DNA of 64,000 bases, taken from the NCBI GenBank assembly GCA_023473795.1, contig JAMCYS010000127.1:1-64000 (forward strand), in the 5' to 3' direction. The position numbers and the translations under genes are program-made. This DNA is from Chloroflexota bacterium. Its GTDB lineage: Bacteria; Chloroflexota; UBA6077; FW602-bin22; JAMCYS01. Positions 1 through 64,000 of this stretch are shown here, one piece after another; position 1 is the first letter of the stretch, and each line of letters begins with the position of its first letter. The notes beneath the pieces were generated by a model. The model saw only the letters and a program-made list of their open reading frames with translations, was not told where the DNA came from and ran no database searches.

Positions 1-1
1 G

Positions 2-688
2 CTGAAGGACACGGTGCGCACCCTGCAGGCGCTGGGCGGCGATATGGTCGTGGTGCGGCACTCGCAATCGGGCGCCCCCTACTTCATCGCCGAGCACATC
101 GCGGGCTCGGTGCTCAACGCCGGCGACGGCTGGCACGCCCATCCGACCCAGGCCCTGCTGGACCTCTACACCGTGCGGGAGAGGCTGGGCAACGTGGCAG
201 GGCTGAAAGTGGTGATTCTGGGCGACGTGCTGCATTCGCGCGTGGCCCGCTCCAACATCTGGGGCTTCGCCAAGATGGGGGCCGAGGTGACGATCTGCGG
301 CCCCGGCACCCTCTTGCCCTACGCCGCCGGCCAGGGCGCCGAGGAAGGCATCGTGCCGCCGGTGCGGGTCGAAGAAGATTGCGACCGAGCACTGGCGGGG
401 GCGGACGTGGTGATGGCCTTGCGTTTGCAGAAGGAGCGCCAACAGGGCGGGCTGCTGCCCAGCCTGCGCGAGTATGCCGCCCTGTACCAGCTCAACCCCG
501 CCCGCCTGGCCAAGGCCCGACCGGGAGCGCTGGTGATGCATCCGGGCCCCATGAATGAGGGTGTGGAGATAGCGCCCGAGGTGGCTTATGGCGCCCAGTC
601 GGTGATCGAGCAGCAGGTCACCAACGGCGTGGCGATCCGGATGGCGCTGCTCTACCTGCTGGCCGGCGGACGGCCGAGTGAGATTTAG
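2..688 (+). CDS. pyrB: Aspartate carbamoyltransferase catalytic subunit, 5' end outside window
   Basis: Open frame from base 2; ATCase motifs ([39 protein letters not shown]); first gene of pyr operon. Confidence 0.95.
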
Positions 689-703
689 GCGAGGAGGAAA
701 TCT

Positions 704-2059
704 GTGAGTGACGCACTGATCAGACGCGGCCGGATAGTCGATCCGAGCCAGAACTTGGACGCCCCGGGAGACCTCCTCGTGCGCGACGGCAAGATTGCGC
801 GCCTCTGGCCGGCCGGCGAAGCCCCCAACGCCGACGGGGTTCTGGAACTGGACGCCGCGGGCTTGGTGGTGACGCCGGGCTTCATCGATCTGCACGTGCA
901 TCTGCGCGAACCGGGGCACGAGGAGAAGGAGACCATCGCCACGGGCAGCCAGGCGGCAGTGGCCGGTGGCTTCACCACAATCTGCGCGATGCCCAACACG
1001 GAGCCTGCTACCGATAGCGCGGCGATGGTAGAATACGTCGGCCGCGTCGCCGCCGCCGGTGCGGCGAGGGTGCTGGTGGTGGCTGCCGTGTCCAAGGGCA
1101 GGCAGGGCAAGGAGCTGGCAGAACTGGGCGAATTGGCAGCGGCCGGAGCCGTCGGCTTCAGCGATGACGGCAACCCGGTGGCCAGCAACACGTTGCTGCG
1201 CAACGCCCTCGCCTACAGCCGGATGCTCAGACTACCGATAATGGATCACTGCGAGGACCCCGAGCTGACCAAGGGCGGCCAGATGAACGAGGGCCCGGTG
1301 GCGACCAGGCTGGGCCTCAAGGGCACGCCTGCCGCGGCGGAGGAGGTTCTCGTCGCCAGAGACGTGGCCCTGGCCGAGCTGACTGGCGGGTGGGCGCACA
1401 TCTGCCATATCAGCACGGCGCGAGCGGTCGCCATCGTGCGCGACGCCAAGGCGCGCGGCGTGCGAGTGACCGCCGAGGCCACGCCGCATCATCTGGTTAT
1501 GACCGACGAACTGGTGATGGGCAGGTGGCCGCTATTCCCAGGCAGCGCGGCGGCCCACCTGCCTTACGACACGAATACGAAGGTGAATCCGCCGCTGCGC
1601 TCCCGAGTGGATGTCGAGGCGCTGCTGGCCGGGCTGCGCGATGGCACTATCGACGCCATTGCCACCGACCACGCGCCGCACCACGTCCTGGACAAGGAGT
1701 GCGAGTACGACTTCGCCGCGCCGGGACTGAGCGGCCTGGAGACGGCCCTGCCGGCGCTCCTGCTCCTGGTCGAACAGGGCAAGCTGAGTCTGGCGGAAGT
1801 CATACGGGCGCTGACGGTTGGCCCGGCCCGCCTCCTGGGGCGAGAGCTGGGATCGTTGCGCCCCGGTGGCGTGGCGGATGTGACGGTCTTCGATCCGAGT
1901 TTGGCCTGGCAGGTGACGCCCGACGCGCTGTTCTCGAAGGGCAAGAATACGCCCTTCCTTGGTGAGACGGTCAAAGGCAAGGTCGTTCTGACGCTGCGCG
2001 AGGGTAGGGCGGTTCACGGCGCTACGCGCCTGACCCAGCCGCTGGCGCTGGAGAGGTAA
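704..2059 (+). CDS. pyrC: Dihydroorotase
   Basis: GTG start after AGGAGG; PGFIDLHVHLREPGHE, AMPNTEP, ATDHAPH motifs. Confidence 0.96.
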   Translation: MSDALIRRGRIVDPSQNLDAPGDLLVRDGKIARLWPAGEAPNADGVLELDAAGLVVTPGFIDLHVHLREPGHEEKETIATGSQAAVAGGFTTICAMPNTEPATDSAAMVEYVGRVAAAGAARVLVVAAVSKGRQGKELAELGELAAAGAVGFSDDGNPVASNTLLRNALAYSRMLRLPIMDHCEDPELTKGGQMNEGPVATRLGLKGTPAAAEEVLVARDVALAELTGGWAHICHISTARAVAIVRDAKARGVRVTAEATPHHLVMTDELVMGRWPLFPGSAAAHLPYDTNTKVNPPLRSRVDVEALLAGLRDGTIDAIATDHAPHHVLDKECEYDFAAPGLSGLETALPALLLLVEQGKLSLAEVIRALTVGPARLLGRELGSLRPGGVADVTVFDPSLAWQVTPDALFSKGKNTPFLGETVKGKVVLTLREGRAVHGATRLTQPLALER

Positions 2060-2062
2060 ACA

Positions 2063-3165
<1,103 letters not shown>

Positions 3166-3166
<1 letters not shown>

Positions 3167-6100
3167 TGGCCAGCGCGAGCGTCCGCAAGGTCCTGGTGAT
3201 CGGCTCGGGCCCCATCGTTATCGGCCAGGCGGCTGAGTTCGATTACGCCGGCACGCAGGCCTGCAAAGCCCTGCGGGAGGAAGGAGTCACGTCCGTCCTC
3301 GTCAACTCCAATCCGGCCACCATCATGACCGACGCCGGCATAGCCGATCACGTCTATATAGAGCCGCTGGTTGTGGACGTTCTGGAGCGGGTGATTGCCC
3401 GCGAGCGGCCCGATGGTTTGCTACCGACCCTGGGCGGACAGACGGGCCTCAACCTGGCGGTGGAGCTGGCCGACGCCGGCATCTTGGAGAAGTACGGGGT
3501 GCGGCTGCTCGGCACGCCGCTGGCCACGATCAAGCGGGCCGAGGACCGCGAGCTCTTCAAGCGCATGCTGGCCGAAATCGACGAACCCGTGCCGGAGAGC
3601 GTGACGGTCTACTCGCTGGAGGAGGCGCGCGCCTTCGCCAAGCGCCAGGGCCTGCCCTTGGTTATCCGGCCGGCCTTTACCCTCGGCGGCACGGGGGGAG
3701 GCATCGCTCACACCCCGGAGGAGTTCGACCGCATCGTCACGGGCGGCCTGTCGGCCAGCCCCATCCACCAGGTGCTGGTGGAGCAGTCGGTGATGGGCTG
3801 GAAAGAAATCGAGTACGAAGTGATGCGCGACTCGGCCGACACCTGCATCACCGTCTGCAACATGGAGAATATTGACCCTATGGGCGTCCACACGGGCGAC
3901 AGCATCGTGGTGGCGCCGAGCCAGACCCTCTCCGACCGCGAGTACCAGCTGCTGCGTACCGCTTCCTTGAAGATCATTCGTGCCCTGGGCATCGAGGGCG
4001 GCTGCAACATCCAGTTCGGCTTGAACCCGAAGTCGTTCGACTACGTCGTGATCGAGGTCAACCCCCGCGTCAGTCGCTCCTCGGCCCTTGCTTCCAAGGC
4101 TACCGGCTATCCCATCGCCCGCGTTGCCGCCAAGATTGCCGTGGGCCGGCGCCTGGACGAGATTCCCAACGCGGTCACCGGCAAGACGATGGCCGCCTTC
4201 GAGCCGGCGCTCGACTACTGTGTGGTCAAGATCCCGCGTTGGCCGTTCGACAAGTTCCCCTATGGCGACCGTGTCATCGGCACTCAGATGAAGGCCACCG
4301 GGGAGGTGATGGCCATCGATCGTTGCTTCGAGGCCGCCCTGCAGAAAGCGGTGCGTTCGCTGGAGATCGGCGGCCGCAGCCTGCTCTGGGAGGACTCCGC
4401 CTGGGACAAGGGCTCGGATTCGGCGAACGAGGAGCTGTGGCAGCTGATCGAGAAGGCCAACGACAATCGACTCTGGGCTTTGATGGCGGCTCTGCGGCGC
4501 GGCATCGGGGTCGAGGAACTGGCGCGGCGTTCCGGCGGCATCGATCCTTGGTTCCTGCGCCGGCTGCAGCGGCTGGGGCTAATGGAGAGGCGCCTCCTGG
4601 CGGAGTCTCTGACCCCCGACCTAGTCCGGGAGGCAAAGCGGCTGGGCTTCTCGGACGTCCAGATAGCCACTCTCAGCGACCGCCTGCCCGAACAGGTCCG
4701 CGAATTGCGCCAGACCTGGGGCATAGCGCCCGTCTACAAGATGGTCGACACCTGCGCGGCGGAGTTCGCTGCCCAGACGCCTTACTTCTACAGCACTTAC
4801 GAGCTGGAGAATGAGGCGGAGGCTCTGGCTGGGCCGCGGGCGGCCGTTATTGGCTCCGGTCCCATCCGCATCGGCCAGGGAATCGAGTTCGACTATTGCT
4901 CCGTGCACTCGGCCTGGGCTCTGCAAGCCGCCGGCTTGCAGAGCATCATGATCAATAGCAACCCGGAGACCGTTTCCACCGACTTCGACACCTCGGACCG
5001 GCTGTATTTCGAGCCGCTCGACGAGGAGAGCGTGCGGGACGTGCTGGAGAACGAGGGCCTGGCCGAGACGAGCGCGGTAGTGCAGTTCGGCGGCCAGACT
5101 GCCATCAACCTGGCCGAACCACTCACCCACAGCGGGGCCAAGATCATCGGTTCCAGCGCCGAGGCGATCGACATAGCCGAGGACCGTCGGCGGTTCGAGG
5201 CCTTTCTGGATCGCCTGGGCATCCCTCAGCCGCCGGGCGGCGGCGTGACGACAGTCGAGGAGGCCCTGCGCCAGGCCGATTTGATCGGCTATCCGGTGTT
5301 GGTTCGCCCTTCCTATGTGCTCGGCGGCCGGGCGATGGAGATAGTCAAGAACGCCACGGAGCTCGTGCGCTACGTCTCCGTGGCAACCGAGATTTCCCAC
5401 CGCCGCCCGATCCTCATCGACAAGTACCTAGAAGGCAAAGAAGTCGAGGTTGACGCGATCTGCGACGGCAGCGAGGTGCTGATCCCAGGAGTAATGGAGC
5501 ACATCGAGCGGGCCGGCGTGCACAGCGGCGACAGTGCCGCGGCCTATCCGGCCGTGGGGCTGTCCACCGCCGAGGTGGACACGATAGTTGACTACACCAC
5601 GCGCGTTGCCCTGGCCCTGGGTGTGCGCGGGCTAATGAACGCGCAGTACGTGATCTTTGAGGGCGCGGTCTACGTTCTGGAGGTGAATCCCCGCGCCAGC
5701 CGCACGGTGCCGTTCCTCTCCAAAGTCACCGGCGTGCCGATGGTTCGCCTGGCGACGCTCATTATGACGGGACGCAGCCTGGCGGAGCAGGGCTATCGCG
5801 GTGGACTGTGGAAGCGGCAGAAGCTGGTCGGCATCAAAGCGCCTGTTTTCTCGATGGCCAAACTGGTGGGAGTCGACACCTATCTCGGACCCGAGATGAA
5901 GTCCACCGGCGAGGTGATGGGGATCGACTACTCCTACGACGCGGCTCTGCGTAAGGCGCTAATCGCCGCGGGACTGGCCCTGAAGCCGAGCGGCACTCTG
6001 TTGCTGAGCATCGCCGACCAGGACAAGCTCGCCACCCTGCCGCTCGTCCGCCGGCTGCACGAACTGGGTTACACCTTCTTTGCTACCGAGGGCACCGCCG

Positions 6101-6414
6101 TGCTGATGCAGGCCGTGGGTCTGCCGGTACGGATGGTGACGAAGAAGATGGACGAGGGCTCGCCCAACGTCGTGGACGTGATCCGGACGCGCGAGGTTAT
6201 CGCCGTGGTCAACACCGTAACCGGCGAGCGGGGCACCCTCAAGGACGGCTTCGACATCAGGCGGGCCGCCGTGGAGCACGGCGTCGCCTGCTATACCTCC
6301 CTCGATACGCTGGCCGCCGCGGTGCGAGTGGCGGCGGAGGGCGAGACAGGTTATAACGTCCTGCGCCTAGACGAGTATCTCAGACCGCAGGCCGCTAGAC
6401 AGGACACCCATTGA
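3166..6414 (+). CDS. carB: Carbamoyl-phosphate synthase large subunit
   Basis: ATG overlaps carA stop (TAATG); two ATP-grasp halves ([20 protein letters not shown] / [19 protein letters not shown]). Confidence 0.97.
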
Positions 6415-7199
6415 TCCAAGCGCGCTTTCCGATCGTCGCCAGAGATGAACTGGCCCCCGGCACGGTGTTGCTGCGCCTGCGGGCCCCCGCGCTGGCGCGG
6501 GCAGCCCGGGCGGGGCAGTTTGTGCACGTGCGCTGTGGCGATAGCCACGACCCGCTGCTGAGGAGGCCCATCAGCCTACACCGGGTGGGTGTGGCGGGGG
6601 CCGACCGCGGCGGCCTGCAGCCCGACGAGGTCGCCTTGCTCCTGCAAGTGGTAGGACGTGGCTCGGCCTGGCTGGCGCAGCGCCGGCTTGGCGATGAGTT
6701 GGACGTGCTGGGCCCCCTGGGTAGAGGTTTCCGTCCCGAACCGAAGGCTGGCCACCTGCTCTTGGTGGGCGGCGGCCTGGGCGTGGCCCCGCTGGTAATG
6801 TTGGCCGACGAGGCTGTGCGGGCAGGCCTGGCGGTGACACTGGCGATGGGCACCCGGACGGCCGCCGGCGTTTTCCCGGCCCGGCTCCTGCCGGAAGAGG
6901 TGGAGTACGCGGTAGCCACCGAGGACGGCTCCCTGGGTCAGAAGGGGCTGGTCACGGACCTGCTGCCGGCCCTGCTGCCCTGGTCGGACCAGGTCTTCGC
7001 CTGTGGGCCCTGGCCGATGCTGCGGGCGTTGCGTCGCCTGCTCCAGCTGACGCCTGCCAAGCGGGCTCAGGTTTCGCTGGAGGAACGGATGGGCTGTGGC
7101 GTGGGCGTGTGCTACGGCTGTGTCGTGGAGACCCGGCACGGCCGCCGGCGCGTCTGTCACGACGGGCCGGTGTTCAATCTGGACGACGTGGTGCTGTGA
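6411..7199 (+). CDS. pyrK: Dihydroorotate dehydrogenase electron transfer subunit
   Basis: FAD/NAD-binding reductase fold, C-terminal Cys cluster ([17 protein letters not shown]...VCHDGPVF); TTGA overlap with carB. Confidence 0.9.
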
Positions 7200-8158
7200 T
7201 TTTGCCGCCTAATCTCTCGGTCGAGCTCGCTCCCAACCATAAGCAGGGCCTACCCTTACGCAACCCGGTGCTGACCGCCTCGGGCACTTTCGGCTATGGC
7301 ACCGAGTACGCGGCCCTCGCCGACTGCCAGCGTCTGGGCGCCATCATTTGCAAGGGTACCACTCTGGAGCCGCGCGAGGGCAACCCGCAGCCCCGGCTGC
7401 ACGAGACCGCGGCGGGCCTGCTCAACAGCATCGGCCTGCAAAACATCGGCGTGCGAGCGGTGGTGGCCGAGAAGGCCCGCATCTGGGCTGGCTGGCAAGT
7501 GCCGGTATTGGTGAACATCGCCGGTGAGACGGTGGATGAGTTCGCCCGCCTGGCGGAGACGCTGGACGGGGTGCCGGGCGTCGCCGGAGTCGAGGTCAAC
7601 ATCTCCTGCCCCAACGTGGATGCTGGCTACGTGGCGTTCGGCGCTCGACCGGAGACGGCGGCGGCGGTGACGAGGGCTGTCGTGCAGGCGACGGATTTGC
7701 CGGTAATGGTAAAGCTCAGCCCCAATGCCCCCGACGTGGTAGAAGTGGCGCGGGCGGTGGAGGCGGCGGGCGCCCACAGCCTCTCCCTCATCAACACCAT
7801 CCTTGGCATGGCCATCGACCTGCGCCGGAGGCGGCCGGTGTTCGCGCGGGCGACGGCCGGCCTCTCGGGACCCGCGGTGAAGCCGATCGCCCTGCGTCTG
7901 GTCTACGAGGTGGCGCAGGCGGTGAGGGTGCCGGTCGTGGGCATCGGCGGCATCGCCACCACCGAGGATGCCCTGGAGTTTCTGATGGCCGGGGCCACTG
8001 CCGTGCAAGTGGGCACGGCCAGTTTTGCCAATCCCCGGGCGGCGGCCGACGTCGTCGACGGGCTGGCCGCGTTCCTGCTCCGCGAGGGCCTGCAAGACAT
8101 ACACGACATAATAGGGGTCGCCCTGCCCGGCCGCGTGCCGGAAGGTGGGCTGACCTAG
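7196..8158 (+). CDS. pyrD: Dihydroorotate dehydrogenase, class 1B-like
   Basis: GTG at 7196 overlaps pyrK stop; NPVLTASGTFGYG, NISCPNVD, GIGGIATTEDALEFLMAGATAVQVGTA. Confidence 0.94.
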   Translation: MILPPNLSVELAPNHKQGLPLRNPVLTASGTFGYGTEYAALADCQRLGAIICKGTTLEPREGNPQPRLHETAAGLLNSIGLQNIGVRAVVAEKARIWAGWQVPVLVNIAGETVDEFARLAETLDGVPGVAGVEVNISCPNVDAGYVAFGARPETAAAVTRAVVQATDLPVMVKLSPNAPDVVEVARAVEAAGAHSLSLINTILGMAIDLRRRRPVFARATAGLSGPAVKPIALRLVYEVAQAVRVPVVGIGGIATTEDALEFLMAGATAVQVGTASFANPRAAADVVDGLAAFLLREGLQDIHDIIGVALPGRVPEGGLT

Positions 8159-8166
8159 GGGCTGAT

Positions 8167-9294
8167 ATGGACGCACCCAAAATCGACCGTGAGCGCCAGC
8201 GAACCGCCAAGGCGTACGCGGGCCGGCAGCGCCGGCTCTACTTGCTCAGTCTGGTGCTGTCGGCGCTGGTGGTAGTCCTCGCGGTGGCGATCAATCCCTT
8301 CCGCTGGCTAGAGCCGGCGCCGCGGGCGGGCTGGCCCTATCTGGGGGTCAGCGTCTACTTCGTGCTGCTGATGCTGTTCTACCAGCTGGTGACGCTGCCG
8401 CTCTCCTACTACAGCGGGCACGTGTTGCCGACCCGCTACGGTCTGTCCGTGCAATCTGCCGCTGGCTGGTTCGGCGACTTGCTCAAGAGCACCGCTCTGG
8501 GGCTAGTGTTCGGGCTTGTGCTGGTGGACGTCATCTACTTTCTTCTGGCCAACGCGCCTGCCACCTGGTGGCTATGGGCCGCTGGCGCGGTCCTCCTCTT
8601 CACGGTGGTGCTGGCCAATCTCTCGCCGATCCTGATCCTGCCGCTGTTCTACAAGCTCCGGCCACTGGAGGATGAGGACCTGGTGCGGCGGCTCACCGCT
8701 CTGGCGCAGCGCGCCGGCACGAAGGTGCGGGGCGTGTACACGATGGACATGAGCAGCCGCACCACTGCTGCCAACGCCGCCTTGATGGGTCTGGGCAACA
8801 CCCGGCGCATCGTGCTGGGCGACACCCTGCTACGAGAGTACTCGCCAGAAGAGATCGAGTCCATACTGGCGCACGAGCTCGGACATCACGTGCACCGGGA
8901 CATCCCGAAGGGAATCGTAGTGCAGACGGCCGTCATTGTGCTATCCTTCTGGTTGGCTGACCTGGCCTTGCGCTGGGGTGTTGGCCAGCTGGCCCTCGGC
9001 GGCGTGGCCGATCCGGCTGGTTTGCCGCTCTTTGGCCTGGTCGTGGGTGGCATCGGCTTCGTGGCTATGCCGTTGACCAACGGTTTCACTCGCTGGCTGG
9101 AAACGCAGGCAGACCGCTACGCCATCGAGGCCACGGGCAGCCCGTCCGCGTTTGCGGCGGCGATGACCCGTTTGGCCAACCAGAACCTGGCCGACGTAGA
9201 CCCGCCTCGCTGGGTCGAGGTGCTGCTCTACGATCACCCTGCCATCGGGCGCCGCCTGGCCCTGGCAGCCCAGTACGCCCAACGTCTGACGTAG
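8167..9294 (+). CDS. M48-family (Ste24/HtpX-like) membrane zinc metalloprotease
   Basis: Multiple TM segments, HELGHH zinc motif, downstream ETQADRYA. Confidence 0.85.
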   Translation: MDAPKIDRERQRTAKAYAGRQRRLYLLSLVLSALVVVLAVAINPFRWLEPAPRAGWPYLGVSVYFVLLMLFYQLVTLPLSYYSGHVLPTRYGLSVQSAAGWFGDLLKSTALGLVFGLVLVDVIYFLLANAPATWWLWAAGAVLLFTVVLANLSPILILPLFYKLRPLEDEDLVRRLTALAQRAGTKVRGVYTMDMSSRTTAANAALMGLGNTRRIVLGDTLLREYSPEEIESILAHELGHHVHRDIPKGIVVQTAVIVLSFWLADLALRWGVGQLALGGVADPAGLPLFGLVVGGIGFVAMPLTNGFTRWLETQADRYAIEATGSPSAFAAAMTRLANQNLADVDPPRWVEVLLYDHPAIGRRLALAAQYAQRLT

Positions 9295-9306
9295 GAGGAG
9301 GCGGGC

Positions 9307-9660
9307 TTGGCGAAACGGTTGAGCCTCTTGGCGGGTGTCGTCTTCCTCGGCTATTTCCTCTTCTCCCTCGGCGGTCTCGCCCTGCAGAGTCACCAGCTCG
9401 CCCAGCGAGAGGCGGCGGTGCAGAGTGACATCGTCAGGCTCAAGGCGGAGAACGAGCGGCTCGCAACGGCCGTAGCCCGCCTGCAGACGCCGTCGGCCGT
9501 CGAGGAACTGGCTCGCCAACAGCTCGGTTACCTGAAGCCGGGCGAGACCGCGGTCGTGGTGGACTTCGGGCCCAGTGGGCCGCCGCGGGACCTGCCAACG
9601 GCCACGCCCACGCCGCGGGCCAACTGGCAGAAGTGGCTCGACACCCTGGCCGGGCGGTAG
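9307..9660 (+). CDS. Septum formation initiator (FtsB/DivIC-like) protein
   Basis: Single N-terminal TM plus coiled coil, VEELARQQLGYLKPGETAVVV. Confidence 0.75.
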   Translation: MAKRLSLLAGVVFLGYFLFSLGGLALQSHQLAQREAAVQSDIVRLKAENERLATAVARLQTPSAVEELARQQLGYLKPGETAVVVDFGPSGPPRDLPTATPTPRANWQKWLDTLAGR

Positions 9661-9736
9661 CAGTCGCCAATCTGCATCCCCTTTGTCCCCAGACCCCACT
9701 GCTGCTTCCTGGCACGGAAAATGCCTAACTTCTGTT

Positions 9737-9792
9737 GGCCGTCCCCGAGGGGTGCGGGGTAGCACCCCCGCAGCGCAGCAGCTGGGGCGGCC
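9737..9792 (+). promoter_or_regulatory. Structured leader candidate upstream of carbamate kinase
   Basis: Closing helix GGCCG(T)CCCC/GGGGCGGCC encloses a perfect 7-bp hairpin GGGGTGC-GGGGTA-GCACCCC and a possible second short hairpin. Confidence 0.4.
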
Positions 9793-9820
9793 AAGTTATC
9801 TTCTGGGGCTAGTTTCCTTA

Positions 9821-10810
9821 ATGGCGGAGGAGGGCGAGGTGGCTCGCGTGCTCGTGGCTCTGGGTGGCAACGCTCTCAGCAGGCCCAGCGAGCGCGGTAC
9901 GATGGCCGGGCAGTTGGCGAGCGTGCGGCGCAGCAGCGGCTACATCGCCGAGATGATCGCGGCCGGCAATGAAGTAGTGATCAGCCACGGCAACGGCCCC
10001 CAAGTTGGCAACATCCTGCTCCAGAACGAGCTGGCGCGGGAAAGCGTTGCCTCAATGCCTCTCGACGCCTGCGGCGCGGAGAGCGAAGGGTTGATTGGCT
10101 ATATGATCCAGCAATCGCTGGGCAACGAGCTGCGACGGCGTGGTCTGCGACACGAGGTCGTGACGGTGGTGACCCAGACCGTTGTCGACCCCGACGACCC
10201 GGCGTTTGTGCGGCCCACCAAGCCTGTCGGTGGTTTCGTTACTGCCGAAGAGGCGCTGCGCCGGATCCGGGAGTCAGGCGAAGCCTGGGCTGAAGACTCG
10301 GGACGTGGCTGGCGACGCGTAGTGCCTTCTCCCAAGCCGCTGGCGATCGTGGAGGCGCCGACCATTGCCAAGTTGCTGGCCCTTGGGACTGTGGTTGTGG
10401 CCGCGGGCGGCGGCGGCGTGCCCGTGTACTACCGCGACGACTCCGAGTTAGCCGGTGTCGAGGCGGTGATCGACAAAGACCTGGCCGCGGCGCGACTTGC
10501 CCAACAACTGGCCGTGCAGGTGTTGCTGATCCTCACGGACGTCGCCGGCGTTGCCCTCGCTTATGGCAGACCGGAGCAGCGCTTCCTGGGCGACGTGACC
10601 CTTGGCGAATTGGAGGGCCTATTCCGGCGAGGGGAGTTCCCTGCCGGCAGTATGGGCCCCAAGGTGGTGGCGGCCATCGGTTTCCTTCGCAATGGCGGCG
10701 ATAGAGCAGTGATCTGCTCCCTGGACGATGCCCTGGCCGGGCTGGCGGGCGAGGCCGGGACCCAGATTCGCCGCGATAACCTTCGCTCGCGCGCTGCCAG
10801 CGCGGCCTAG
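9821..10810 (+). CDS. arcC: Carbamate kinase
   Basis: RVLVALGGNALSRP, VISHGNGPQVGNILLQNE, PMDACGAESEG-like, GGGGVPV; ATG chosen within longer ORF. Confidence 0.93.
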   Translation: MAEEGEVARVLVALGGNALSRPSERGTMAGQLASVRRSSGYIAEMIAAGNEVVISHGNGPQVGNILLQNELARESVASMPLDACGAESEGLIGYMIQQSLGNELRRRGLRHEVVTVVTQTVVDPDDPAFVRPTKPVGGFVTAEEALRRIRESGEAWAEDSGRGWRRVVPSPKPLAIVEAPTIAKLLALGTVVVAAGGGGVPVYYRDDSELAGVEAVIDKDLAAARLAQQLAVQVLLILTDVAGVALAYGRPEQRFLGDVTLGELEGLFRRGEFPAGSMGPKVVAAIGFLRNGGDRAVICSLDDALAGLAGEAGTQIRRDNLRSRAASAA

Positions 10811-10871
10811 TCTGGGGTCGGGCCTCGTTGGGTAGACAGCAACGGTCTGTGCGCCAGGCGGATTGCCTGAG

Positions 10872-10900
10872 TTGACAGCGCGCCTGGCAGCGGTTATAAT
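10872..10900 (+). promoter_or_regulatory. Sigma70-type promoter for initiator tRNA
   Basis: TTGACA (10872-10877), 17-nt spacer, TATAAT (10895-10900); both hexamers perfect consensus. Confidence 0.9.
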
Positions 10901-10912
10901 AGCGTCTGTCGA

Positions 10913-10987
10913 CGCGGGGTGGAGCAGTGGCAGCTCGTCGGGCTCATAACCCGAAGGTCGTTGGTTCGAATCCAACCCCCGCTACCA
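10913..10987 (+). tRNA. tRNA-fMet (CAT anticodon), CCA encoded
   Basis: Cloverleaf folds by hand; anticodon stem UCGGG/CCCGA with three consecutive G:C pairs; non-Watson-Crick 1:72 pair. Confidence 0.93.
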
Positions 10988-10989
10988 TT

Positions 10990-11022
10990 GGGCGGCGGCC
11001 GTACTACGGTCGCCGCCCTTTT
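10990..11022 (+). terminator. Rho-independent terminator after tRNA-fMet
   Basis: GGGCGGCGGCCGT-ACT-ACGGTCGCCGCCC followed by TTTT. Confidence 0.88.
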
Positions 11023-11171
11023 CGTAGATGGCAGCGGCTGAGAGTGCTGGCCGCCGGTTTGGGGGAGGCGTTGCCGGTGGGTGCCTTCTGACGTGTTTTC
11101 GCCATCTTTCTTACCCGGAGAACTCGCCGATTCCGAACGGCGGGCGGGCCTGGAGGGTCTGGTGAGGGTGA

Positions 11172-12617
11172 ATGAGCGGTAACGACCTCCTGACACTGAC
11201 GCGGCGCTCTCTAGCCGAGGTGGGGTTGGTCCGCCCGGGCCAGCTCTTGGTCGTCGCCGTTTCGGGCGGGCCCGACTCGGTGGCGCTGCTGCACGCCTTG
11301 CGCCAGCTGGCGCCGGAACGCGGTTTTTCTCTGCACGTGGCCCACCTGAACCACCAGTTGCGCGGCGAGGAGTCTAACGAGGATGCCCGCTTCGTGGCCG
11401 AGCTGGCAGACGCCTGGGGTCTGCCGGTCACCACGGAGACTGCCGACGTGCTGGCCTACCGTCGCCAGCGCGGGCTATCGTTGGAGGCCGCGGCGCGCGC
11501 CCTGCGCTACTCATTCCTCGGCCGGCTGGTCGCCAGGCTAGGCGCGGTGGGGGTGACTGTCGGGCACACCGCCGACGACCAGGTGGAGACGGTGTTGCTC
11601 CACCTGGTCCGCGGCAGCGGCCTCGCCGGACTCCGCGGTATGCCGGTGGTGCAGCGTCTGTCGCTGCCGCGCGGTGACGCCCTGGCAGGCACAAGCGGCT
11701 CCCTTGTGATCTTACGACCCCTGCTGTCGGTGACCCGCCCCGAAGTTGACGCCTACCTGCGACAGCACGGTCTCGCGTTTCGCGAGGATATCAGCAATAG
11801 CGACCTCGCGCTGGCGCGCAACCGTGTCCGCCACCGCGTGCTGCCCGAGCTGGAATTACTCAACCCGGCCTTTCGCGAGACTCTGGTGCGCACCGCGCGT
11901 TTGCTGAGAGACGACCACGAGGCCTTGGAGCGGGCGGCTGAGCTCGCCTGGCCCGGTCTGGCCGGCGTTGGGCAAGGAGAAGTTTCCCTTGTTCTGGCGG
12001 GCCTGGTCGCTCAGCCAATCGCTTTACAGCGGCTGCTGGTGCGGCGGGCGGTGACTGAACTAGCCGGGGACCTTCTGGACCTAGACGCGAGGCACGTGGA
12101 CGCCGCTTTGCGGCTGGCGGTGACCGGGCGCACCGGGGCCGTCGTTTGTCTGCCGGAAGGGCTGCGGGCGGTCCGCGGCTATGGTACGATAACGCTGCGT
12201 CTAGGCCTGCCCGAGGCAAGGTCAATGCCGGAAGAACCGGTGGCGCTGCGGCTGCCGGGAATGACGTCGGTTCAGGGATGGCAGGTGGTGGCCAGGCTGG
12301 TCGAGCGGCCGTGCCAGGAATCGCGGGGTGCTTTGCACGCCGACCTGGACTTGACTCGGCTCGGGGGCGCCGTGGTAGTCCGGCGTAGGCAGCCGGGGGA
12401 TAGGCTTTGTCTCGGTCGAGGCGGGGGCAGCAAGAAGCTGCAGGACATCTTCGTGGACAACAAGGTGCCGCGTGAGCGACGGGACGCCGTTCCGGTGGTT
12501 GCCGGCCTGCACGGCGCAGTCTGGGCCGTTGGCCAGGCGTTGGACCAAGCGGCGCGGGCGTCGGCCGAGACGAGCCACGTTCTCTGTCTAGTGTTCTGGG
12601 AGGGGGAGACTACGTGA
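11172..12617 (+). CDS. tilS: tRNA(Ile)-lysidine synthetase
   Basis: PP-loop VAVSGGPDSVALLHAL; HLNHQLRGEES; GHTADDQVETVLL. Confidence 0.94.
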   Translation: MSGNDLLTLTRRSLAEVGLVRPGQLLVVAVSGGPDSVALLHALRQLAPERGFSLHVAHLNHQLRGEESNEDARFVAELADAWGLPVTTETADVLAYRRQRGLSLEAAARALRYSFLGRLVARLGAVGVTVGHTADDQVETVLLHLVRGSGLAGLRGMPVVQRLSLPRGDALAGTSGSLVILRPLLSVTRPEVDAYLRQHGLAFREDISNSDLALARNRVRHRVLPELELLNPAFRETLVRTARLLRDDHEALERAAELAWPGLAGVGQGEVSLVLAGLVAQPIALQRLLVRRAVTELAGDLLDLDARHVDAALRLAVTGRTGAVVCLPEGLRAVRGYGTITLRLGLPEARSMPEEPVALRLPGMTSVQGWQVVARLVERPCQESRGALHADLDLTRLGGAVVVRRRQPGDRLCLGRGGGSKKLQDIFVDNKVPRERRDAVPVVAGLHGAVWAVGQALDQAARASAETSHVLCLVFWEGETT

Positions 12618-13150
12618 ACAGACTGGCAGGGCGCAGAGTCGAGGTCCTGTTGAGCGAAGAACAGATCAAGCAACGGGTCGCGGAGCTGGGCCGCCAGGTG
12701 ACCGAAGACTACCAGGGTCGCGACCTGATCTTGATTGGGGTGCTCAAAGGGGCGGCGACGTTCATGGTCGATCTGGCTCGTGCGGTCGACTTGCCGCTGG
12801 CGATGGACTTCATGGCCGTAGCCAGCTATGGGGCCAGCACCGAGTCCAGCGGCGTCGTGCGCATAACCAAGGACCTCGACGCCAGCCTGCAAGGCAAGGA
12901 CGTGCTGGTGGTGGAGGACATCATCGATACTGGGCTAACCCTCAAGTACATGCTGGAAATCATCGGTGCCCACGACCCGTCGAGCGTGCGCATCTGCGCC
13001 CTCTTTGACAAAGTCAAGGAGCGCAAAGCCGACGTCGTTGTGGACTACACCGGCTTTACCATTCCCGACAAGTTCGTAGTCGGCTACGGTCTGGACTACG
13101 CCGAGGCGTTCCGTAATCTCCCCTACTTGGGGGTATTGCTTCCTGACTAG
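12614..13150 (+). CDS. hpt: Hypoxanthine phosphoribosyltransferase
   Basis: PRPP motif VLVVEDIIDTGLTL; overlaps tilS stop. Confidence 0.94.
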   Translation: MNRLAGRRVEVLLSEEQIKQRVAELGRQVTEDYQGRDLILIGVLKGAATFMVDLARAVDLPLAMDFMAVASYGASTESSGVVRITKDLDASLQGKDVLVVEDIIDTGLTLKYMLEIIGAHDPSSVRICALFDKVKERKADVVVDYTGFTIPDKFVVGYGLDYAEAFRNLPYLGVLLPD

Positions 13151-13164
13151 CTAGCAAGCCCCGT

Positions 13165-13193
13165 TTGATTTTGCCTGGTCGTTTCGCTATAAT
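13165..13193 (+). promoter_or_regulatory. Promoter upstream of ftsH
   Basis: TTGATT, 17 nt, TATAAT. Confidence 0.7.
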
Positions 13194-13237
13194 GCCTGGT
13201 GGTTAGGTCTAGTCGGCTGGGAGGGGGCTCCAAATAG

Positions 13238-15094
13238 ATGGACACTAGGTGGCTCAGGAACAGCTTCATCTACTTGCTGATCCTAGTGGCCGCTGTCGCC
13301 CTGTTCTTCTCCTTCTTCCCTCAAGGCGATAGAAGCAGCAAGAACTCCGTCGGCATCACTGACGTCGCGCAGCAGGTGAAAGCGGGCAACGTCAGAGAGA
13401 TAATTGTCGAAGGCGGGAGCATCACCGTCACTCTGAAGAGCGATGGTAGCACGGTCACCTCGTATATACCGGACAACGCGAGCATCTACGATGCTCTGCG
13501 CGACACGGGTGTATCAGCAGACACTATCGGGCAAACCTCTATCCAAGTGGTCAAGCCCGCGGAGTTCGGCAACTGGTTGGGGCTGATTATGCAGTTCCTG
13601 CCGTTTATCTTCCTCGCCGGCTTCCTGCTGTTCATGATGCGACAGGCTCAGGGCAGCAACAACCAAGCTATGTCGTTTGGCAAGAGCCGGGCGCGCATGT
13701 TCCTCGGGAACAAGCCGACCGTCACCTTCGTCGACGTGGCGGGCGTAGAGGAAGCCAAGGTTGAATTGCAGGAAGTTGTAGAGTTCCTCAAGTACCCCGA
13801 GAAGTTCGCGGCTTTGGGAGCCCGGATCCCGCGAGGCGTGCTACTGGTAGGCCCTCCCGGCACTGGCAAGACTCTCCTGGCGCGGGCCGTGGCCGGCGAA
13901 GCCGGGGTGCCGTTCTTCAGCATCAGCGGCTCTGAGTTTGTGGAGATGTTCGTAGGCGTGGGCGCCAGCCGGGTGCGCGACTTGTTCGAACAGGCCAAGC
14001 GCAACGCACCCTGCATCGTCTTCGTGGACGAGATCGACGCCGTCGGCCGCCAACGCGGCGCGGGCCTGGGCGGCAGCCACGACGAGCGCGAGCAAACGCT
14101 CAACCAGATCCTGGTGGAGATGGACGGTTTCGATACCAACACCAACGTCATCGTGATCGCCGCCACTAACCGCCCGGACATCCTGGACCCGGCCTTGCTG
14201 CGGCCCGGCCGCTTCGACCGCCAGGTTGTCCTGGACCGGCCCGACATCAGCGGCCGCAAGGCGATCCTGGAAGTGCACACCAAAGGCAAGCCGCTGGAGA
14301 AGAACATCGAGCTGGAGACGCTGGCCAAGCAGACGCCTGGTTTCTCTGGCGCCGACTTGGCGAACCTGGTCAACGAGGCAGCGATTCTGGCCGCGCGGCG
14401 CAACCTCAAGGCTGTCAGTATGTCGGAGTTTGAGGAGGCCGTTGACCGAGTAGTGGCAGGCCCGGAGCGACGCAGCCGGATCATATCCGAGAGGGAGAAA
14501 CTGATCACCGCCTACCACGAGGGTGGCCACGCCCTGGCGGCGCACTACCTCAGCAACGTCGACCCGGTGCATAAGGTGTCGATCATCGCCCGCGGCATGA
14601 CGGGCGGCTATACCCGCATCTTGCCGCGAGAGGACCGCTACCTCTGGACGCGCTCCCAGTTCGAGGACACGCTGGCCTGGGCTCTGGGTGGCCACGTGGC
14701 CGAGGAGATGGTCTTCGGCGAGATGACGACCGGCTCGGAGAACGACATCGAGCGGGCGACGCAGATCGCCCGCCGGATGGTTACCGAGTATGGCATGAGC
14801 AAGCGACTGGGTCCGGTGGCCCTCGGTCACAAAGAGGAGCTGATCTTCCTCGGCCGCGAGATCGGCGAGCAGAAGAACTACAGCGAGAAGGTCGCCGAGA
14901 TGATTGACGAAGAGGTCAGGGCGCTGATTGACCGCGCCTATCAGCGGGCGCGAGACGTGCTAGCCGAGCACCGCGACACTCTCGATCGGCTGGCCCAGCG
15001 CCTCGTCAAAGAGGAAACGTTGGAACAGCACTCGCTCGAGGAGATCTTCGCGGTTCCGGAACCCTCGTTCCCGGCTCAGCTTGAGCCGGCGTAG
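13238..15094 (+). CDS. ftsH: ATP-dependent zinc metalloprotease FtsH
   Basis: [22 protein letters not shown] region, HEGGHA zinc site. Confidence 0.97.
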
Positions 15095-15128
15095 GGCAAA
15101 TCGGGATTTCCCGACATCAATTACGAAA

Positions 15129-15157
15129 GGCCACGGTCCAAGCGACCGTGGCCTTTT
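15129..15157 (+). terminator. Rho-independent terminator after ftsH
   Basis: GGCCACGGTC-CAAGC-GACCGTGGCC-TTTT. Confidence 0.9.
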
Positions 15158-15314
15158 CTTCGTTCTTATCTCTCTTCCTCTACCCAGGTTGATTGAACCC
15201 TGAGCAGAGCAGCGCACCGTCTGTGGCTGCAAGACGGTGGGCGGTGACCAGCGCGCTTGGCCGTGCGGCGAACGTCGCTGGCTGCAGTCTTGCGCCGCGA
15301 GTGTTCGACATAAA

Positions 15315-15346
15315 GAAGCGCGCCGGGCTCTTGCCAGACGCGCTTC
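15315..15346 (-). terminator. Possible terminator after slipin gene
   Basis: 8-bp stem GAAGCGCG/CGCGCTTC, followed on minus strand by TTTAT. Confidence 0.55.
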
Positions 15347-15380
15347 GCTCTTGACTGAACCCGGCTTGTCGAAGGTTCGC

Positions 15381-16199
15381 TTAACTTGGCTGATCTGTCC
15401 CAGCCGGTGGAACGGCCTGAGTGGTTTGTGCCGTTTTGGCAGCGGCGTTCCTGAAGCCCTCGAAAATGTCGATCGGCACCGGGAAGAGGATCGTGCTGTT
15501 CTTCTCCGCCGAAATCTCGGTCAGGGTCTGCAAGTACCGCAGCTGCAACGCGGCCGGCTGGGTGCCGATGATCTCGGCCGCGTTGGCCAGCGTCTGAGAC
15601 GCCTGCAGTTCGCCTTCGGCGTGGATGACTTTGGCCCTCTTTTCCCGTTCGGCCTCGGCCTGGCGGGCCATGGCGCGCTGCATAGTTTGGGGTAGTTCCA
15701 CGTCCTTGACCTCGACCACGCTGACCTTAATGCCCCAGGGCTCGGTCTGCTCGTCGATGATCTGCTGCAGGCGGGCGTTGATGGCGTCGCGTTGCGCCAA
15801 CAGCGTGTCCAATTCCGCCTGCCCTAGCACGCTGCGGAGGGTGGTCTGGGCAATTAAGGACGTGGCCCGGAAGTAGTCCAGCACCTTGGTGACGGCCATC
15901 GAGGGGTCGAGCACTCGGAAGTACAACACGGCGTTGACTTTGATGGTCACGTTGTCCCGGGTGATGACTTCCTGCGGGGGAATGTCCATGGTCACCGTGC
16001 GCAGGTCTATCTTCACCATTCGGTCCACGAAGGGGATGATGAAGAACAGGCCAGGCCCTTTGGCCCCCTGTAGCCTGCCCAGGCGGAAGATGACGCCCCG
16101 CTCGTACTCCTGCACGATCTTGACCGCGGCGCCAATGAATGGGAAGACCACGAAGACGATGATCGCCAGGAAGATCCCTAGACTGATTAGATTGTCCAC
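15381..16199 (-). CDS. Slipin / SPFH (band 7) membrane protein
   Basis: [38 protein letters not shown]; adjacent to nfeD-like gene. Confidence 0.92.
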
Positions 16200-16253
16200 T
16201 CCACTTCTCTCCTCTGCGCCGCGCGCCTTACCAACTGACCCGCGGCCGGCGTA

Positions 16254-17582
16254 CTACGAGCCCTCGTAGCGCCCCTTGCTCTCCGCCACTACCAAGTGCA
16301 AGCCAACCGTTCTCAGAACCCTAACGGCGGCGCCCTGCGGTACCGGGCTGCCTTCGCTCGTCGCTTCCCAGAGCTCGCCCTGGACGAAGACCATCCCGCT
16401 GGGGTTCAGCTCGGTGCGCGCCTCGCCAAAGGCGCCAATCAGACCATCAATTCCCGTCGTGGGCCGTCTTCGGTAGGTCCGTACTACACCCCTGATGGCG
16501 ATGAAGAAGAAAGCTGCTGAGATAATCACCACGGCTGCCACAGCGTAGGGCGAGACGGCCAGGAACGGCGAGGACGACTGCATCAACAGGAGGGATCCCA
16601 TGACCAGAGCTATGACTCCACCCACTGCCATCACCCCGTGCCCCGGCACGATCAGCACCTCGCCGACCATCAGCGCGAACCCGAGCAGTACCAGGAGCAC
16701 CCCCGCCAGGTTTACCGGCAGCGTGCCGAGGGCGTAGAGCGCGATCAGCACTAGCAGAACTCCCGCCACCCCGGGCAGCACCGCGCCCGGGCTGGTGAGT
16801 TCGAAGGCCAGCGCCAGCCCGCCCAAACTCAACATCAAGTAGGCGATGGTCGGATCGGTAATTACGTGCAGGAACGATTCAACCGGGTTCATGTCGACCG
16901 GCACCTGTTCAGCGCCCTTGGTCGCGAGGGTGACGGTGCGACCGTCGGCCAGGATGACCGAGCGACCGTCGATTGCGTTCAAGAGGCTTGTGCGGTTGTC
17001 GGCAAGTAGGTCCACCACTTTGAGATTATAAGCTTCGGTGGAGGTCGCATTGACGCTCTCCCGTACCGCCTTTTCCACCCAATCGGCGTTGCGACCGCGC
17101 CGCTGGGCCACGTCCTTGATCTGGGCCACGGCATCGTTGACGACCTTGTCGGCCATGGTTGGGTCGAGTTGCCCGCCCTGTCCGTCCACGGGATGGGCGG
17201 AGCCGACGTTGGTGTTGGGGGCCATCGCCGCCACGTGGGCCGCTTGGGTCACGAATACCCCGGCCGAAGCCGCGCGGGCGCCCTGCGGCGCTACGTAAAC
17301 CACAACCGGCACGCGGGAGTTGAGGATAGCGCCCGTGATCTCGCGCATCGAATCCATGAGCCCGCCGGGGGTGTCCATTTCGATGACGAGGGCACTGGCA
17401 TTGGCCTGGCTCGCTTCAGCCAGGGCTCGCTGAATGTAGGTCGCGGTGACCGGGTTGATTACCCCTTGCAGGTGGGCAACGTAGACCACAGGACGACTCT
17501 GCTGGGCGAAGACCGTCGTGGTCACCAGTAGCCACAGCAGCAACGAGAGCAGCGACGGTAATCGGAGATTACGTCTACTCAT
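16254..17582 (-). CDS. NfeD-like membrane-bound ClpP-class serine protease
   Basis: Signal peptide; VIEMDTPGGLMDSM, YVAPQGARAASAGVF; C-terminal NfeD OB domain; start placed at internal MSRRNLRLP. Confidence 0.9.
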   Translation of the reverse strand: MSRRNLRLPSLLSLLLWLLVTTTVFAQQSRPVVYVAHLQGVINPVTATYIQRALAEASQANASALVIEMDTPGGLMDSMREITGAILNSRVPVVVYVAPQGARAASAGVFVTQAAHVAAMAPNTNVGSAHPVDGQGGQLDPTMADKVVNDAVAQIKDVAQRRGRNADWVEKAVRESVNATSTEAYNLKVVDLLADNRTSLLNAIDGRSVILADGRTVTLATKGAEQVPVDMNPVESFLHVITDPTIAYLMLSLGGLALAFELTSPGAVLPGVAGVLLVLIALYALGTLPVNLAGVLLVLLGFALMVGEVLIVPGHGVMAVGGVIALVMGSLLLMQSSSPFLAVSPYAVAAVVIISAAFFFIAIRGVVRTYRRRPTTGIDGLIGAFGEARTELNPSGMVFVQGELWEATSEGSPVPQGAAVRVLRTVGLHLVVAESKGRYEGS

Positions 17583-17726
17583 AGCGATGCCAATTATAGC
17601 AGGTGTGGGGCAGGCAGACAACGAAACGATTTGACGCGGCACCAGGCGCGCAACACGTCACGAAGCTGGCCCAGCGAAGCGAAGGAATCGCGCGCCCTCC
17701 GCGCCCGCAGCCTCAAGGCAAGCATG

Positions 17727-19061
17727 CTAAGGGCGGGACAAGGCTTCTCTCAGGGCGCTGGCCAGTTCGGTTCTAGGTATGCTTCGCTGGCTCTCGGCTG
17801 ATAGGTCGCGCAGCACCACCTCGTTGCGAGCCAGCTCGTCCGGCCCCACGATCACCGCCAGCGGGATGCCCTTGCGCACGGCGTAGCGGATTTGATTGCC
17901 TAACCGTTCCTCGCCCAGGTACATCTCGACGTTGATCTCCGCGGACCGCAGCTCGCTGCTCAGCCTGATCGACTCGCCCACGAGCGTGGGATTGAAGACG
18001 GTGACCAAGGCCTCCGCCACGGTTCGGCGCACGTTGGCGGGCCGCATTGCCAGCTCCTCGATCACGTCGATCATGCGCTCCAGACCGAAGCTCACGCCCG
18101 TAGCCGGGATGTCCTCCTTACTGAAAAGGCCCACAAGCTTGTCGTAGCGGCCGCCGCCGCTCACCGAACCGATCTTGGGCTCCTCGACCGCCGTTTCGAA
18201 GATTGGTCCCGTATAGTAGTCCATTCCGCGCACCATGGAGAGGTCGATTCGGCGGTACTCCACCGGCACCCCGGCAGCGTCAAGATAGGAGAGCAACTGC
18301 TCCAGCTCCGTGACGCCTCGTTGGCCCTCGACGTCGGCGACCAGACGCTCGCGGCTGCGCTGAAGCGTGGCGGCATCGTTGCCGGTCTCGCTTAGCAGGT
18401 CGAGCAGGCGGCTTACGATGTCCGGGCTCAGGCCCTCGCCCTCAAGTTCGGCTACGACGGCTTCTCGACCGACCTTCTCCAGCCGGTCAATGGCCCGATA
18501 GACTCCCGCGGCCCCCTGTGCCGGCACGCCTGCGTACCGCGCTAGCGCTGCCAAGATCTTGCGATTGTTGATCTTGACCACGAAGCGGTCGAAGCCCAGT
18601 TGGCGCAAAGCGACGTAGACGACGTTCACGGCTTCGGCGTCCGCCAACATGCTCTCCGTGCCCACCGTGTCCACGTCGCATTGCCAAAACTCGCGGTAGC
18701 GTCCCTTCTGGGGCTTTTCGGCACGCCAGACGGGCGCCATATGGTAGCGTTTCCAGGGGCGCACCAACTCGCCGTGCATCGCGACTAACCGGGCGAGTGG
18801 CACCGTGAGATCGTAGCGCAGGGCCACGCGACGCCCGCCCCGGTCCTCGAAGCGATAGAGCAGCTTGTCGCCTTCTTCGCCGAACTTGCCTTCCAGAGTC
18901 TCGGCATATTCGATGGCCGGGGTTTCCAGGGGCTCGAAGCCAAAGCGCTCGAAGATCGAGCGCAGCTGGTCCATAACGTAGCGTCGGAGAATCATGCGTT
19001 CGGGCAGAAAATCGCGCATACCGCGCAGCACTTGGGGGGTAATCTTCTGTGGCACGCCCAC
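17727..19061 (-). CDS. hisS: Histidyl-tRNA synthetase
   Basis: Class II motifs, RYDLTVPLARLVA, MVRGMDYYTGPIFE. Confidence 0.96.
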   Translation of the reverse strand: MGVPQKITPQVLRGMRDFLPERMILRRYVMDQLRSIFERFGFEPLETPAIEYAETLEGKFGEEGDKLLYRFEDRGGRRVALRYDLTVPLARLVAMHGELVRPWKRYHMAPVWRAEKPQKGRYREFWQCDVDTVGTESMLADAEAVNVVYVALRQLGFDRFVVKINNRKILAALARYAGVPAQGAAGVYRAIDRLEKVGREAVVAELEGEGLSPDIVSRLLDLLSETGNDAATLQRSRERLVADVEGQRGVTELEQLLSYLDAAGVPVEYRRIDLSMVRGMDYYTGPIFETAVEEPKIGSVSGGGRYDKLVGLFSKEDIPATGVSFGLERMIDVIEELAMRPANVRRTVAEALVTVFNPTLVGESIRLSSELRSAEINVEMYLGEERLGNQIRYAVRKGIPLAVIVGPDELARNEVVLRDLSAESQRSIPRTELASALREALSRP

Positions 19062-19224
19062 TCACCTCGTCAGTCGCTGCTCGCCCGTCGAGGCGGAGCC
19101 ACTAGCGCTCTGCCGCCGTCGCGGAGGCGAAGCAAGTATAGCGCCGTCCGCCGTGCCTCGGCAATCCACCCGCTGCCGCCAGGCCGAGGCACTGGGCAAG
19201 CGGACGAGTGCCTTGCCGCGCGCC

Positions 19225-19253
19225 TTGACAGACATAGGGCAGTCGCATAGAAT
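19225..19253 (+). promoter_or_regulatory. Promoter upstream of four-carbon acid sugar kinase gene
   Basis: TTGACA, 17 nt, TAGAAT; followed by hairpin CGGTCC-GTCGCG-GGACCG in the presumptive 5' UTR. Confidence 0.75.
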
Positions 19254-19325
19254 TTGCCAGCCTGCTTGGCAGCGGTCCGTCGCGGGACCGTCATTTACTC
19301 CTGTTTACTGGAGAACGTGGTTCAG

Positions 19326-20585
19326 ATGTTCCAGCTGGCCATCATCGCCGACGACCTGACCGGTTCGATGGACACGGGCGTCCAGTTTGCCAAACGCGGT
19401 CTGCGCACGGTGGTCAGCCTGGTCGACCGGTTGGCGGCGGGCGTGTTTGGTGGCGCCGATGTGCTCGTGCTCAACACGAACAGCCGCCAGGACTCACCCG
19501 AGGAAGCAGGCCGCAAGGTGCTGGCCTGTGGCCGCTACGTGCGTGAACTGGGCGTGCGCAGGGCTTACAAGAAGATCGATTCCACCCTGCGCGGCAATAT
19601 CGGCGCGGAGCTCGATGCCTTGCTTGACGCCTGGGGGGTCCCCACCGCGCTGATGACCCCTGCCTTCCCTGCCGTGGGCCGGAGCGTGGTCGGCGGGCTG
19701 TTGTTGGTCAACGGCGTGCCCTGGGAAAGGACGCAGTATGCACCGCCAGGGGCGGCGACGTCCTGCGTGGCGGACGTTGTCGGCAGCCGGCGTCTTGCGG
19801 CCAGCGTGGAGCTGGCCGAGGTGAGCAGAGGCGAGGATACTCTTGCCGCGCGCTTGCGGGAGTTGGCCGGTCGCGGGGCCGGCATCATCGTCGCGGACGC
19901 CGCGGACGCGGCCGACCTGGGGGTGATAGCCCGGGCGCTGGCAGGGGCCGGCCTGGACCAGGTTATCTGTGGCTCAGGTGGTTTGGCCGAGGAACTGCCC
20001 GCCGCCCTGGGCATCGTCAGCGGGCAGACGGTGGGCCGCATAGCCCGCGCTGTTCCCAATAAGCCAGTCCTGGTCGTGGCGGGCACGGTCAACCCGGTCA
20101 CCATCCAGCAGGTGCGGCACGCTCAGAAGACCCTGGCCCCGCGGGTGGTGGAGATCCTGCCGGCCAGTCTGGCGCGCGACCCAGCGGTCCAGCGGTCGCG
20201 CCTGGAACAGGCTTGTCAGGAGTCTCTGGACGAGGGGCGCGACCTGCTGATCGCCACCGTGCCCTTGTCCGCCAGCCCTGAGACGTCCTTGCAGGAACGG
20301 AACTCGGCGGTCGCCGAGGCCCTCGGGCCAGTGGTCGCCGAGGCCGTGGCCCGCCACCAGTGGTCGGGTTTGGTGATGACCGGCGGCGACACGGCCATCA
20401 GTCTCTGTGAGGCCCTGGGCGCCAATGCGCTGGAGATCGAGGGCGAGGTGGAGCCGGGCGTGCCGTGCGGACGGCTGCTGCAGGGCCCGCTGGCCGGCCT
20501 GTTGGTTGTTACGAAAGCCGGCGGCTTCGGCTCGCCGGAGGCAATTGCCAAGGCGATTACCTTCATAAGAGGGAGGATCAAGTGA
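19326..20585 (+). CDS. Four-carbon acid sugar kinase family protein (DUF1537; OtnK/DtnK-like)
   Basis: IIADDLTGSMDTGVQFAKRG N-terminus, YKKIDSTLRGNIGAELDALLD; coupled to PdxA-family gene. Confidence 0.87.
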   Translation: MFQLAIIADDLTGSMDTGVQFAKRGLRTVVSLVDRLAAGVFGGADVLVLNTNSRQDSPEEAGRKVLACGRYVRELGVRRAYKKIDSTLRGNIGAELDALLDAWGVPTALMTPAFPAVGRSVVGGLLLVNGVPWERTQYAPPGAATSCVADVVGSRRLAASVELAEVSRGEDTLAARLRELAGRGAGIIVADAADAADLGVIARALAGAGLDQVICGSGGLAEELPAALGIVSGQTVGRIARAVPNKPVLVVAGTVNPVTIQQVRHAQKTLAPRVVEILPASLARDPAVQRSRLEQACQESLDEGRDLLIATVPLSASPETSLQERNSAVAEALGPVVAEAVARHQWSGLVMTGGDTAISLCEALGANALEIEGEVEPGVPCGRLLQGPLAGLLVVTKAGGFGSPEAIAKAITFIRGRIK

Positions 20586-21610
20586 GCAAGGAGAACCGGC
20601 CACTGCTGGCCATCACCATCGGCGACCCGGCCGGCGTCGGTCCAGAAATCACCGCCAAAGCCCTGACCTGGGACGAGGTCTATAAGACCTGCCGCCCCCT
20701 CGTCATCGGCGATGCCGGTGTGATGCGTAAGGCCATTGAGATCTGCCAGAAGGACCTCAAAGTCAATGTCGTCGAGCGGCCAAGCGACGGGCTTTACCAG
20801 CTCGGCACGATGGACGTGCTCGACCTGCACAACATCGACGTTGCCCAGCTGCAGTACGGCCAGGTGAGCCCGATGTGTGGCAAGGCGGCGGTCGAGTACG
20901 TGCGCAAGGGCATCAAAATGGCCCAGGACGGCGAGGTGGATGGCATCGTTACCGCCCCGCTGAACAAGGAGTCGATGAACAAGGCCGGCTTCCACTATGC
21001 CGGCCATACCGAGATTCTCGGGGAGGCGACGGGCACCAAGGACTTCGCGATGATGCTGGTCGCCGGTAACCTGCGCATCGTTCACGTATCCACCCACGTC
21101 AGCCTGCGCCAGGCGATCGAGCGGTGCAAGAAACCCCGCGTGTTGGCCACGATCCGGCTCGCTTACAATGCCTGCCGCGAGCTGGGTGTAGAGAAGCCCC
21201 GTATTGCGGTGGCGGGTATCAACCCGCATGCCGGCGAGGATAGGCTGTTTGGCGACGAGGACGTGGACGAGATCCAGCCGGCGATCGAAGAAGCCCGCAA
21301 GGAAGGCATCGACGCCAGCGGCCCCTGGCCGCCGGACACCGTCTTCTGGCGTGCGCTCAAGGGACGCTTCGACGGGGTGGTGGCGCAGTACCACGACCAG
21401 GGCCACATCGCGGCCAAGGTGGCGGCGTTCGAGAAGGGCGTGAACACCACTTTAGGGCTGCCGATCATCCGCACCTCGGTGGACCACGGCACGTTCTTCC
21501 GCGAGGCCGGCCAGGGCACGGCCAACGAGGAGAGCCTCATCTATGCCATTCGCGTGGCCCACGCGCAGGCGTGCGTCCGCAAGGGCTACGACCCCTGTGC
21601 TATAGCCTAG
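20582..21610 (+). CDS. PdxA-family dehydrogenase, probably PdxA2 type given its neighbour
   Basis: ITIGDPAGVGPEITAKAL, TAPLNKESMNKAGFHYAGHTEIL; GTG start overlaps upstream stop. Confidence 0.87.
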   Translation: MSKENRPLLAITIGDPAGVGPEITAKALTWDEVYKTCRPLVIGDAGVMRKAIEICQKDLKVNVVERPSDGLYQLGTMDVLDLHNIDVAQLQYGQVSPMCGKAAVEYVRKGIKMAQDGEVDGIVTAPLNKESMNKAGFHYAGHTEILGEATGTKDFAMMLVAGNLRIVHVSTHVSLRQAIERCKKPRVLATIRLAYNACRELGVEKPRIAVAGINPHAGEDRLFGDEDVDEIQPAIEEARKEGIDASGPWPPDTVFWRALKGRFDGVVAQYHDQGHIAAKVAAFEKGVNTTLGLPIIRTSVDHGTFFREAGQGTANEESLIYAIRVAHAQACVRKGYDPCAIA

Positions 21611-21638
21611 GCGGGCCAGCCGCCGTCCCGCTGCCAGA

Positions 21639-21670
21639 GAAAGCCCCCGAACTTCAGGTCGGGGGCTTTC
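21639..21670 (+). terminator. Terminator downstream of pdxA-like gene
   Basis: GAAAGCCCCCGA-acttcagg-TCGGGGGCTTTC. Confidence 0.75.
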
Positions 21671-21729
21671 TCGATAGGCTGAACGGTCGGAAGATAGTAG
21701 CGCCGCTTCCGTCCCCGGCCGGCGGCGGT

Positions 21730-22815
21730 CTAGCCGGCCAGCTTGTGGCCAGAGCGCAGCCAGCCTAGGTCATCGCGCCGCTGGGCATCCTCTCGTTCAA
21801 GGATGCGGGTGTAGGTGCGCAGATACGCTTGCGCCATCGCCCGGGCGCTGAAGCGCCGCTCCACGTAGGCGCGAATCGCCGTCGCATCCAGCCTGTCCGC
21901 ACGCTTGACCATCTCGGCCATTTCAGCCGTGTCGTTCACCAAGTAGCCGGACAACCCGTCGGCGATTATCTCCGGGGCCGCGCCCTGGCGAAAGGCGATG
22001 GCCGGCGTGCCGCACGCCATCGCCTCGACCAAGACGAGTCCGAACGGCTCGTTCCAGCGGATGGGGAAGAGCACGCAGCAGGCCCCGCGGAACAGCTCTC
22101 TCTTCAACATCGCGTCGGCCTCGCCTACGTACTGCACCAGGCGGCCGTCGATCAGCGGCGCCACTTCCGACCAGAAATACTCGTGGTCCTTGTCGTCTAC
22201 CTTGCCGGCCATTACCAGCTTCTTGCCCAGACGCTTCGCCACTTCGATGGCTTCAACCGGCCCCTTCTCTGGCGACATCCGGCTGAGAAACAGCATGAAG
22301 TCCTCTTTGGCGGCCTGGAATGGGAACGAATCCACGTCGATACCGTGATAGACGACCCCGGCAAAGCCAGGATACCGCTCCATGCCGGCGCGCGCCGCTT
22401 CGCTGGGGGTATTGAAGTGTCCGGTGTACTTGTCCCAAACGGCGCTCCCGTCCGGGGTAACAAGGTTGTGGACGGTAGTCAGCATGGGGGTAGGCGATAG
22501 CGGCTGCATGGCCATTGCCATTTCACCCGTGTGGTTGTGGACGATATCGAAGTCGGCCGCCGACTGCAATGCTGCGGCGACGTGCACGTAGTTGTACGGG
22601 GCTGGGTCTCTCACCCCTTCGGCCGTGCGCAGGCTGCGTTCGTAGCTGGCGAGCAGGTGCGCCTTGGTCTGTGAATCGCCGGACGCGGCCAGCGTCACCT
22701 GGTGGCCTAGTCTGACCAGTTCCTCAGTGAGGACGCTGACTACATACTCTATGCCACCGTAGGCGGGTGGCGGTACCCTCTCCCAGAGCGGGGCAACCTG
22801 CAAGATCTTCATCAT
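21730..22815 (-). CDS. Glycosyltransferase family 4-like protein
   Basis: PPPAYGGIEYVVSVLTEELVRLGH, FPIRWNEPFGLVLVEAMACGTPAIAFRQGAAPEII. Confidence 0.88.
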   Translation of the reverse strand: MMKILQVAPLWERVPPPAYGGIEYVVSVLTEELVRLGHQVTLAASGDSQTKAHLLASYERSLRTAEGVRDPAPYNYVHVAAALQSAADFDIVHNHTGEMAMAMQPLSPTPMLTTVHNLVTPDGSAVWDKYTGHFNTPSEAARAGMERYPGFAGVVYHGIDVDSFPFQAAKEDFMLFLSRMSPEKGPVEAIEVAKRLGKKLVMAGKVDDKDHEYFWSEVAPLIDGRLVQYVGEADAMLKRELFRGACCVLFPIRWNEPFGLVLVEAMACGTPAIAFRQGAAPEIIADGLSGYLVNDTAEMAEMVKRADRLDATAIRAYVERRFSARAMAQAYLRTYTRILEREDAQRRDDLGWLRSGHKLAG

Positions 22816-22907
22816 CCCACCCCCTTCACCTTGCCTTGGCCCGGTCAAGCGTTCGCTGGCCCGGCTTTGCCTGGGCAGTGGTGAAGCATCCCTGTCTCAG
22901 AAGCGAT

Positions 22908-24053
22908 CTAGGACGACTCAGTCTTCGTCGGGGCCACTATCGGTCGTCGTAGCACGTCGCGCACGCCTTTGCGCGTGAGCATGCCCACAAGCCGGCCGCC
23001 GTCGACAACCGGCAGCGCCTCGATCTTGCGATTGTCCAGGTTTTCCACCAGCTCTCCCAGTGGTTCCTCTGGCGCGACCGTTTCCAGCGCGCCGGGTTGG
23101 CTCATGGCGCGGGCAGCCGGGGTGACCGCCCAATCCATCTCGGGGATGGCGCTGAGGCTCGAGCGGGTAAGAACGCCGACAAGGCTATTGTCATCCGTCA
23201 CAACCGGCACTGCCGCCAGATGATAAGGCTGCAGGATGCGGTCGAACGCGTCGCGCAAAGTTAGCGACGGTGCTATCGTGGGGTACTCCCGACTCATCGC
23301 CTGGCCCACGGCCACGCCTTTCAGCCGCTCGCGTACCGCGGCCTGGCGGTAGCTGCTGGAGGCGGTGCTGTGCAGAAACCAGCCGACGGCGATCAGCCAG
23401 ACGGCGCTGGCAATGGCGCCCTGCACCAAGAAATACACCCCTCCCAGAACGAGGGTGTAGGCAAACAGCCTGCCGACCCAGGCGGCGACCCGTGTGGCCA
23501 GCCAGCCGTTGCCGGAGACACCCCATACCACAGCCCGTAGAACGCGACCGCCGTCCATCGGATAGCCCGGGACGAGGTTGAACAGCGCTAGTAGCACGTT
23601 CATTTCGGCCAACCAGAGCGCTATACTGCCGGTGGAGGAGAAAGTCGCCCCCGCGTTCCTGGTCGCCACCCAGAACGCGCCGAACAATAAGCCAAGCGCT
23701 AAGCTTGACAGGGGTCCGGCGACGGCGATCCAGAACTCCTCTCGCGCTCTCTCCGCTTCCCGGGAGATCGAGGCCATGCCGCCCAGTATGAAGAGTGTGA
23801 TGCCTTCCACTTCGTAGCCAAGCCGTTTGGCCACGGCGGCGTGACTGAGTTCGTGAGCGAGCACCGAGAGGAAGAACAATACACTGGCGGTGCTGCCGGC
23901 GGCCCACTGCGGCCCGGCCGCAAGGGTGTGGCTGCGCAAGGGAAAGTAGAACGTCGCCAGGGACCAGGTGACTGCCGCGAAAATCAGGAACCAAGAGAAG
24001 TGGATTTGAATATCAATGCCGGACAAACGGACGACCTTGACGCTGCCTCGCAT
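22908..24053 (-). CDS. Site-2 protease (M50)-like membrane protease with C-terminal CBS domains
   Basis: AHELSHAAVAKRLG; PGYPMDGGRVLRA; two CBS-like repeats at C-terminus. Confidence 0.9.
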   Translation of the reverse strand: MRGSVKVVRLSGIDIQIHFSWFLIFAAVTWSLATFYFPLRSHTLAAGPQWAAGSTASVLFFLSVLAHELSHAAVAKRLGYEVEGITLFILGGMASISREAERAREEFWIAVAGPLSSLALGLLFGAFWVATRNAGATFSSTGSIALWLAEMNVLLALFNLVPGYPMDGGRVLRAVVWGVSGNGWLATRVAAWVGRLFAYTLVLGGVYFLVQGAIASAVWLIAVGWFLHSTASSSYRQAAVRERLKGVAVGQAMSREYPTIAPSLTLRDAFDRILQPYHLAAVPVVTDDNSLVGVLTRSSLSAIPEMDWAVTPAARAMSQPGALETVAPEEPLGELVENLDNRKIEALPVVDGGRLVGMLTRKGVRDVLRRPIVAPTKTESS

Positions 24054-24134
24054 ATTCTCTCCTGCCAGCCATCAGGCAGTTAGCTTACTTGATTGCCTGT
24101 GCAGATAGTTCGCAGGATATATGCCAGTGACAGA

Positions 24135-24171
24135 CAAAGAGGGCCGGGACGTTGCGTCCCGGCCCTCTTTG
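24135..24171 (-). terminator. Palindromic terminator between minus-strand genes
   Basis: CAAAGAGGGCCGGGAC-GTTGC-GTCCCGGCCCTCTTTG. Confidence 0.8.
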
Positions 24172-24194
24172 AGGGCAGTGTGAAGGAAGCGCAG

Positions 24195-25355
24195 CTAGTT
24201 GTGAATGAAGTTTACGAACGGTACCTGGCGCTTGTCGTAACTGGAGCAGTCCTTGTCAGTGTACACGGTGACGCGATCGCTAGTCACCGTCGTACCGTTA
24301 TCGTCGTACACTTCCACCGTCCAGCTGTAGTCCATGAAGTTGTTCTCGCCGGATTGCAGCATCACGACGAAGACCCCAACCGGGTCGGGCCGCCACTCGC
24401 CGCCGGTAGGCCGCGAAATGATGGTGTAGCCGTCGCGACCAACCACCTTGACCCGCACCCCGTTCTTGCCGGAGCCATCCGGATTTAGGATCTTGCCTTC
24501 GATCCACTGGTTGCCGCAGTTGTTCTCATAGCGGACGCTGCCAGACTGGCTGTAGGTTACGGCCGGCCTGGGCGTCGCCGTGGGGGTCGGCGTTGAGGGC
24601 GGAGTCATGCCTGGCGGGTACTCGGGTGAAACGACGTCCGAGGCGAACATCCCGGCCTGCACCGAGACGTCGCCGCCGTTGGCAATGGTTACCTGGCCGG
24701 CGGCGGCCCAGGGCATGGCAACCTTCCATTGCTGGATCACGGCCCGCTGCAGGCGGATGGCGTAGTGGTTGCCGTTATCCACCACGGCCGACGTTGGCAG
24801 GCCAAAGAGCCGCATTGGGTCCGCTACGGAGAAGTAGACGGACTTGATGGCCGGGTTGGTGTCCAGCAACCCTTGCCGGGCCGCAACGACCTGGTTCCAG
24901 TTCTTGCCGGCGTCGAAAGTGCCCGCGTCCAGCGGCTTGGGCGTGGACTTGGAATTCGACAGCCAGTCATCCTTGCCTGACAAGGACATCTGGTCGAAGA
25001 CGTTGATGAAATCTACGCGCTGCTCGATAGGCTTCCACTGGAAGACGGCCTTCTGGAAGACCTGGGTCGTGAATCCGTCCCACATGAAGCGCCGGCTCAT
25101 CGGGTAGCCCACAATCTGGGTACCGCCCTGCCTCTGGAACTCGTCCCAGAAGGGCGCCCCATCGTTGTTGGTTACCGCGTAGCCGGCCGGACTGCTACCA
25201 GCGGGTTGGCCGTTGGTTTGGGTGAAAAAATGACCGTTGGCTATGGCATAGTCCCGCGCCGCCGTCTGCGCCTGGCCGAGCATCGGCGTGGCGCCCAGGA
25301 GCAGTGCGACAAGGACCACGACCACTACCGGTGAAAACTTGCGCAACTCTACCAT
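24195..25355 (-). CDS. Secreted protein: N-terminal repeat domain, Pro/Thr linker, C-terminal beta-rich domain
   Basis: Signal peptide MVELRKFSPVVVVVLVALLLGATPMLGQAQ; TPPSTPTPTATPRP linker; start placed at internal Met. Confidence 0.7.
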   Translation of the reverse strand: MVELRKFSPVVVVVLVALLLGATPMLGQAQTAARDYAIANGHFFTQTNGQPAGSSPAGYAVTNNDGAPFWDEFQRQGGTQIVGYPMSRRFMWDGFTTQVFQKAVFQWKPIEQRVDFINVFDQMSLSGKDDWLSNSKSTPKPLDAGTFDAGKNWNQVVAARQGLLDTNPAIKSVYFSVADPMRLFGLPTSAVVDNGNHYAIRLQRAVIQQWKVAMPWAAAGQVTIANGGDVSVQAGMFASDVVSPEYPPGMTPPSTPTPTATPRPAVTYSQSGSVRYENNCGNQWIEGKILNPDGSGKNGVRVKVVGRDGYTIISRPTGGEWRPDPVGVFVVMLQSGENNFMDYSWTVEVYDDNGTTVTSDRVTVYTDKDCSSYDKRQVPFVNFIHN

Positions 25356-25571
25356 CCCCTCCCTCGCAATAATCAGGCGCGCCGGTCCCGTACGGCCGAT
25401 CGCCTGCCCCACCTAACGGCGCCATTCTAGCACGGTCGACGCCGTGTCTCAATACAAGACCGTGAGTAGGAGGCAGTCAGTTGGCAGAACGAGTATCGCC
25501 TCGCCCGTCTGACTAGACGGGCGAGGCGATGTATGGTTACCTGCCGGTAATCTGCGTTCTGGGCCCAGATC

Positions 25572-26456
25572 CTAACGCGCCAGCGGGTGCGCTCGCTCCC
25601 ACTCTCGACGCAATCGTTCCGGGTTGATCTGGGTGTAGACTTGGGTTGAAGAGATACTCGCGTGGCCCATAATCTCCTGAACCGCCCTTAGCTCGGCGCC
25701 GCTGGAGATGAGGTGCGCGGCGAAGGAATGGCGAAGAACGTGAGGAGTGATGGACGATTCTATCTGGGCGCGCTTGGCGTAGCCTTTGATGATCAGCCAG
25801 AATCCCTGGCGCGTCAGTCGCTCACCCCGGTGATTGAGAAAGAGCGCGCCCTGGTCGGGCCGGCGCAGCAACTGCGGGCGGGCTTCCTGGGCGTACCGTT
25901 CCACCGCTGCCATTCGGTCGTAGCTCACAGGGATAATGCGTTCACGACCGCCACGTCCCGAGCAGCGAACGTTGCCCGGCTGCAGGTTGATATCGTCTAC
26001 GTCGAGGGAGACCAGTTCAGTCACCCGCATACCGGTGGCATACAGCAGTTCGAGCATGGCCCGGTCTCGGAGAGATTCCGGTCCGCTGGCCTCTTCCGTG
26101 GCGGCCAGTAACCTGTCGACTTCGCTAACCGAGATAGCGTGGGGCAAAGCGCGGCCTATCTTGGGAGAATCGAGGTCCTCCGTCGGGTCTTCTCGCAGCT
26201 CTCCTTTGGCCAAGAGGTAATGAAAGTACGAGCGGATGGCAGCTATCTTGCGGGCGACCGTGGTGGCCGCATAGCGCTTGTCCTTCAGGTCCAGAACGAA
26301 AGACAGGACCGTTTCCCGATCCACGGTGTCGCCTACCTGGCGCTCCGCGAACTCGGAGAACTGGGCCAGATCGTTGTGATAGGCGGCGATGGTGTTCTTG
26401 GAGAAACTCTTCTCCGTCGCCAGGAAACCGAGGAAGCCCTCTATGTCCAGCTGCAT
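25572..26456 (-). CDS. Tyrosine recombinase XerC/XerD family
   Basis: SAM-like N-terminal domain; catalytic R-H-R-Y: LYATGMRVTELVSL, HVLRHSFAAHLI, MGHASISSTQVYTQI. Confidence 0.92.
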   Translation of the reverse strand: MQLDIEGFLGFLATEKSFSKNTIAAYHNDLAQFSEFAERQVGDTVDRETVLSFVLDLKDKRYAATTVARKIAAIRSYFHYLLAKGELREDPTEDLDSPKIGRALPHAISVSEVDRLLAATEEASGPESLRDRAMLELLYATGMRVTELVSLDVDDINLQPGNVRCSGRGGRERIIPVSYDRMAAVERYAQEARPQLLRRPDQGALFLNHRGERLTRQGFWLIIKGYAKRAQIESSITPHVLRHSFAAHLISSGAELRAVQEIMGHASISSTQVYTQINPERLRREWERAHPLAR

Positions 26457-26699
26457 CAGCCTCTCCTTTCCGCACTGCCACCGGGCGGTCCCGGTCCCAC
26501 GGCGCGGCCCCAAGAGTAGCAATCCACGGCCAGGTTACCTCGGGGCCAGCGGGTCGAGCCTATTCTACACTCACCTAGCCGGAAAATCTAGTGCTTTGAG
26601 GGCCAATCTACATAATACCGTTCAGAGCCGAATCTGAGCGTTTGACTGGGTCCTGGTGCAGGCGGTAGGATATGCCCACAAGCTGCCGGGGGAGGGCCT

Positions 26700-28871
26700 G
26701 TGCCGACACGCGGAACAAGGTGGGTGGGTGCCACTCTGGCGTCGATACTCATTATCGCGACCCTGTTGCCCATGGTGGCCAACGGCCAGACTGCACCGGT
26801 TGAGGAGACGAGCGTCGCCGATCTCCTCCTGCCACCGAACTTCCGCTTCGGGCTCAGCCGAGCGAGCTTCGGCGCCGATGTGCAGCCCGGCTATCAGCAG
26901 GGGCTGAGCGCGCAGGCCGGTGCCTCCTGGAACCGCTGGCCACTATACTGGTATCTTGTCGAGAATGGCAAGGGTCTAGACTACTCCGCCTACGACCGCG
27001 CGGTCGCGGAAGACGCGATCAGGGGCACCAACCTCGACTTGGTACTGATGGGAACGCCGAAGGATTTCGCTCCAACCGGCAAACCGAAGCCCACGCCTGC
27101 GCCGCCCTCGCCAACGCCCGCGTCGCCCACGCTGACCGCCAGTGCGGCGATCCCTACTCCAGTGGCAGGCCAGACACCAGCGGCAGGGCCCAGCGAACCC
27201 GCCCAAGCCGCCGAGCCTCCCCCCTACTCACAGGCAGCGACGCCACCCAACCTGGACCAGCCGGTCTTTGCCGACGGCAGCGACAACCTGGCCCCGGGCA
27301 AGCAGATTAACCCCGACAACTACTGGGCTCGCTTTGTCAATAGCACGGTGCAGCGCTACCGGCCCGGGGGGGGCCTGAGCGCCGAAGGTCTGCTGCCCAA
27401 GGGCGTGGGCGTGCGCTACTGGGAGATCTGGAACGAGCCAGACGTGACCTTCTATTGGTCGGCCCGGGGACCCAACACGGAAGTGCGGGACTACTTCAGG
27501 TTACTCAAGGTGGCCTACTTGGCTGCCAAAGCGGCCGATCCGGAAGCTGTGCTAATCATAGGTGGTCTTAGTTACTGGGGCCGCGAAAGCTGGTTGGAGG
27601 ACCTGCTCAACGCCATTGCCGCCGATCCGGCCAGTGGTGCTCGCAACCAGTATTTCGACGTCATCGCCTGGCATGTGTACAGTCGGCCGCTGGACCTGTA
27701 CATCAGGGCCTCATGGACTCGCAAACTGCTGGCGGATCGCCATCTGGCCAACAAACAAGTCTGGATCAACGAGACCAACATCCCGGTCTGGGGGGACTCA
27801 ACCCCTGCCATGGTTGACCCAGGTAGCCACCGTGGCTCGCCTGAAGAACAGGCATCCTTCACACTGCAGGCTTACGCTTATGCCTTCGCCGGTGGCGCGG
27901 ACAAGGTGTTTACTTTCATGCTCTATGACGACTGTTGGCAGTGGGGCGAGCACTACGGGCTGGTCCGCAATCCTCCCGGCCCGTACAAGATCGATGATTG
28001 TGCGGCGGACGGGCGGCCGCGTCCCGGCTACGCCGCCTACAAGGTGGCCGCGGCCTACTTGCGCGACATCAAATCGAGCCGGCTGTTCACGGCGGGGCCG
28101 GATGGCAAGGCCAACGTGGCTACGTTTGAGGTTGATGGCGGTCTGCGAGTCATCGTGGCCTGGAACAAGTCGTCCAGCGCCTTCAGTGTCGACTTACCGC
28201 TGACCAGGCCAGCGCTACTGGTTGACCAAAGCGGCGCCACCCTGCTGGTGCGGCCCAACAACAAGGGCGCCTACACGCTCAACCTGCCTCCGGCGACGGA
28301 CAACGATGCCCCCTCCGGGGAACCGCCGAACTTCATCGTCGGCGGCAGAACCTACGTCCTGGTGGAACTGGCGGACGCGCCGGCGAGCGGGCAGTTGATC
28401 AACGGCGGCTTCGAAATGCAGCCCCGCTTCGCCGCCTGGATCACCGAGGGTTCGCCGCCGATGCTCGCTCCCTTGTCGCGGACCGGCCGCTACGCCGCCA
28501 GCCTCAAGGTGAGCCCGCCGGTTGGTGGAATCTCGCAGATGCGACAGAGCATCATCGTCCCCGCGGACGGCAAGCCGTTACTGACCTTCTCCTATGCCAT
28601 CTTCACGGCACAGTCCAGGGGCTTGGCAGAGCAGCGCCAGTCCACGTTCAAGGTCACGGCGCGGGCGCCCGGCGAGCCGGAAAAGGCGTTGCTGATGGAG
28701 ACGTTGGGCACGGACTGGGTGACGCGGCGGCTGGATCTCAGATCTTACGCCGGCAAGGTGCTAACGATCACATTCACAGTCGCCGGCCAGGAGGAGGCGT
28801 TCACGGCCTTTGTCGACAATGTGAGCCTATCCACTTACCAGATCTACCTACCACTAGTGCCTAAAAAGTAG
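26700..28871 (+). CDS. Secreted glycoside-hydrolase-like TIM-barrel protein with C-terminal carbohydrate-binding-like region
   Basis: Signal-like N-terminus; VRYWEIWNEPD and KQVWINETNIP catalytic-type motifs; Pro/Thr insert; ends IYLPLVPKK. Confidence 0.75.
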   Translation: MPTRGTRWVGATLASILIIATLLPMVANGQTAPVEETSVADLLLPPNFRFGLSRASFGADVQPGYQQGLSAQAGASWNRWPLYWYLVENGKGLDYSAYDRAVAEDAIRGTNLDLVLMGTPKDFAPTGKPKPTPAPPSPTPASPTLTASAAIPTPVAGQTPAAGPSEPAQAAEPPPYSQAATPPNLDQPVFADGSDNLAPGKQINPDNYWARFVNSTVQRYRPGGGLSAEGLLPKGVGVRYWEIWNEPDVTFYWSARGPNTEVRDYFRLLKVAYLAAKAADPEAVLIIGGLSYWGRESWLEDLLNAIAADPASGARNQYFDVIAWHVYSRPLDLYIRASWTRKLLADRHLANKQVWINETNIPVWGDSTPAMVDPGSHRGSPEEQASFTLQAYAYAFAGGADKVFTFMLYDDCWQWGEHYGLVRNPPGPYKIDDCAADGRPRPGYAAYKVAAAYLRDIKSSRLFTAGPDGKANVATFEVDGGLRVIVAWNKSSSAFSVDLPLTRPALLVDQSGATLLVRPNNKGAYTLNLPPATDNDAPSGEPPNFIVGGRTYVLVELADAPASGQLINGGFEMQPRFAAWITEGSPPMLAPLSRTGRYAASLKVSPPVGGISQMRQSIIVPADGKPLLTFSYAIFTAQSRGLAEQRQSTFKVTARAPGEPEKALLMETLGTDWVTRRLDLRSYAGKVLTITFTVAGQEEAFTAFVDNVSLSTYQIYLPLVPKK

Positions 28872-28902
28872 GCAAGACCGTGGTGAGCGAGCGAGGCAAA
28901 GT

Positions 28903-29445
28903 CTAGGAAAAGAAGGAGAAGATCGCCGGCACGCCGCTGGGGAACCAGAGGCTTAGGGAGTGTTGCAGAACGGGCGCGCACAGAGCCACCAGCGGCAACA
29001 CATTGGAGCCCTTGGTCGCGCCGGCAAGCGCGGTGCGTAGGGGATCCGAGTCGGGCCAAGGAACGGCGAGCAGGAAACCGAGGATAATGGTTGCCATGCA
29101 GGCCACGCCCAACCCGGTTAGCAGGCCGACGGCAGCGCCCGCGCTGTTGTCCATGATGCCCAAGCTCAACACGCGCATCGTTGGATACACTCGCCGGATG
29201 ACCCAGCCAAGGAACAGACTGGCCCAGAGGAACACGAGCAGGAAACCAACGGCCGCCCGGGGCGTGGCGTCAGCGCTGAAGAACCAGCTAAGCCATCTGC
29301 CCACGAGCAGATGATACTGCGCCGCCAGCACCAGCGAAAGATAGACGGCGCCGAGGTTGACAGCCTGGCGGAGGAAGCCCTGCGTGTAGCCCACGCAGGT
29401 GAATGTGGCGACAACGGTCACAAGTACTAGGTCTAAGGCGTTCAC
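28903..29445 (-). CDS. CvpA family membrane protein
   Basis: Four TM segments, MNALDLVLVTVVATFTCVGYTQGFLRQAVNLGAVYLSLVLAAQ. Confidence 0.8.
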   Translation of the reverse strand: MNALDLVLVTVVATFTCVGYTQGFLRQAVNLGAVYLSLVLAAQYHLLVGRWLSWFFSADATPRAAVGFLLVFLWASLFLGWVIRRVYPTMRVLSLGIMDNSAGAAVGLLTGLGVACMATIILGFLLAVPWPDSDPLRTALAGATKGSNVLPLVALCAPVLQHSLSLWFPSGVPAIFSFFS

Positions 29446-29484
29446 GCTTAGTAGCTCCTTGGAGACGAAGGGGCCCCGGGTGGA

Positions 29485-29583
29485 CTAGCCCCGGTTGAGC
29501 AGAACTCCTAGCAGCAGCAGACAGACGAAGAGCACCGTTGCCAGCACCCCAGCCAGATCCCAACGCGCGGCGACTCTACGCAT
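29485..29583 (-). CDS. Small single-TM protein, 32 aa (not in supplied ORF track)
   Basis: Hand translation MRRVAARWDLAGVLATVLFVCLLLLGVLLNRG*; GGAGG before ATG; 39 bp upstream of cvpA-like start. Confidence 0.5.
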   Translation of the reverse strand: MRRVAARWDLAGVLATVLFVCLLLLGVLLNRG

Positions 29584-29809
29584 CGCAACCTCCGCAGCTA
29601 ACGGCGACTGAAGTCTTACTCCCAAGACAGACGTTAGCACGCCGCCAGGCCCCAATCAATAGCGAGTGTTTCCTATTGGGCCATCACGCCTTCGGGTGGC
29701 GACGGTGAAGGCCTGGTGACTGGCGCGGGGAAAGGAGTTTGGCTGTGGGGATGACCGCCGCGACGGTTGAGGGGATTCTGCGCCCAGGGCTGCACTCAGC
29801 TATTGGCCG

Positions 29810-31717
29810 CTAGATGGCGCCCTCGGAGCGAAGCGAGGCGATGTCGTCCGGGGTGTAGCCCAGCTCTCGGAGCAGCTCATCCGTGTGCTGGCCCAGAGTT
29901 GGCGGGGCGAGCATTGCGGACTCTTCGCCGGCGACCTGCCAAGGCGGTGGCACCAGCTCCACGTGGCCGAGAGTGGCGTGAGGCACGCGGCAGCGCAGGC
30001 CCAGGTGCTGGGCCTGCGGGTCGGCAAAGACCTGTTCCAGATTGTTCACGGGGCCGCAGGGAACGCCGGCCTCCCTTAGGCTTCGTACCACCTCAGTGGT
30101 TGGCATCTCGGCCAGCCTATGCTCGATGATGGCCACGATACGGTCGCGGTCGGCGGCTCGCCCCCGGTTGGTGGCATAGGCCAGATTGTCGGCTAGCTCG
30201 GTTAGCGCCAAAGCCAGGCAGCAGCGGCGAAAGTGCGTGTCGTTGCCGGCGGAAATGTTGACGTAACCATCGGCCGTGCGGAACGTGCCGTAAGGGGCGA
30301 TGCTGGGGTGAAGATGCCCAACCGCCTCGGGTACGACCCCGGTGGCGAAGTAACGGCCGGCCTGGTGTGTCAGCTGGGCGACCATCGCCTCGAACATGCT
30401 GGTTTCGACGTAGGCGCCCTCACCCGTCCGTTCCCTCCGTAATAGGGCGAGCGCCACGGCATAGGCGGCAAACATGCCGGCGTTGATGTCGCCCGTCGGT
30501 ACGCCGGGACGGAACGGCTCGCCTCCCGGCTCCCCGGTCAGGCTCATCCAGCCGCTCAGGCCCTGCACGATCAGATCGTAGGCCGGCAGGTCGTGGCCGG
30601 GGCCATCTTGGCCGAAGCCGGAGATGGAGCAGAAGACCAGGCGCGGGTTGAGCTGCCGAACCGTGTCATAGCCGAAACCGAGACGGGCGATGGTTCCCGG
30701 CGTGAAGTTCTCCAGCAACACATCGGCTTGTCGCGCGAGCTTGCGCAGCACCTCCTTGCCAGCGGGGTGCTTGAGGTTGAGCGTCAGGCTCTTCTTGCCG
30801 CGGTTGATGCTGAGAAAGTAGGTGCTCTCGCTGCCCAGGAATGGCGGGCCCCAGCCGCGAGACTCGTCGCCTTTCCCGGGCTGCTCGATCTTGATAACGT
30901 CATAGGCCAGATTGTCGGCTAGCTCGGTTAGCGCCAAAGCCAGGCAGCAGCGGCGAAAGTGCGTGTCGTTGCCGGCGGAAATGTTGACGTAACCATCGGC
31001 CGTGCGGAACGTGCCGTAAGGGGCGATGCTGGGGTGAAGATGCCCAACCGCCTCGGGTACGACCCCGGTGGCGAAGTAACGGCCGGCCTGGTGTGTCAGC
31101 TGGGCGACCATCGCCTCGAACATGCTGGTTTCGACGTAGGCGCCCTCACCCGTCCGTTCCCTCCGTAATAGGGCGAGCGCCACGGCATAGGCGGCAAACA
31201 TGCCGGCGTTGATGTCGCCCGTCGGTACGCCGGGACGGAACGGCTCGCCTCCCGGCTCCCCGGTCAGGCTCATCCAGCCGCTCAGGCCCTGCACGATCAG
31301 ATCGTAGGCCGGCAGGTCGTGGCCGGGGCCATCTTGGCCGAAGCCGGAGATGGAGCAGAAGACCAGGCGCGGGTTGAGCTGCCGAACCGTGTCATAGCCG
31401 AAACCGAGACGGGCGATGGTTCCCGGCGTGAAGTTCTCCAGCAACACATCGGCTTGTCGCGCGAGCTTGCGCAGCACCTCCTTGCCAGCGGGGTGCTTGA
31501 GGTTGAGCGTCAGGCTCTTCTTGCCGCGGTTGATGCTGAGAAAGTAGGTGCTCTCGCTGCCCAGGAATGGCGGGCCCCAGCCGCGAGACTCGTCGCCTTT
31601 CCCGGGCTGCTCGATCTTGATAACGTCGGCTCCGGCGTCGGCCAACATCATGGCGCAGTACGGCCCGGAAAGGGCGCGCGTCAGATCCAGGACCATCATG
31701 CCTGCCAGAGGCTGCAC
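29810..31717 (-). CDS. CaiB/BaiF (class III) CoA-transferase carrying an internal in-frame duplication
   Basis: LDLTRALSGPYCAMMLADAGADVIKIEQPGKGDESRGWGPPF; GTG start at 31717 chosen; repeated 242-aa block. Confidence 0.85.
   Translation of the reverse strand: MQPLAGMMVLDLTRALSGPYCAMMLADAGADVIKIEQPGKGDESRGWGPPFLGSESTYFLSINRGKKSLTLNLKHPAGKEVLRKLARQADVLLENFTPGTIARLGFGYDTVRQLNPRLVFCSISGFGQDGPGHDLPAYDLIVQGLSGWMSLTGEPGGEPFRPGVPTGDINAGMFAAYAVALALLRRERTGEGAYVETSMFEAMVAQLTHQAGRYFATGVVPEAVGHLHPSIAPYGTFRTADGYVNISAGNDTHFRRCCLALALTELADNLAYDVIKIEQPGKGDESRGWGPPFLGSESTYFLSINRGKKSLTLNLKHPAGKEVLRKLARQADVLLENFTPGTIARLGFGYDTVRQLNPRLVFCSISGFGQDGPGHDLPAYDLIVQGLSGWMSLTGEPGGEPFRPGVPTGDINAGMFAAYAVALALLRRERTGEGAYVETSMFEAMVAQLTHQAGRYFATGVVPEAVGHLHPSIAPYGTFRTADGYVNISAGNDTHFRRCCLALALTELADNLAYATNRGRAADRDRIVAIIEHRLAEMPTTEVVRSLREAGVPCGPVNNLEQVFADPQAQHLGLRCRVPHATLGHVELVPPPWQVAGEESAMLAPPTLGQHTDELLRELGYTPDDIASLRSEGAI
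30175..30900. repeat. Tandem duplication unit A, 726 bp
   Basis: Matches 30901-31626 at a constant offset of 726; + strand ORFs 30233-30442 and 30959-31168 have identical translations. Confidence 0.95.
30901..31626. repeat. Tandem duplication unit B, 726 bp
   Basis: Direct adjacent copy of unit A; flanks diverge immediately outside. Confidence 0.95.
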
Positions 31718-31955
31718 AGCGCCACCTCGTTTGGGACTGGTTGTTTGCGGGGCTGCGGCTATGTTAGGCACGGGGCCAGGTGGTGTCAAGTCGAAGGCCC
31801 TTCGGTCCAACGCCAGGGCGTCGAAAATCGACTCCCCAGGACGGCGCGGCACCGATGGGCGTTCGGGAGGACGCGAACGCGGGCCCACGACCTGTCTGTC
31901 GTCCCCTGCTCACTACGCAGGGCAGAGGGTAACGCCCTTAGCGGGCGGGCCGCGC

Positions 31956-31984
31956 TTTACATACGGTTGACCTTAACCTATAAT
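31956..31984 (+). promoter_or_regulatory. Promoter upstream of lysS
   Basis: TTTACA, 17 nt, TATAAT. Confidence 0.75.
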
Positions 31985-32092
31985 CTAGGCCACGGCTGAA
32001 GTGAGGGCCGATGCCTCTCAGCCATTTTTGTTGCGCGATATCAGACCCCATTCCGAGCCGGTCAAGCGCGAGCGGAGAAGCAGGCGTTAGTT

Positions 32093-33562
32093 ATGGTAGA
32101 GCAGCACGTTGACGAAGTGATGGCGCCCCGCCTGGAGAAACTGGCCCGCCTAGATGAGGCGCACGTCGAGCCCTACCCGCGGCGCTACGAGCGCACTCAT
32201 TTGGCAGCGGGTGCCATTGCCCGCTTCGACTCCCTGACCGGCCGAGAGATAAGAGTGGCGGGGCGCCTCGTCAGTTGGCGCGGCATGGGCAAGGCCACTT
32301 TCTGCCACGTCGCTGACGTCTCGGGCCGCCTTCAGCTGTATCTCCGGCGCGATGTCCTCGGCACGGAAGCCTACGACTTTGTCACCAAGACCCTGGATTT
32401 GGGCGACATAGTGGGGGCGGAGGGCACCCTCTTCCGCACGCGCACCGGTGAGGTCACGCTCGAGGTCAAGCGTTTGGAGCTGCTCGCCAAGTCGCTGCGC
32501 CCCCTGCCGGAGAAATGGCACGGTTTGCAGGATACCGAGAAGCGCTACCGGCAGCGCTACTTGGATCTGATCGCCAACGACGAGGTCAAGCAGGTCTTCG
32601 TCACGCGCAGTCGCGTCATTTCGTCGATGCGGCGCTTCCTGGAGGAGCGAGGCTTCATTGAGGTCGAGACTCCCGCTTTGCAGCCGATCTACGGCGGCGC
32701 CGCGGCGAAGCCGTTCGTCACGTACCACAACGCTCTCGACCAGACCCTTTTCTTGCGCATCGCGGTCGAGCTCTACCTGAAGCGCCTCATCGTCGGCGGC
32801 TTGGACCGCGTCTACGAGATCGGCAAGGACTTCCGCAACGAGGGCATTTCCACCAAGCACAACCCAGAGTTCACGATGATGGAGTGCTACCAGGCCTACG
32901 CGGACTACAAAGACGTAGCCCAGATGGTGGAGATGATGGTCTCCAGCATCGCCGCCGAGGTCCTCGGGACTCGCCAGTTCGCCTTCAAGGGCGAAACGAT
33001 AGACGTCACTCCCCCCTGGCGGCGGCTGACTCTCCGGGAGGCCATCCGGGAAGGCGCGGGCATCGACTACGTCGAGTATCCGGAGCGCGAGAGCCTGGCC
33101 GAGGCGATGCGTGCCAAGGGGATTACCGTGGATGCGGCGGCCGGCCGGGGCAAGCTGATCGACAACCTGCTGAGCGAGTTCGTGGAGCCCAAGCTCATTC
33201 AACCGACGTTCCTGTTCGACTACCCGGTGGAACTATCGCCCTTCGCCAAGCGCAAGCCTGAGGATGCCACGACCGTAGAGCGTTTCGAAGCCTTCGTCGG
33301 TGGCATGGAAATAGCCAATGCCTTCAGCGAGCTGAACGATCCTCGTGACCAGCGCCAGCGCTTCCTCGAGCAACTGCGCCTGCGGGAGATGGGCGACGAA
33401 GAGACCCAGGTGATGGACGAGGATTACCTGGTGGCCCTGGAGCACGGCATGCCCCCCACCGGCGGATTGGGCATGGGCGTGGACCGGTTGGTCATGCTGC
33501 TCACCGACAGGCAGTCAATTCGCGAGGTCATTCTCTTCCCGCAGCTGCGCACAAAGGCCTAG
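32093..33562 (+). CDS. lysS: Lysyl-tRNA synthetase, class II
   Basis: EVETPALQPIYGGAAAKPF, RIAVELYLKRLIVGGLDRVYEIGKDFRNEGI, GLGMGVDRLVMLLTD. Confidence 0.97.
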   Translation: MVEQHVDEVMAPRLEKLARLDEAHVEPYPRRYERTHLAAGAIARFDSLTGREIRVAGRLVSWRGMGKATFCHVADVSGRLQLYLRRDVLGTEAYDFVTKTLDLGDIVGAEGTLFRTRTGEVTLEVKRLELLAKSLRPLPEKWHGLQDTEKRYRQRYLDLIANDEVKQVFVTRSRVISSMRRFLEERGFIEVETPALQPIYGGAAAKPFVTYHNALDQTLFLRIAVELYLKRLIVGGLDRVYEIGKDFRNEGISTKHNPEFTMMECYQAYADYKDVAQMVEMMVSSIAAEVLGTRQFAFKGETIDVTPPWRRLTLREAIREGAGIDYVEYPERESLAEAMRAKGITVDAAAGRGKLIDNLLSEFVEPKLIQPTFLFDYPVELSPFAKRKPEDATTVERFEAFVGGMEIANAFSELNDPRDQRQRFLEQLRLREMGDEETQVMDEDYLVALEHGMPPTGGLGMGVDRLVMLLTDRQSIREVILFPQLRTKA

Positions 33563-33566
33563 ACTA

Positions 33567-35768
33567 ATGCCGCATCCGCTGTATGTTGCCATCTTCTGGC
33601 ACATGCATCAGCCCCTGTACCGTAATTTGCTCACCGGCGACTATAAGCTGCCTTGGGTACGTTTGCACGGGACCAAGGACTACCTGCACATGGGCCGGCT
33701 GTTGCTGGACTACCCGACCATTCACCAGACCTTCAATTTTGTCCCCTCGCTGCTCGAGCAGATTCTGGATTACTGCGACAACGAGGCCACAGACCGCTGG
33801 TTGGAAGTCAGTGTCAAGGAGTCGCTGACCGCCGAAGACAAGCGCTTTATGCTGGCGCAGTTCTTCAGCATCAACTGGGATCGGGTCGTCAAGCCGAACT
33901 CTCACTACTGGCGCCTGCTGCAAGTGGCCAACGCTGCTGGCGAGGACAGCACCCTGCTGTCGCGCCAGTTTTGGCGCGATCTAGCGGCCTGGTTCAACCT
34001 CGCCTGGATCGATCCCGAGATCGTGGCCGCCGACCCTGAGTTGCGGGCGTTGCGCGAGCGGGGCCACGGCTACAACCTGGCCGACGTGCGTGCCATTGTC
34101 GCCAAACACTACGCCATTCTGCGGGAGATACTGCCACTCTTCCGGCGTTTGCAGGGGGCGGGCCAGGTGGAATTGACGACTTCGCCCTACTTCCACCCGA
34201 TCCTGCCGCTTCTGGTAGACGAGAGCTCGGCCCTGATGGCGAGTCCCAATCTGTCGCTGCCGGATGCTAACGTCCGCTGGCCGGAGGACGCGGCGGAGCA
34301 GTTGCGCCGGGGCATGGAGAAGTACCAGGATCTATTCGGCAGAGCACCGCGCGGGCTCTGGCCATCGGAAGGCGCCATCTCTCCCGGTGCGGTCGCGCTG
34401 CTGAAGGGCAGGCGAACCTTCAACTGGGTGGCCTCCGATGAGGCAATTCTGGCCCGCTCGCAAGGGGCCTGGTTCGACAGGGATGGCTACGGGCACGTCC
34501 TCGACGCGCGACGCCTCTACCAGCCCTACCTGGCGCCGGAGGGCAACACGACTCTCGTCTTCCGCGACCGCGTGCTCTCCGACCGTATTGGTTTCGTCTA
34601 CCAGCACATGGACGCTCGTGAGGCCGCGGAAGACCTAATCGGTCGCCTGCACCATGTCCGGGAGACGCTGAATGACGGTGAGAACCCTTACCTCATTCCG
34701 ATCATCCTTGACGGCGAGAATTGCTGGGAGGGCTACGCCAACAACGGCAACGACTTCTTGCGCCATCTGTACGGACGGCTGGCCGCCGACAGCACTCTGC
34801 GGACGGTGACGATCGGGGAATATCTGGAGCGATTCCCGGCGCGGCAGAAACTCAGCTCGCTCTTCTCCGGTTCCTGGATCAACCAGAACCTCGAAACGTG
34901 GATCGGCGAGAGCGATCAGAATCGAGCCTGGGAGTACCTGGCGCGGGCGCGGTCTCGCCTGATCGCCTGGCAGAACCAGTATGCCTTGGCCGACCCGGAC
35001 ACCCTGGCGAACGCCTGGGAACAGGTGTACATCGCCGAGGGCAGCGATTGGTTCTGGTGGTACTACAGCCACAACAAGACGGGGCACGAGCAGCTCTTCG
35101 ACGTCGAGTACCGGGGCCATCTGGCGGACATCTATGCCGTGATGGGGCAGCCACCCCCGCAGTGGCTGAAGGAGCCGATCGCCACTCCCGGAGAGCGGCC
35201 GCAGTACCGCCCCGTGAGTGGCAAGATTTCGCCGCGTCTCTCGGGTCAACAGGAAGCCTCGCTGGAGTGGGCCGGCGCTGGCTATGTGGAACCTGTCACC
35301 TCGTCGGGTACAATGCAGATGGGCGCCTCGTTACTGCGCCGGCTATACTTCGGCTCGAACCCAGCCGCTCTGTTCTTGAGGTTGGAGGCTAACGAGGATG
35401 TCTCGCGCTACCAGGTGTCCTTCTACCTCACCAGCCCCAGCCAGAGCGGGCCGGGCGCTCAGATTCGTTTCCTGCCCAGCAAAGCGGACTTCACCCCCCC
35501 CGACCTGGCCTTCGCCTGGGAGGTCAGTCTGCTGCCGGGCGCCGAACAGGCTAGTTTGAGCTCCGCCCTGGGCGGCGACGTTTGGGAGCTGAGCAAACAG
35601 CTGTCACTCGTGGCCGTCGGCCCCCACGCCGTCGAGGTCTGTCTGCCCCTGGCGGACATTGGTTTGCATCTGGGCGACGAGGTGGACCTGCTTGCCACCG
35701 TGGCCAAGGGGGAAGTGCTGGCCGAGGTTCTGCCCCGGCTCGGCTACGTTTCCTTCACTCTTTCCTAG
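33567..35768 (+). CDS. Glycoside hydrolase family 57 protein
   Basis: YVAIFWHMHQPLY start, TTSPYFHPILPLL, GLWPSEGAISP. Confidence 0.92.
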   Translation: MPHPLYVAIFWHMHQPLYRNLLTGDYKLPWVRLHGTKDYLHMGRLLLDYPTIHQTFNFVPSLLEQILDYCDNEATDRWLEVSVKESLTAEDKRFMLAQFFSINWDRVVKPNSHYWRLLQVANAAGEDSTLLSRQFWRDLAAWFNLAWIDPEIVAADPELRALRERGHGYNLADVRAIVAKHYAILREILPLFRRLQGAGQVELTTSPYFHPILPLLVDESSALMASPNLSLPDANVRWPEDAAEQLRRGMEKYQDLFGRAPRGLWPSEGAISPGAVALLKGRRTFNWVASDEAILARSQGAWFDRDGYGHVLDARRLYQPYLAPEGNTTLVFRDRVLSDRIGFVYQHMDAREAAEDLIGRLHHVRETLNDGENPYLIPIILDGENCWEGYANNGNDFLRHLYGRLAADSTLRTVTIGEYLERFPARQKLSSLFSGSWINQNLETWIGESDQNRAWEYLARARSRLIAWQNQYALADPDTLANAWEQVYIAEGSDWFWWYYSHNKTGHEQLFDVEYRGHLADIYAVMGQPPPQWLKEPIATPGERPQYRPVSGKISPRLSGQQEASLEWAGAGYVEPVTSSGTMQMGASLLRRLYFGSNPAALFLRLEANEDVSRYQVSFYLTSPSQSGPGAQIRFLPSKADFTPPDLAFAWEVSLLPGAEQASLSSALGGDVWELSKQLSLVAVGPHAVEVCLPLADIGLHLGDEVDLLATVAKGEVLAEVLPRLGYVSFTLS

Positions 35769-35798
35769 CCGCCGTCGACGGTTGGAGGTGCTTCTTCG

Positions 35799-37082
35799 AT
35801 GTTGAGCCTGAAGTTCATTCGCGAAAACCCCGGCCTCGTGCGCCAGGCGGTGGCCAAGCGCCGCGACACGGCGCCCATCGACGAGATTCTGGCCCTGGAC
35901 GAGCGCCGCCGGGCATTGCTCACCGAGTCGGAGCAGCTGAAAGCGGTGCGCAACCAGACCTCTCAGCAGATCGCCAAGATGAAGGAAAGGCCGACGGCCC
36001 TGTTCGAGGAGATGCGGCGGACGAGCGACCGGATCAAGGTGCTGGACGCGGAGGTCGGCCAGGTTGAGTCTGAGCTGGAACGGCTGCTTCTCTACGTACC
36101 CAACGTGCCTCACCCGAGCGTCCCCGAGGGCGCCAGCGAAGAGGACAACGTCGTCAGCCGCACGTGGGGCGACAGATCGGTGCTGCCGGGTTTCGGCGGG
36201 GCGCCCGACTTCCCTCTGCGCCCGCACTGGGACATCGCCCGGGAGCTGGGCATAATCGACTTCGAACGCGGGGCCAAAATCGCCGGCAGCGGTTTCATTC
36301 TCTATTTGGGGTTGGGCGCGCGCCTGGAACGGGCGCTACTCAACTGGATGATCGACCTGCACGTGGAGAAGCATGGCTACGTGGAGGCGTTTCCGCCCTT
36401 CCTGGCTAACCGCGCCAGTATGGTCGGCACCACTCAGATACCGAAGTTCGAGTTCGATATGTACAAGGTCGAGGACGAGGACCTCTTTCTCATCCCCACC
36501 GCCGAGGTGCCGCTGACCAACGCTCACCGGGATGAGGTCATCTCGGTGGAGAAGTTGCCGATCTACTACACCGGCTACTCAGCCTGTTTCCGCAAAGAGG
36601 CCGGCTCAGCCGGCAAGGATACCCGTGGCTTGCTGCGGGTGCACCAGTTCAACAAAGTCGAGATGGTCAAGTACGTCTTGCCCGAGACCTCCTACGACGA
36701 GTTGGAGAAGCTCACCGCCAACGCCGAAGAGGTGCTGCAGCTGCTCCGCCTGCCTTACCGGGTGCTCACGATGTGCACCGCCGATCTGGGGTTTGGTCAG
36801 ACGAAGAAGTATGACCTGGAGGTCTGGGCTCCCGGCGTGCAACGGTGGCTCGAAGTCTCTTCGTGCAGCAACTTCGAGGAGTTCCAGGCGCGGCGCGAGA
36901 ACATTCGCTTCCGTCGTGCCCCCGGCGCCCATCTGGAGTACGTGCATACCCTCAACGGCTCCGGCCTGGCGGCGCCACGCACCATCATCGCCATTCTGGA
37001 GTCTTACCAACAGCCCGACGGCAGCGTAGTGGTGCCAGAGGTGCTGCGCCCCTACATGGGCGGCGTCGAGGTCGTTCGCTAG
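35799..37082 (+). CDS. serS: Seryl-tRNA synthetase
   Basis: [21 protein letters not shown]; class II motifs [26 protein letters not shown]. Confidence 0.97.
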
Positions 37083-37103
37083 CGCGACGCGCGCTGGCCG
37101 GTT

Positions 37104-37136
37104 CGGCCGAGGTCAGGGCCTCGGCCGTTTTCTTTT
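37104..37136 (+). terminator. Rho-independent terminator after serS
   Basis: CGGCCGAGG-TCAGGG-CCTCGGCCG-TTTTCTTTT. Confidence 0.92.
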
Positions 37137-37195
37137 GCCCTGGGTACGGTACCTGCGCGGCCTTTGCCCGCAAGTCCACTGCGAAGGAGGGGGAA

Positions 37196-37270
37196 ATGGC
37201 CGTCGATCTTCGGGGTCTGCAGGACCTGGTCAACGGCCTGCAAACGCTTGACTTCCTGCCATCAAAGTGA
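37196..37270 (+). CDS. Possible 24-aa small ORF
   Basis: [24 protein letters not shown] with AAGGAGG 5 nt upstream, directly after serS terminator. Confidence 0.3.
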
Positions 37271-37287
37271 TATCATATCGATATCAC
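37248..37287 (+). promoter_or_regulatory. Promoter with overlapping palindromic operator-like site
   Basis: TTGACT-17-TATCAT; GTGATATC-ATATC-GATATCAC (37267-37287) covers the -10. Confidence 0.7.
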
Positions 37288-37310
37288 AGATAAGTGCTGG
37301 GAGGAGAGTC

Positions 37311-38189
37311 GTGGACAAGGAGCGCGTGGTCAAGCCAGGTAACGGCTACCTGATGCTGGCAGTAGGGATTGTCTTGGTTCTGCTAAGCGCCTGGATGCTG
37401 TATCTAGGGGCCAGCGGCGACAACCTCTGGTTCCTGGTACCGTTCTTCGTTCTGGTGCTAGTTGGCAGTTTGGCGCTGGCGGGCCTGTTCATCGTCAACC
37501 CCAACGATGCCAAGGTACTGGTGCTGTTTGGTTCGTATGCCGGCACGGTCAAGCAGAACGGCTTCTGCTGGGCCAATCCCTTCTACGTCAAGAAGAAGGT
37601 GACCCTCAGGGCGCGTAACCTGAACGGCGAGAAGATCAAGGTTAACGACAAGACCGGCAACCCCATCGAGATCGCCGCCGTGCTCGTCTGGCAGGTGGCA
37701 GACACCTTCCGCGCCTCGTTCGACGTGGACAACTACGAGCATTATGTGAACGTGCAAAGTGAAGCGGCGGTGCGCCATCTGGCGGGCTCGTATCCCTACG
37801 ACACCTTCGGGGAGCACGACGAAGAGACGCTCACTTTGCGAGGCGGCGGCGACCGCGTGTCCGAAGTGCTGGAGCGGGAGTTGAGCGAACGCTTCGACCG
37901 GGCGGGAGTCAGGGTGATAGAGGCCCGTCTGACTCACCTAGCCTACGCGCCCGAGATTGCCGAGGCGATGCTGCGCCGCCAGCAGGCCACCGCCGTGGTC
38001 GCGGCTCGCACGCAGATCGTCGAGGGAGCGGTTGGTATGGTGGAACTCGCCCTGGCGCGGCTGGAGGCCAAGCACACAGTGCAGCTGGACGAGGAGCGCA
38101 AGGCGGCGATGGTCAGCAACCTACTCGTCGTCCTGTGCAGTGAGTCGTCGACGACGCCCGTTATCAACACCGGCACGTTGTACCAGTAG
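37311..38189 (+). CDS. SPFH-domain membrane protein, distinct from the slipin at 15.4 kb
   Basis: Two N-terminal TM segments, [69 protein letters not shown]. Confidence 0.88.
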
Positions 38190-38199
38190 GCGCGCGGCC

Positions 38200-38406
38200 G
38201 TGGCGGAGAAGAAAAGGTTCCTTCTACGCCTCAGCCCGGAGCTCTGGGAGGAAATCAACCGTTGGGCGGCCCAGGACCTCCGCAGCGTCAACGCCCAGAT
38301 CGAGTTCGTTCTGCGGCGGGCGGTCGACGAAAGGCGGCGCCGAAAACGGCTCCCCCGCGACGGCGAGCCAAACGGGGGTGACCGGGAGGCGGCTTCGCCG
38401 GAGTAA
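38200..38406 (+). CDS. Arc-family ribbon-helix-helix DNA-binding protein
   Basis: [48 protein letters not shown] start shortly after SPFH stop. Confidence 0.85.
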
Positions 38407-38419
38407 GCCGGCCTGGCCA

Positions 38420-38950
38420 GCGCGGCTCAAGAGGCTCATCGGGGTGGTGTTCGAAGAGCAGAATCTGTACGAGCGGCTTTCGGCACGCAACAATCTGCGC
38501 TTCAACTGCTGGCTCTATGACCTGCCCGAACGCCGTATCGAGGAGATGCTGGAACTAGCGGGACTGCGGGAGCGAGCCAAAGACCCTGTGCGGACATATT
38601 CGAACAGCATGAAGCAGCGATTGATGATTGCCCGGGCCCTGCCGCACAAGCCGCCGGTGCTGTTCCTCGACGAGCCGACCCGCGGGCTCGACCCAGTCGC
38701 CGCCCGCGATGTGCGTGGCACCATCGAGCAGTTGCGTCAGGAAGGGACTACCATCCTGCTGACCACGCACCTTCTGGACGAGGCTGACCATCTCTGCCAG
38801 CGTCTCTCGTTCATCGTCGCCGGCGGCACGCCGCGCGACCTGAAGCTCTCATACGGCAAACGCGCCGTTGTCCTCACGCTCGCCGACCCCAGCAGCGCGG
38901 GCCAATTGTCGGATGTAACGCTCAGCGTGGACGATCCCGATGAGGACCGG
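38420..38950 (+). pseudogene. Truncated ABC transporter ATPase lacking Walker A
   Basis: IGVVFEEQNLYERLSARNNLRF..YSNSMKQRLMIARALPHKPPVLFLDEPTRGLDPVAA..TTILLTTHLLDEAD; no P-loop in frame, no adjacent permease. Confidence 0.75.
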
Positions 38951-39374
38951 AGTGCGGTCGGGCGAGGAAACGGAGCACCCCACGGACGAATAGGCGCTCG
39001 TCGTGGCTGAGTTCGGACGATCGCCGTTCCACTTCCTCAGGGGACAGTCCGGACCAGCGAATCACTGGGGTCCCGCCGCCGGTTTCCTCGCGCATGAGGA
39101 ATCCTTTCTCCACCAGACTATCCACAATCTGCCAAGATTCGTGCTCGCCTAGCATTGGTGGCTGGTCGTGGCGCAGCCACGAGCGCCAGACGGCCGACAT
39201 CAATTCCCGCGGCGACACGCCGGCTGCTTGAGCGTCGCTTCTGACTCGCAGCACCAGGAGCCGTTGGACCTGCTCAACTGTCGGTCCGGCGTCCCGCTCG
39301 GCGCGCTCCGCCAGGGCCGCCACGATCCTATCGGCAAGTCGCTGCAACTCAGTTGCTTCTCCGTCCTGCCCCAT
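38922..39374 (-). CDS. Hypothetical protein, 150 aa
   Basis: ORF with plausible composition, no homology recognised; 3' end overlaps ABC remnant. Confidence 0.45.
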   Translation of the reverse strand: MGQDGEATELQRLADRIVAALAERAERDAGPTVEQVQRLLVLRVRSDAQAAGVSPRELMSAVWRSWLRHDQPPMLGEHESWQIVDSLVEKGFLMREETGGGTPVIRWSGLSPEEVERRSSELSHDERLFVRGVLRFLARPHSGPHRDRPR

Positions 39375-39590
39375 GCTTGCTCAGCCTCGCGACTTCGACT
39401 CTTTGTGGCATTCATCCCGCTGCGGAGCCAAAAAGCAGGTAGCATGCCGCGGCGCTCGACCGGGCACGGGCAGCGCCGGATGCCGGCGGAGGATGACGGC
39501 GCCATCCGGGGCATCCTCTGGCCCCCGGGGGAAGGTTCGGGCGTCGGCGCGGCCCTTAGCGAGTGCGGTTTGGCTTCCGCGCCACTCCGG

Positions 39591-40163
39591 CTAGGGCCTT
39601 GAATTCAGCAGCCGGTATTGTACCAATACCTGCTTGGTAGAGATGATGGAGAAGGAGTTGTCCAGTTTGACGGTGAAATTGCCCGCGGCCGAACTGGGCA
39701 GCTGCGTGCTATAGGAGCGTCTGATGCGCTGCGGTCCGTAAACGGTCGTCCCGCCCGGGTCGACTATCGTTAGGTCGACGTCGCTGTCTACCGTGATGGC
39801 GAGGTCTAGAGTCTGGCCTGGGAGCGCGGCGATGGATAGCTGTACCTGCCGGCGCGGTGGCACTTCGACCGTCTCGTGCCGCACGGTCTCCGGCAGGGGC
39901 GTGGCGGTCGGCCTGGCCGGCGGGTTGGTGGGCAGCGGTGGCGGCGTTGGCATGGGCGTTGGGCTTGGCGGGCGGGTCGCCGTGGGGCTGGGGATTTCGC
40001 GAACGGGTGTGCGCGTCGGCGCCACTAGCACGGTAGCCGTCTGGGGAGCGGCCACCGTGGGCGGATCGCGTGGCGCGAACATGACCGAGGCGGCGACGGT
40101 CAGCGTCGCCAGCGCCAGGCCGAATACGAGCCCGAACAAGAAGCTGACCCGGTCCACCTGCAT
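39591..40163 (-). CDS. Membrane-anchored/exported protein with Pro/Thr linker and beta-rich C-terminal domain
   Basis: MQVDRVSFLFGLVFGLALATLTVAASVMFA TM; PSPTATRPPSPTPMPTPPPLPTNPP linker. Confidence 0.65.
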   Translation of the reverse strand: MQVDRVSFLFGLVFGLALATLTVAASVMFAPRDPPTVAAPQTATVLVAPTRTPVREIPSPTATRPPSPTPMPTPPPLPTNPPARPTATPLPETVRHETVEVPPRRQVQLSIAALPGQTLDLAITVDSDVDLTIVDPGGTTVYGPQRIRRSYSTQLPSSAAGNFTVKLDNSFSIISTKQVLVQYRLLNSRP

Positions 40164-40314
40164 CGACCCCGGTCTCCTCACCGCCCCGTGCGACTACTTT
40201 CGAATTGTAGCAGGCGCATTAATAGGGAACAAGCAAGGTGCGGCTCTCGCCAACGCGTTGGCGCCGTGCTACAATCCCCGAGCCGAGGCTGCAGGTTCGT
40301 CGGGGGGATTGGCT

Positions 40315-41022
40315 ATGCGGAAAGTCGAAATACTCTATCGATTGCAGGTTGTAGATCTGGACCTCGAAGAGAAAGGGTGTCGCTTGCAGGATGTCGAGGC
40401 GCGGCTGGGCGAGAGCCCCGAGCTGCTCGCCGCCCGCGAGGCTTGCCGGGCAGGCGAGGCTGCCCGGCAGCGGGGGGAGGCCGAGTTGCGCGAGCACGAG
40501 TTCCTCGTCGCTCGCGTTGAAGGCAAGCTGAAAGAAGTCAACGCCGTCCTTTACAAGTCCAATCCCAAACAGACCACGAAGGAACTGTCCAATCTTCAGA
40601 AGGAAGCCGACCTGCTCCTGCAGCAGCGCGGCAAGGCCGAGGACCTGGCGCTCGCCGACATGGACAGCGTGGAGGCATTGCAGGCCGACCTGCGGCGGTT
40701 GCGGCAGGAGTTGAGCGAGGCAGAGGTCGCTTGGCGCCAGGAGCAACAGGACTTGACTGCCCAGCGCGAGACACTCCTGGGGGAGAAGGCTGAGCTGGAA
40801 CGGACGCGGTCGGAGTTGGCGGGGCTGGCCGACCCCGCCCAACTGGTCGTGTATGAGGGTCTGCGCCGCCAGAAAGGCGGTCGGGCTGTCGCCCGCGTGG
40901 AACAGAGCCTGTGCACCGGTTGCCGCATCTCGATGGCCCTGCAGCAGGTACAGCGGGCCCGCGGCAACCCCGGACTCACCTTCTGCAGCAGCTGTGGCCG
41001 CATTCTCTATGTCCCTCACTGA
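40315..41022 (+). CDS. Coiled-coil C4-type zinc-ribbon protein
   Basis: Long coiled coil then CTGCRISMALQQVQRARGNPGLTFCSSCGRILY. Confidence 0.88.
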   Translation: MRKVEILYRLQVVDLDLEEKGCRLQDVEARLGESPELLAAREACRAGEAARQRGEAELREHEFLVARVEGKLKEVNAVLYKSNPKQTTKELSNLQKEADLLLQQRGKAEDLALADMDSVEALQADLRRLRQELSEAEVAWRQEQQDLTAQRETLLGEKAELERTRSELAGLADPAQLVVYEGLRRQKGGRAVARVEQSLCTGCRISMALQQVQRARGNPGLTFCSSCGRILYVPH

Positions 41023-41464
41023 CCCACAGACAAGCGGCGGACAGCGAACCGCGATTCTGCACAGCGACGGCGCCAGCTGGGGCAATCCCGGCGAATCCGG
41101 CATCGCCTACGTCCTCAAGGATGGGCGCGGCCGCGAGCTGGCTGCCGAGGCCCGATACATCGGCAAGGCCACCAACAACGTCGCCGAGTACCGGGCCCTG
41201 ATCGCCGGTTTGGAGAAAGCCCGCTCCCTGGGAATCGAGGAACTCGACATCCGGCTGGACAGCGAGCTTGTGGTCAGCCAGCTGAACGGTTCCTACCGCG
41301 TGCGCGCCGCCCATTTGTACCAACTGTACACTCGTGCCCTGGCTCTGCTGACGTCGTTCCCCAAAGTCGCCGTCCGCCACGTGCCCCGGTCTCAAAACTC
41401 CCGGGCCGATGCTCTTGCCGCCGGGGCCATCAAGGGTGCTCTCCAGGCACGCCGGCAAGCCTAG
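41009..41464 (+). CDS. Ribonuclease HI-like protein
   Basis: LHSDGASWGNPGESGIAYVLKD, NNVAEYRALIAGLEKA, LDSELVVSQLNG, SQNSRADALA. Confidence 0.88.
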   Translation: MSLTDPQTSGGQRTAILHSDGASWGNPGESGIAYVLKDGRGRELAAEARYIGKATNNVAEYRALIAGLEKARSLGIEELDIRLDSELVVSQLNGSYRVRAAHLYQLYTRALALLTSFPKVAVRHVPRSQNSRADALAAGAIKGALQARRQA

Positions 41465-41557
41465 CCGTTCCCTCGCCTGCTCACAAGACCGGCAACCGTC
41501 TCGCCGCCAATCCAACAACCCGTGGCAAAGTCACTTAATAATCCCTTAATGATCCCC

Positions 41558-41586
41558 TTGATTTTGCCTTGCTGGTGCGCTAGAAT
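41558..41586 (+). promoter_or_regulatory. Promoter of dcw cluster
   Basis: TTGATT, 17 nt, TAGAAT upstream of mraZ. Confidence 0.7.
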
Positions 41587-41594
41587 GGGCTCAC

Positions 41595-41651
41595 GTGGGT
41601 AGAAGTGGGGACAAGTGGGGCTGTCCTGGGGATAAGTCGAGGCGGGTGGGG
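41595..41651 (+). promoter_or_regulatory. Candidate MraZ-binding repeats
   Basis: GTGGG at 41595, 41605, 41615 (exact 10-nt phase), CTGGGG at 41626, GTGGGG at 41646. Confidence 0.65.
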
Positions 41652-41659
41652 ATAAGTCC

Positions 41660-42091
41660 GTGTTTATGGGTCAGTATGACCACACAGTGGACGATAAGGG
41701 CAGGGTGGCCATCCCCGCGCGCTTTCGCACCTACTTCGCCGACGGCCTGGTGGTTACCCGCGGTCTGGAGCGCTGCCTGCTCGTCTACACGGCGTCTGAC
41801 TGGGCTTCGCTCGCCGAGCGCATCGCCAAATTGCCACTGACGCAATCGGACGCGCGCGCCTTCACTCGCTTTCTCTTCTCGGGCGCCATGGACGTGCAGC
41901 TCGACCGCCAGGGCCGAGTGGTGATCCCCGGCTATCTCCGCGAGTATGCCAACGTCAAAGAGAACGTCGTCATCATAGGCGTCAACACCAGGCTCGAGGT
42001 TTGGGACCAGCAGAGCTGGCAGCAGACCGTGAGTCAGGCCGAGGAGGAGAGCGCGCTGACTGCCGAGCATCTCGCGGCACTCGGCATCTAG
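41660..42091 (+). CDS. mraZ: Transcriptional regulator MraZ
   Basis: HTVDDKGRVAIPARFR, VQLDRQGRVVIPGYLREYA. Confidence 0.95.
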   Translation: MFMGQYDHTVDDKGRVAIPARFRTYFADGLVVTRGLERCLLVYTASDWASLAERIAKLPLTQSDARAFTRFLFSGAMDVQLDRQGRVVIPGYLREYANVKENVVIIGVNTRLEVWDQQSWQQTVSQAEEESALTAEHLAALGI

Positions 42092-42105
42092 CGCTTCCCT
42101 CATCG

Positions 42106-43053
42106 ATGTTTTCCACAGGCGACCACAAGCCAGTACTGCTGAACGCCGTGGTGGCCTACTTGCGGCCCCAAGCCGGCGGCAAGTACGTGGACGGCACGAT
42201 TGGCGGGGGTGGACACGCCGCGGCGATCCTCGAGGCCTCCGGGCCTTCGGGGAGGCTGCTCGGATTGGACGTAGACGAGGAAGCCGCGCAACGAGCGCGA
42301 GACATCCTGGCGCCCTTCGGCCAGCGGGCGCTGGTAGTGAATGCCAGCTACACAGAGTTGGCTGGCCTGGCACAGGAGAATGGTTTCGAGCCGGCCGATG
42401 GAGTCCTGCTCGACCTAGGGTTGTCGTCATATCAGCTGAATGACGCGGCGCGCGGCTTCAGCTTCCAGCGGGAGGCGCCACTCGATATGCGGTTCGACCA
42501 GCGCCAGGCGACGACGGCTGCCGGCCTTCTTGCCACCCTCGGCGAGCAGGAATTGGCCGACATCTTCTACTTGTACGGCGAGGAGCGCCGGTCGCGGGCT
42601 CTGGCCCGAGCCGTTGTGGCGGAGCGCAGGCGACGACCCATCACCACGACGACTGAGTTCGCCTCGCTCGTGGCGAGGGTCGTGCACGGTCGGCCGGGCG
42701 GAATCCATCCCGCGACCAGGGCGTTCCAGGCGCTGCGCATTGCCGTCAATGGCGAGCTGGCGAACGTGGAGTCGGTGTTGCCCCAGGCCCTCGAGATCTT
42801 GCGGCCCGGCGGGCGGCTGGCGGTGATCGCCTTTCACTCGCTCGAGGACCGACTCGTCAAGCGGTTCTTCCAGCGAGAGGCGGCGGGCTGTCTATGTCCG
42901 CCGGAATTGCCGCAATGCGTCTGCGGACATCAGCCGCGTTTGGCGATCCTAACCAAGAAGCCCGTGGTGGCCTCGGCGGAAGAGGCCGCGGAGAACCCGC
43001 GCAGCCGCAGTGCCAAACTGCGGGTGGCGGAGCGGTTGGCGGTGGCGGCATGA
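42106..43053 (+). CDS. rsmH: 16S rRNA (cytosine1402-N4)-methyltransferase
   Basis: HKPVLLNAVVAYL, DGTIGGGGH, DLGLSSYQLND, AFHSLEDRLVKRFF. Confidence 0.95.
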   Translation: MFSTGDHKPVLLNAVVAYLRPQAGGKYVDGTIGGGGHAAAILEASGPSGRLLGLDVDEEAAQRARDILAPFGQRALVVNASYTELAGLAQENGFEPADGVLLDLGLSSYQLNDAARGFSFQREAPLDMRFDQRQATTAAGLLATLGEQELADIFYLYGEERRSRALARAVVAERRRRPITTTTEFASLVARVVHGRPGGIHPATRAFQALRIAVNGELANVESVLPQALEILRPGGRLAVIAFHSLEDRLVKRFFQREAAGCLCPPELPQCVCGHQPRLAILTKKPVVASAEEAAENPRSRSAKLRVAERLAVAA

Positions 43054-43379
43054 GGGCGCAGGCGATACCGGTGCGGGCGACCGTGCAGCGGCGGCCGCGC
43101 GGTGACGAATGGCTCCTGGCGGCGGGGCTGGCCATGCTCGCCGTGGCGGTCCTGGCGGTTGGTCTACTGTATCTTCGCCTGGCGAGCAGTGTGGCGACTG
43201 GCGGTTACGATGTGCTGAAATTGGAGAACGAGCGTTCGCGTTGGCAGATCGCCAACCAGCAGATTTCCTACAAGGCGGCTGAACTGTCTTCGCTGGTTCG
43301 CGTCGAGCAAGAGGCGCGGGAGACGCTCAAGATGGCGCCGACCAAGGAGATCTTGTATCTGCGGGCGCGGGTCCGCTAG
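43050..43379 (+). CDS. FtsL-like division protein
   Basis: Position between rsmH and PBP; one TM plus leucine-rich coil. Confidence 0.65.
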   Translation: MRAQAIPVRATVQRRPRGDEWLLAAGLAMLAVAVLAVGLLYLRLASSVATGGYDVLKLENERSRWQIANQQISYKAAELSSLVRVEQEARETLKMAPTKEILYLRARVR

Positions 43380-43399
43380 CCGGGGGCGCAGGCGGCACG

Positions 43400-45133
43400 A
43401 TGGGTGGACGGGCCGGACGTTACTATGCCAACCAGTTGGGCGAAAGCCCCTGGCGTCTCTCGGCGGTTGTGGTTCTGCTGGCGGTTTTCGCCATCGTCGT
43501 CGTGGGGAAGCTTTTCTTGATGCAGATCGTACAGCATGGCTACTACCTAGGCCTGGCAACGGAGGAGCACCGGAGCGTGCGCCAGCTGCAGCCGCAGCGA
43601 GGCACGGTCCTCGCCCGCGACGGGGCGCCGCTGGCGGTGAGCGTGCCTTACGAGACCTTGCTGGCGGACGCCACTCACATGACAGACAAGGGCGATGTGG
43701 CACGGCGGCTGGCCACAGCCCTGGGCGGGAACCAGGCAAGCCTTGCGGCCAAACTGACGACCGCGGGTGACAAGCCTGCCATGCTGCAGAGCAGCCTGAG
43801 CGCCGAGCAGGCCGACCGCGTGCGGGGACTGCACTTGCTGAACGTCTACTTCGAAACCGAACCGCTGCGCCTGCACCCGGAAGGGGGGCTGGCCAGCCAG
43901 GTGCTGGGCTTCGTGGGCCGGGACTACGCCGGCCTGGCTGGGTTGGAGATGGCCTGGAACGATGAACTGGGTGGCCGGCTAGGCAGCGTCGAAGCTGAGG
44001 TCGACACGGCCGGCGACGCCATCGCCCTCGGTGCCCTGGACTACGTGGCGCCGGTGAGCGGCGCGGACCTCTTGACGACTATCGACCGCTATACCCAGCG
44101 CCTGGTGGAACAGCAGCTGAATGCGGCGGTGGAAGCCCACAATCCAGAATCGGCGACCATCATCGTGCTGGAGCCACGCACCGGCGCCATATTGGCCATG
44201 GCCACGCGCCCCAGCTACTCGCTGGCTGATCCAGACTACTTGGAGCCTGAGAACGAGCCTCTCTACCGCATCCCGGCGGTCAGCGATGTCTACGAGCCGG
44301 GTTCGGTCTTCAAGGTGATCACCATGTCTGCCGGCATCGACTCTGGCGCCGTGCAACCGGACGAAACCTACGACGACAAGGGCTACGTCGTCGAGGGGGA
44401 CGTGACGATTAGGAACGCGGACGGCATTGGCCGAGGCATTCAGACCATGGCCGAAATCCTGCAAAAGTCGCTGAACACGGGGTCGTCCTACGTTGCTAGG
44501 AAGCTGGGGCCCGACCGCTTCTACCAGTATGTGCGCGCTTTTGGCTTCGGTGAGCCGACCGCTGTCGACCTGCCTGGCGAGGCAGCCGGACTGGTGCGTG
44601 ACAACAAGGCCAGCGGCTGGTCTGGCAGCGACCTCCTGACGAATTCCTTTGGTCAGGGCATCGCCGTGACGCCACTGCAAATGGCGCGGGGTGTGGCAGT
44701 GGTGGCCAACGGGGGGCTGCTGATGCAGCCACAGATCGTGCGTGAGGTTCGGTCGGCCGGTGGCGTCCGACACATCGCTCCGCAGACCGTCCGCCGGGTG
44801 ATCTCTCCCAAGACCGCCAGCATCTTGACCAACATGATGGTCAACGCGGTGGATAAGAGTGTGGTGGGCCTGGCCAAGCTGAATGGCTACCGAGTCGCTG
44901 GCAAGTCCGGTACGGCCGAGATTCTGGTCGATGGGCGCTATGCGCCCAACGATACGGTGGCCTCTTTTGTGGGCTTCGCGCCGGCGGACGATCCGCGGTT
45001 TCTCGTGCTGGTGGCGGTCACTCGGCCGAAGGACAATATCTGGGGTGAGGCGGTGGCGGCGCCTATCTTCGCCACAATCATGCAGGACTTGCTGGCGCAC
45101 GCCGGGGTGGCGCCGGCCCTTGACGGACAATGA
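43400..45133 (+). CDS. ftsI: Class B penicillin-binding protein / division transpeptidase
   Basis: YEPGSVFKVITM (SxxK), SLN, KSGTAE motifs. Confidence 0.92.
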   Translation: MGGRAGRYYANQLGESPWRLSAVVVLLAVFAIVVVGKLFLMQIVQHGYYLGLATEEHRSVRQLQPQRGTVLARDGAPLAVSVPYETLLADATHMTDKGDVARRLATALGGNQASLAAKLTTAGDKPAMLQSSLSAEQADRVRGLHLLNVYFETEPLRLHPEGGLASQVLGFVGRDYAGLAGLEMAWNDELGGRLGSVEAEVDTAGDAIALGALDYVAPVSGADLLTTIDRYTQRLVEQQLNAAVEAHNPESATIIVLEPRTGAILAMATRPSYSLADPDYLEPENEPLYRIPAVSDVYEPGSVFKVITMSAGIDSGAVQPDETYDDKGYVVEGDVTIRNADGIGRGIQTMAEILQKSLNTGSSYVARKLGPDRFYQYVRAFGFGEPTAVDLPGEAAGLVRDNKASGWSGSDLLTNSFGQGIAVTPLQMARGVAVVANGGLLMQPQIVREVRSAGGVRHIAPQTVRRVISPKTASILTNMMVNAVDKSVVGLAKLNGYRVAGKSGTAEILVDGRYAPNDTVASFVGFAPADDPRFLVLVAVTRPKDNIWGEAVAAPIFATIMQDLLAHAGVAPALDGQ

Positions 45134-46533
45134 AAATGGCAGTGCGGGTTCTAACGCTGGCCGAGGTAGAACAGGGGGCTGCTCCTTGCCAAGTGCACGG
45201 CAACGCGGGCCCCGACCTGGCATTTGCCAACGTCGTACACGACTCTCGGCTCGTGGTTCCCGGTTCACTCTTCGTCGCTCTTAAGGGAGAGAGGGACGGC
45301 CTGAACTTCGTGACGGACGCCGTGGCACGGGGCGCCAGTGGCATCATCGGCGAGCGGCTGCTGCCGGAAAGTCAGTGGCTGGAGCGCGCGGGCGGGCGCC
45401 CGGTCGCCTTCATCACAGTGGATGACTCCCTGCGCGCCCTGCAGCGACTTGCCCGTTGGTGGCGCGGGCGCCAGGACGTCGAGGTCGTGGGCATCACCGG
45501 CAGCGTCGGCAAGACGAGCACCAAGGAGGTCGTGGCCGGGGTTCTCGGGCGACGCTTCCGGGTGCTGAAGAACGAGAAGAACTACAACAACGAGATCGGT
45601 TTGCCGCTAACCCTGCTGCAGCTGGACGGCACCTACCAGAAGGCCGTGCTCGAGATGGGAATGTACGGCCTGGGGGAGATTCGCGACCTCTGCGCCCTGG
45701 CGCTGCCGACCGTCGGCGTAGTCACCAACGTGGGGCCTGTGCACCTGGAACGGCTGGGCACCATCGAGAACATCGCGCTGGCGAAGTCGGAGCTCGTGGC
45801 TGCCCTGCCGAGCAGCGGCCTGGCCGTGCTCAACGGCGATGACCACCGGGTGAGGGCGATGGCGGAGCGGACGCCCGCCGGCAGCGTTTTCTACGGCTTC
45901 GCGGAAGATTGCCGGGTGCGGGCGAGCGAGGTTGAGTCTCTGGGGCTGGAGGGTGTGCGCTTCACTCTCCACGCCTTGGGCCGAGAGGCCCGCGTCTCGC
46001 TACGGCTGGCCGGTCGCCACAACGTCTACAACGCTCTGGCCGGTGCGGCGGTCGGCTTCGCCTCCGGCTTGGACTGGGACGAGGTGCTGGAGGGCCTGGC
46101 GAGTTTGTCGAGCGGATTGCGCCTCGTGGTGGTGCCCGGACGCGGGGACTCGAACATCATCGACGACACCTACAACGCCAGCCCGGCCTCGATGTTGGCG
46201 GCTCTTGACTTGCTGGGCCAGCTGCCCGGCCAACGGACGGCCATCTTGGGCGACATGCTGGAGCTGGGTAGTTATGAGGAAGAGGGACACCGCGAGGTCG
46301 GCCGGCGTGCCGCCGAGGTCGTGCAGCGGCTGGTGGCCGTCGGCCCGCGGGCGCGGCTCATCGGCGAGGCGGCGACTGAGAGTGGCCTTGCCGATGTCAC
46401 TTACGCGCCAGATAGCGAGGCGGTGACCTACGAACCGCACGCCGGTGAGCACGTTTTAGTCAAGGGCTCGCGCTCGATGTTCATGGAGAAGGTGGTAGAG
46501 AAGCTGCGGGCGGGGCGAGAGCGTGACCGCTAG
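45130..46533 (+). CDS. murF: UDP-N-acetylmuramoyl-tripeptide--D-alanyl-D-alanine ligase
   Basis: GITGSVGKTSTKE, NEKNYNNEIGLPLTLL, ILGDMLELG. Confidence 0.92.
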   Translation: MKMAVRVLTLAEVEQGAAPCQVHGNAGPDLAFANVVHDSRLVVPGSLFVALKGERDGLNFVTDAVARGASGIIGERLLPESQWLERAGGRPVAFITVDDSLRALQRLARWWRGRQDVEVVGITGSVGKTSTKEVVAGVLGRRFRVLKNEKNYNNEIGLPLTLLQLDGTYQKAVLEMGMYGLGEIRDLCALALPTVGVVTNVGPVHLERLGTIENIALAKSELVAALPSSGLAVLNGDDHRVRAMAERTPAGSVFYGFAEDCRVRASEVESLGLEGVRFTLHALGREARVSLRLAGRHNVYNALAGAAVGFASGLDWDEVLEGLASLSSGLRLVVVPGRGDSNIIDDTYNASPASMLAALDLLGQLPGQRTAILGDMLELGSYEEEGHREVGRRAAEVVQRLVAVGPRARLIGEAATESGLADVTYAPDSEAVTYEPHAGEHVLVKGSRSMFMEKVVEKLRAGRERDR

Positions 46534-47485
46534 CGCGCGCGCTCTGCTGCTCGGTTTGCTGGCGTTCGCCGTGGCTGTGGCCTGGGGACCGTTCCTCATC
46601 GCCTGGCTGCGGCGGCTGAAGTTCGGCAAGCGCATTCGCGAGGAGGGGCCGCAAAGCCATATGGGCAAGACCGGCACGCCCACGATGGGTGGCTGGCTAA
46701 TGGTGGGCACGACGGCCCTCCTGTCGCTGGCGCTGCTGCGCGATTGGCCCCAGACAGCTCTACCGTTGGCGGCGGCGCTAATCTTCGCCGTCATCGGCTC
46801 ACTGGATGACCTGGCCAATATGCGTTCGCGCAGTGGCCACGGCTTCCAGGTGCGCTGGAAGTTCCCCCTGCACGGCGCCATCTCCCTAGGCCTGGCGCTT
46901 CTGCTCTACTCCTGGCTGGGCCTGCACAGCGTCTGGCTACCCGCCCTCGGCAACGTCGACATCGGCGCCTGGTACGTGCCTCTGGCGGCGCTGGCCATCT
47001 TCAGCACGGCGGCGGCGGTCAACGAGGCGGACGGTCTGGACGGTCTGGCGGCGGGATTGGCGGCCATAGCCTTTGCCGCTTACGGGGTGATCGCTCTGCG
47101 CAACGGGCAGGCGGACTTGGCGGCCTTCTGTCTGGTGCTGGTGGGTTCGGCCCTGGGGTTCTTGTGGTTCAACGTCAACCCGGCTCGCATGTTCATGGGT
47201 GACGCCGGTGCGCTGGCTTTGGGCGCGGGCTTGGCCACGGTGGCGCTCGTGGCCGGGCAGGTGCTACTGGTGCTGGTCATCGGCCTCGTCTTCGTGGCCG
47301 AGACCGCCTCGGTGCTGCTGCAGGTGGCCTACTTCCGGCTGACCCACGGCAGGCGCCTGTTCAAGATGTCGCCGCTGCACCATCACTTCGAGCTGAGCGG
47401 CTGGACCGAGGTGCAGACGGTGCAGCGCTTCTGGCTGGTCGGATTGCTCGCCGCCGGGCTGGGCCTGGCGCTCTTCTTGGCGTAG
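46523..47485 (+). CDS. mraY: Phospho-N-acetylmuramoyl-pentapeptide transferase
   Basis: GKTGTPTMGG, NEADGLDGLAAGL, FMGDAGALALG, SPLHHHFELSGW. Confidence 0.96.
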   Translation: MTASARALLLGLLAFAVAVAWGPFLIAWLRRLKFGKRIREEGPQSHMGKTGTPTMGGWLMVGTTALLSLALLRDWPQTALPLAAALIFAVIGSLDDLANMRSRSGHGFQVRWKFPLHGAISLGLALLLYSWLGLHSVWLPALGNVDIGAWYVPLAALAIFSTAAAVNEADGLDGLAAGLAAIAFAAYGVIALRNGQADLAAFCLVLVGSALGFLWFNVNPARMFMGDAGALALGAGLATVALVAGQVLLVLVIGLVFVAETASVLLQVAYFRLTHGRRLFKMSPLHHHFELSGWTEVQTVQRFWLVGLLAAGLGLALFLA

Positions 47486-47490
47486 GGGAC

Positions 47491-48900
47491 ATGGCTGAGA
47501 ACTGGGAGCACAACCTAAGAGGGCTGAAGGCCACGCTGATTGGCCTGGGCACGCGGACAAACGTGGCTCTGGCGCGCTTCCTCGTTTCTCGGGGGGCGCT
47601 GCTGACCATCAGCGACCGCAAGCCGGCCGATCAGCTGCGCCAGGAGATCGCCCTGCTGGGCAACCTGCCGGTGCGGCTCTCCCTGGGCGCCAACCGGGTT
47701 GAGGATACGGTCGGCGCCGACGTCGTCTTCGTCACCCCGGGGGCACCGCGTGACCTGCCGGCGGTTGTCGCCGCGGTCGAGAAGGGCGTGCCGGTCAGTT
47801 CCGAGATCGAGCTGCTGTTTGCCCTGTGCCCGGCGCCCATCGTCGGCATCACCGGCTCCAGTGGCAAAAGCACGACGACGACCCTGGTGGGCGAGATCAT
47901 GCTCGCCGCCGGGCTAACTGTCTACGTGGGGGGCAATCTGGGCACGCCGCTAATCGACAAGATCGACGACCTACGTCCCAGCGATTGGATCGTGCTGGAA
48001 CTCTCCAGCTTCCAGCTCGAGGCCATGCGCCGCAGCCCACACGTCGCGGCGATACTCAACATAACACCCAATCACCTAGACCGGCATCCCTCGATGGAGC
48101 ACTACGCCGAGTCCAAGCGCAACATTATCCGCAACCAGTCGGCTGATGATTGGGCGATTCTGGGCTATGCCAACGACCTGACCAGGGCTTATGGCCGTTC
48201 CTGTGCCGCCAGACGGCTCTACTTTGGCGTGGACGAAGTAGAGGGCGATGGCGCGTTCTGCGCCGACGGGGCAGTCTGGCTCCGCCTGGGGGGCGAACGG
48301 CGAAGAGTCCTTGATCTGGCGGAGATACGGCTGCGCGGCCGTCATAATCTGGAGAACGTGACCGCCGCCGTGGCCATCACTGCCGCCGTGGGCGTGCCGG
48401 TGGAGGCCATGCGGCATGTTACCGCCTCTTTTGCCGGCATCGAGCATCGCCTGGAGCCGGTGCGCACCATTGACGGCGTGCAGTTCGTCAACGACTCCAT
48501 CGCGACGGCGCCGGAGCGGGCGGCGGCGGCCCTGCGCTCTTTCGCGGAGCCAGTCGTATTGCTGGCCGGTGGACGGGACAAGCACCTACCCTTGGACGAG
48601 TTCGCCCAGCTGGTGCGGGCGCGGGTGCGGGATCTCGTACTGTTCGGCGAGGCTGCCGGGCTGCTGGAAGAGGCCCTGGGCCGCGCGGGGGCACCCCCGC
48701 CGCCAATTCACCACGTGTCCAACCTGGCGGAGGCGGTGCCCCTGGCCGCGGCCTTGGCTGCCCCGGGAGACGTGGTGTTGCTCTCCCCCGCTTTCACAAG
48801 CTACGACCAGTTTCGCGACTTCGAGGAGCGCGGCCGCGAATTCAAGCGACTGGTGAACGAGTTGCCGGACACGCTGGCGGAGGTGCGCCGTGGCCGTTAG
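47491..48900 (+). CDS. murD: UDP-N-acetylmuramoylalanine--D-glutamate ligase
   Basis: VGITGSSGKSTTTTL; LELSSFQLE; LSPAFTSYDQFRDFEERGREF. Confidence 0.95.
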   Translation: MAENWEHNLRGLKATLIGLGTRTNVALARFLVSRGALLTISDRKPADQLRQEIALLGNLPVRLSLGANRVEDTVGADVVFVTPGAPRDLPAVVAAVEKGVPVSSEIELLFALCPAPIVGITGSSGKSTTTTLVGEIMLAAGLTVYVGGNLGTPLIDKIDDLRPSDWIVLELSSFQLEAMRRSPHVAAILNITPNHLDRHPSMEHYAESKRNIIRNQSADDWAILGYANDLTRAYGRSCAARRLYFGVDEVEGDGAFCADGAVWLRLGGERRRVLDLAEIRLRGRHNLENVTAAVAITAAVGVPVEAMRHVTASFAGIEHRLEPVRTIDGVQFVNDSIATAPERAAAALRSFAEPVVLLAGGRDKHLPLDEFAQLVRARVRDLVLFGEAAGLLEEALGRAGAPPPPIHHVSNLAEAVPLAAALAAPGDVVLLSPAFTSYDQFRDFEERGREFKRLVNELPDTLAEVRRGR

Positions 48901-50041
48901 AGTGGCTGCTCGCCGACGAGCTGGTCCGGCGGGAGGCATTGACCTGCCGCTGCTCGCGGTGGTGCTGGCTTTACTGGTGTTGGGCATCGACATGGTCTAT
49001 AGCGCCAGCTTTGTCTTGGCGCACAACAGCACCCTCTACGACAGCGACAGCTACTTCATGGTGCGTCAGGTAATGTTCGCCGTCATCGGCGCCGTGGCGA
49101 TGCTGTTGGTCGCTCGGTCCGACTATCACGTCATGCAGCGCTACTCCGTGCTTCTGCTGGCCGTCTCCGTGGTCATGCTGTTCGCGGTGCTTGTACCGGG
49201 AATTGGGCACGTGGAGTACGGCGCCCAGCGGTGGTTGAAGCTGGGCCCGCTGCCTCCCATCCAGCCCAGCGAGCTGGCCAAGCTGGCGGTGGTGGTCTAT
49301 TTCGCCGATTGGCTCTCCCGCAAGGGTGAAAACGTGCGTGACCTTACCTACGGCTCGCTGCCCTTCGCCATCATTCTGGTGGTGATCGTGGCCTTGGTGA
49401 TGCTGCAGCCCGATCTCGGCACGAGCACGGTGATCGTGGCCAGCGCCGTTGCCGTCTTCTTCGTCGGCGGGGCGCACCTGGCACATTTCAGCGGCGGTCT
49501 AGCCCTGGGTGGCGCAGCATTGGCCATGCTTATCCGCGTCTCGGGCTACCGCTGGAGCCGCTTCATCGCCTTCCTCAATCCTCAGGACGACCCGACGGGC
49601 GCTGGCTGGCATACCATTCAGACGAGCATCGCTCTCGGGTCAGGGGGGCTCTTCGGGCTCGGCCTGGGGGAAAGCAGGCAGAAGTTCTACTGGGTACCGG
49701 GCGCGCATACGGATGCGATCTACTCGATCATAGGGGAGGAGTTGGGCTTCATCGGCTGCCTGGCGGTGCTGGCGCTGTTCGGCGTGCTGGCGCAGCGCGG
49801 TTTCTCCATCGCCCGACGGGCGCCAGACCAGTTCGGCGCTCTCCTGGCGGTTGGTTCCACCTGCCTCCTGGTGTTTCAGGCGGCGATCAACATCGGGGTG
49901 GTCGCGGCTGTGTTGCCGTTTACAGGCATCACCCTGCCATTTATCAGTTCGGGCGGCTCTTCGCTTGTGGTCTCGATGGTAGCTGTCGGCTGCCTCTTGA
50001 GCGTCTCGCGTCAGGCAAGCGCGCCTGCTGCGGCGAGGTGA
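48890..50041 (+). CDS. ftsW: SEDS glycosyltransferase FtsW
   Basis: GAQRWLKLGPLPPIQPSELAKLA, polytopic, ITLPFISSGGSSLV. Confidence 0.93.
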   Translation: MAVRVAARRRAGPAGGIDLPLLAVVLALLVLGIDMVYSASFVLAHNSTLYDSDSYFMVRQVMFAVIGAVAMLLVARSDYHVMQRYSVLLLAVSVVMLFAVLVPGIGHVEYGAQRWLKLGPLPPIQPSELAKLAVVVYFADWLSRKGENVRDLTYGSLPFAIILVVIVALVMLQPDLGTSTVIVASAVAVFFVGGAHLAHFSGGLALGGAALAMLIRVSGYRWSRFIAFLNPQDDPTGAGWHTIQTSIALGSGGLFGLGLGESRQKFYWVPGAHTDAIYSIIGEELGFIGCLAVLALFGVLAQRGFSIARRAPDQFGALLAVGSTCLLVFQAAINIGVVAAVLPFTGITLPFISSGGSSLVVSMVAVGCLLSVSRQASAPAAAR

Positions 50042-50042
50042 G

Positions 50043-51167
50043 TTGGTGCGGTTGCTGGTGACGGGCGGCGGCACGGGCGGTCACGTCTACCCGGCTCTTT
50101 CCATTCTGGCGGCGCTTCGTCGGGGTCTGGCGAAGCGCAATGAGGGCAACGTGCAGGTACTCTACCTGGGCAGCCGGGGCGGGCTGGAGGAAGGCATCGT
50201 GAAGCGGGCCGGTTTGCCTTTTCGCACAGTGCCTACTGGCGCCGTTGTCGGTCGCTCGCCGCTCGCCGTGCTGACGAACCTGGTGCGCACGGTGGCCGGC
50301 ACTCTGGCCAGCTGGCGGCTCATCAGGGGCTTCCGGCCGCAGGTGTTGCTGGCCACCGGTGGGTATGTCGCCGTGCCGGCGGTGCTGGCGGCGCGCCTGG
50401 CCGGCGTGCCGTCTTTGATCTACCTGCCCGATGTCACGCCCGGGCTGGCAGTGCGCTTCCTCTCTCGCTTCGCCGCCAAGGTGGCAGTCACGTTTGCCGA
50501 CACCCAGCGCTGGCTGCCCGCGGAGAGGACGGTCGTCACCGGCTACCCAGTGCGGGAGGAGCTGTTCGGGGTGGACCGGGCCGCCGCACGGCAGGCCCTT
50601 GGCCTGCACGATGGTTTGCCGGTGGTTGTAGTGCTGGGCGGCAGCCGGGGCTCTCGCTCCATCAACCGGGCCGTGCGCGCGGCTTGGTCGGAGCTGTTGC
50701 CTGTCTGTCACATCCTCCACGTCGCGGGTTTGCTGGACGAGCCGTGGCTGGCGAAGGAGGCGCAGGACCTGTCGGCCGAGCTGCACGCCCATTACCACCT
50801 GTACGCCTATCTGCACGAGGAATTGCCGCAAGCTCTCGCTGCGGCCGACATTGCCGTCTCACGCGCCGGGGCTTCCATTATGGGGGAATATCCTGCCGTC
50901 GGCGTAGCCAGTGTATTGGTGCCCTACCCCTACGCGGGAGGTCATCAGGTGCTCAACGCCCGGCAATTGGTCGCCCAAGGGGCAGCTCTGATCGTGAACG
51001 ACGGGGAACTACCGTCAGGTGCCCTGGGTCTCGCCGTGCGCCAGCTCCTGGCCGACCCGGAACGCCTGGCCGCGATGCGGGCGGCGGCGCGGGAGTTGGC
51101 GAAGCCCAATGCGGCCCAGGATATCGCCGACTTACTGTTGGCGCTGGCCGGGCGGAGGGCGGCATGA
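50043..51167 (+). CDS. murG: Undecaprenyldiphospho-muramoylpentapeptide beta-N-acetylglucosaminyltransferase
   Basis: GGGTGGHVYPALSI, VVVLGGSRGSRSIN. Confidence 0.94.
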   Translation: MVRLLVTGGGTGGHVYPALSILAALRRGLAKRNEGNVQVLYLGSRGGLEEGIVKRAGLPFRTVPTGAVVGRSPLAVLTNLVRTVAGTLASWRLIRGFRPQVLLATGGYVAVPAVLAARLAGVPSLIYLPDVTPGLAVRFLSRFAAKVAVTFADTQRWLPAERTVVTGYPVREELFGVDRAAARQALGLHDGLPVVVVLGGSRGSRSINRAVRAAWSELLPVCHILHVAGLLDEPWLAKEAQDLSAELHAHYHLYAYLHEELPQALAAADIAVSRAGASIMGEYPAVGVASVLVPYPYAGGHQVLNARQLVAQGAALIVNDGELPSGALGLAVRQLLADPERLAAMRAAARELAKPNAAQDIADLLLALAGRRAA

Positions 51168-52549
51168 CGACTGGAGTGCTGGGCGGCAAGTACGGGCGCG
51201 TCCACTTCGTCGGCGTCGGCGGCACCGGCATGGCGCCGCTGGCCCGCATGCTGCGGGAGGCCGGCTGCCAGGTGACCGGCTCCGACCTCAACGAGTCGGG
51301 CGCCACCGCCTGGCTGCGCGAGGCGGGGATTCCCGTCCAGCGCGGCCACCGAGCGGAGAACGTGGGCGAGGCCGAGCTGGTTGTGGCCTCCTCCGCCGTG
51401 CCGGCAGACAACCCGGAACTTGTCCACGCCCGCGAGCGCGGGCTGCCCGTGCTCAAGCGGGCCGAGGTGCTGGGTCTGTTGACGCGTGAGCGCCAGACGA
51501 TCGCCGTGGCCGGCACGCACGGGAAGACCACGACCTCTGCCATGTGCGCGGTCATCCTCGCGACGGCGGGCCTCGATCCTTCCTATATGGTCGGGGGCCA
51601 CGTCATCGACCTGGCGGGAAGCGGCCATTGGGGAACCGGCGAATGGCTGGTGGCGGAAGCGGACGAATTCGATGGCTCGTTCCTGCGTTTCGCGCCGCGC
51701 GTCGCCGTGGTGACCAGCATTGAGGCCGACCACCTGGATTACTACGGCAGTCTGGAGAACGTGATCGAGGCTTTCCACCGATTCGTGGCCCTGGTGCCCG
51801 CCGCGGGCGCCGTGATTGGCTGTGCCGACTACCCGACCGTGCGGCGGGTCATGGCGGATGCCACGGCCAGGAGGATCTCCTACGGACTCAGCGCCGAGGC
51901 CGAGTGGCGCGCCGACCAAGTGCGCTTGGACGAGACCGGCAGCCATTTCACGGCCGTGCGCGAGGGAGAGCGCTTGGGCGACTTCACCCTGCGCATGCCG
52001 GGGTTGCACAACGTGGCCAACGCTTTGGGAGCGTTGGCCGCCAGCCGGGAGGCCGGCGTGCCGTTGGCTGCCGCCCGCGAGGCGCTGGCCGAGTATAGGG
52101 GTGCCGGGCGACGCTTCGAGGAGAAGGGCAGGGCCGGAGGCGTCGTGGTGGTGGACGACTATGGCCACCATCCCACCGAAATCGTGGCCTCGCTGGCGGC
52201 GGCGCGCACCAGGAACCCGAAACGGCTGGTGGTCGTCTTCCAGCCACATACCTACCATCGGACGAAGTCGTTCCTGCCGGACTTCGCGCGCGCCCTGGCG
52301 GCGGCCGACGTAGTGGCGGTGACTGACGTCTACATGCCGGCGGGGCGCGAAGTCGATACGCTCGGCGTCAGCGCGGGCGACATCGTGCGCCTGATGAACC
52401 ACCCCGACGCGCACTATGTCGGGGGCCTGGACGACGCGGTGGCATACTTGCTTGGCCACCTGACGCCGGGCGACCTGCTGCTGACGATGGGCGCCGGCGA
52501 CGTTTTTCGCGTGGGCGAGGAGGTGCTGCGGCGCCTCCCGGCCGAGTAA
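51164..52549 (+). CDS. murC: UDP-N-acetylmuramate--L-alanine ligase
   Basis: HFVGVGGTGMAPLARML, VAGTHGKTTTSAM, VDDYGHHPTEI; ATGA overlap with murG. Confidence 0.95.
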   Translation: MTTGVLGGKYGRVHFVGVGGTGMAPLARMLREAGCQVTGSDLNESGATAWLREAGIPVQRGHRAENVGEAELVVASSAVPADNPELVHARERGLPVLKRAEVLGLLTRERQTIAVAGTHGKTTTSAMCAVILATAGLDPSYMVGGHVIDLAGSGHWGTGEWLVAEADEFDGSFLRFAPRVAVVTSIEADHLDYYGSLENVIEAFHRFVALVPAAGAVIGCADYPTVRRVMADATARRISYGLSAEAEWRADQVRLDETGSHFTAVREGERLGDFTLRMPGLHNVANALGALAASREAGVPLAAAREALAEYRGAGRRFEEKGRAGGVVVVDDYGHHPTEIVASLAAARTRNPKRLVVVFQPHTYHRTKSFLPDFARALAAADVVAVTDVYMPAGREVDTLGVSAGDIVRLMNHPDAHYVGGLDDAVAYLLGHLTPGDLLLTMGAGDVFRVGEEVLRRLPAE

Positions 52550-52580
52550 TCACTAGTGAACATAACCACAGTGAAGCCAA

Positions 52581-53690
52581 ATGAGCGATAGACAACGGGT
52601 AGCGGTGGTCTTTGGCGGCAAGTCGGGCGAGCACGAAGTCTCGTTGCACTCGGCAGCCTCGGTCATCGCCGCTCTTCCCAAGGACAAGTACGAAGTGGTG
52701 CTCGTCGGCATCGACAAAGCCGGGCGCTGGCTGCTGGGGGAGGACGCGGCGGCGCTCCTGGCCGGCAGACCCGTGCCGGCGTCGGCGCGGCTGGTGCTCC
52801 CGGCCGACCCCGCCAACGGTCTCGTCGCGGTCGACCCCCGGGGCGGCAGCGTGAGCCGGGAGCGCGTGGACGTCTTCTTCCCCGTGCTGCACGGCACTTT
52901 CGGCGAAGACGGCACAATTCAAGGCCTTTTCGAAATGGCGGACGTGCCCTACGTGGGGGCGGGTGTAGCCGCCTCGGCGGTGGGAATGGACAAGGTGTTG
53001 ATGCGCAACCTGTTCCGCCAGGCGGGCCTGCCCGTGGTCGATGCCGCCCATTACCTGCGTCGCCAATGGCGGGCGGAGCCCGAGACGGTGCTGTCCCTGG
53101 TTGAGGAGCGCTTTGGTTACCCCTGCTTCGTCAAGCCGGCGAACCTGGGATCCAGCGTGGGCGTGTCCAAGGCGCACAACCGAAGCGAGCTGGAACGGGC
53201 GCTGGCGCTCGCCGCTCGCTACGATCGCAAACTACTGGTGGAGCAGGCCGTCAATGCCAGGGAGATAGAGTGTAGCGTCTTGGGCAACGACGAGCCCATC
53301 GCCTCCGTGCCGGGCGAGATCGTTCCCAGCCGCGAATTCTACGACTACGCCGCCAAGTACATCGACGAGGGTTCCAGACTGCTCATACCGGCGCCGCTCG
53401 ACGACGCCACGGCGGCGCAAGTGCGGGCGCTGGCGGTGCGAGCCTTCCAGGCGGTCGACGCTGCCGGCATGGGCCGGATCGATTTCTTCCTGGACCGTGA
53501 CAGCGGGCGCGTCTACGTCAACGAGATTAACACGATTCCCGGTTTCACCAACATCAGTATGTACCCCAAGCTGTGGGAGGCGACGGGCATACCTTACTCC
53601 GAGCTGCTGCATCGTTTGGTGCAGCTGGCGCTGGACCGATATGAAGACAAGCACGCCTCGGCGACGACATACGAGGCGGAGGGGCTGTAG
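52581..53690 (+). CDS. ddl: D-alanine--D-alanine ligase
   Basis: VVFGGKSGEHEVSLHSA, HGTFGEDGTIQGLFE, EINTIPGFT. Confidence 0.96.
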   Translation: MSDRQRVAVVFGGKSGEHEVSLHSAASVIAALPKDKYEVVLVGIDKAGRWLLGEDAAALLAGRPVPASARLVLPADPANGLVAVDPRGGSVSRERVDVFFPVLHGTFGEDGTIQGLFEMADVPYVGAGVAASAVGMDKVLMRNLFRQAGLPVVDAAHYLRRQWRAEPETVLSLVEERFGYPCFVKPANLGSSVGVSKAHNRSELERALALAARYDRKLLVEQAVNAREIECSVLGNDEPIASVPGEIVPSREFYDYAAKYIDEGSRLLIPAPLDDATAAQVRALAVRAFQAVDAAGMGRIDFFLDRDSGRVYVNEINTIPGFTNISMYPKLWEATGIPYSELLHRLVQLALDRYEDKHASATTYEAEGL

Positions 53691-53733
53691 TTGTCTCTCT
53701 TGGTTGGGCGAGAGGACGCATCTGGAGGGGGCG

Positions 53734-54504
53734 GTGGCGGTTAGGGGCGCGAACAGACAGCGAGCGGGGGCGAGGGCTCTTCCGGCACGCCCGCCACGCA
53801 CGCGAGCCGCGCGGAGCCTCTGGGCCATCGCCTACCGGCTGTGCTGCTTATTGTTCGCGGTCGGCTTGGCTGGCCTGCTTTGGCAGCTGCTGACAGCCGC
53901 CGCCTTTCGGGTCGATCGGGTCGACGTCAAGGGCAACTACCTACTGACGCGCGACGAGATCAACCAGACGGCCGGTGTCTTGGGGCAAAACCTACTCAGC
54001 CTGGACAGGCAGCAGGTGGCTAGGAAGGTGCTCGGCCTGGGGACGGTGAAAAGCGTGGAAGTAAGGCTGTCGCTGCCTAACGCCGTGAGCCTGTTGGTGG
54101 AGGAATACGAGCCCAGGTACATCTGGCAGGTCGGCGAAGTCCCCTACCTGGTCGACGAGCGCGGGGTAGTACTGGCGCAGGCTGCCGCGCCAGCGCCGTT
54201 GCCGGGCCTGAAGGAGCTCGACGGCAAGCCCAGGCGGCGCGGCGAGCGGGTTAACCTCGAGGCTTTGCAGGCGGCGGCGCGGCTCAAGAACCTGTGGCCT
54301 ACTTGGCTGGGAGCATATCCCGGTATGGAACTGAGCAAGGGTGGATTGGCGCTGAACGGCGGCAAATGGCGAGCCGATCTGGGGTCCGGCGCCGATTTGG
54401 AGGCGAAGGTGCTGGCTTTGGCCGCCGTCTTCGACAAACGTGGTTCGGACAATCTGCCCAGTTACATAGATGTTAGCTTGCCCGAACGACCGTATTTCAA
54501 GTGA
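53734..54504 (+). CDS. ftsQ: FtsQ/DivIB-like division protein
   Basis: Single TM then POTRA-like FRVDRVDVKGNYLLTRDEI; GTG at 53734 within longer ORF. Confidence 0.88.
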   Translation: MAVRGANRQRAGARALPARPPRTRAARSLWAIAYRLCCLLFAVGLAGLLWQLLTAAAFRVDRVDVKGNYLLTRDEINQTAGVLGQNLLSLDRQQVARKVLGLGTVKSVEVRLSLPNAVSLLVEEYEPRYIWQVGEVPYLVDERGVVLAQAAAPAPLPGLKELDGKPRRRGERVNLEALQAAARLKNLWPTWLGAYPGMELSKGGLALNGGKWRADLGSGADLEAKVLALAAVFDKRGSDNLPSYIDVSLPERPYFK

Positions 54505-54519
54505 GGGGTAGGGAGAGCT

Positions 54520-54876
54520 ATGTGGCTGCCGGTCGCGGGCCTGCTCTTGGGAGTGATGGTTGGCCTGCTGTTCCAGCTGTCGGTGCCCGAAAACTACGCC
54601 CGCTACACCGCGATCGCGATACTGGCGGCCATGGACTCGGTACTGGGCGCGGCACGTGCCGAGCTCGAGGGACACTACAGCAACAGGGTGTTTGTCAGCG
54701 GGGTGGCGGTCAACATGCTGCTGGCAGGCCTGCTGACATTTCTGGGCGACCGTTTGGGCGTGGAGCTGTACATCGCGGCCATCGTCTCCTTCGGCGTGCG
54801 TATGTTTAACAACATGGCGATGATTCGCCGCCGTCTGCTTTTTCGGGGTGGCGATGCCGTGGAGAGGGGCCGCTAG
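54520..54876 (+). CDS. Small basic protein Sbp (DUF1290 family)
   Basis: PVAGLLLGVMVGLLFQLSVPENYARYTAIAILAAMDSVLGAARAELEG. Confidence 0.85.
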   Translation: MWLPVAGLLLGVMVGLLFQLSVPENYARYTAIAILAAMDSVLGAARAELEGHYSNRVFVSGVAVNMLLAGLLTFLGDRLGVELYIAAIVSFGVRMFNNMAMIRRRLLFRGGDAVERGR

Positions 54877-54907
54877 GGCGGCCAAGTCTTATCTGGAGGA
54901 GTTACGG

Positions 54908-56176
54908 GTGAGTAAGGACGCCGTGGTGGCCGGCATCGACATCGGCAGCAGTAAGATCTGCGCGCTGCTGGGGGAGGTGCAACGGGAGGGTCGGGTGCAC
55001 GTGCTGGGAGTGGGCGTCGTGCCCAGCAAGGGCATCCGCCGCGGCGTCGTGGTCAACATCGAACAAGCGGTGGAGGCGATCTCCGCGGCCGTGGCCAAGG
55101 CCGAGCGGGCCTCGGGCTACAAGATAGTCAGCGCCTACGTTACCGTGTCCGGGGCCCACATCGCCTCGCTCAACAACCGGGGGGTCGTGGGCGTCGCGGG
55201 GGAGGAGCGCATCATTCGGGAGGAAGACGTGCAGCGGGCGGTGGAGGCGGCCAGGGTCATCTCCCTGCCGGCCGATCGCCAGATCGTGCACGTCATTCCG
55301 CGGTCCTTCGTCGTCGACGGCCAGGACGGTGTACACAATCCCGCCGGCATGGCCGGCTATCGGTTGGAGGTCGACGCCCACGTGATCACGGGCGGGACGA
55401 CTGCCATCCAGAACATGGCACGCTGCCTGAGCCGTGCCGGCGTGGAAGTAGCCGGCCTCGTATTCGAGCCTCTCGCCTCGGCGGCGGCGGTACTCAGCGA
55501 CGAAGAGCGCGAAATGGGGGTGGCCCTGGCCGACATTGGCGGCGGCACTACCAATCTGGTGGCTTTCATGGAAGGCAGCGTCTGTCACACGTCCGTGGCG
55601 CCCTTGGGTGGCGGGCACGTGACCAACGACATCGCCGTTGGCTTGCGCACGCCGCTGGGCAGCGCCGAGGAACTGAAACTGGCGGCCGGTCAGGCGCTGT
55701 ACGCCGAGGTGGCGCCAGACGAAGTGGTGCGTATTCCAGGTTTCGGCGGCGGTGGCAGCGAGGTGAGTCGTCGTCGACTGTGCGAGATCGTAGAAGCGCG
55801 TCTGGAGGAGGTCTGCACGGCGATCGCCGGCGAGGTCGTCCGTTCCGGCTATGACGGGCTGCTGCCGGCCGGCGTGGTGCTCACCGGTGGGGTGGCGGAA
55901 ACGCCTGGCATCGAGACCCTTGCCCAGGAAATCTGCCGCCTGCCGGTGCGCACGGGCCGGCCGCACGGTGTTAGCGGGCTCGGCGATCTGGCTCGCGGCC
56001 CGGGATATGCCGCCGGCGTCGGTCTGCTGCTCTGGGGCGCCCAGGCGGAGTACTCGCCGGCGGCGGCCGCCAGCGTGGGCAAGCCAGTCCCGACCGGGCG
56101 AGCCGATGGCAGAAGGGCCGTCCTGGCCAAGTCCGCCGGCCGTGTGGGAGTCTGGCTACGGTCATTCCTCCCGTAG
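54908..56176 (+). CDS. ftsA: Cell division protein FtsA
   Basis: GIDIGSSKICALLGEV, DIGGGTTNLVAFMEG, VVLTGGVAETPG; GTG start. Confidence 0.95.
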   Translation: MSKDAVVAGIDIGSSKICALLGEVQREGRVHVLGVGVVPSKGIRRGVVVNIEQAVEAISAAVAKAERASGYKIVSAYVTVSGAHIASLNNRGVVGVAGEERIIREEDVQRAVEAARVISLPADRQIVHVIPRSFVVDGQDGVHNPAGMAGYRLEVDAHVITGGTTAIQNMARCLSRAGVEVAGLVFEPLASAAAVLSDEEREMGVALADIGGGTTNLVAFMEGSVCHTSVAPLGGGHVTNDIAVGLRTPLGSAEELKLAAGQALYAEVAPDEVVRIPGFGGGGSEVSRRRLCEIVEARLEEVCTAIAGEVVRSGYDGLLPAGVVLTGGVAETPGIETLAQEICRLPVRTGRPHGVSGLGDLARGPGYAAGVGLLLWGAQAEYSPAAAASVGKPVPTGRADGRRAVLAKSAGRVGVWLRSFLP

Positions 56177-56339
56177 TGCGGCAATTGCCGGCCGCGGCAG
56201 CGGGTCCGCGGCTGAGGCGACGAATGGTCGCCAAGTATTCGATGCAGGACGGTATCCGTTCGAAAGTTCGGACAGTCTATTGTAGCGCGAGGGCTGGAGT
56301 GCTAGAGTGACAAGCGCAAGGGGACCGCAGGAGGAAGAA

Positions 56340-57497
56340 GTGGCAACCTGGGAACAACGACCGGAAGGGTCGCAGGAAGATACCGAGCTGCTCGAGGTTA
56401 AGGCTTCCATCAAAGTCGTGGGCGTGGGCGGTGGCGGCACCAACGCGGTCAATCGTATGATCCAGACAGGCGTGAAAGGCGTCGACTTCATTTGCGTCAA
56501 TACCGACGCCCAGTCTCTCCTTGCCAACCCTGCCAGCAAGAGGATTCGCCTTGGCAAGGGACTGGGCGCGGGCGGGGTGCCCATGGTGGGTAAGTCCGCG
56601 GCCGACGAGAACAGCACGGAGCTGTACGACGCGCTGAAAGATGCCGACATGGTCTTCATCACGGCCGGCATGGGCGGCGGCACCGGCACGGGCGCGGCCC
56701 CGGTGGTGGCGCAGATCGCTAAGGAAGTGGGCGCGCTCACCGTGGGCGTGGTGACCAAGCCCTTCGCCTTCGAAGGCAACAAGCGGCGGCTGGTTGCCGA
56801 AGAGGGCATCATGCAGCTCAAGGACAAGGTGGATACGCTCATCACCATCCCCAACGATCGCTTGCTGCAGGTGGTGGGCAAAGAGACCTCCATCGAAGAG
56901 GCTTTCCGCACCGTCGACGATGTGCTTCGCCAGGGCATCCAGGGTATTTCTGAGATCATCACCGTGCCCGGTCTTATCAATCGCGACTTTGCGGACGTGC
57001 GCTCGATAATGTCGCAGGCCGGCTCGGCCTTGATGGCTATTGGGCGTGCCAGCGGCGACGACCGCGCGGTCGAGGCTGCCAAGGCTGCCATCGCCAGCCC
57101 GCTTCTCGACGTCACGGTCGACGGGGCCCGCGGCGTGCTCTTCAACGTCACCGGCGGCCCGGACATGACCCTCTGGGAGGTCAACGAGGCCGCGCAGGTG
57201 ATCTACAAGGCTGCCGACCCGGAGGCGAACATCATCTTCGGGGCGGTCATCGACCCGGAGATGAAGGGCGAGATCAAGATCACGCTTCTGGCGGCAGGCT
57301 TCAACAGCAAACCGTCCAGTGCCATCTCGGGTTTGCGGGCGGCCGCTAGCCAGACGAACAGCAGCAATATGCCCCACATCCCCGCGGCCGCGGCTGCCGC
57401 CAGTCCCAAGCGGGAGACGAAGCTGCCCGAGTTCGCCGAACAAGACATGGAGATCCCGGCTTTCCTGCGCAAATTCTCTCGCGCCAACGCCAACTAG
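56340..57497 (+). CDS. ftsZ: Cell division protein FtsZ
   Basis: [25 protein letters not shown] at 56340 chosen because AGGAGG lies at 56329-56334. Confidence 0.96.
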
Positions 57498-57542
57498 GGG
57501 TCACGACGGCGGTGTCGCGAAGCGGAGCCCGGTGACAGGTCG

Positions 57543-57959
57543 ATGGCCAATGACAGAGGCCCTCGCCGGGCGACGCGGCGCCGCCGGACTAGCCAGAGCG
57601 CGTACGAGTTCGAACGGCTGGTGGCGGAATCTCTAGACGGTTTGCCCGAGCGCTTCCGCCAGCGCCTGGCCAACGTCGCGGTCGTCGTCGAAGACGAGCC
57701 CAGTCCCGAGGAGCAGGATGAGACGGGGCACGACCAGTCCGAGCCTCTCTTTGGGCTCTACCAGGGCACGCCCCTCACCGCCCGGGGCAGCGGCTACGGT
57801 ATGGTCTTGCCGGACAAGATAACCATCTTCCGGGGGCCCATCGAGCGCTTCTGCCGTTCCCGGCGGGAGATGCGGTGGGAAGTGCGCCGCACAGTCGTGC
57901 ATGAGTTCGCCCACCACTTTGGCATCGACGACGACCACCTGGACGAGCTAGGCATTTAG
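57543..57959 (+). CDS. Metallopeptidase (minimal zincin) family protein
   Basis: RRTVVHEFAHHFGIDDDHLDELGI. Confidence 0.85.
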   Translation: MANDRGPRRATRRRRTSQSAYEFERLVAESLDGLPERFRQRLANVAVVVEDEPSPEEQDETGHDQSEPLFGLYQGTPLTARGSGYGMVLPDKITIFRGPIERFCRSRREMRWEVRRTVVHEFAHHFGIDDDHLDELGI

Positions 57960-58033
57960 GCTGGCCGCGAGCGTGGCCGAGGCTTCACTCAACGCTATCC
58001 TCCCCCCTTCGCGAAATAGCCAAAACGTACTAG

Positions 58034-58062
58034 TTTACAATGGCACGCCTTGGTAGTATGAT
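58034..58062 (+). promoter_or_regulatory. Promoter upstream of RHS gene
   Basis: TTTACA, 17 nt, TATGAT; overlaps the ORF-track start at 58040, supporting a downstream start. Confidence 0.65.
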
Positions 58063-58135
58063 TGTGCTCAACGTAGCTACGTTCTATGGCAGTGTTGCCA
58101 GGAAGCCAAGCGCATTCGTACGAGGAGGTATGGTG

Positions 58136-61100
58136 ATGGCGAACGGAGCACGCGCTCGCCGGCTGGCACTCAATCTGTTCCTGGTCGTGGCCCTGCTGAT
58201 CAATCTGCTGCCCGGCGTGGCCCTGGGAGCGCCCACTCCCACGCCGACGGCCGCTGCCACGCCCAGCGCGACGGCAAAGGCCAGCCTACCACCGCCGACG
58301 CCCGCACCGAGTCCTTCACGGGCACCCGCTATCGCAACCCCGACGCCCACCGCTACGTTCGCCCCTGCCACTCCTACCGTCGCGCCAACTTCCACGCCAA
58401 CCGTCACCCCGGCTGTGCCCGCCGCCGGTCTCGTGGCCGATGGGGCGGGTGCCAGCCTGACGCTGCCTGGCGAGGGCACCCTGGTCGTGCCATCGGGCGC
58501 ACTCACCGGACGGGCACGCTTTGGCCTGTCGATGGGTCGGTCGCGTAGCGAGGCGGGTCTGGCGCGGCTGCACCCAATCACAGACCCCTTCGAGATCTCG
58601 GCGAGGGCTGAGCCGGCCGGCAAAGCCGTCACCCGTCTCGAGCGGGCGCTCACCCTGCGCTTGAACTTGGACCGTGCCTCGGTGCCCAAGGAGCGCTTGG
58701 CCAAGCCAGAGGCGCTGTTGCGCACCCAGAAGGGCTGGGAGGCCGTTGGCTCGGCCTTCGACAGAGCCACTAGCACCCTCTCGCTGGAGCTCGCTGAGCT
58801 GCCCGCGGTGGTCGTGGTGGTCGACGGCGCCCAGGAAGCTAACCCCGAGGGCTGGGACCCCACTGACCCGGCGGGCGTGCAGCTGGGCGATGGGGGTTGG
58901 GGGGTTGCCTACTCGGATGGGGCCAACGTCCTGTTTAGGCGCAGTCTGCCCAGCCAGGGCCCCGACTACTGGCTAGGCGCCGTGACGATTGAGACGAGCG
59001 CCGACAAGCCGGCTTTGGTTCGCCTGGGTGACACCCTGGTGGCCGTATACCGAAAGGTGTCCGGGACTTACAGACAGGCCTTTGTGCGCACCTCTACCGA
59101 CTACGGTGCCACCTGGTCGGCGCCACAACAATTGACGGGCGAGACGGTCGACGTCTATCAGGTCCAGGCTGTGATCGACGGCGACACAGCCTACCTCTTC
59201 TGGAGCCTGAGCAACTCCTCGCGGCAGCTGTGGTACCGAACCTCGACCGACCTGGTGAACTGGAGCGCCGCCTCGCTGGTAGGCCGAGCCATCGGGTCCA
59301 CCGTCCTCTCCGTGGACCCCTCTTTCGACATCGAGCGTTCGCCCTCGGGCGACTGGTGTCTGGTCTGGCGCGATGTCTCCACGGTGGAGGACTTCCCCGG
59401 CGCGGCCTACAACGCCTCCTACCCGGTGGCCTGGTTCGGCTCCTCGCCCGATCTATCCTCGACGAACTGGGCCAACGTGCACGAGGCCACCTGGCCCTAT
59501 TCCGACGCCGGCTCCGGGGGAATGAGCCTCGCCGTGGCTGGCGGGGGTACGCTCTACCTGGGCTACACCCACGGCTACCGCTGGGATTCCTACGCCTACT
59601 ACCGCACCAGCGGCGACGGCGGGGCTACCTGGTCGGAGCGAACGATCTTTGGCTACGAGCCTAGCCGACCTACGGATGGCTGGCAAGACGTGTGGGCGGG
59701 CAACACTAACCTGGCGCTGGACGACGCGGGGGCGGTGCGCGCCTTCTGGGACATGAGCGCCGGCTCCGTGGGCGGCAGTGATACCTACGGGGCGCAGGTC
59801 TTCTGGAGCGACCTGCCGGGCGGGCCCATCACTGCCGTGCCGGCGGGGGCTGAAGTGCAGAGCCAGCTGGGCAACGTCTGCTGGTCCTGCTACCGGGCCG
59901 ACCCGGTAAGCACGACCACGGGCAACTTCACCCTGCCCGAGACCGATGTCGCCGTGTCGGGCCGCGGCCTGGGTGTGGCCTTCACGCGCACCTACAACTC
60001 CGGGCGGCTGGTCGATGGGCCCTTGGGCTACGGCTGGACCCATGACTACGACACGCGGCTGACGGTGTTTGCAGGCGGCCAAGTAATAATCGTCGACGGC
60101 TCCGGCCGCAACGATCTCTATACCCCAGCTTCGGGCGGCGGCTACACGGCGCCGCCGGGCAGGTTCGTCACGCTGGCGCACAACCAGGACGGCAGCTGGA
60201 CGCTCACCGAGCGTAATCAGGTCAGGCAGACCTTCTCGCCCGCGGGCAATCTCGTCAGTCTGGCCGACCGCAACGGCAACACCGTTTCCCTGGCCTACGA
60301 CGAGAACGGCCGGTTGTCCTCGATCACGGATCCGGCAGGACGGGCCCTCAGCTTCACCTATAACGGCCAGCGCCTCGCCAGCCTCACGGACGCGCTCGGT
60401 CGGTCGGTCGGCTATACTTACAGCCCCGCTGGCGACCTGAGCACGGTCACCGACGTACGGGGCAAGGTCTGGACCTACACCTACGACGATGCCCACCGCC
60501 TCTTGACCAAGGTCGATCCCCACAGCCATACCGTGCTCGCCAACACCTACGGCTCGCTGGGCCGGGTGAAGAACCAGAAGGATGCCAAGAACGTCGAGAC
60601 CGTCTTCAACTACGGCGTCGGCGTCAACTCGGCCGTCGACCCGCGCGGCGACAGCACGACCTACCAGTTTGACACCCTGTATCGCGTGACCAAGATTGTC
60701 GACGCCGATGGCAAAGAGGTTTACCAATACTGGGACACCGCCAACAATCTGACGCGCCTCCGTGACCAGCGCAAGTCCGTCGAGGAGAACACATACTATA
60801 CGTACGACGCCTATGGCAACGTACTCACCCGTACGAACGGCCTTTACAACGTCTGGACCTACACATACAACGCCTTCAACGACGTAACGACCGCGCGGGA
60901 CCCGCTCAACCACGCGACAACCTACGGTTACGACACGCCGGGCAACCTGACGAGCGTCACCAATGCCAAGAACGAGCAGACGACCTTCGGCTACGACGCC
61001 TACGGGCAACTCACCTCGGTCAGCGATGCCCGTAACAAGGTCACGACCTTCGCCTACGACACCTACGGCAACCAGACGACGCTGACCGACCCCTACGACA

Positions 61101-63886
61101 AGATCTGGACCTCGACCTACGACCTGGCCGGGCGCAAGACCGGGGTCAGCGACCCCCTGAGCCACTCTGCCTCGTTCGACTACGACGCCGCGGGTAACCT
61201 GCTGAGCGCGACCGACGGCCGGGACAAGACGACCACCTACGCCTACGACGACGCCGGCAACCGCACCGCCGTCACCGACCCCAACCTGAAGGTGACGACG
61301 TACGCCTACGACGAGAAGAATCGGCTGGTTTCGCTCACCGACGCGGCCAACGGTATCACGACCTACGCGTACGACGCCAACGACAACCTGCTCTCAATCA
61401 CCGACGCCAACAACCACGCCCGAACTTGGACCTATGGCAAGCTCAACCGCGTGCTCAGCGAAACCGACGCCCTGGGCAAGGTCACGACCTACGAATACGA
61501 TGGCGCCGGCAACCGCGCCAAGCGCATAGATCCGATGGGGGCGGTGACCCTCTACGCCTACGATACGATCAGCAGGCTGACCTCGGTCAGCTTCCCCACA
61601 GGCTACATCGTCTACGCCTACAACGCCGCCAACCTGCGCACCTCGCTGACCGACGCCACGGGCGCGACCGCATACGCCTACGACGAGCTCGACCGGCTGA
61701 CCTCCGTGACCCAGCCGGGCAACAGGGTGGTGGGCTACCAGTACGACGCCGCGGGCAACCGCACGCGCCTCGCCTACCCGGACAACAAGGTCGTCGATTA
61801 CGCCTACGACGACGCCAACCGGATGAGCACCGTGACCGACTGGCTCAACCGGGTCACGAGCTACACGTACGATGACGCCGGGCGGCTGGTAACGACCTCC
61901 CTGCCCAACGGCGTGGTCGAGACCCTGGCCTACAACAACGCCAACCAGTTGACGAGCCTAGCCGCCGCCAGGAACGGCACCACTCTCACCAGCTTCGCCT
62001 ACGCTCTCGACGACGCCGGGGTGCGCGCGGCCGTGCAGGACCTTGCCGGCAGCGAGACCTACAACTACGACGACCTGTACCGGCTGACGGGGGCCACCTA
62101 TGCCGACAACGCCACCCAGACCTACAGCTACGACGCCGTGGGCAACCGCTCGGGCCTGAGCGGCGTGACCTACGACGACCAGGGGCAGCCGGTGCCCTTC
62201 GACCACACCTACGCCTATGACGAGGCGGACAGGCTGACGGCGGGGGCGGGGGCGACCTACACCTACGACGATAACGGCAACCAGGCCAGTCGCACGCGGG
62301 GGGGCGCGACCACCTACTACTGCTGGGACGCGCTGAATCGGCTGGCGGAGACCACGGACGCGGCCCCTTGCCCGACGGTGCTGCGAATCAACGCCGGGGT
62401 CGGCACCTACGCCGACACGGCGGGCAACCAGTGGTCGGCGGACTGGGGCTACACGGGCGGCTCCACCCTTACCAGCGCCTCGGCCATCGCCGGCACTGAC
62501 GACGACGCGCTGTATCAGACCGAACGCTACGGCGCCTTCAGCTACGCGCTTCCCATGCCGAACGGCGAGTACACGCTGACGCTGAAGTTCGCCGAACTCT
62601 ACTGCACGAGCGCCAACTGCCGCAAGTTCAACGTGGCAGTAGAGGGGGCCACCGTGCTCCAGGACTTCGACGTCTTCGCGGCGGCTGGGGGGCGGTTCAT
62701 CGCCCACGACCGTACTTTCACCGTCAACGTGAGCGATGGAGTCCTGAACCTTCAGTTCAGCAAAGTGGTGGCCGACGCCACAGTGCAGGGCATCCAGGTC
62801 GTGCGCAACGGCGTGGGCAGCCTGAGCAACACCTACAGCTACCGGGGCGACGGCCTGCGGGGCGGCAAGACGGAGGGCGGCAGCACCACCACCTACACCT
62901 GGGACCTGAACGCGGGCCTGCCGGTGGTGCTGCGGGACGGCGCCAACACCTACGTCTACGGCCTGGGGCTGATCAGCCAGACGGACGATTTGGGGAATCA
63001 GACCTACTTCCTGGGCGACGGGCTGGGCAGCACGCGGGCGCTGACGGATGCCGCGGGCGAGGTGGTGGCTACCTATGACTACGACGTCTTTGGGGCCCCG
63101 CGTGCCGGCACGGGCACGGGGAGCACGGAGTACCGCTTCACCGGCCAGCAGGACGACGCCGCCCTGGGCTACCAGTACCTGCGGGCCAGGTACTACGACC
63201 CGGCCACCGGCAGGTTCATCAGCAGGGACCCGTTCCAGGGGTCCGTCGGCACTCCAGGGAGCCTGCACCGGTACGCATATGGGCTGAACAATCCTTCGAA
63301 CTACGCCGATCCGACCGGCAAATTGGCCTGGGTGGTGGCCGGAGCGCTGATCGGCGGCGCGCTTGGTGCTGGCACCTACGCGGTGACGCACTGGGAGCAG
63401 ATACAACGTGGCGACGTCAACTGGGGTGAGGCCGCTGTCTACGCCGGAGCCGGTGCACTGGCAGGCTCGGGTGTGGGCGCCGTGGCCGAGCTGTTGGGTG
63501 GCTCGGTGGCCGTGGCTAGTGGGTGGGGTGGTGCGGCTCCGGCAGTCCCGCTGGCTGCGTCGAACTGGCGGCAGGCAGAGCAGGCAGCAGGGCAGTTTAT
63601 CAATCAGGCAAAGAACACGCTCCAGTTCCAGAGCCCATCATTGACAGCCAACTATCGCGTGCCGGATTTTGCGGGGTCCCTTGCTAGCGGCCGTCCATAC
63701 ATCGCTGACTGCAAGTATGTCCAGCAATTGACGACCGTAACCGATCAGCTTCGGGACTATCTGGAACTGTCTAGGGGGTCTGGGGGAGAGCTCTACCTGT
63801 TTGTTCGCGCCAGCACTACCATGTCCGACAGTTTCAGTAATTGGGTCTCCAGCAATGGCGTGCAAGTGCTCCCGTTTTTCCGGTAG
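58136..63886 (+). CDS. Secreted RHS/YD-repeat polymorphic toxin-like protein
   Basis: GAGGAGG RBS, signal peptide, Pro/Thr linker, ZU5-like region, Asp-boxes, >20 YD-type repeats, malectin-like insert, terminal core motif YLRARYYDPATGRFISRDPF..YADPTGK, variable tip. Confidence 0.88.
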   Translation: MANGARARRLALNLFLVVALLINLLPGVALGAPTPTPTAAATPSATAKASLPPPTPAPSPSRAPAIATPTPTATFAPATPTVAPTSTPTVTPAVPAAGLVADGAGASLTLPGEGTLVVPSGALTGRARFGLSMGRSRSEAGLARLHPITDPFEISARAEPAGKAVTRLERALTLRLNLDRASVPKERLAKPEALLRTQKGWEAVGSAFDRATSTLSLELAELPAVVVVVDGAQEANPEGWDPTDPAGVQLGDGGWGVAYSDGANVLFRRSLPSQGPDYWLGAVTIETSADKPALVRLGDTLVAVYRKVSGTYRQAFVRTSTDYGATWSAPQQLTGETVDVYQVQAVIDGDTAYLFWSLSNSSRQLWYRTSTDLVNWSAASLVGRAIGSTVLSVDPSFDIERSPSGDWCLVWRDVSTVEDFPGAAYNASYPVAWFGSSPDLSSTNWANVHEATWPYSDAGSGGMSLAVAGGGTLYLGYTHGYRWDSYAYYRTSGDGGATWSERTIFGYEPSRPTDGWQDVWAGNTNLALDDAGAVRAFWDMSAGSVGGSDTYGAQVFWSDLPGGPITAVPAGAEVQSQLGNVCWSCYRADPVSTTTGNFTLPETDVAVSGRGLGVAFTRTYNSGRLVDGPLGYGWTHDYDTRLTVFAGGQVIIVDGSGRNDLYTPASGGGYTAPPGRFVTLAHNQDGSWTLTERNQVRQTFSPAGNLVSLADRNGNTVSLAYDENGRLSSITDPAGRALSFTYNGQRLASLTDALGRSVGYTYSPAGDLSTVTDVRGKVWTYTYDDAHRLLTKVDPHSHTVLANTYGSLGRVKNQKDAKNVETVFNYGVGVNSAVDPRGDSTTYQFDTLYRVTKIVDADGKEVYQYWDTANNLTRLRDQRKSVEENTYYTYDAYGNVLTRTNGLYNVWTYTYNAFNDVTTARDPLNHATTYGYDTPGNLTSVTNAKNEQTTFGYDAYGQLTSVSDARNKVTTFAYDTYGNQTTLTDPYDKIWTSTYDLAGRKTGVSDPLSHSASFDYDAAGNLLSATDGRDKTTTYAYDDAGNRTAVTDPNLKVTTYAYDEKNRLVSLTDAANGITTYAYDANDNLLSITDANNHARTWTYGKLNRVLSETDALGKVTTYEYDGAGNRAKRIDPMGAVTLYAYDTISRLTSVSFPTGYIVYAYNAANLRTSLTDATGATAYAYDELDRLTSVTQPGNRVVGYQYDAAGNRTRLAYPDNKVVDYAYDDANRMSTVTDWLNRVTSYTYDDAGRLVTTSLPNGVVETLAYNNANQLTSLAAARNGTTLTSFAYALDDAGVRAAVQDLAGSETYNYDDLYRLTGATYADNATQTYSYDAVGNRSGLSGVTYDDQGQPVPFDHTYAYDEADRLTAGAGATYTYDDNGNQASRTRGGATTYYCWDALNRLAETTDAAPCPTVLRINAGVGTYADTAGNQWSADWGYTGGSTLTSASAIAGTDDDALYQTERYGAFSYALPMPNGEYTLTLKFAELYCTSANCRKFNVAVEGATVLQDFDVFAAAGGRFIAHDRTFTVNVSDGVLNLQFSKVVADATVQGIQVVRNGVGSLSNTYSYRGDGLRGGKTEGGSTTTYTWDLNAGLPVVLRDGANTYVYGLGLISQTDDLGNQTYFLGDGLGSTRALTDAAGEVVATYDYDVFGAPRAGTGTGSTEYRFTGQQDDAALGYQYLRARYYDPATGRFISRDPFQGSVGTPGSLHRYAYGLNNPSNYADPTGKLAWVVAGALIGGALGAGTYAVTHWEQIQRGDVNWGEAAVYAGAGALAGSGVGAVAELLGGSVAVASGWGGAAPAVPLAASNWRQAEQAAGQFINQAKNTLQFQSPSLTANYRVPDFAGSLASGRPYIADCKYVQQLTTVTDQLRDYLELSRGSGGELYLFVRASTTMSDSFSNWVSSNGVQVLPFFR
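62381..62812 (+). other. Malectin-like domain region inserted within RHS barrel
   Basis: LRINAGVGTYADTAGNQWSADWGYTGG..YALPMPNGEYTLTLKFAELYC..VLNLQFSKVVADATVQGIQVV. Confidence 0.7.
63560..63883 (+). other. C-terminal nuclease-like toxin tip, PD-(D/E)xK type (Tox-REase-7-like)
   Basis: YRVPDFAG..YIADCKYVQQLTTVTDQLRDYLELSRGSGGELYLFVRAST. Confidence 0.65.
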
Positions 63887-64000
63887 CCATTGTCACGACT
63901 TGGTTCGTGGGCCGAATCGGCGATGGCTGCCTCCTGCTGGTTCTCTTTGTAGAGCCTCGACATTGGTGGTTGGGGGCACGGATCGGCTGGCACCCGAACG

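What the first reader, a model, noticed from the sequence alone, without database searches (positions are those of the whole stretch)
63560..63886. RHS protein ends in a PD-(D/E)xK-like nuclease tip, a candidate polymorphic toxin
Sequence: after the RHS terminal motif (YDPATGRFISRDP..YADPTGK) and a Gly/Ala-rich hydrophobic stretch, the last ~105 aa carry RVPDF, then IADCKY, then QLRDYLELSRGSGGELYLFVR. That spacing fits the PD...DxK core of restriction-endonuclease-fold toxins. Established: RHS proteins (WapA, RhsA) display variable C-terminal nucleases, and Tox-REase-7 has an RxPD..xxVK..QLRDY pattern as I recall it. Inference: this is the effector of a contact-dependent or secreted antagonism system.
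Basis: partly seen in the sequence, partly recalled or inferred. Interest (0 to 1): 0.78.

Follow-up and report, generated by a model that had tools for sequence, protein, structure and literature searches.

The report
RHS toxin with nuclease tip, array
An uncultured Chloroflexota bacterium carries a long secreted RHS protein ending in a nuclease toxin of a known family, with its antidote gene and spare toxin-antidote cassettes just beyond the window: a textbook bacterial weapon, found here with a near-perfect recent copy of its own cassette.

Summary
The 107-residue C-terminal tip (63563-63886) of a 1948-codon RHS ORF matches Pfam PF15649 Tox-REase-7 over its gathering score (32.1 v. 25 bits, E 1.4e-7). 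It keeps the E, D, (D/E)xK and Q seen in its relatives. The window is cut 114 bp past the stop. The same contig shows what follows: a 213-aa HEAT-repeat gene, the immunity type reported for Tox-REase-7 (PMC3482391); an orphan copy of RHS core end, tip and immunity gene, 1640 bp of it identical; then a second orphan cassette with a different tip (WHH motif) and its own HEAT-like gene. The pairing holds on unrelated DNA: an Aeromicrobium plasmid has a Tox-REase-7 gene 4 bp before a 42%-identical homologue of the HEAT protein, and tip B has similar small HEAT-like neighbours in Priestia and Azospira. A signal peptide and no T6SS sheath gene suggest a WapA-like, Sec-exported antibacterial nuclease. 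Structure prediction was too weak to confirm the fold. New member of a known kind; the cassette duplication is the most interesting part.

The parts
58040..63886 (+). RHS polymorphic toxin gene, 1948 codons as an ORF (probable start 58136)
   Evidence: ORF; RHS_repeat 299 bits, DUF6531, Malectin insert; Rhs_assc_core 71 bits
58136..58231 (+). probable Sec signal peptide MANGARARRLALNLFLVVALLINLLPGVALGA, followed by a Pro/Thr-rich spacer
   Evidence: strongest hydrophobic segment of the protein; AGGAGG 7 nt before ATG 58136; no dedicated predictor was available
63080..63319 (+). RHS associated core domain, last conserved part before the variable tip
   Evidence: TIGR03696 over cut-off at G000:C62:63080-63319
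63323..63562 (+). hydrophobic pre-toxin linker, shared with tips of unrelated sequence
   Evidence: 49-55% identical to the linkers of tip B and of an RHS protein from another family in the same order
63563..63886 (+). Tox-REase-7 nuclease tip (107 aa); probable active-site residues E1847, D1876, D1890, K1892, Q1903 of the ORF numbering
   Evidence: PF15649 32.1 bits; residues aligned with eight relatives; positions

Best explanation
This is a polymorphic RHS toxin of a Chloroflexota bacterium. The long RHS protein is exported through the Sec pathway and displays or releases a C-terminal metal-dependent nuclease (Tox-REase-7). The nuclease enters neighbouring bacteria, probably helped by the conserved hydrophobic linker, and cuts their nucleic acid. 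The HEAT-repeat protein encoded directly downstream, just outside the window, binds the nuclease and protects the producer and its kin. Behind it lies an array of silent spare cassettes: an orphan copy of the same tip and immunity gene, then an orphan cassette with a different tip and immunity gene. Recombination between RHS cores can move a spare tip into the live gene. Shown: RHS and tip family membership, retained active-site residues, recurrence of both toxin/immunity pairs on unrelated DNA, and the identical duplication. Inferred: export, uptake, nuclease activity, neutralisation, direction of cassette movement.
For: PF15649 over cut-off with E, D, DxK and Q kept. The profile of nine relatives has Holliday junction resolvase Hjc, a PD-(D/E)xK enzyme, among its weak PDB matches (E 0.07-0.1). 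HEAT-repeat gene at G000:C62:64095-64736 (HEAT_2 48.9 bits); HEAT immunity with Tox-REase-7 is published (PMC3482391). Aeromicrobium plasmid: PF15649 protein (65.7 bits; 32% identical to the tip, E 4e-9) 4 bp before a 42%-identical HEAT homologue. Tip B with ImmB-like neighbours in Priestia and Azospira. Orphan frames have no start codon before the linker. GC3 falls from 0.865 in the RHS body to 0.66 in the tip and 0.63-0.71 in the immunity genes. RHS-core arrays in other members of the class.
Against: AlphaFold2 model of the tip is weak (mean pLDDT 65.7, two sequences), and Foldseek found no significant PDB match. The first Gly of the published GxxxE motif is Trp here, and the published ExK is DCK. 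No delivery machinery was identified. Nothing was tested for activity.
Confidence: 0.88

Rival explanations
1. The tip is a decayed or non-toxic REase-fold domain, and the locus is an inactive remnant.
For: Orphan copies lack starts. Some Anaerolineae relatives sit in small membrane proteins with no RHS and no obvious immunity gene, so the fold also has other uses.
Against: The live gene is one open frame of 1948 codons with no stop; all likely catalytic residues are kept; the immunity gene is intact and the pair is conserved on a plasmid of another phylum.
Confidence: 0.06
2. The RHS protein is a surface or adhesion protein without antagonistic function, its C terminus being incidental.
For: BNR-like and Malectin domains are common in surface proteins.
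Against: The tip is a nuclease family, is followed by an immunity-type gene, and the locus has spare cassettes with a second toxin/immunity pair.
Confidence: 0.03
3. The duplicated cassette is an artefact of metagenome assembly or a merge of two strains, not a tandem copy in one chromosome.
For: Draft genome of 170 contigs with 4.8% contamination; a 1640-bp exact repeat is hard to assemble from short reads (general knowledge).
Against: The orphan core has alleles found in neither of the other two cores (positions 162, 163 and 200 of L003), so a third core sequence really exists in the sample; the identical stretch begins inside core homology and runs to the start of the next core.
Confidence: 0.25
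4. The toxin is delivered by a type VI or other contractile system rather than the Sec pathway.
For: Tox-REase-7 occurs with T6SS and T5SS elsewhere (PMC3482391).
Against: The genome (96% complete) has no VipB/TssC match; no PAAR domain was found; the N terminus reads as a signal peptide. Contractile injection systems other than T6SS were not searched for.
Confidence: 0.06

Closest known systems
Tox-REase-7 (PF15649) toxins with Imm-HEAT, Zhang et al. 2012, PMC3482391
   Same: Tip family, RHS carrier and HEAT-repeat immunity protein all match the published description.
   Different: The published phylum list for Tox-REase-7 does not name Chloroflexi; here the motif is WxxxE, VxD, DxK, Q rather than GxxxE, IxD, ExK, Q.
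Orphan rhs-CT/rhsI modules of Salmonella and other enterobacteria, Koskiniemi et al. 2014, PMC3967940
   Same: Displaced core-plus-tip fragments without start signals, each with an immunity gene, behind a full-length rhs gene; recombination through core homology proposed.
   Different: Here the first orphan carries the same tip and immunity gene as the live gene, identical over 1640 bp; the host is a Chloroflexota with no T6SS sheath gene.
WapA of Bacillus subtilis and Streptococcus suis (PMC5566331, PMC12704120)
   Same: Sec-exported RHS/YD-repeat protein of bacteria without T6SS, with a variable C-terminal nuclease and an immunity gene; compared from titles, abstracts and general knowledge only.
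   Different: WapA of B. subtilis is a tRNase; substrate here unknown, and the N-terminal domains (BNR-like, Malectin insert) differ.
CDI CdiA proteins with Tox-REase-7 tips in Acinetobacter (PMC6336857) and T6SS effectors in Campylobacter (PMC8285248)
   Same: Same tip family.
   Different: Other carriers and delivery routes; Campylobacter pairs are predicted with ankyrin, not HEAT, immunity proteins.

Membership tests
Tox-REase-7 (PF15649) | HMM score over the curated cut-off of 25 bits | tested here: met
   32.1 bits tip alone, 31.6, 25.9 in the full protein
Tox-REase-7 (PF15649) | Conserved GxxxE, IxD, ExK, Q (PMC3482391) | tested here: met
   E1847, D1876, D1890-x-K1892 and Q1903 align with relatives. 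Met for the catalytic positions; Gly is Trp, and ExK is DxK as also in RHS relative L040 (DSK)
Tox-REase-7 (PF15649) | Restriction-endonuclease fold | tested here: inconclusive
   AF2 model pLDDT 65.7; Foldseek no hit under E 0.001; weak profile match to Hjc, E 0.07
Tox-REase-7 (PF15649) | Nuclease activity and toxicity | not testable with these tools
   needs bench work
RHS polymorphic toxin | RHS repeats, RHS associated core, variable tip after the core | tested here: met
   RHS_repeat 299 bits, TIGR03696 71 bits, a different tip B after the same core, GC3 step at the boundary
RHS polymorphic toxin | Cognate immunity gene directly downstream | tested here: met
   HEAT gene at C62:64095-64736; its homologue is 4 bp behind a Tox-REase-7 gene in Aeromicrobium. 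Neutralisation itself not tested
Orphan rhs-CT/rhsI module | Core fragment plus tip, no start codon in front of the core, own immunity gene, behind a full rhs gene | tested here: met
   L003 1849-3501 and 3612-4786; first possible starts lie after the core
T6SS Rhs effector | PAAR domain or T6SS in the genome | tested here: not met
   no PAAR match in P0001; no VipB/TssC in the genome
WapA-type Sec-exported RHS toxin | N-terminal signal peptide and export without a dedicated injection system | tested here: inconclusive
   signal peptide read by eye; no predictor available, export not testable

The most novel reading that the evidence does not exclude
The identical live and orphan cassettes are a natural snapshot of RHS tip switching in Chloroflexota: an orphan toxin/immunity cassette was copied into the live RHS gene by recombination or gene conversion through the core, keeping the donor copy. 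A conserved hydrophobic linker moves with the different tips.
Probability: 0.45. Interest if true: 0.45.

Novelty: new member of a known kind. Interest (0 to 1): 0.3.

Why it matters
It places a complete Tox-REase-7/HEAT toxin-immunity pair in a poorly studied Chloroflexota lineage. It independently supports the published toxin/immunity association with a cross-phylum pair. It also shows an orphan array in which the live cassette and its spare are identical, as expected soon after a cassette exchange; such exchange was shown experimentally in Salmonella. None of this changes the general picture of polymorphic toxins.

Tried and rejected
Tip in the plasmid collection by tblastn: no match. Tip alone in genome contigs: no relatives. 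Two-sequence alignment: one relative, an Anaerolineae MAG; viral contigs: none. Alignment A3 was too diverse for a degenerate-pattern scan. NCBIfam, PHROGs and PADLOC gave nothing specific for the tip. Linker plus tip folded without an alignment gave a useless model (pLDDT 40). Foldseek of the better tip model: no significant match; the top PDB profile matches are designed proteins and were not counted. I first read the GxxxE motif at GQFIN, which would have lost the Glu; the nine-sequence alignment places it at WRQAE, so the Glu is kept. BLASTP found no match between ImmB and its counterparts, whereas Smith-Waterman against shuffles gave Z 11 and 5; I rely on position next to tip B as well as on that score. 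Simple unequal crossing-over between the live and third cores was considered for the duplication, but the orphan core has private alleles and is not a copy of core 3, so gene conversion or an older array with later exchange fits better; neither is proven.

Full report
Observation. The reported motifs are all in frame in ORF 58040-63886. The gene follows ftsQ/ftsA/ftsZ-like genes in the window (ORFs, named from their sequence), and on the contig it is followed by ilvD-, ilvB-, ilvN-, ilvC- and leuA-like genes (likewise). The window is the first 64,000 bases of a 119,545-base contig in a draft genome of 4.44 Mb. Its phylum is Chloroflexota: a genome labelled 'same phylum' (G240) holds the same locus as the named record of an Anaerolineae MAG.

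Identity of the tip. Pfam PF15649 Tox-REase-7 matches over its gathering score: 32.1 bits for the tip alone, 25.9 for the whole protein, 31.6 in the genome search. Eight relatives from Anaerolineae genomes all match the same family, some weakly. In their alignment P34, D35 and K51 are invariant, and the Glu of helix 1 (E6), the acidic residue of (D/E)xK (D49) and Q62 correspond between members. In ORF numbering these are E1847, D1876, D1890, K1892 and Q1903. The published motif for the family is GxxxE, IxD, ExK, Q (PMC3482391). The window tip has WxxxE, VxD, DxK, Q. A profile of these nine sequences gives weak PDB matches to Holliday junction resolvase Hjc, a PD-(D/E)xK nuclease (E 0.07-0.1). 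The AlphaFold2 model was weak and its fold search returned nothing significant, so the fold is supported by sequence only.

Protein architecture. From the N terminus: a probable signal peptide starting at 58136 behind an AGGAGG, a Pro/Thr-rich spacer, a weak BNR-like match under its cut-off, DUF6531, RHS repeats with a Malectin domain among them, the RHS associated core, a hydrophobic linker, and the tip. There is no PAAR match, and the genome has no VipB/TssC. This is the layout of a Sec-exported, WapA-like RHS protein; export is inferred.

What lies past the window. L003 holds C62:63000-75000. ImmA, a 213-aa HEAT-repeat protein (HEAT_2 48.9 bits), runs from C62:64095 to 64736. A tandem copy follows at an offset of 1764 bp: the end of an RHS core, the same linker and tip, and the same ImmA. 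L003 210-1849 and 1974-3613 are identical (1640 bp), while the core parts before that differ. Then comes a third unit with the same core end, a related linker, a different tip B (AWHHIVEQ motif, no Pfam match) and ImmB, a 121-aa HEAT-like protein. Last is a stray core fragment ending in a stop. The orphan frames have no ATG, GTG or TTG before the linker, so they are probably silent, as described for orphan rhs-CT genes (PMC3967940).

Are these real toxin/immunity pairs? HEAT immunity with Tox-REase-7 was reported from genome comparison (PMC3482391). I tested it independently. The closest plasmid homologue of ImmA (42% identical) is in Aeromicrobium yanjiei. The gene 4 bp upstream of it scores 65.7 bits for PF15649 and is 32% identical to the window tip (E 4e-9). 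For tip B, homologues on plasmids of Priestia megaterium and Azospira are each followed directly by a small HEAT-like protein similar to ImmB (Smith-Waterman Z 11 and 5 against shuffles; BLASTP reported none). Two different tips with two different immunity genes behind one core is the polymorphic-toxin pattern.

Cassette exchange. GC3 falls from 0.865 in the RHS body to 0.66 in the tip and 0.63-0.71 in the immunity genes, while core 3 is again at 0.848. Stalk and cassettes therefore have different histories. In the core, the live gene has private alleles at L003 92, 128 and 209, the first orphan at 162, 163 and 200, and from 210 on live gene and first orphan are identical. This suggests a recent exchange with one edge inside the core. 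I cannot tell gene conversion from duplication with later exchange. An assembly or strain-merge artefact remains possible in a draft genome, although the private alleles show that a third core sequence exists in the sample.

Relatives. Rhs_assc_core is found in 12 of 29 genomes of the class, often several per contig in a row: five in G005:C75, with transposase-like genes between them, two in G019:C56, three in G022:C108. Orphan arrays are thus usual in this class. The tip itself is rare: only one other genome of 400 in the phylum sample had a match at E 0.001, and 11 of 396 in the class of that genome at E 0.01. Among these, RHS relative L040 also has DxK.

Verdict. Observation confirmed, interpretation supported. 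The tip is a new member of the Tox-REase-7/Imm-HEAT polymorphic toxins, carried by an RHS protein, with an orphan array. Its mechanism is known in outline; substrate, delivery and activity are untested here. Interest is modest, and mainly in the duplicated cassette.

Noticed in passing
L003:3612-4786 (G000:C62:66611-67785): Second orphan cassette: tip B with AWHHIVEQ, no Pfam match, and HEAT-like ImmB; the pair recurs on Priestia and Azospira plasmids.
   Followed up: yes
window 63323-63562; L003:3849-4076; G005:C75: Conserved hydrophobic linker with THWxQ and EA motifs between RHS core and unrelated tips, 49-55% identical; possibly a membrane-entry module.
   Followed up: partly
L005/L012, L042, L045, L046: Anaerolineae relatives of the tip lie in roughly 270-300-aa proteins with hydrophobic segments, no RHS, and in several a Cys-rich insert (CxC..CxxC-like); in L005/L012 a tRNA adenosine deaminase-like gene is close by. 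They may not be toxins.
   Followed up: partly
L032 (G005:C75:13000-32000): Long array of RHS core-plus-tip units with transposase-like ORFs inserted, in another family of the same order.
   Followed up: partly
L003:4793-4963: Stray RHS core fragment ending in a stop codon at the far end of the array, probably a relic of an earlier rearrangement.
   Followed up: no
L003:5243-5641: Strong promoter-like site and two terminator-like hairpins with a shared GTCCCT..GCAGG motif in front of an ilvD-like gene; looks like an attenuation leader, no Rfam match.
   Followed up: no
window 62378-62773: A Malectin domain (114 bits) is inserted among the RHS repeats (residues 1447-1578).
   Followed up: no
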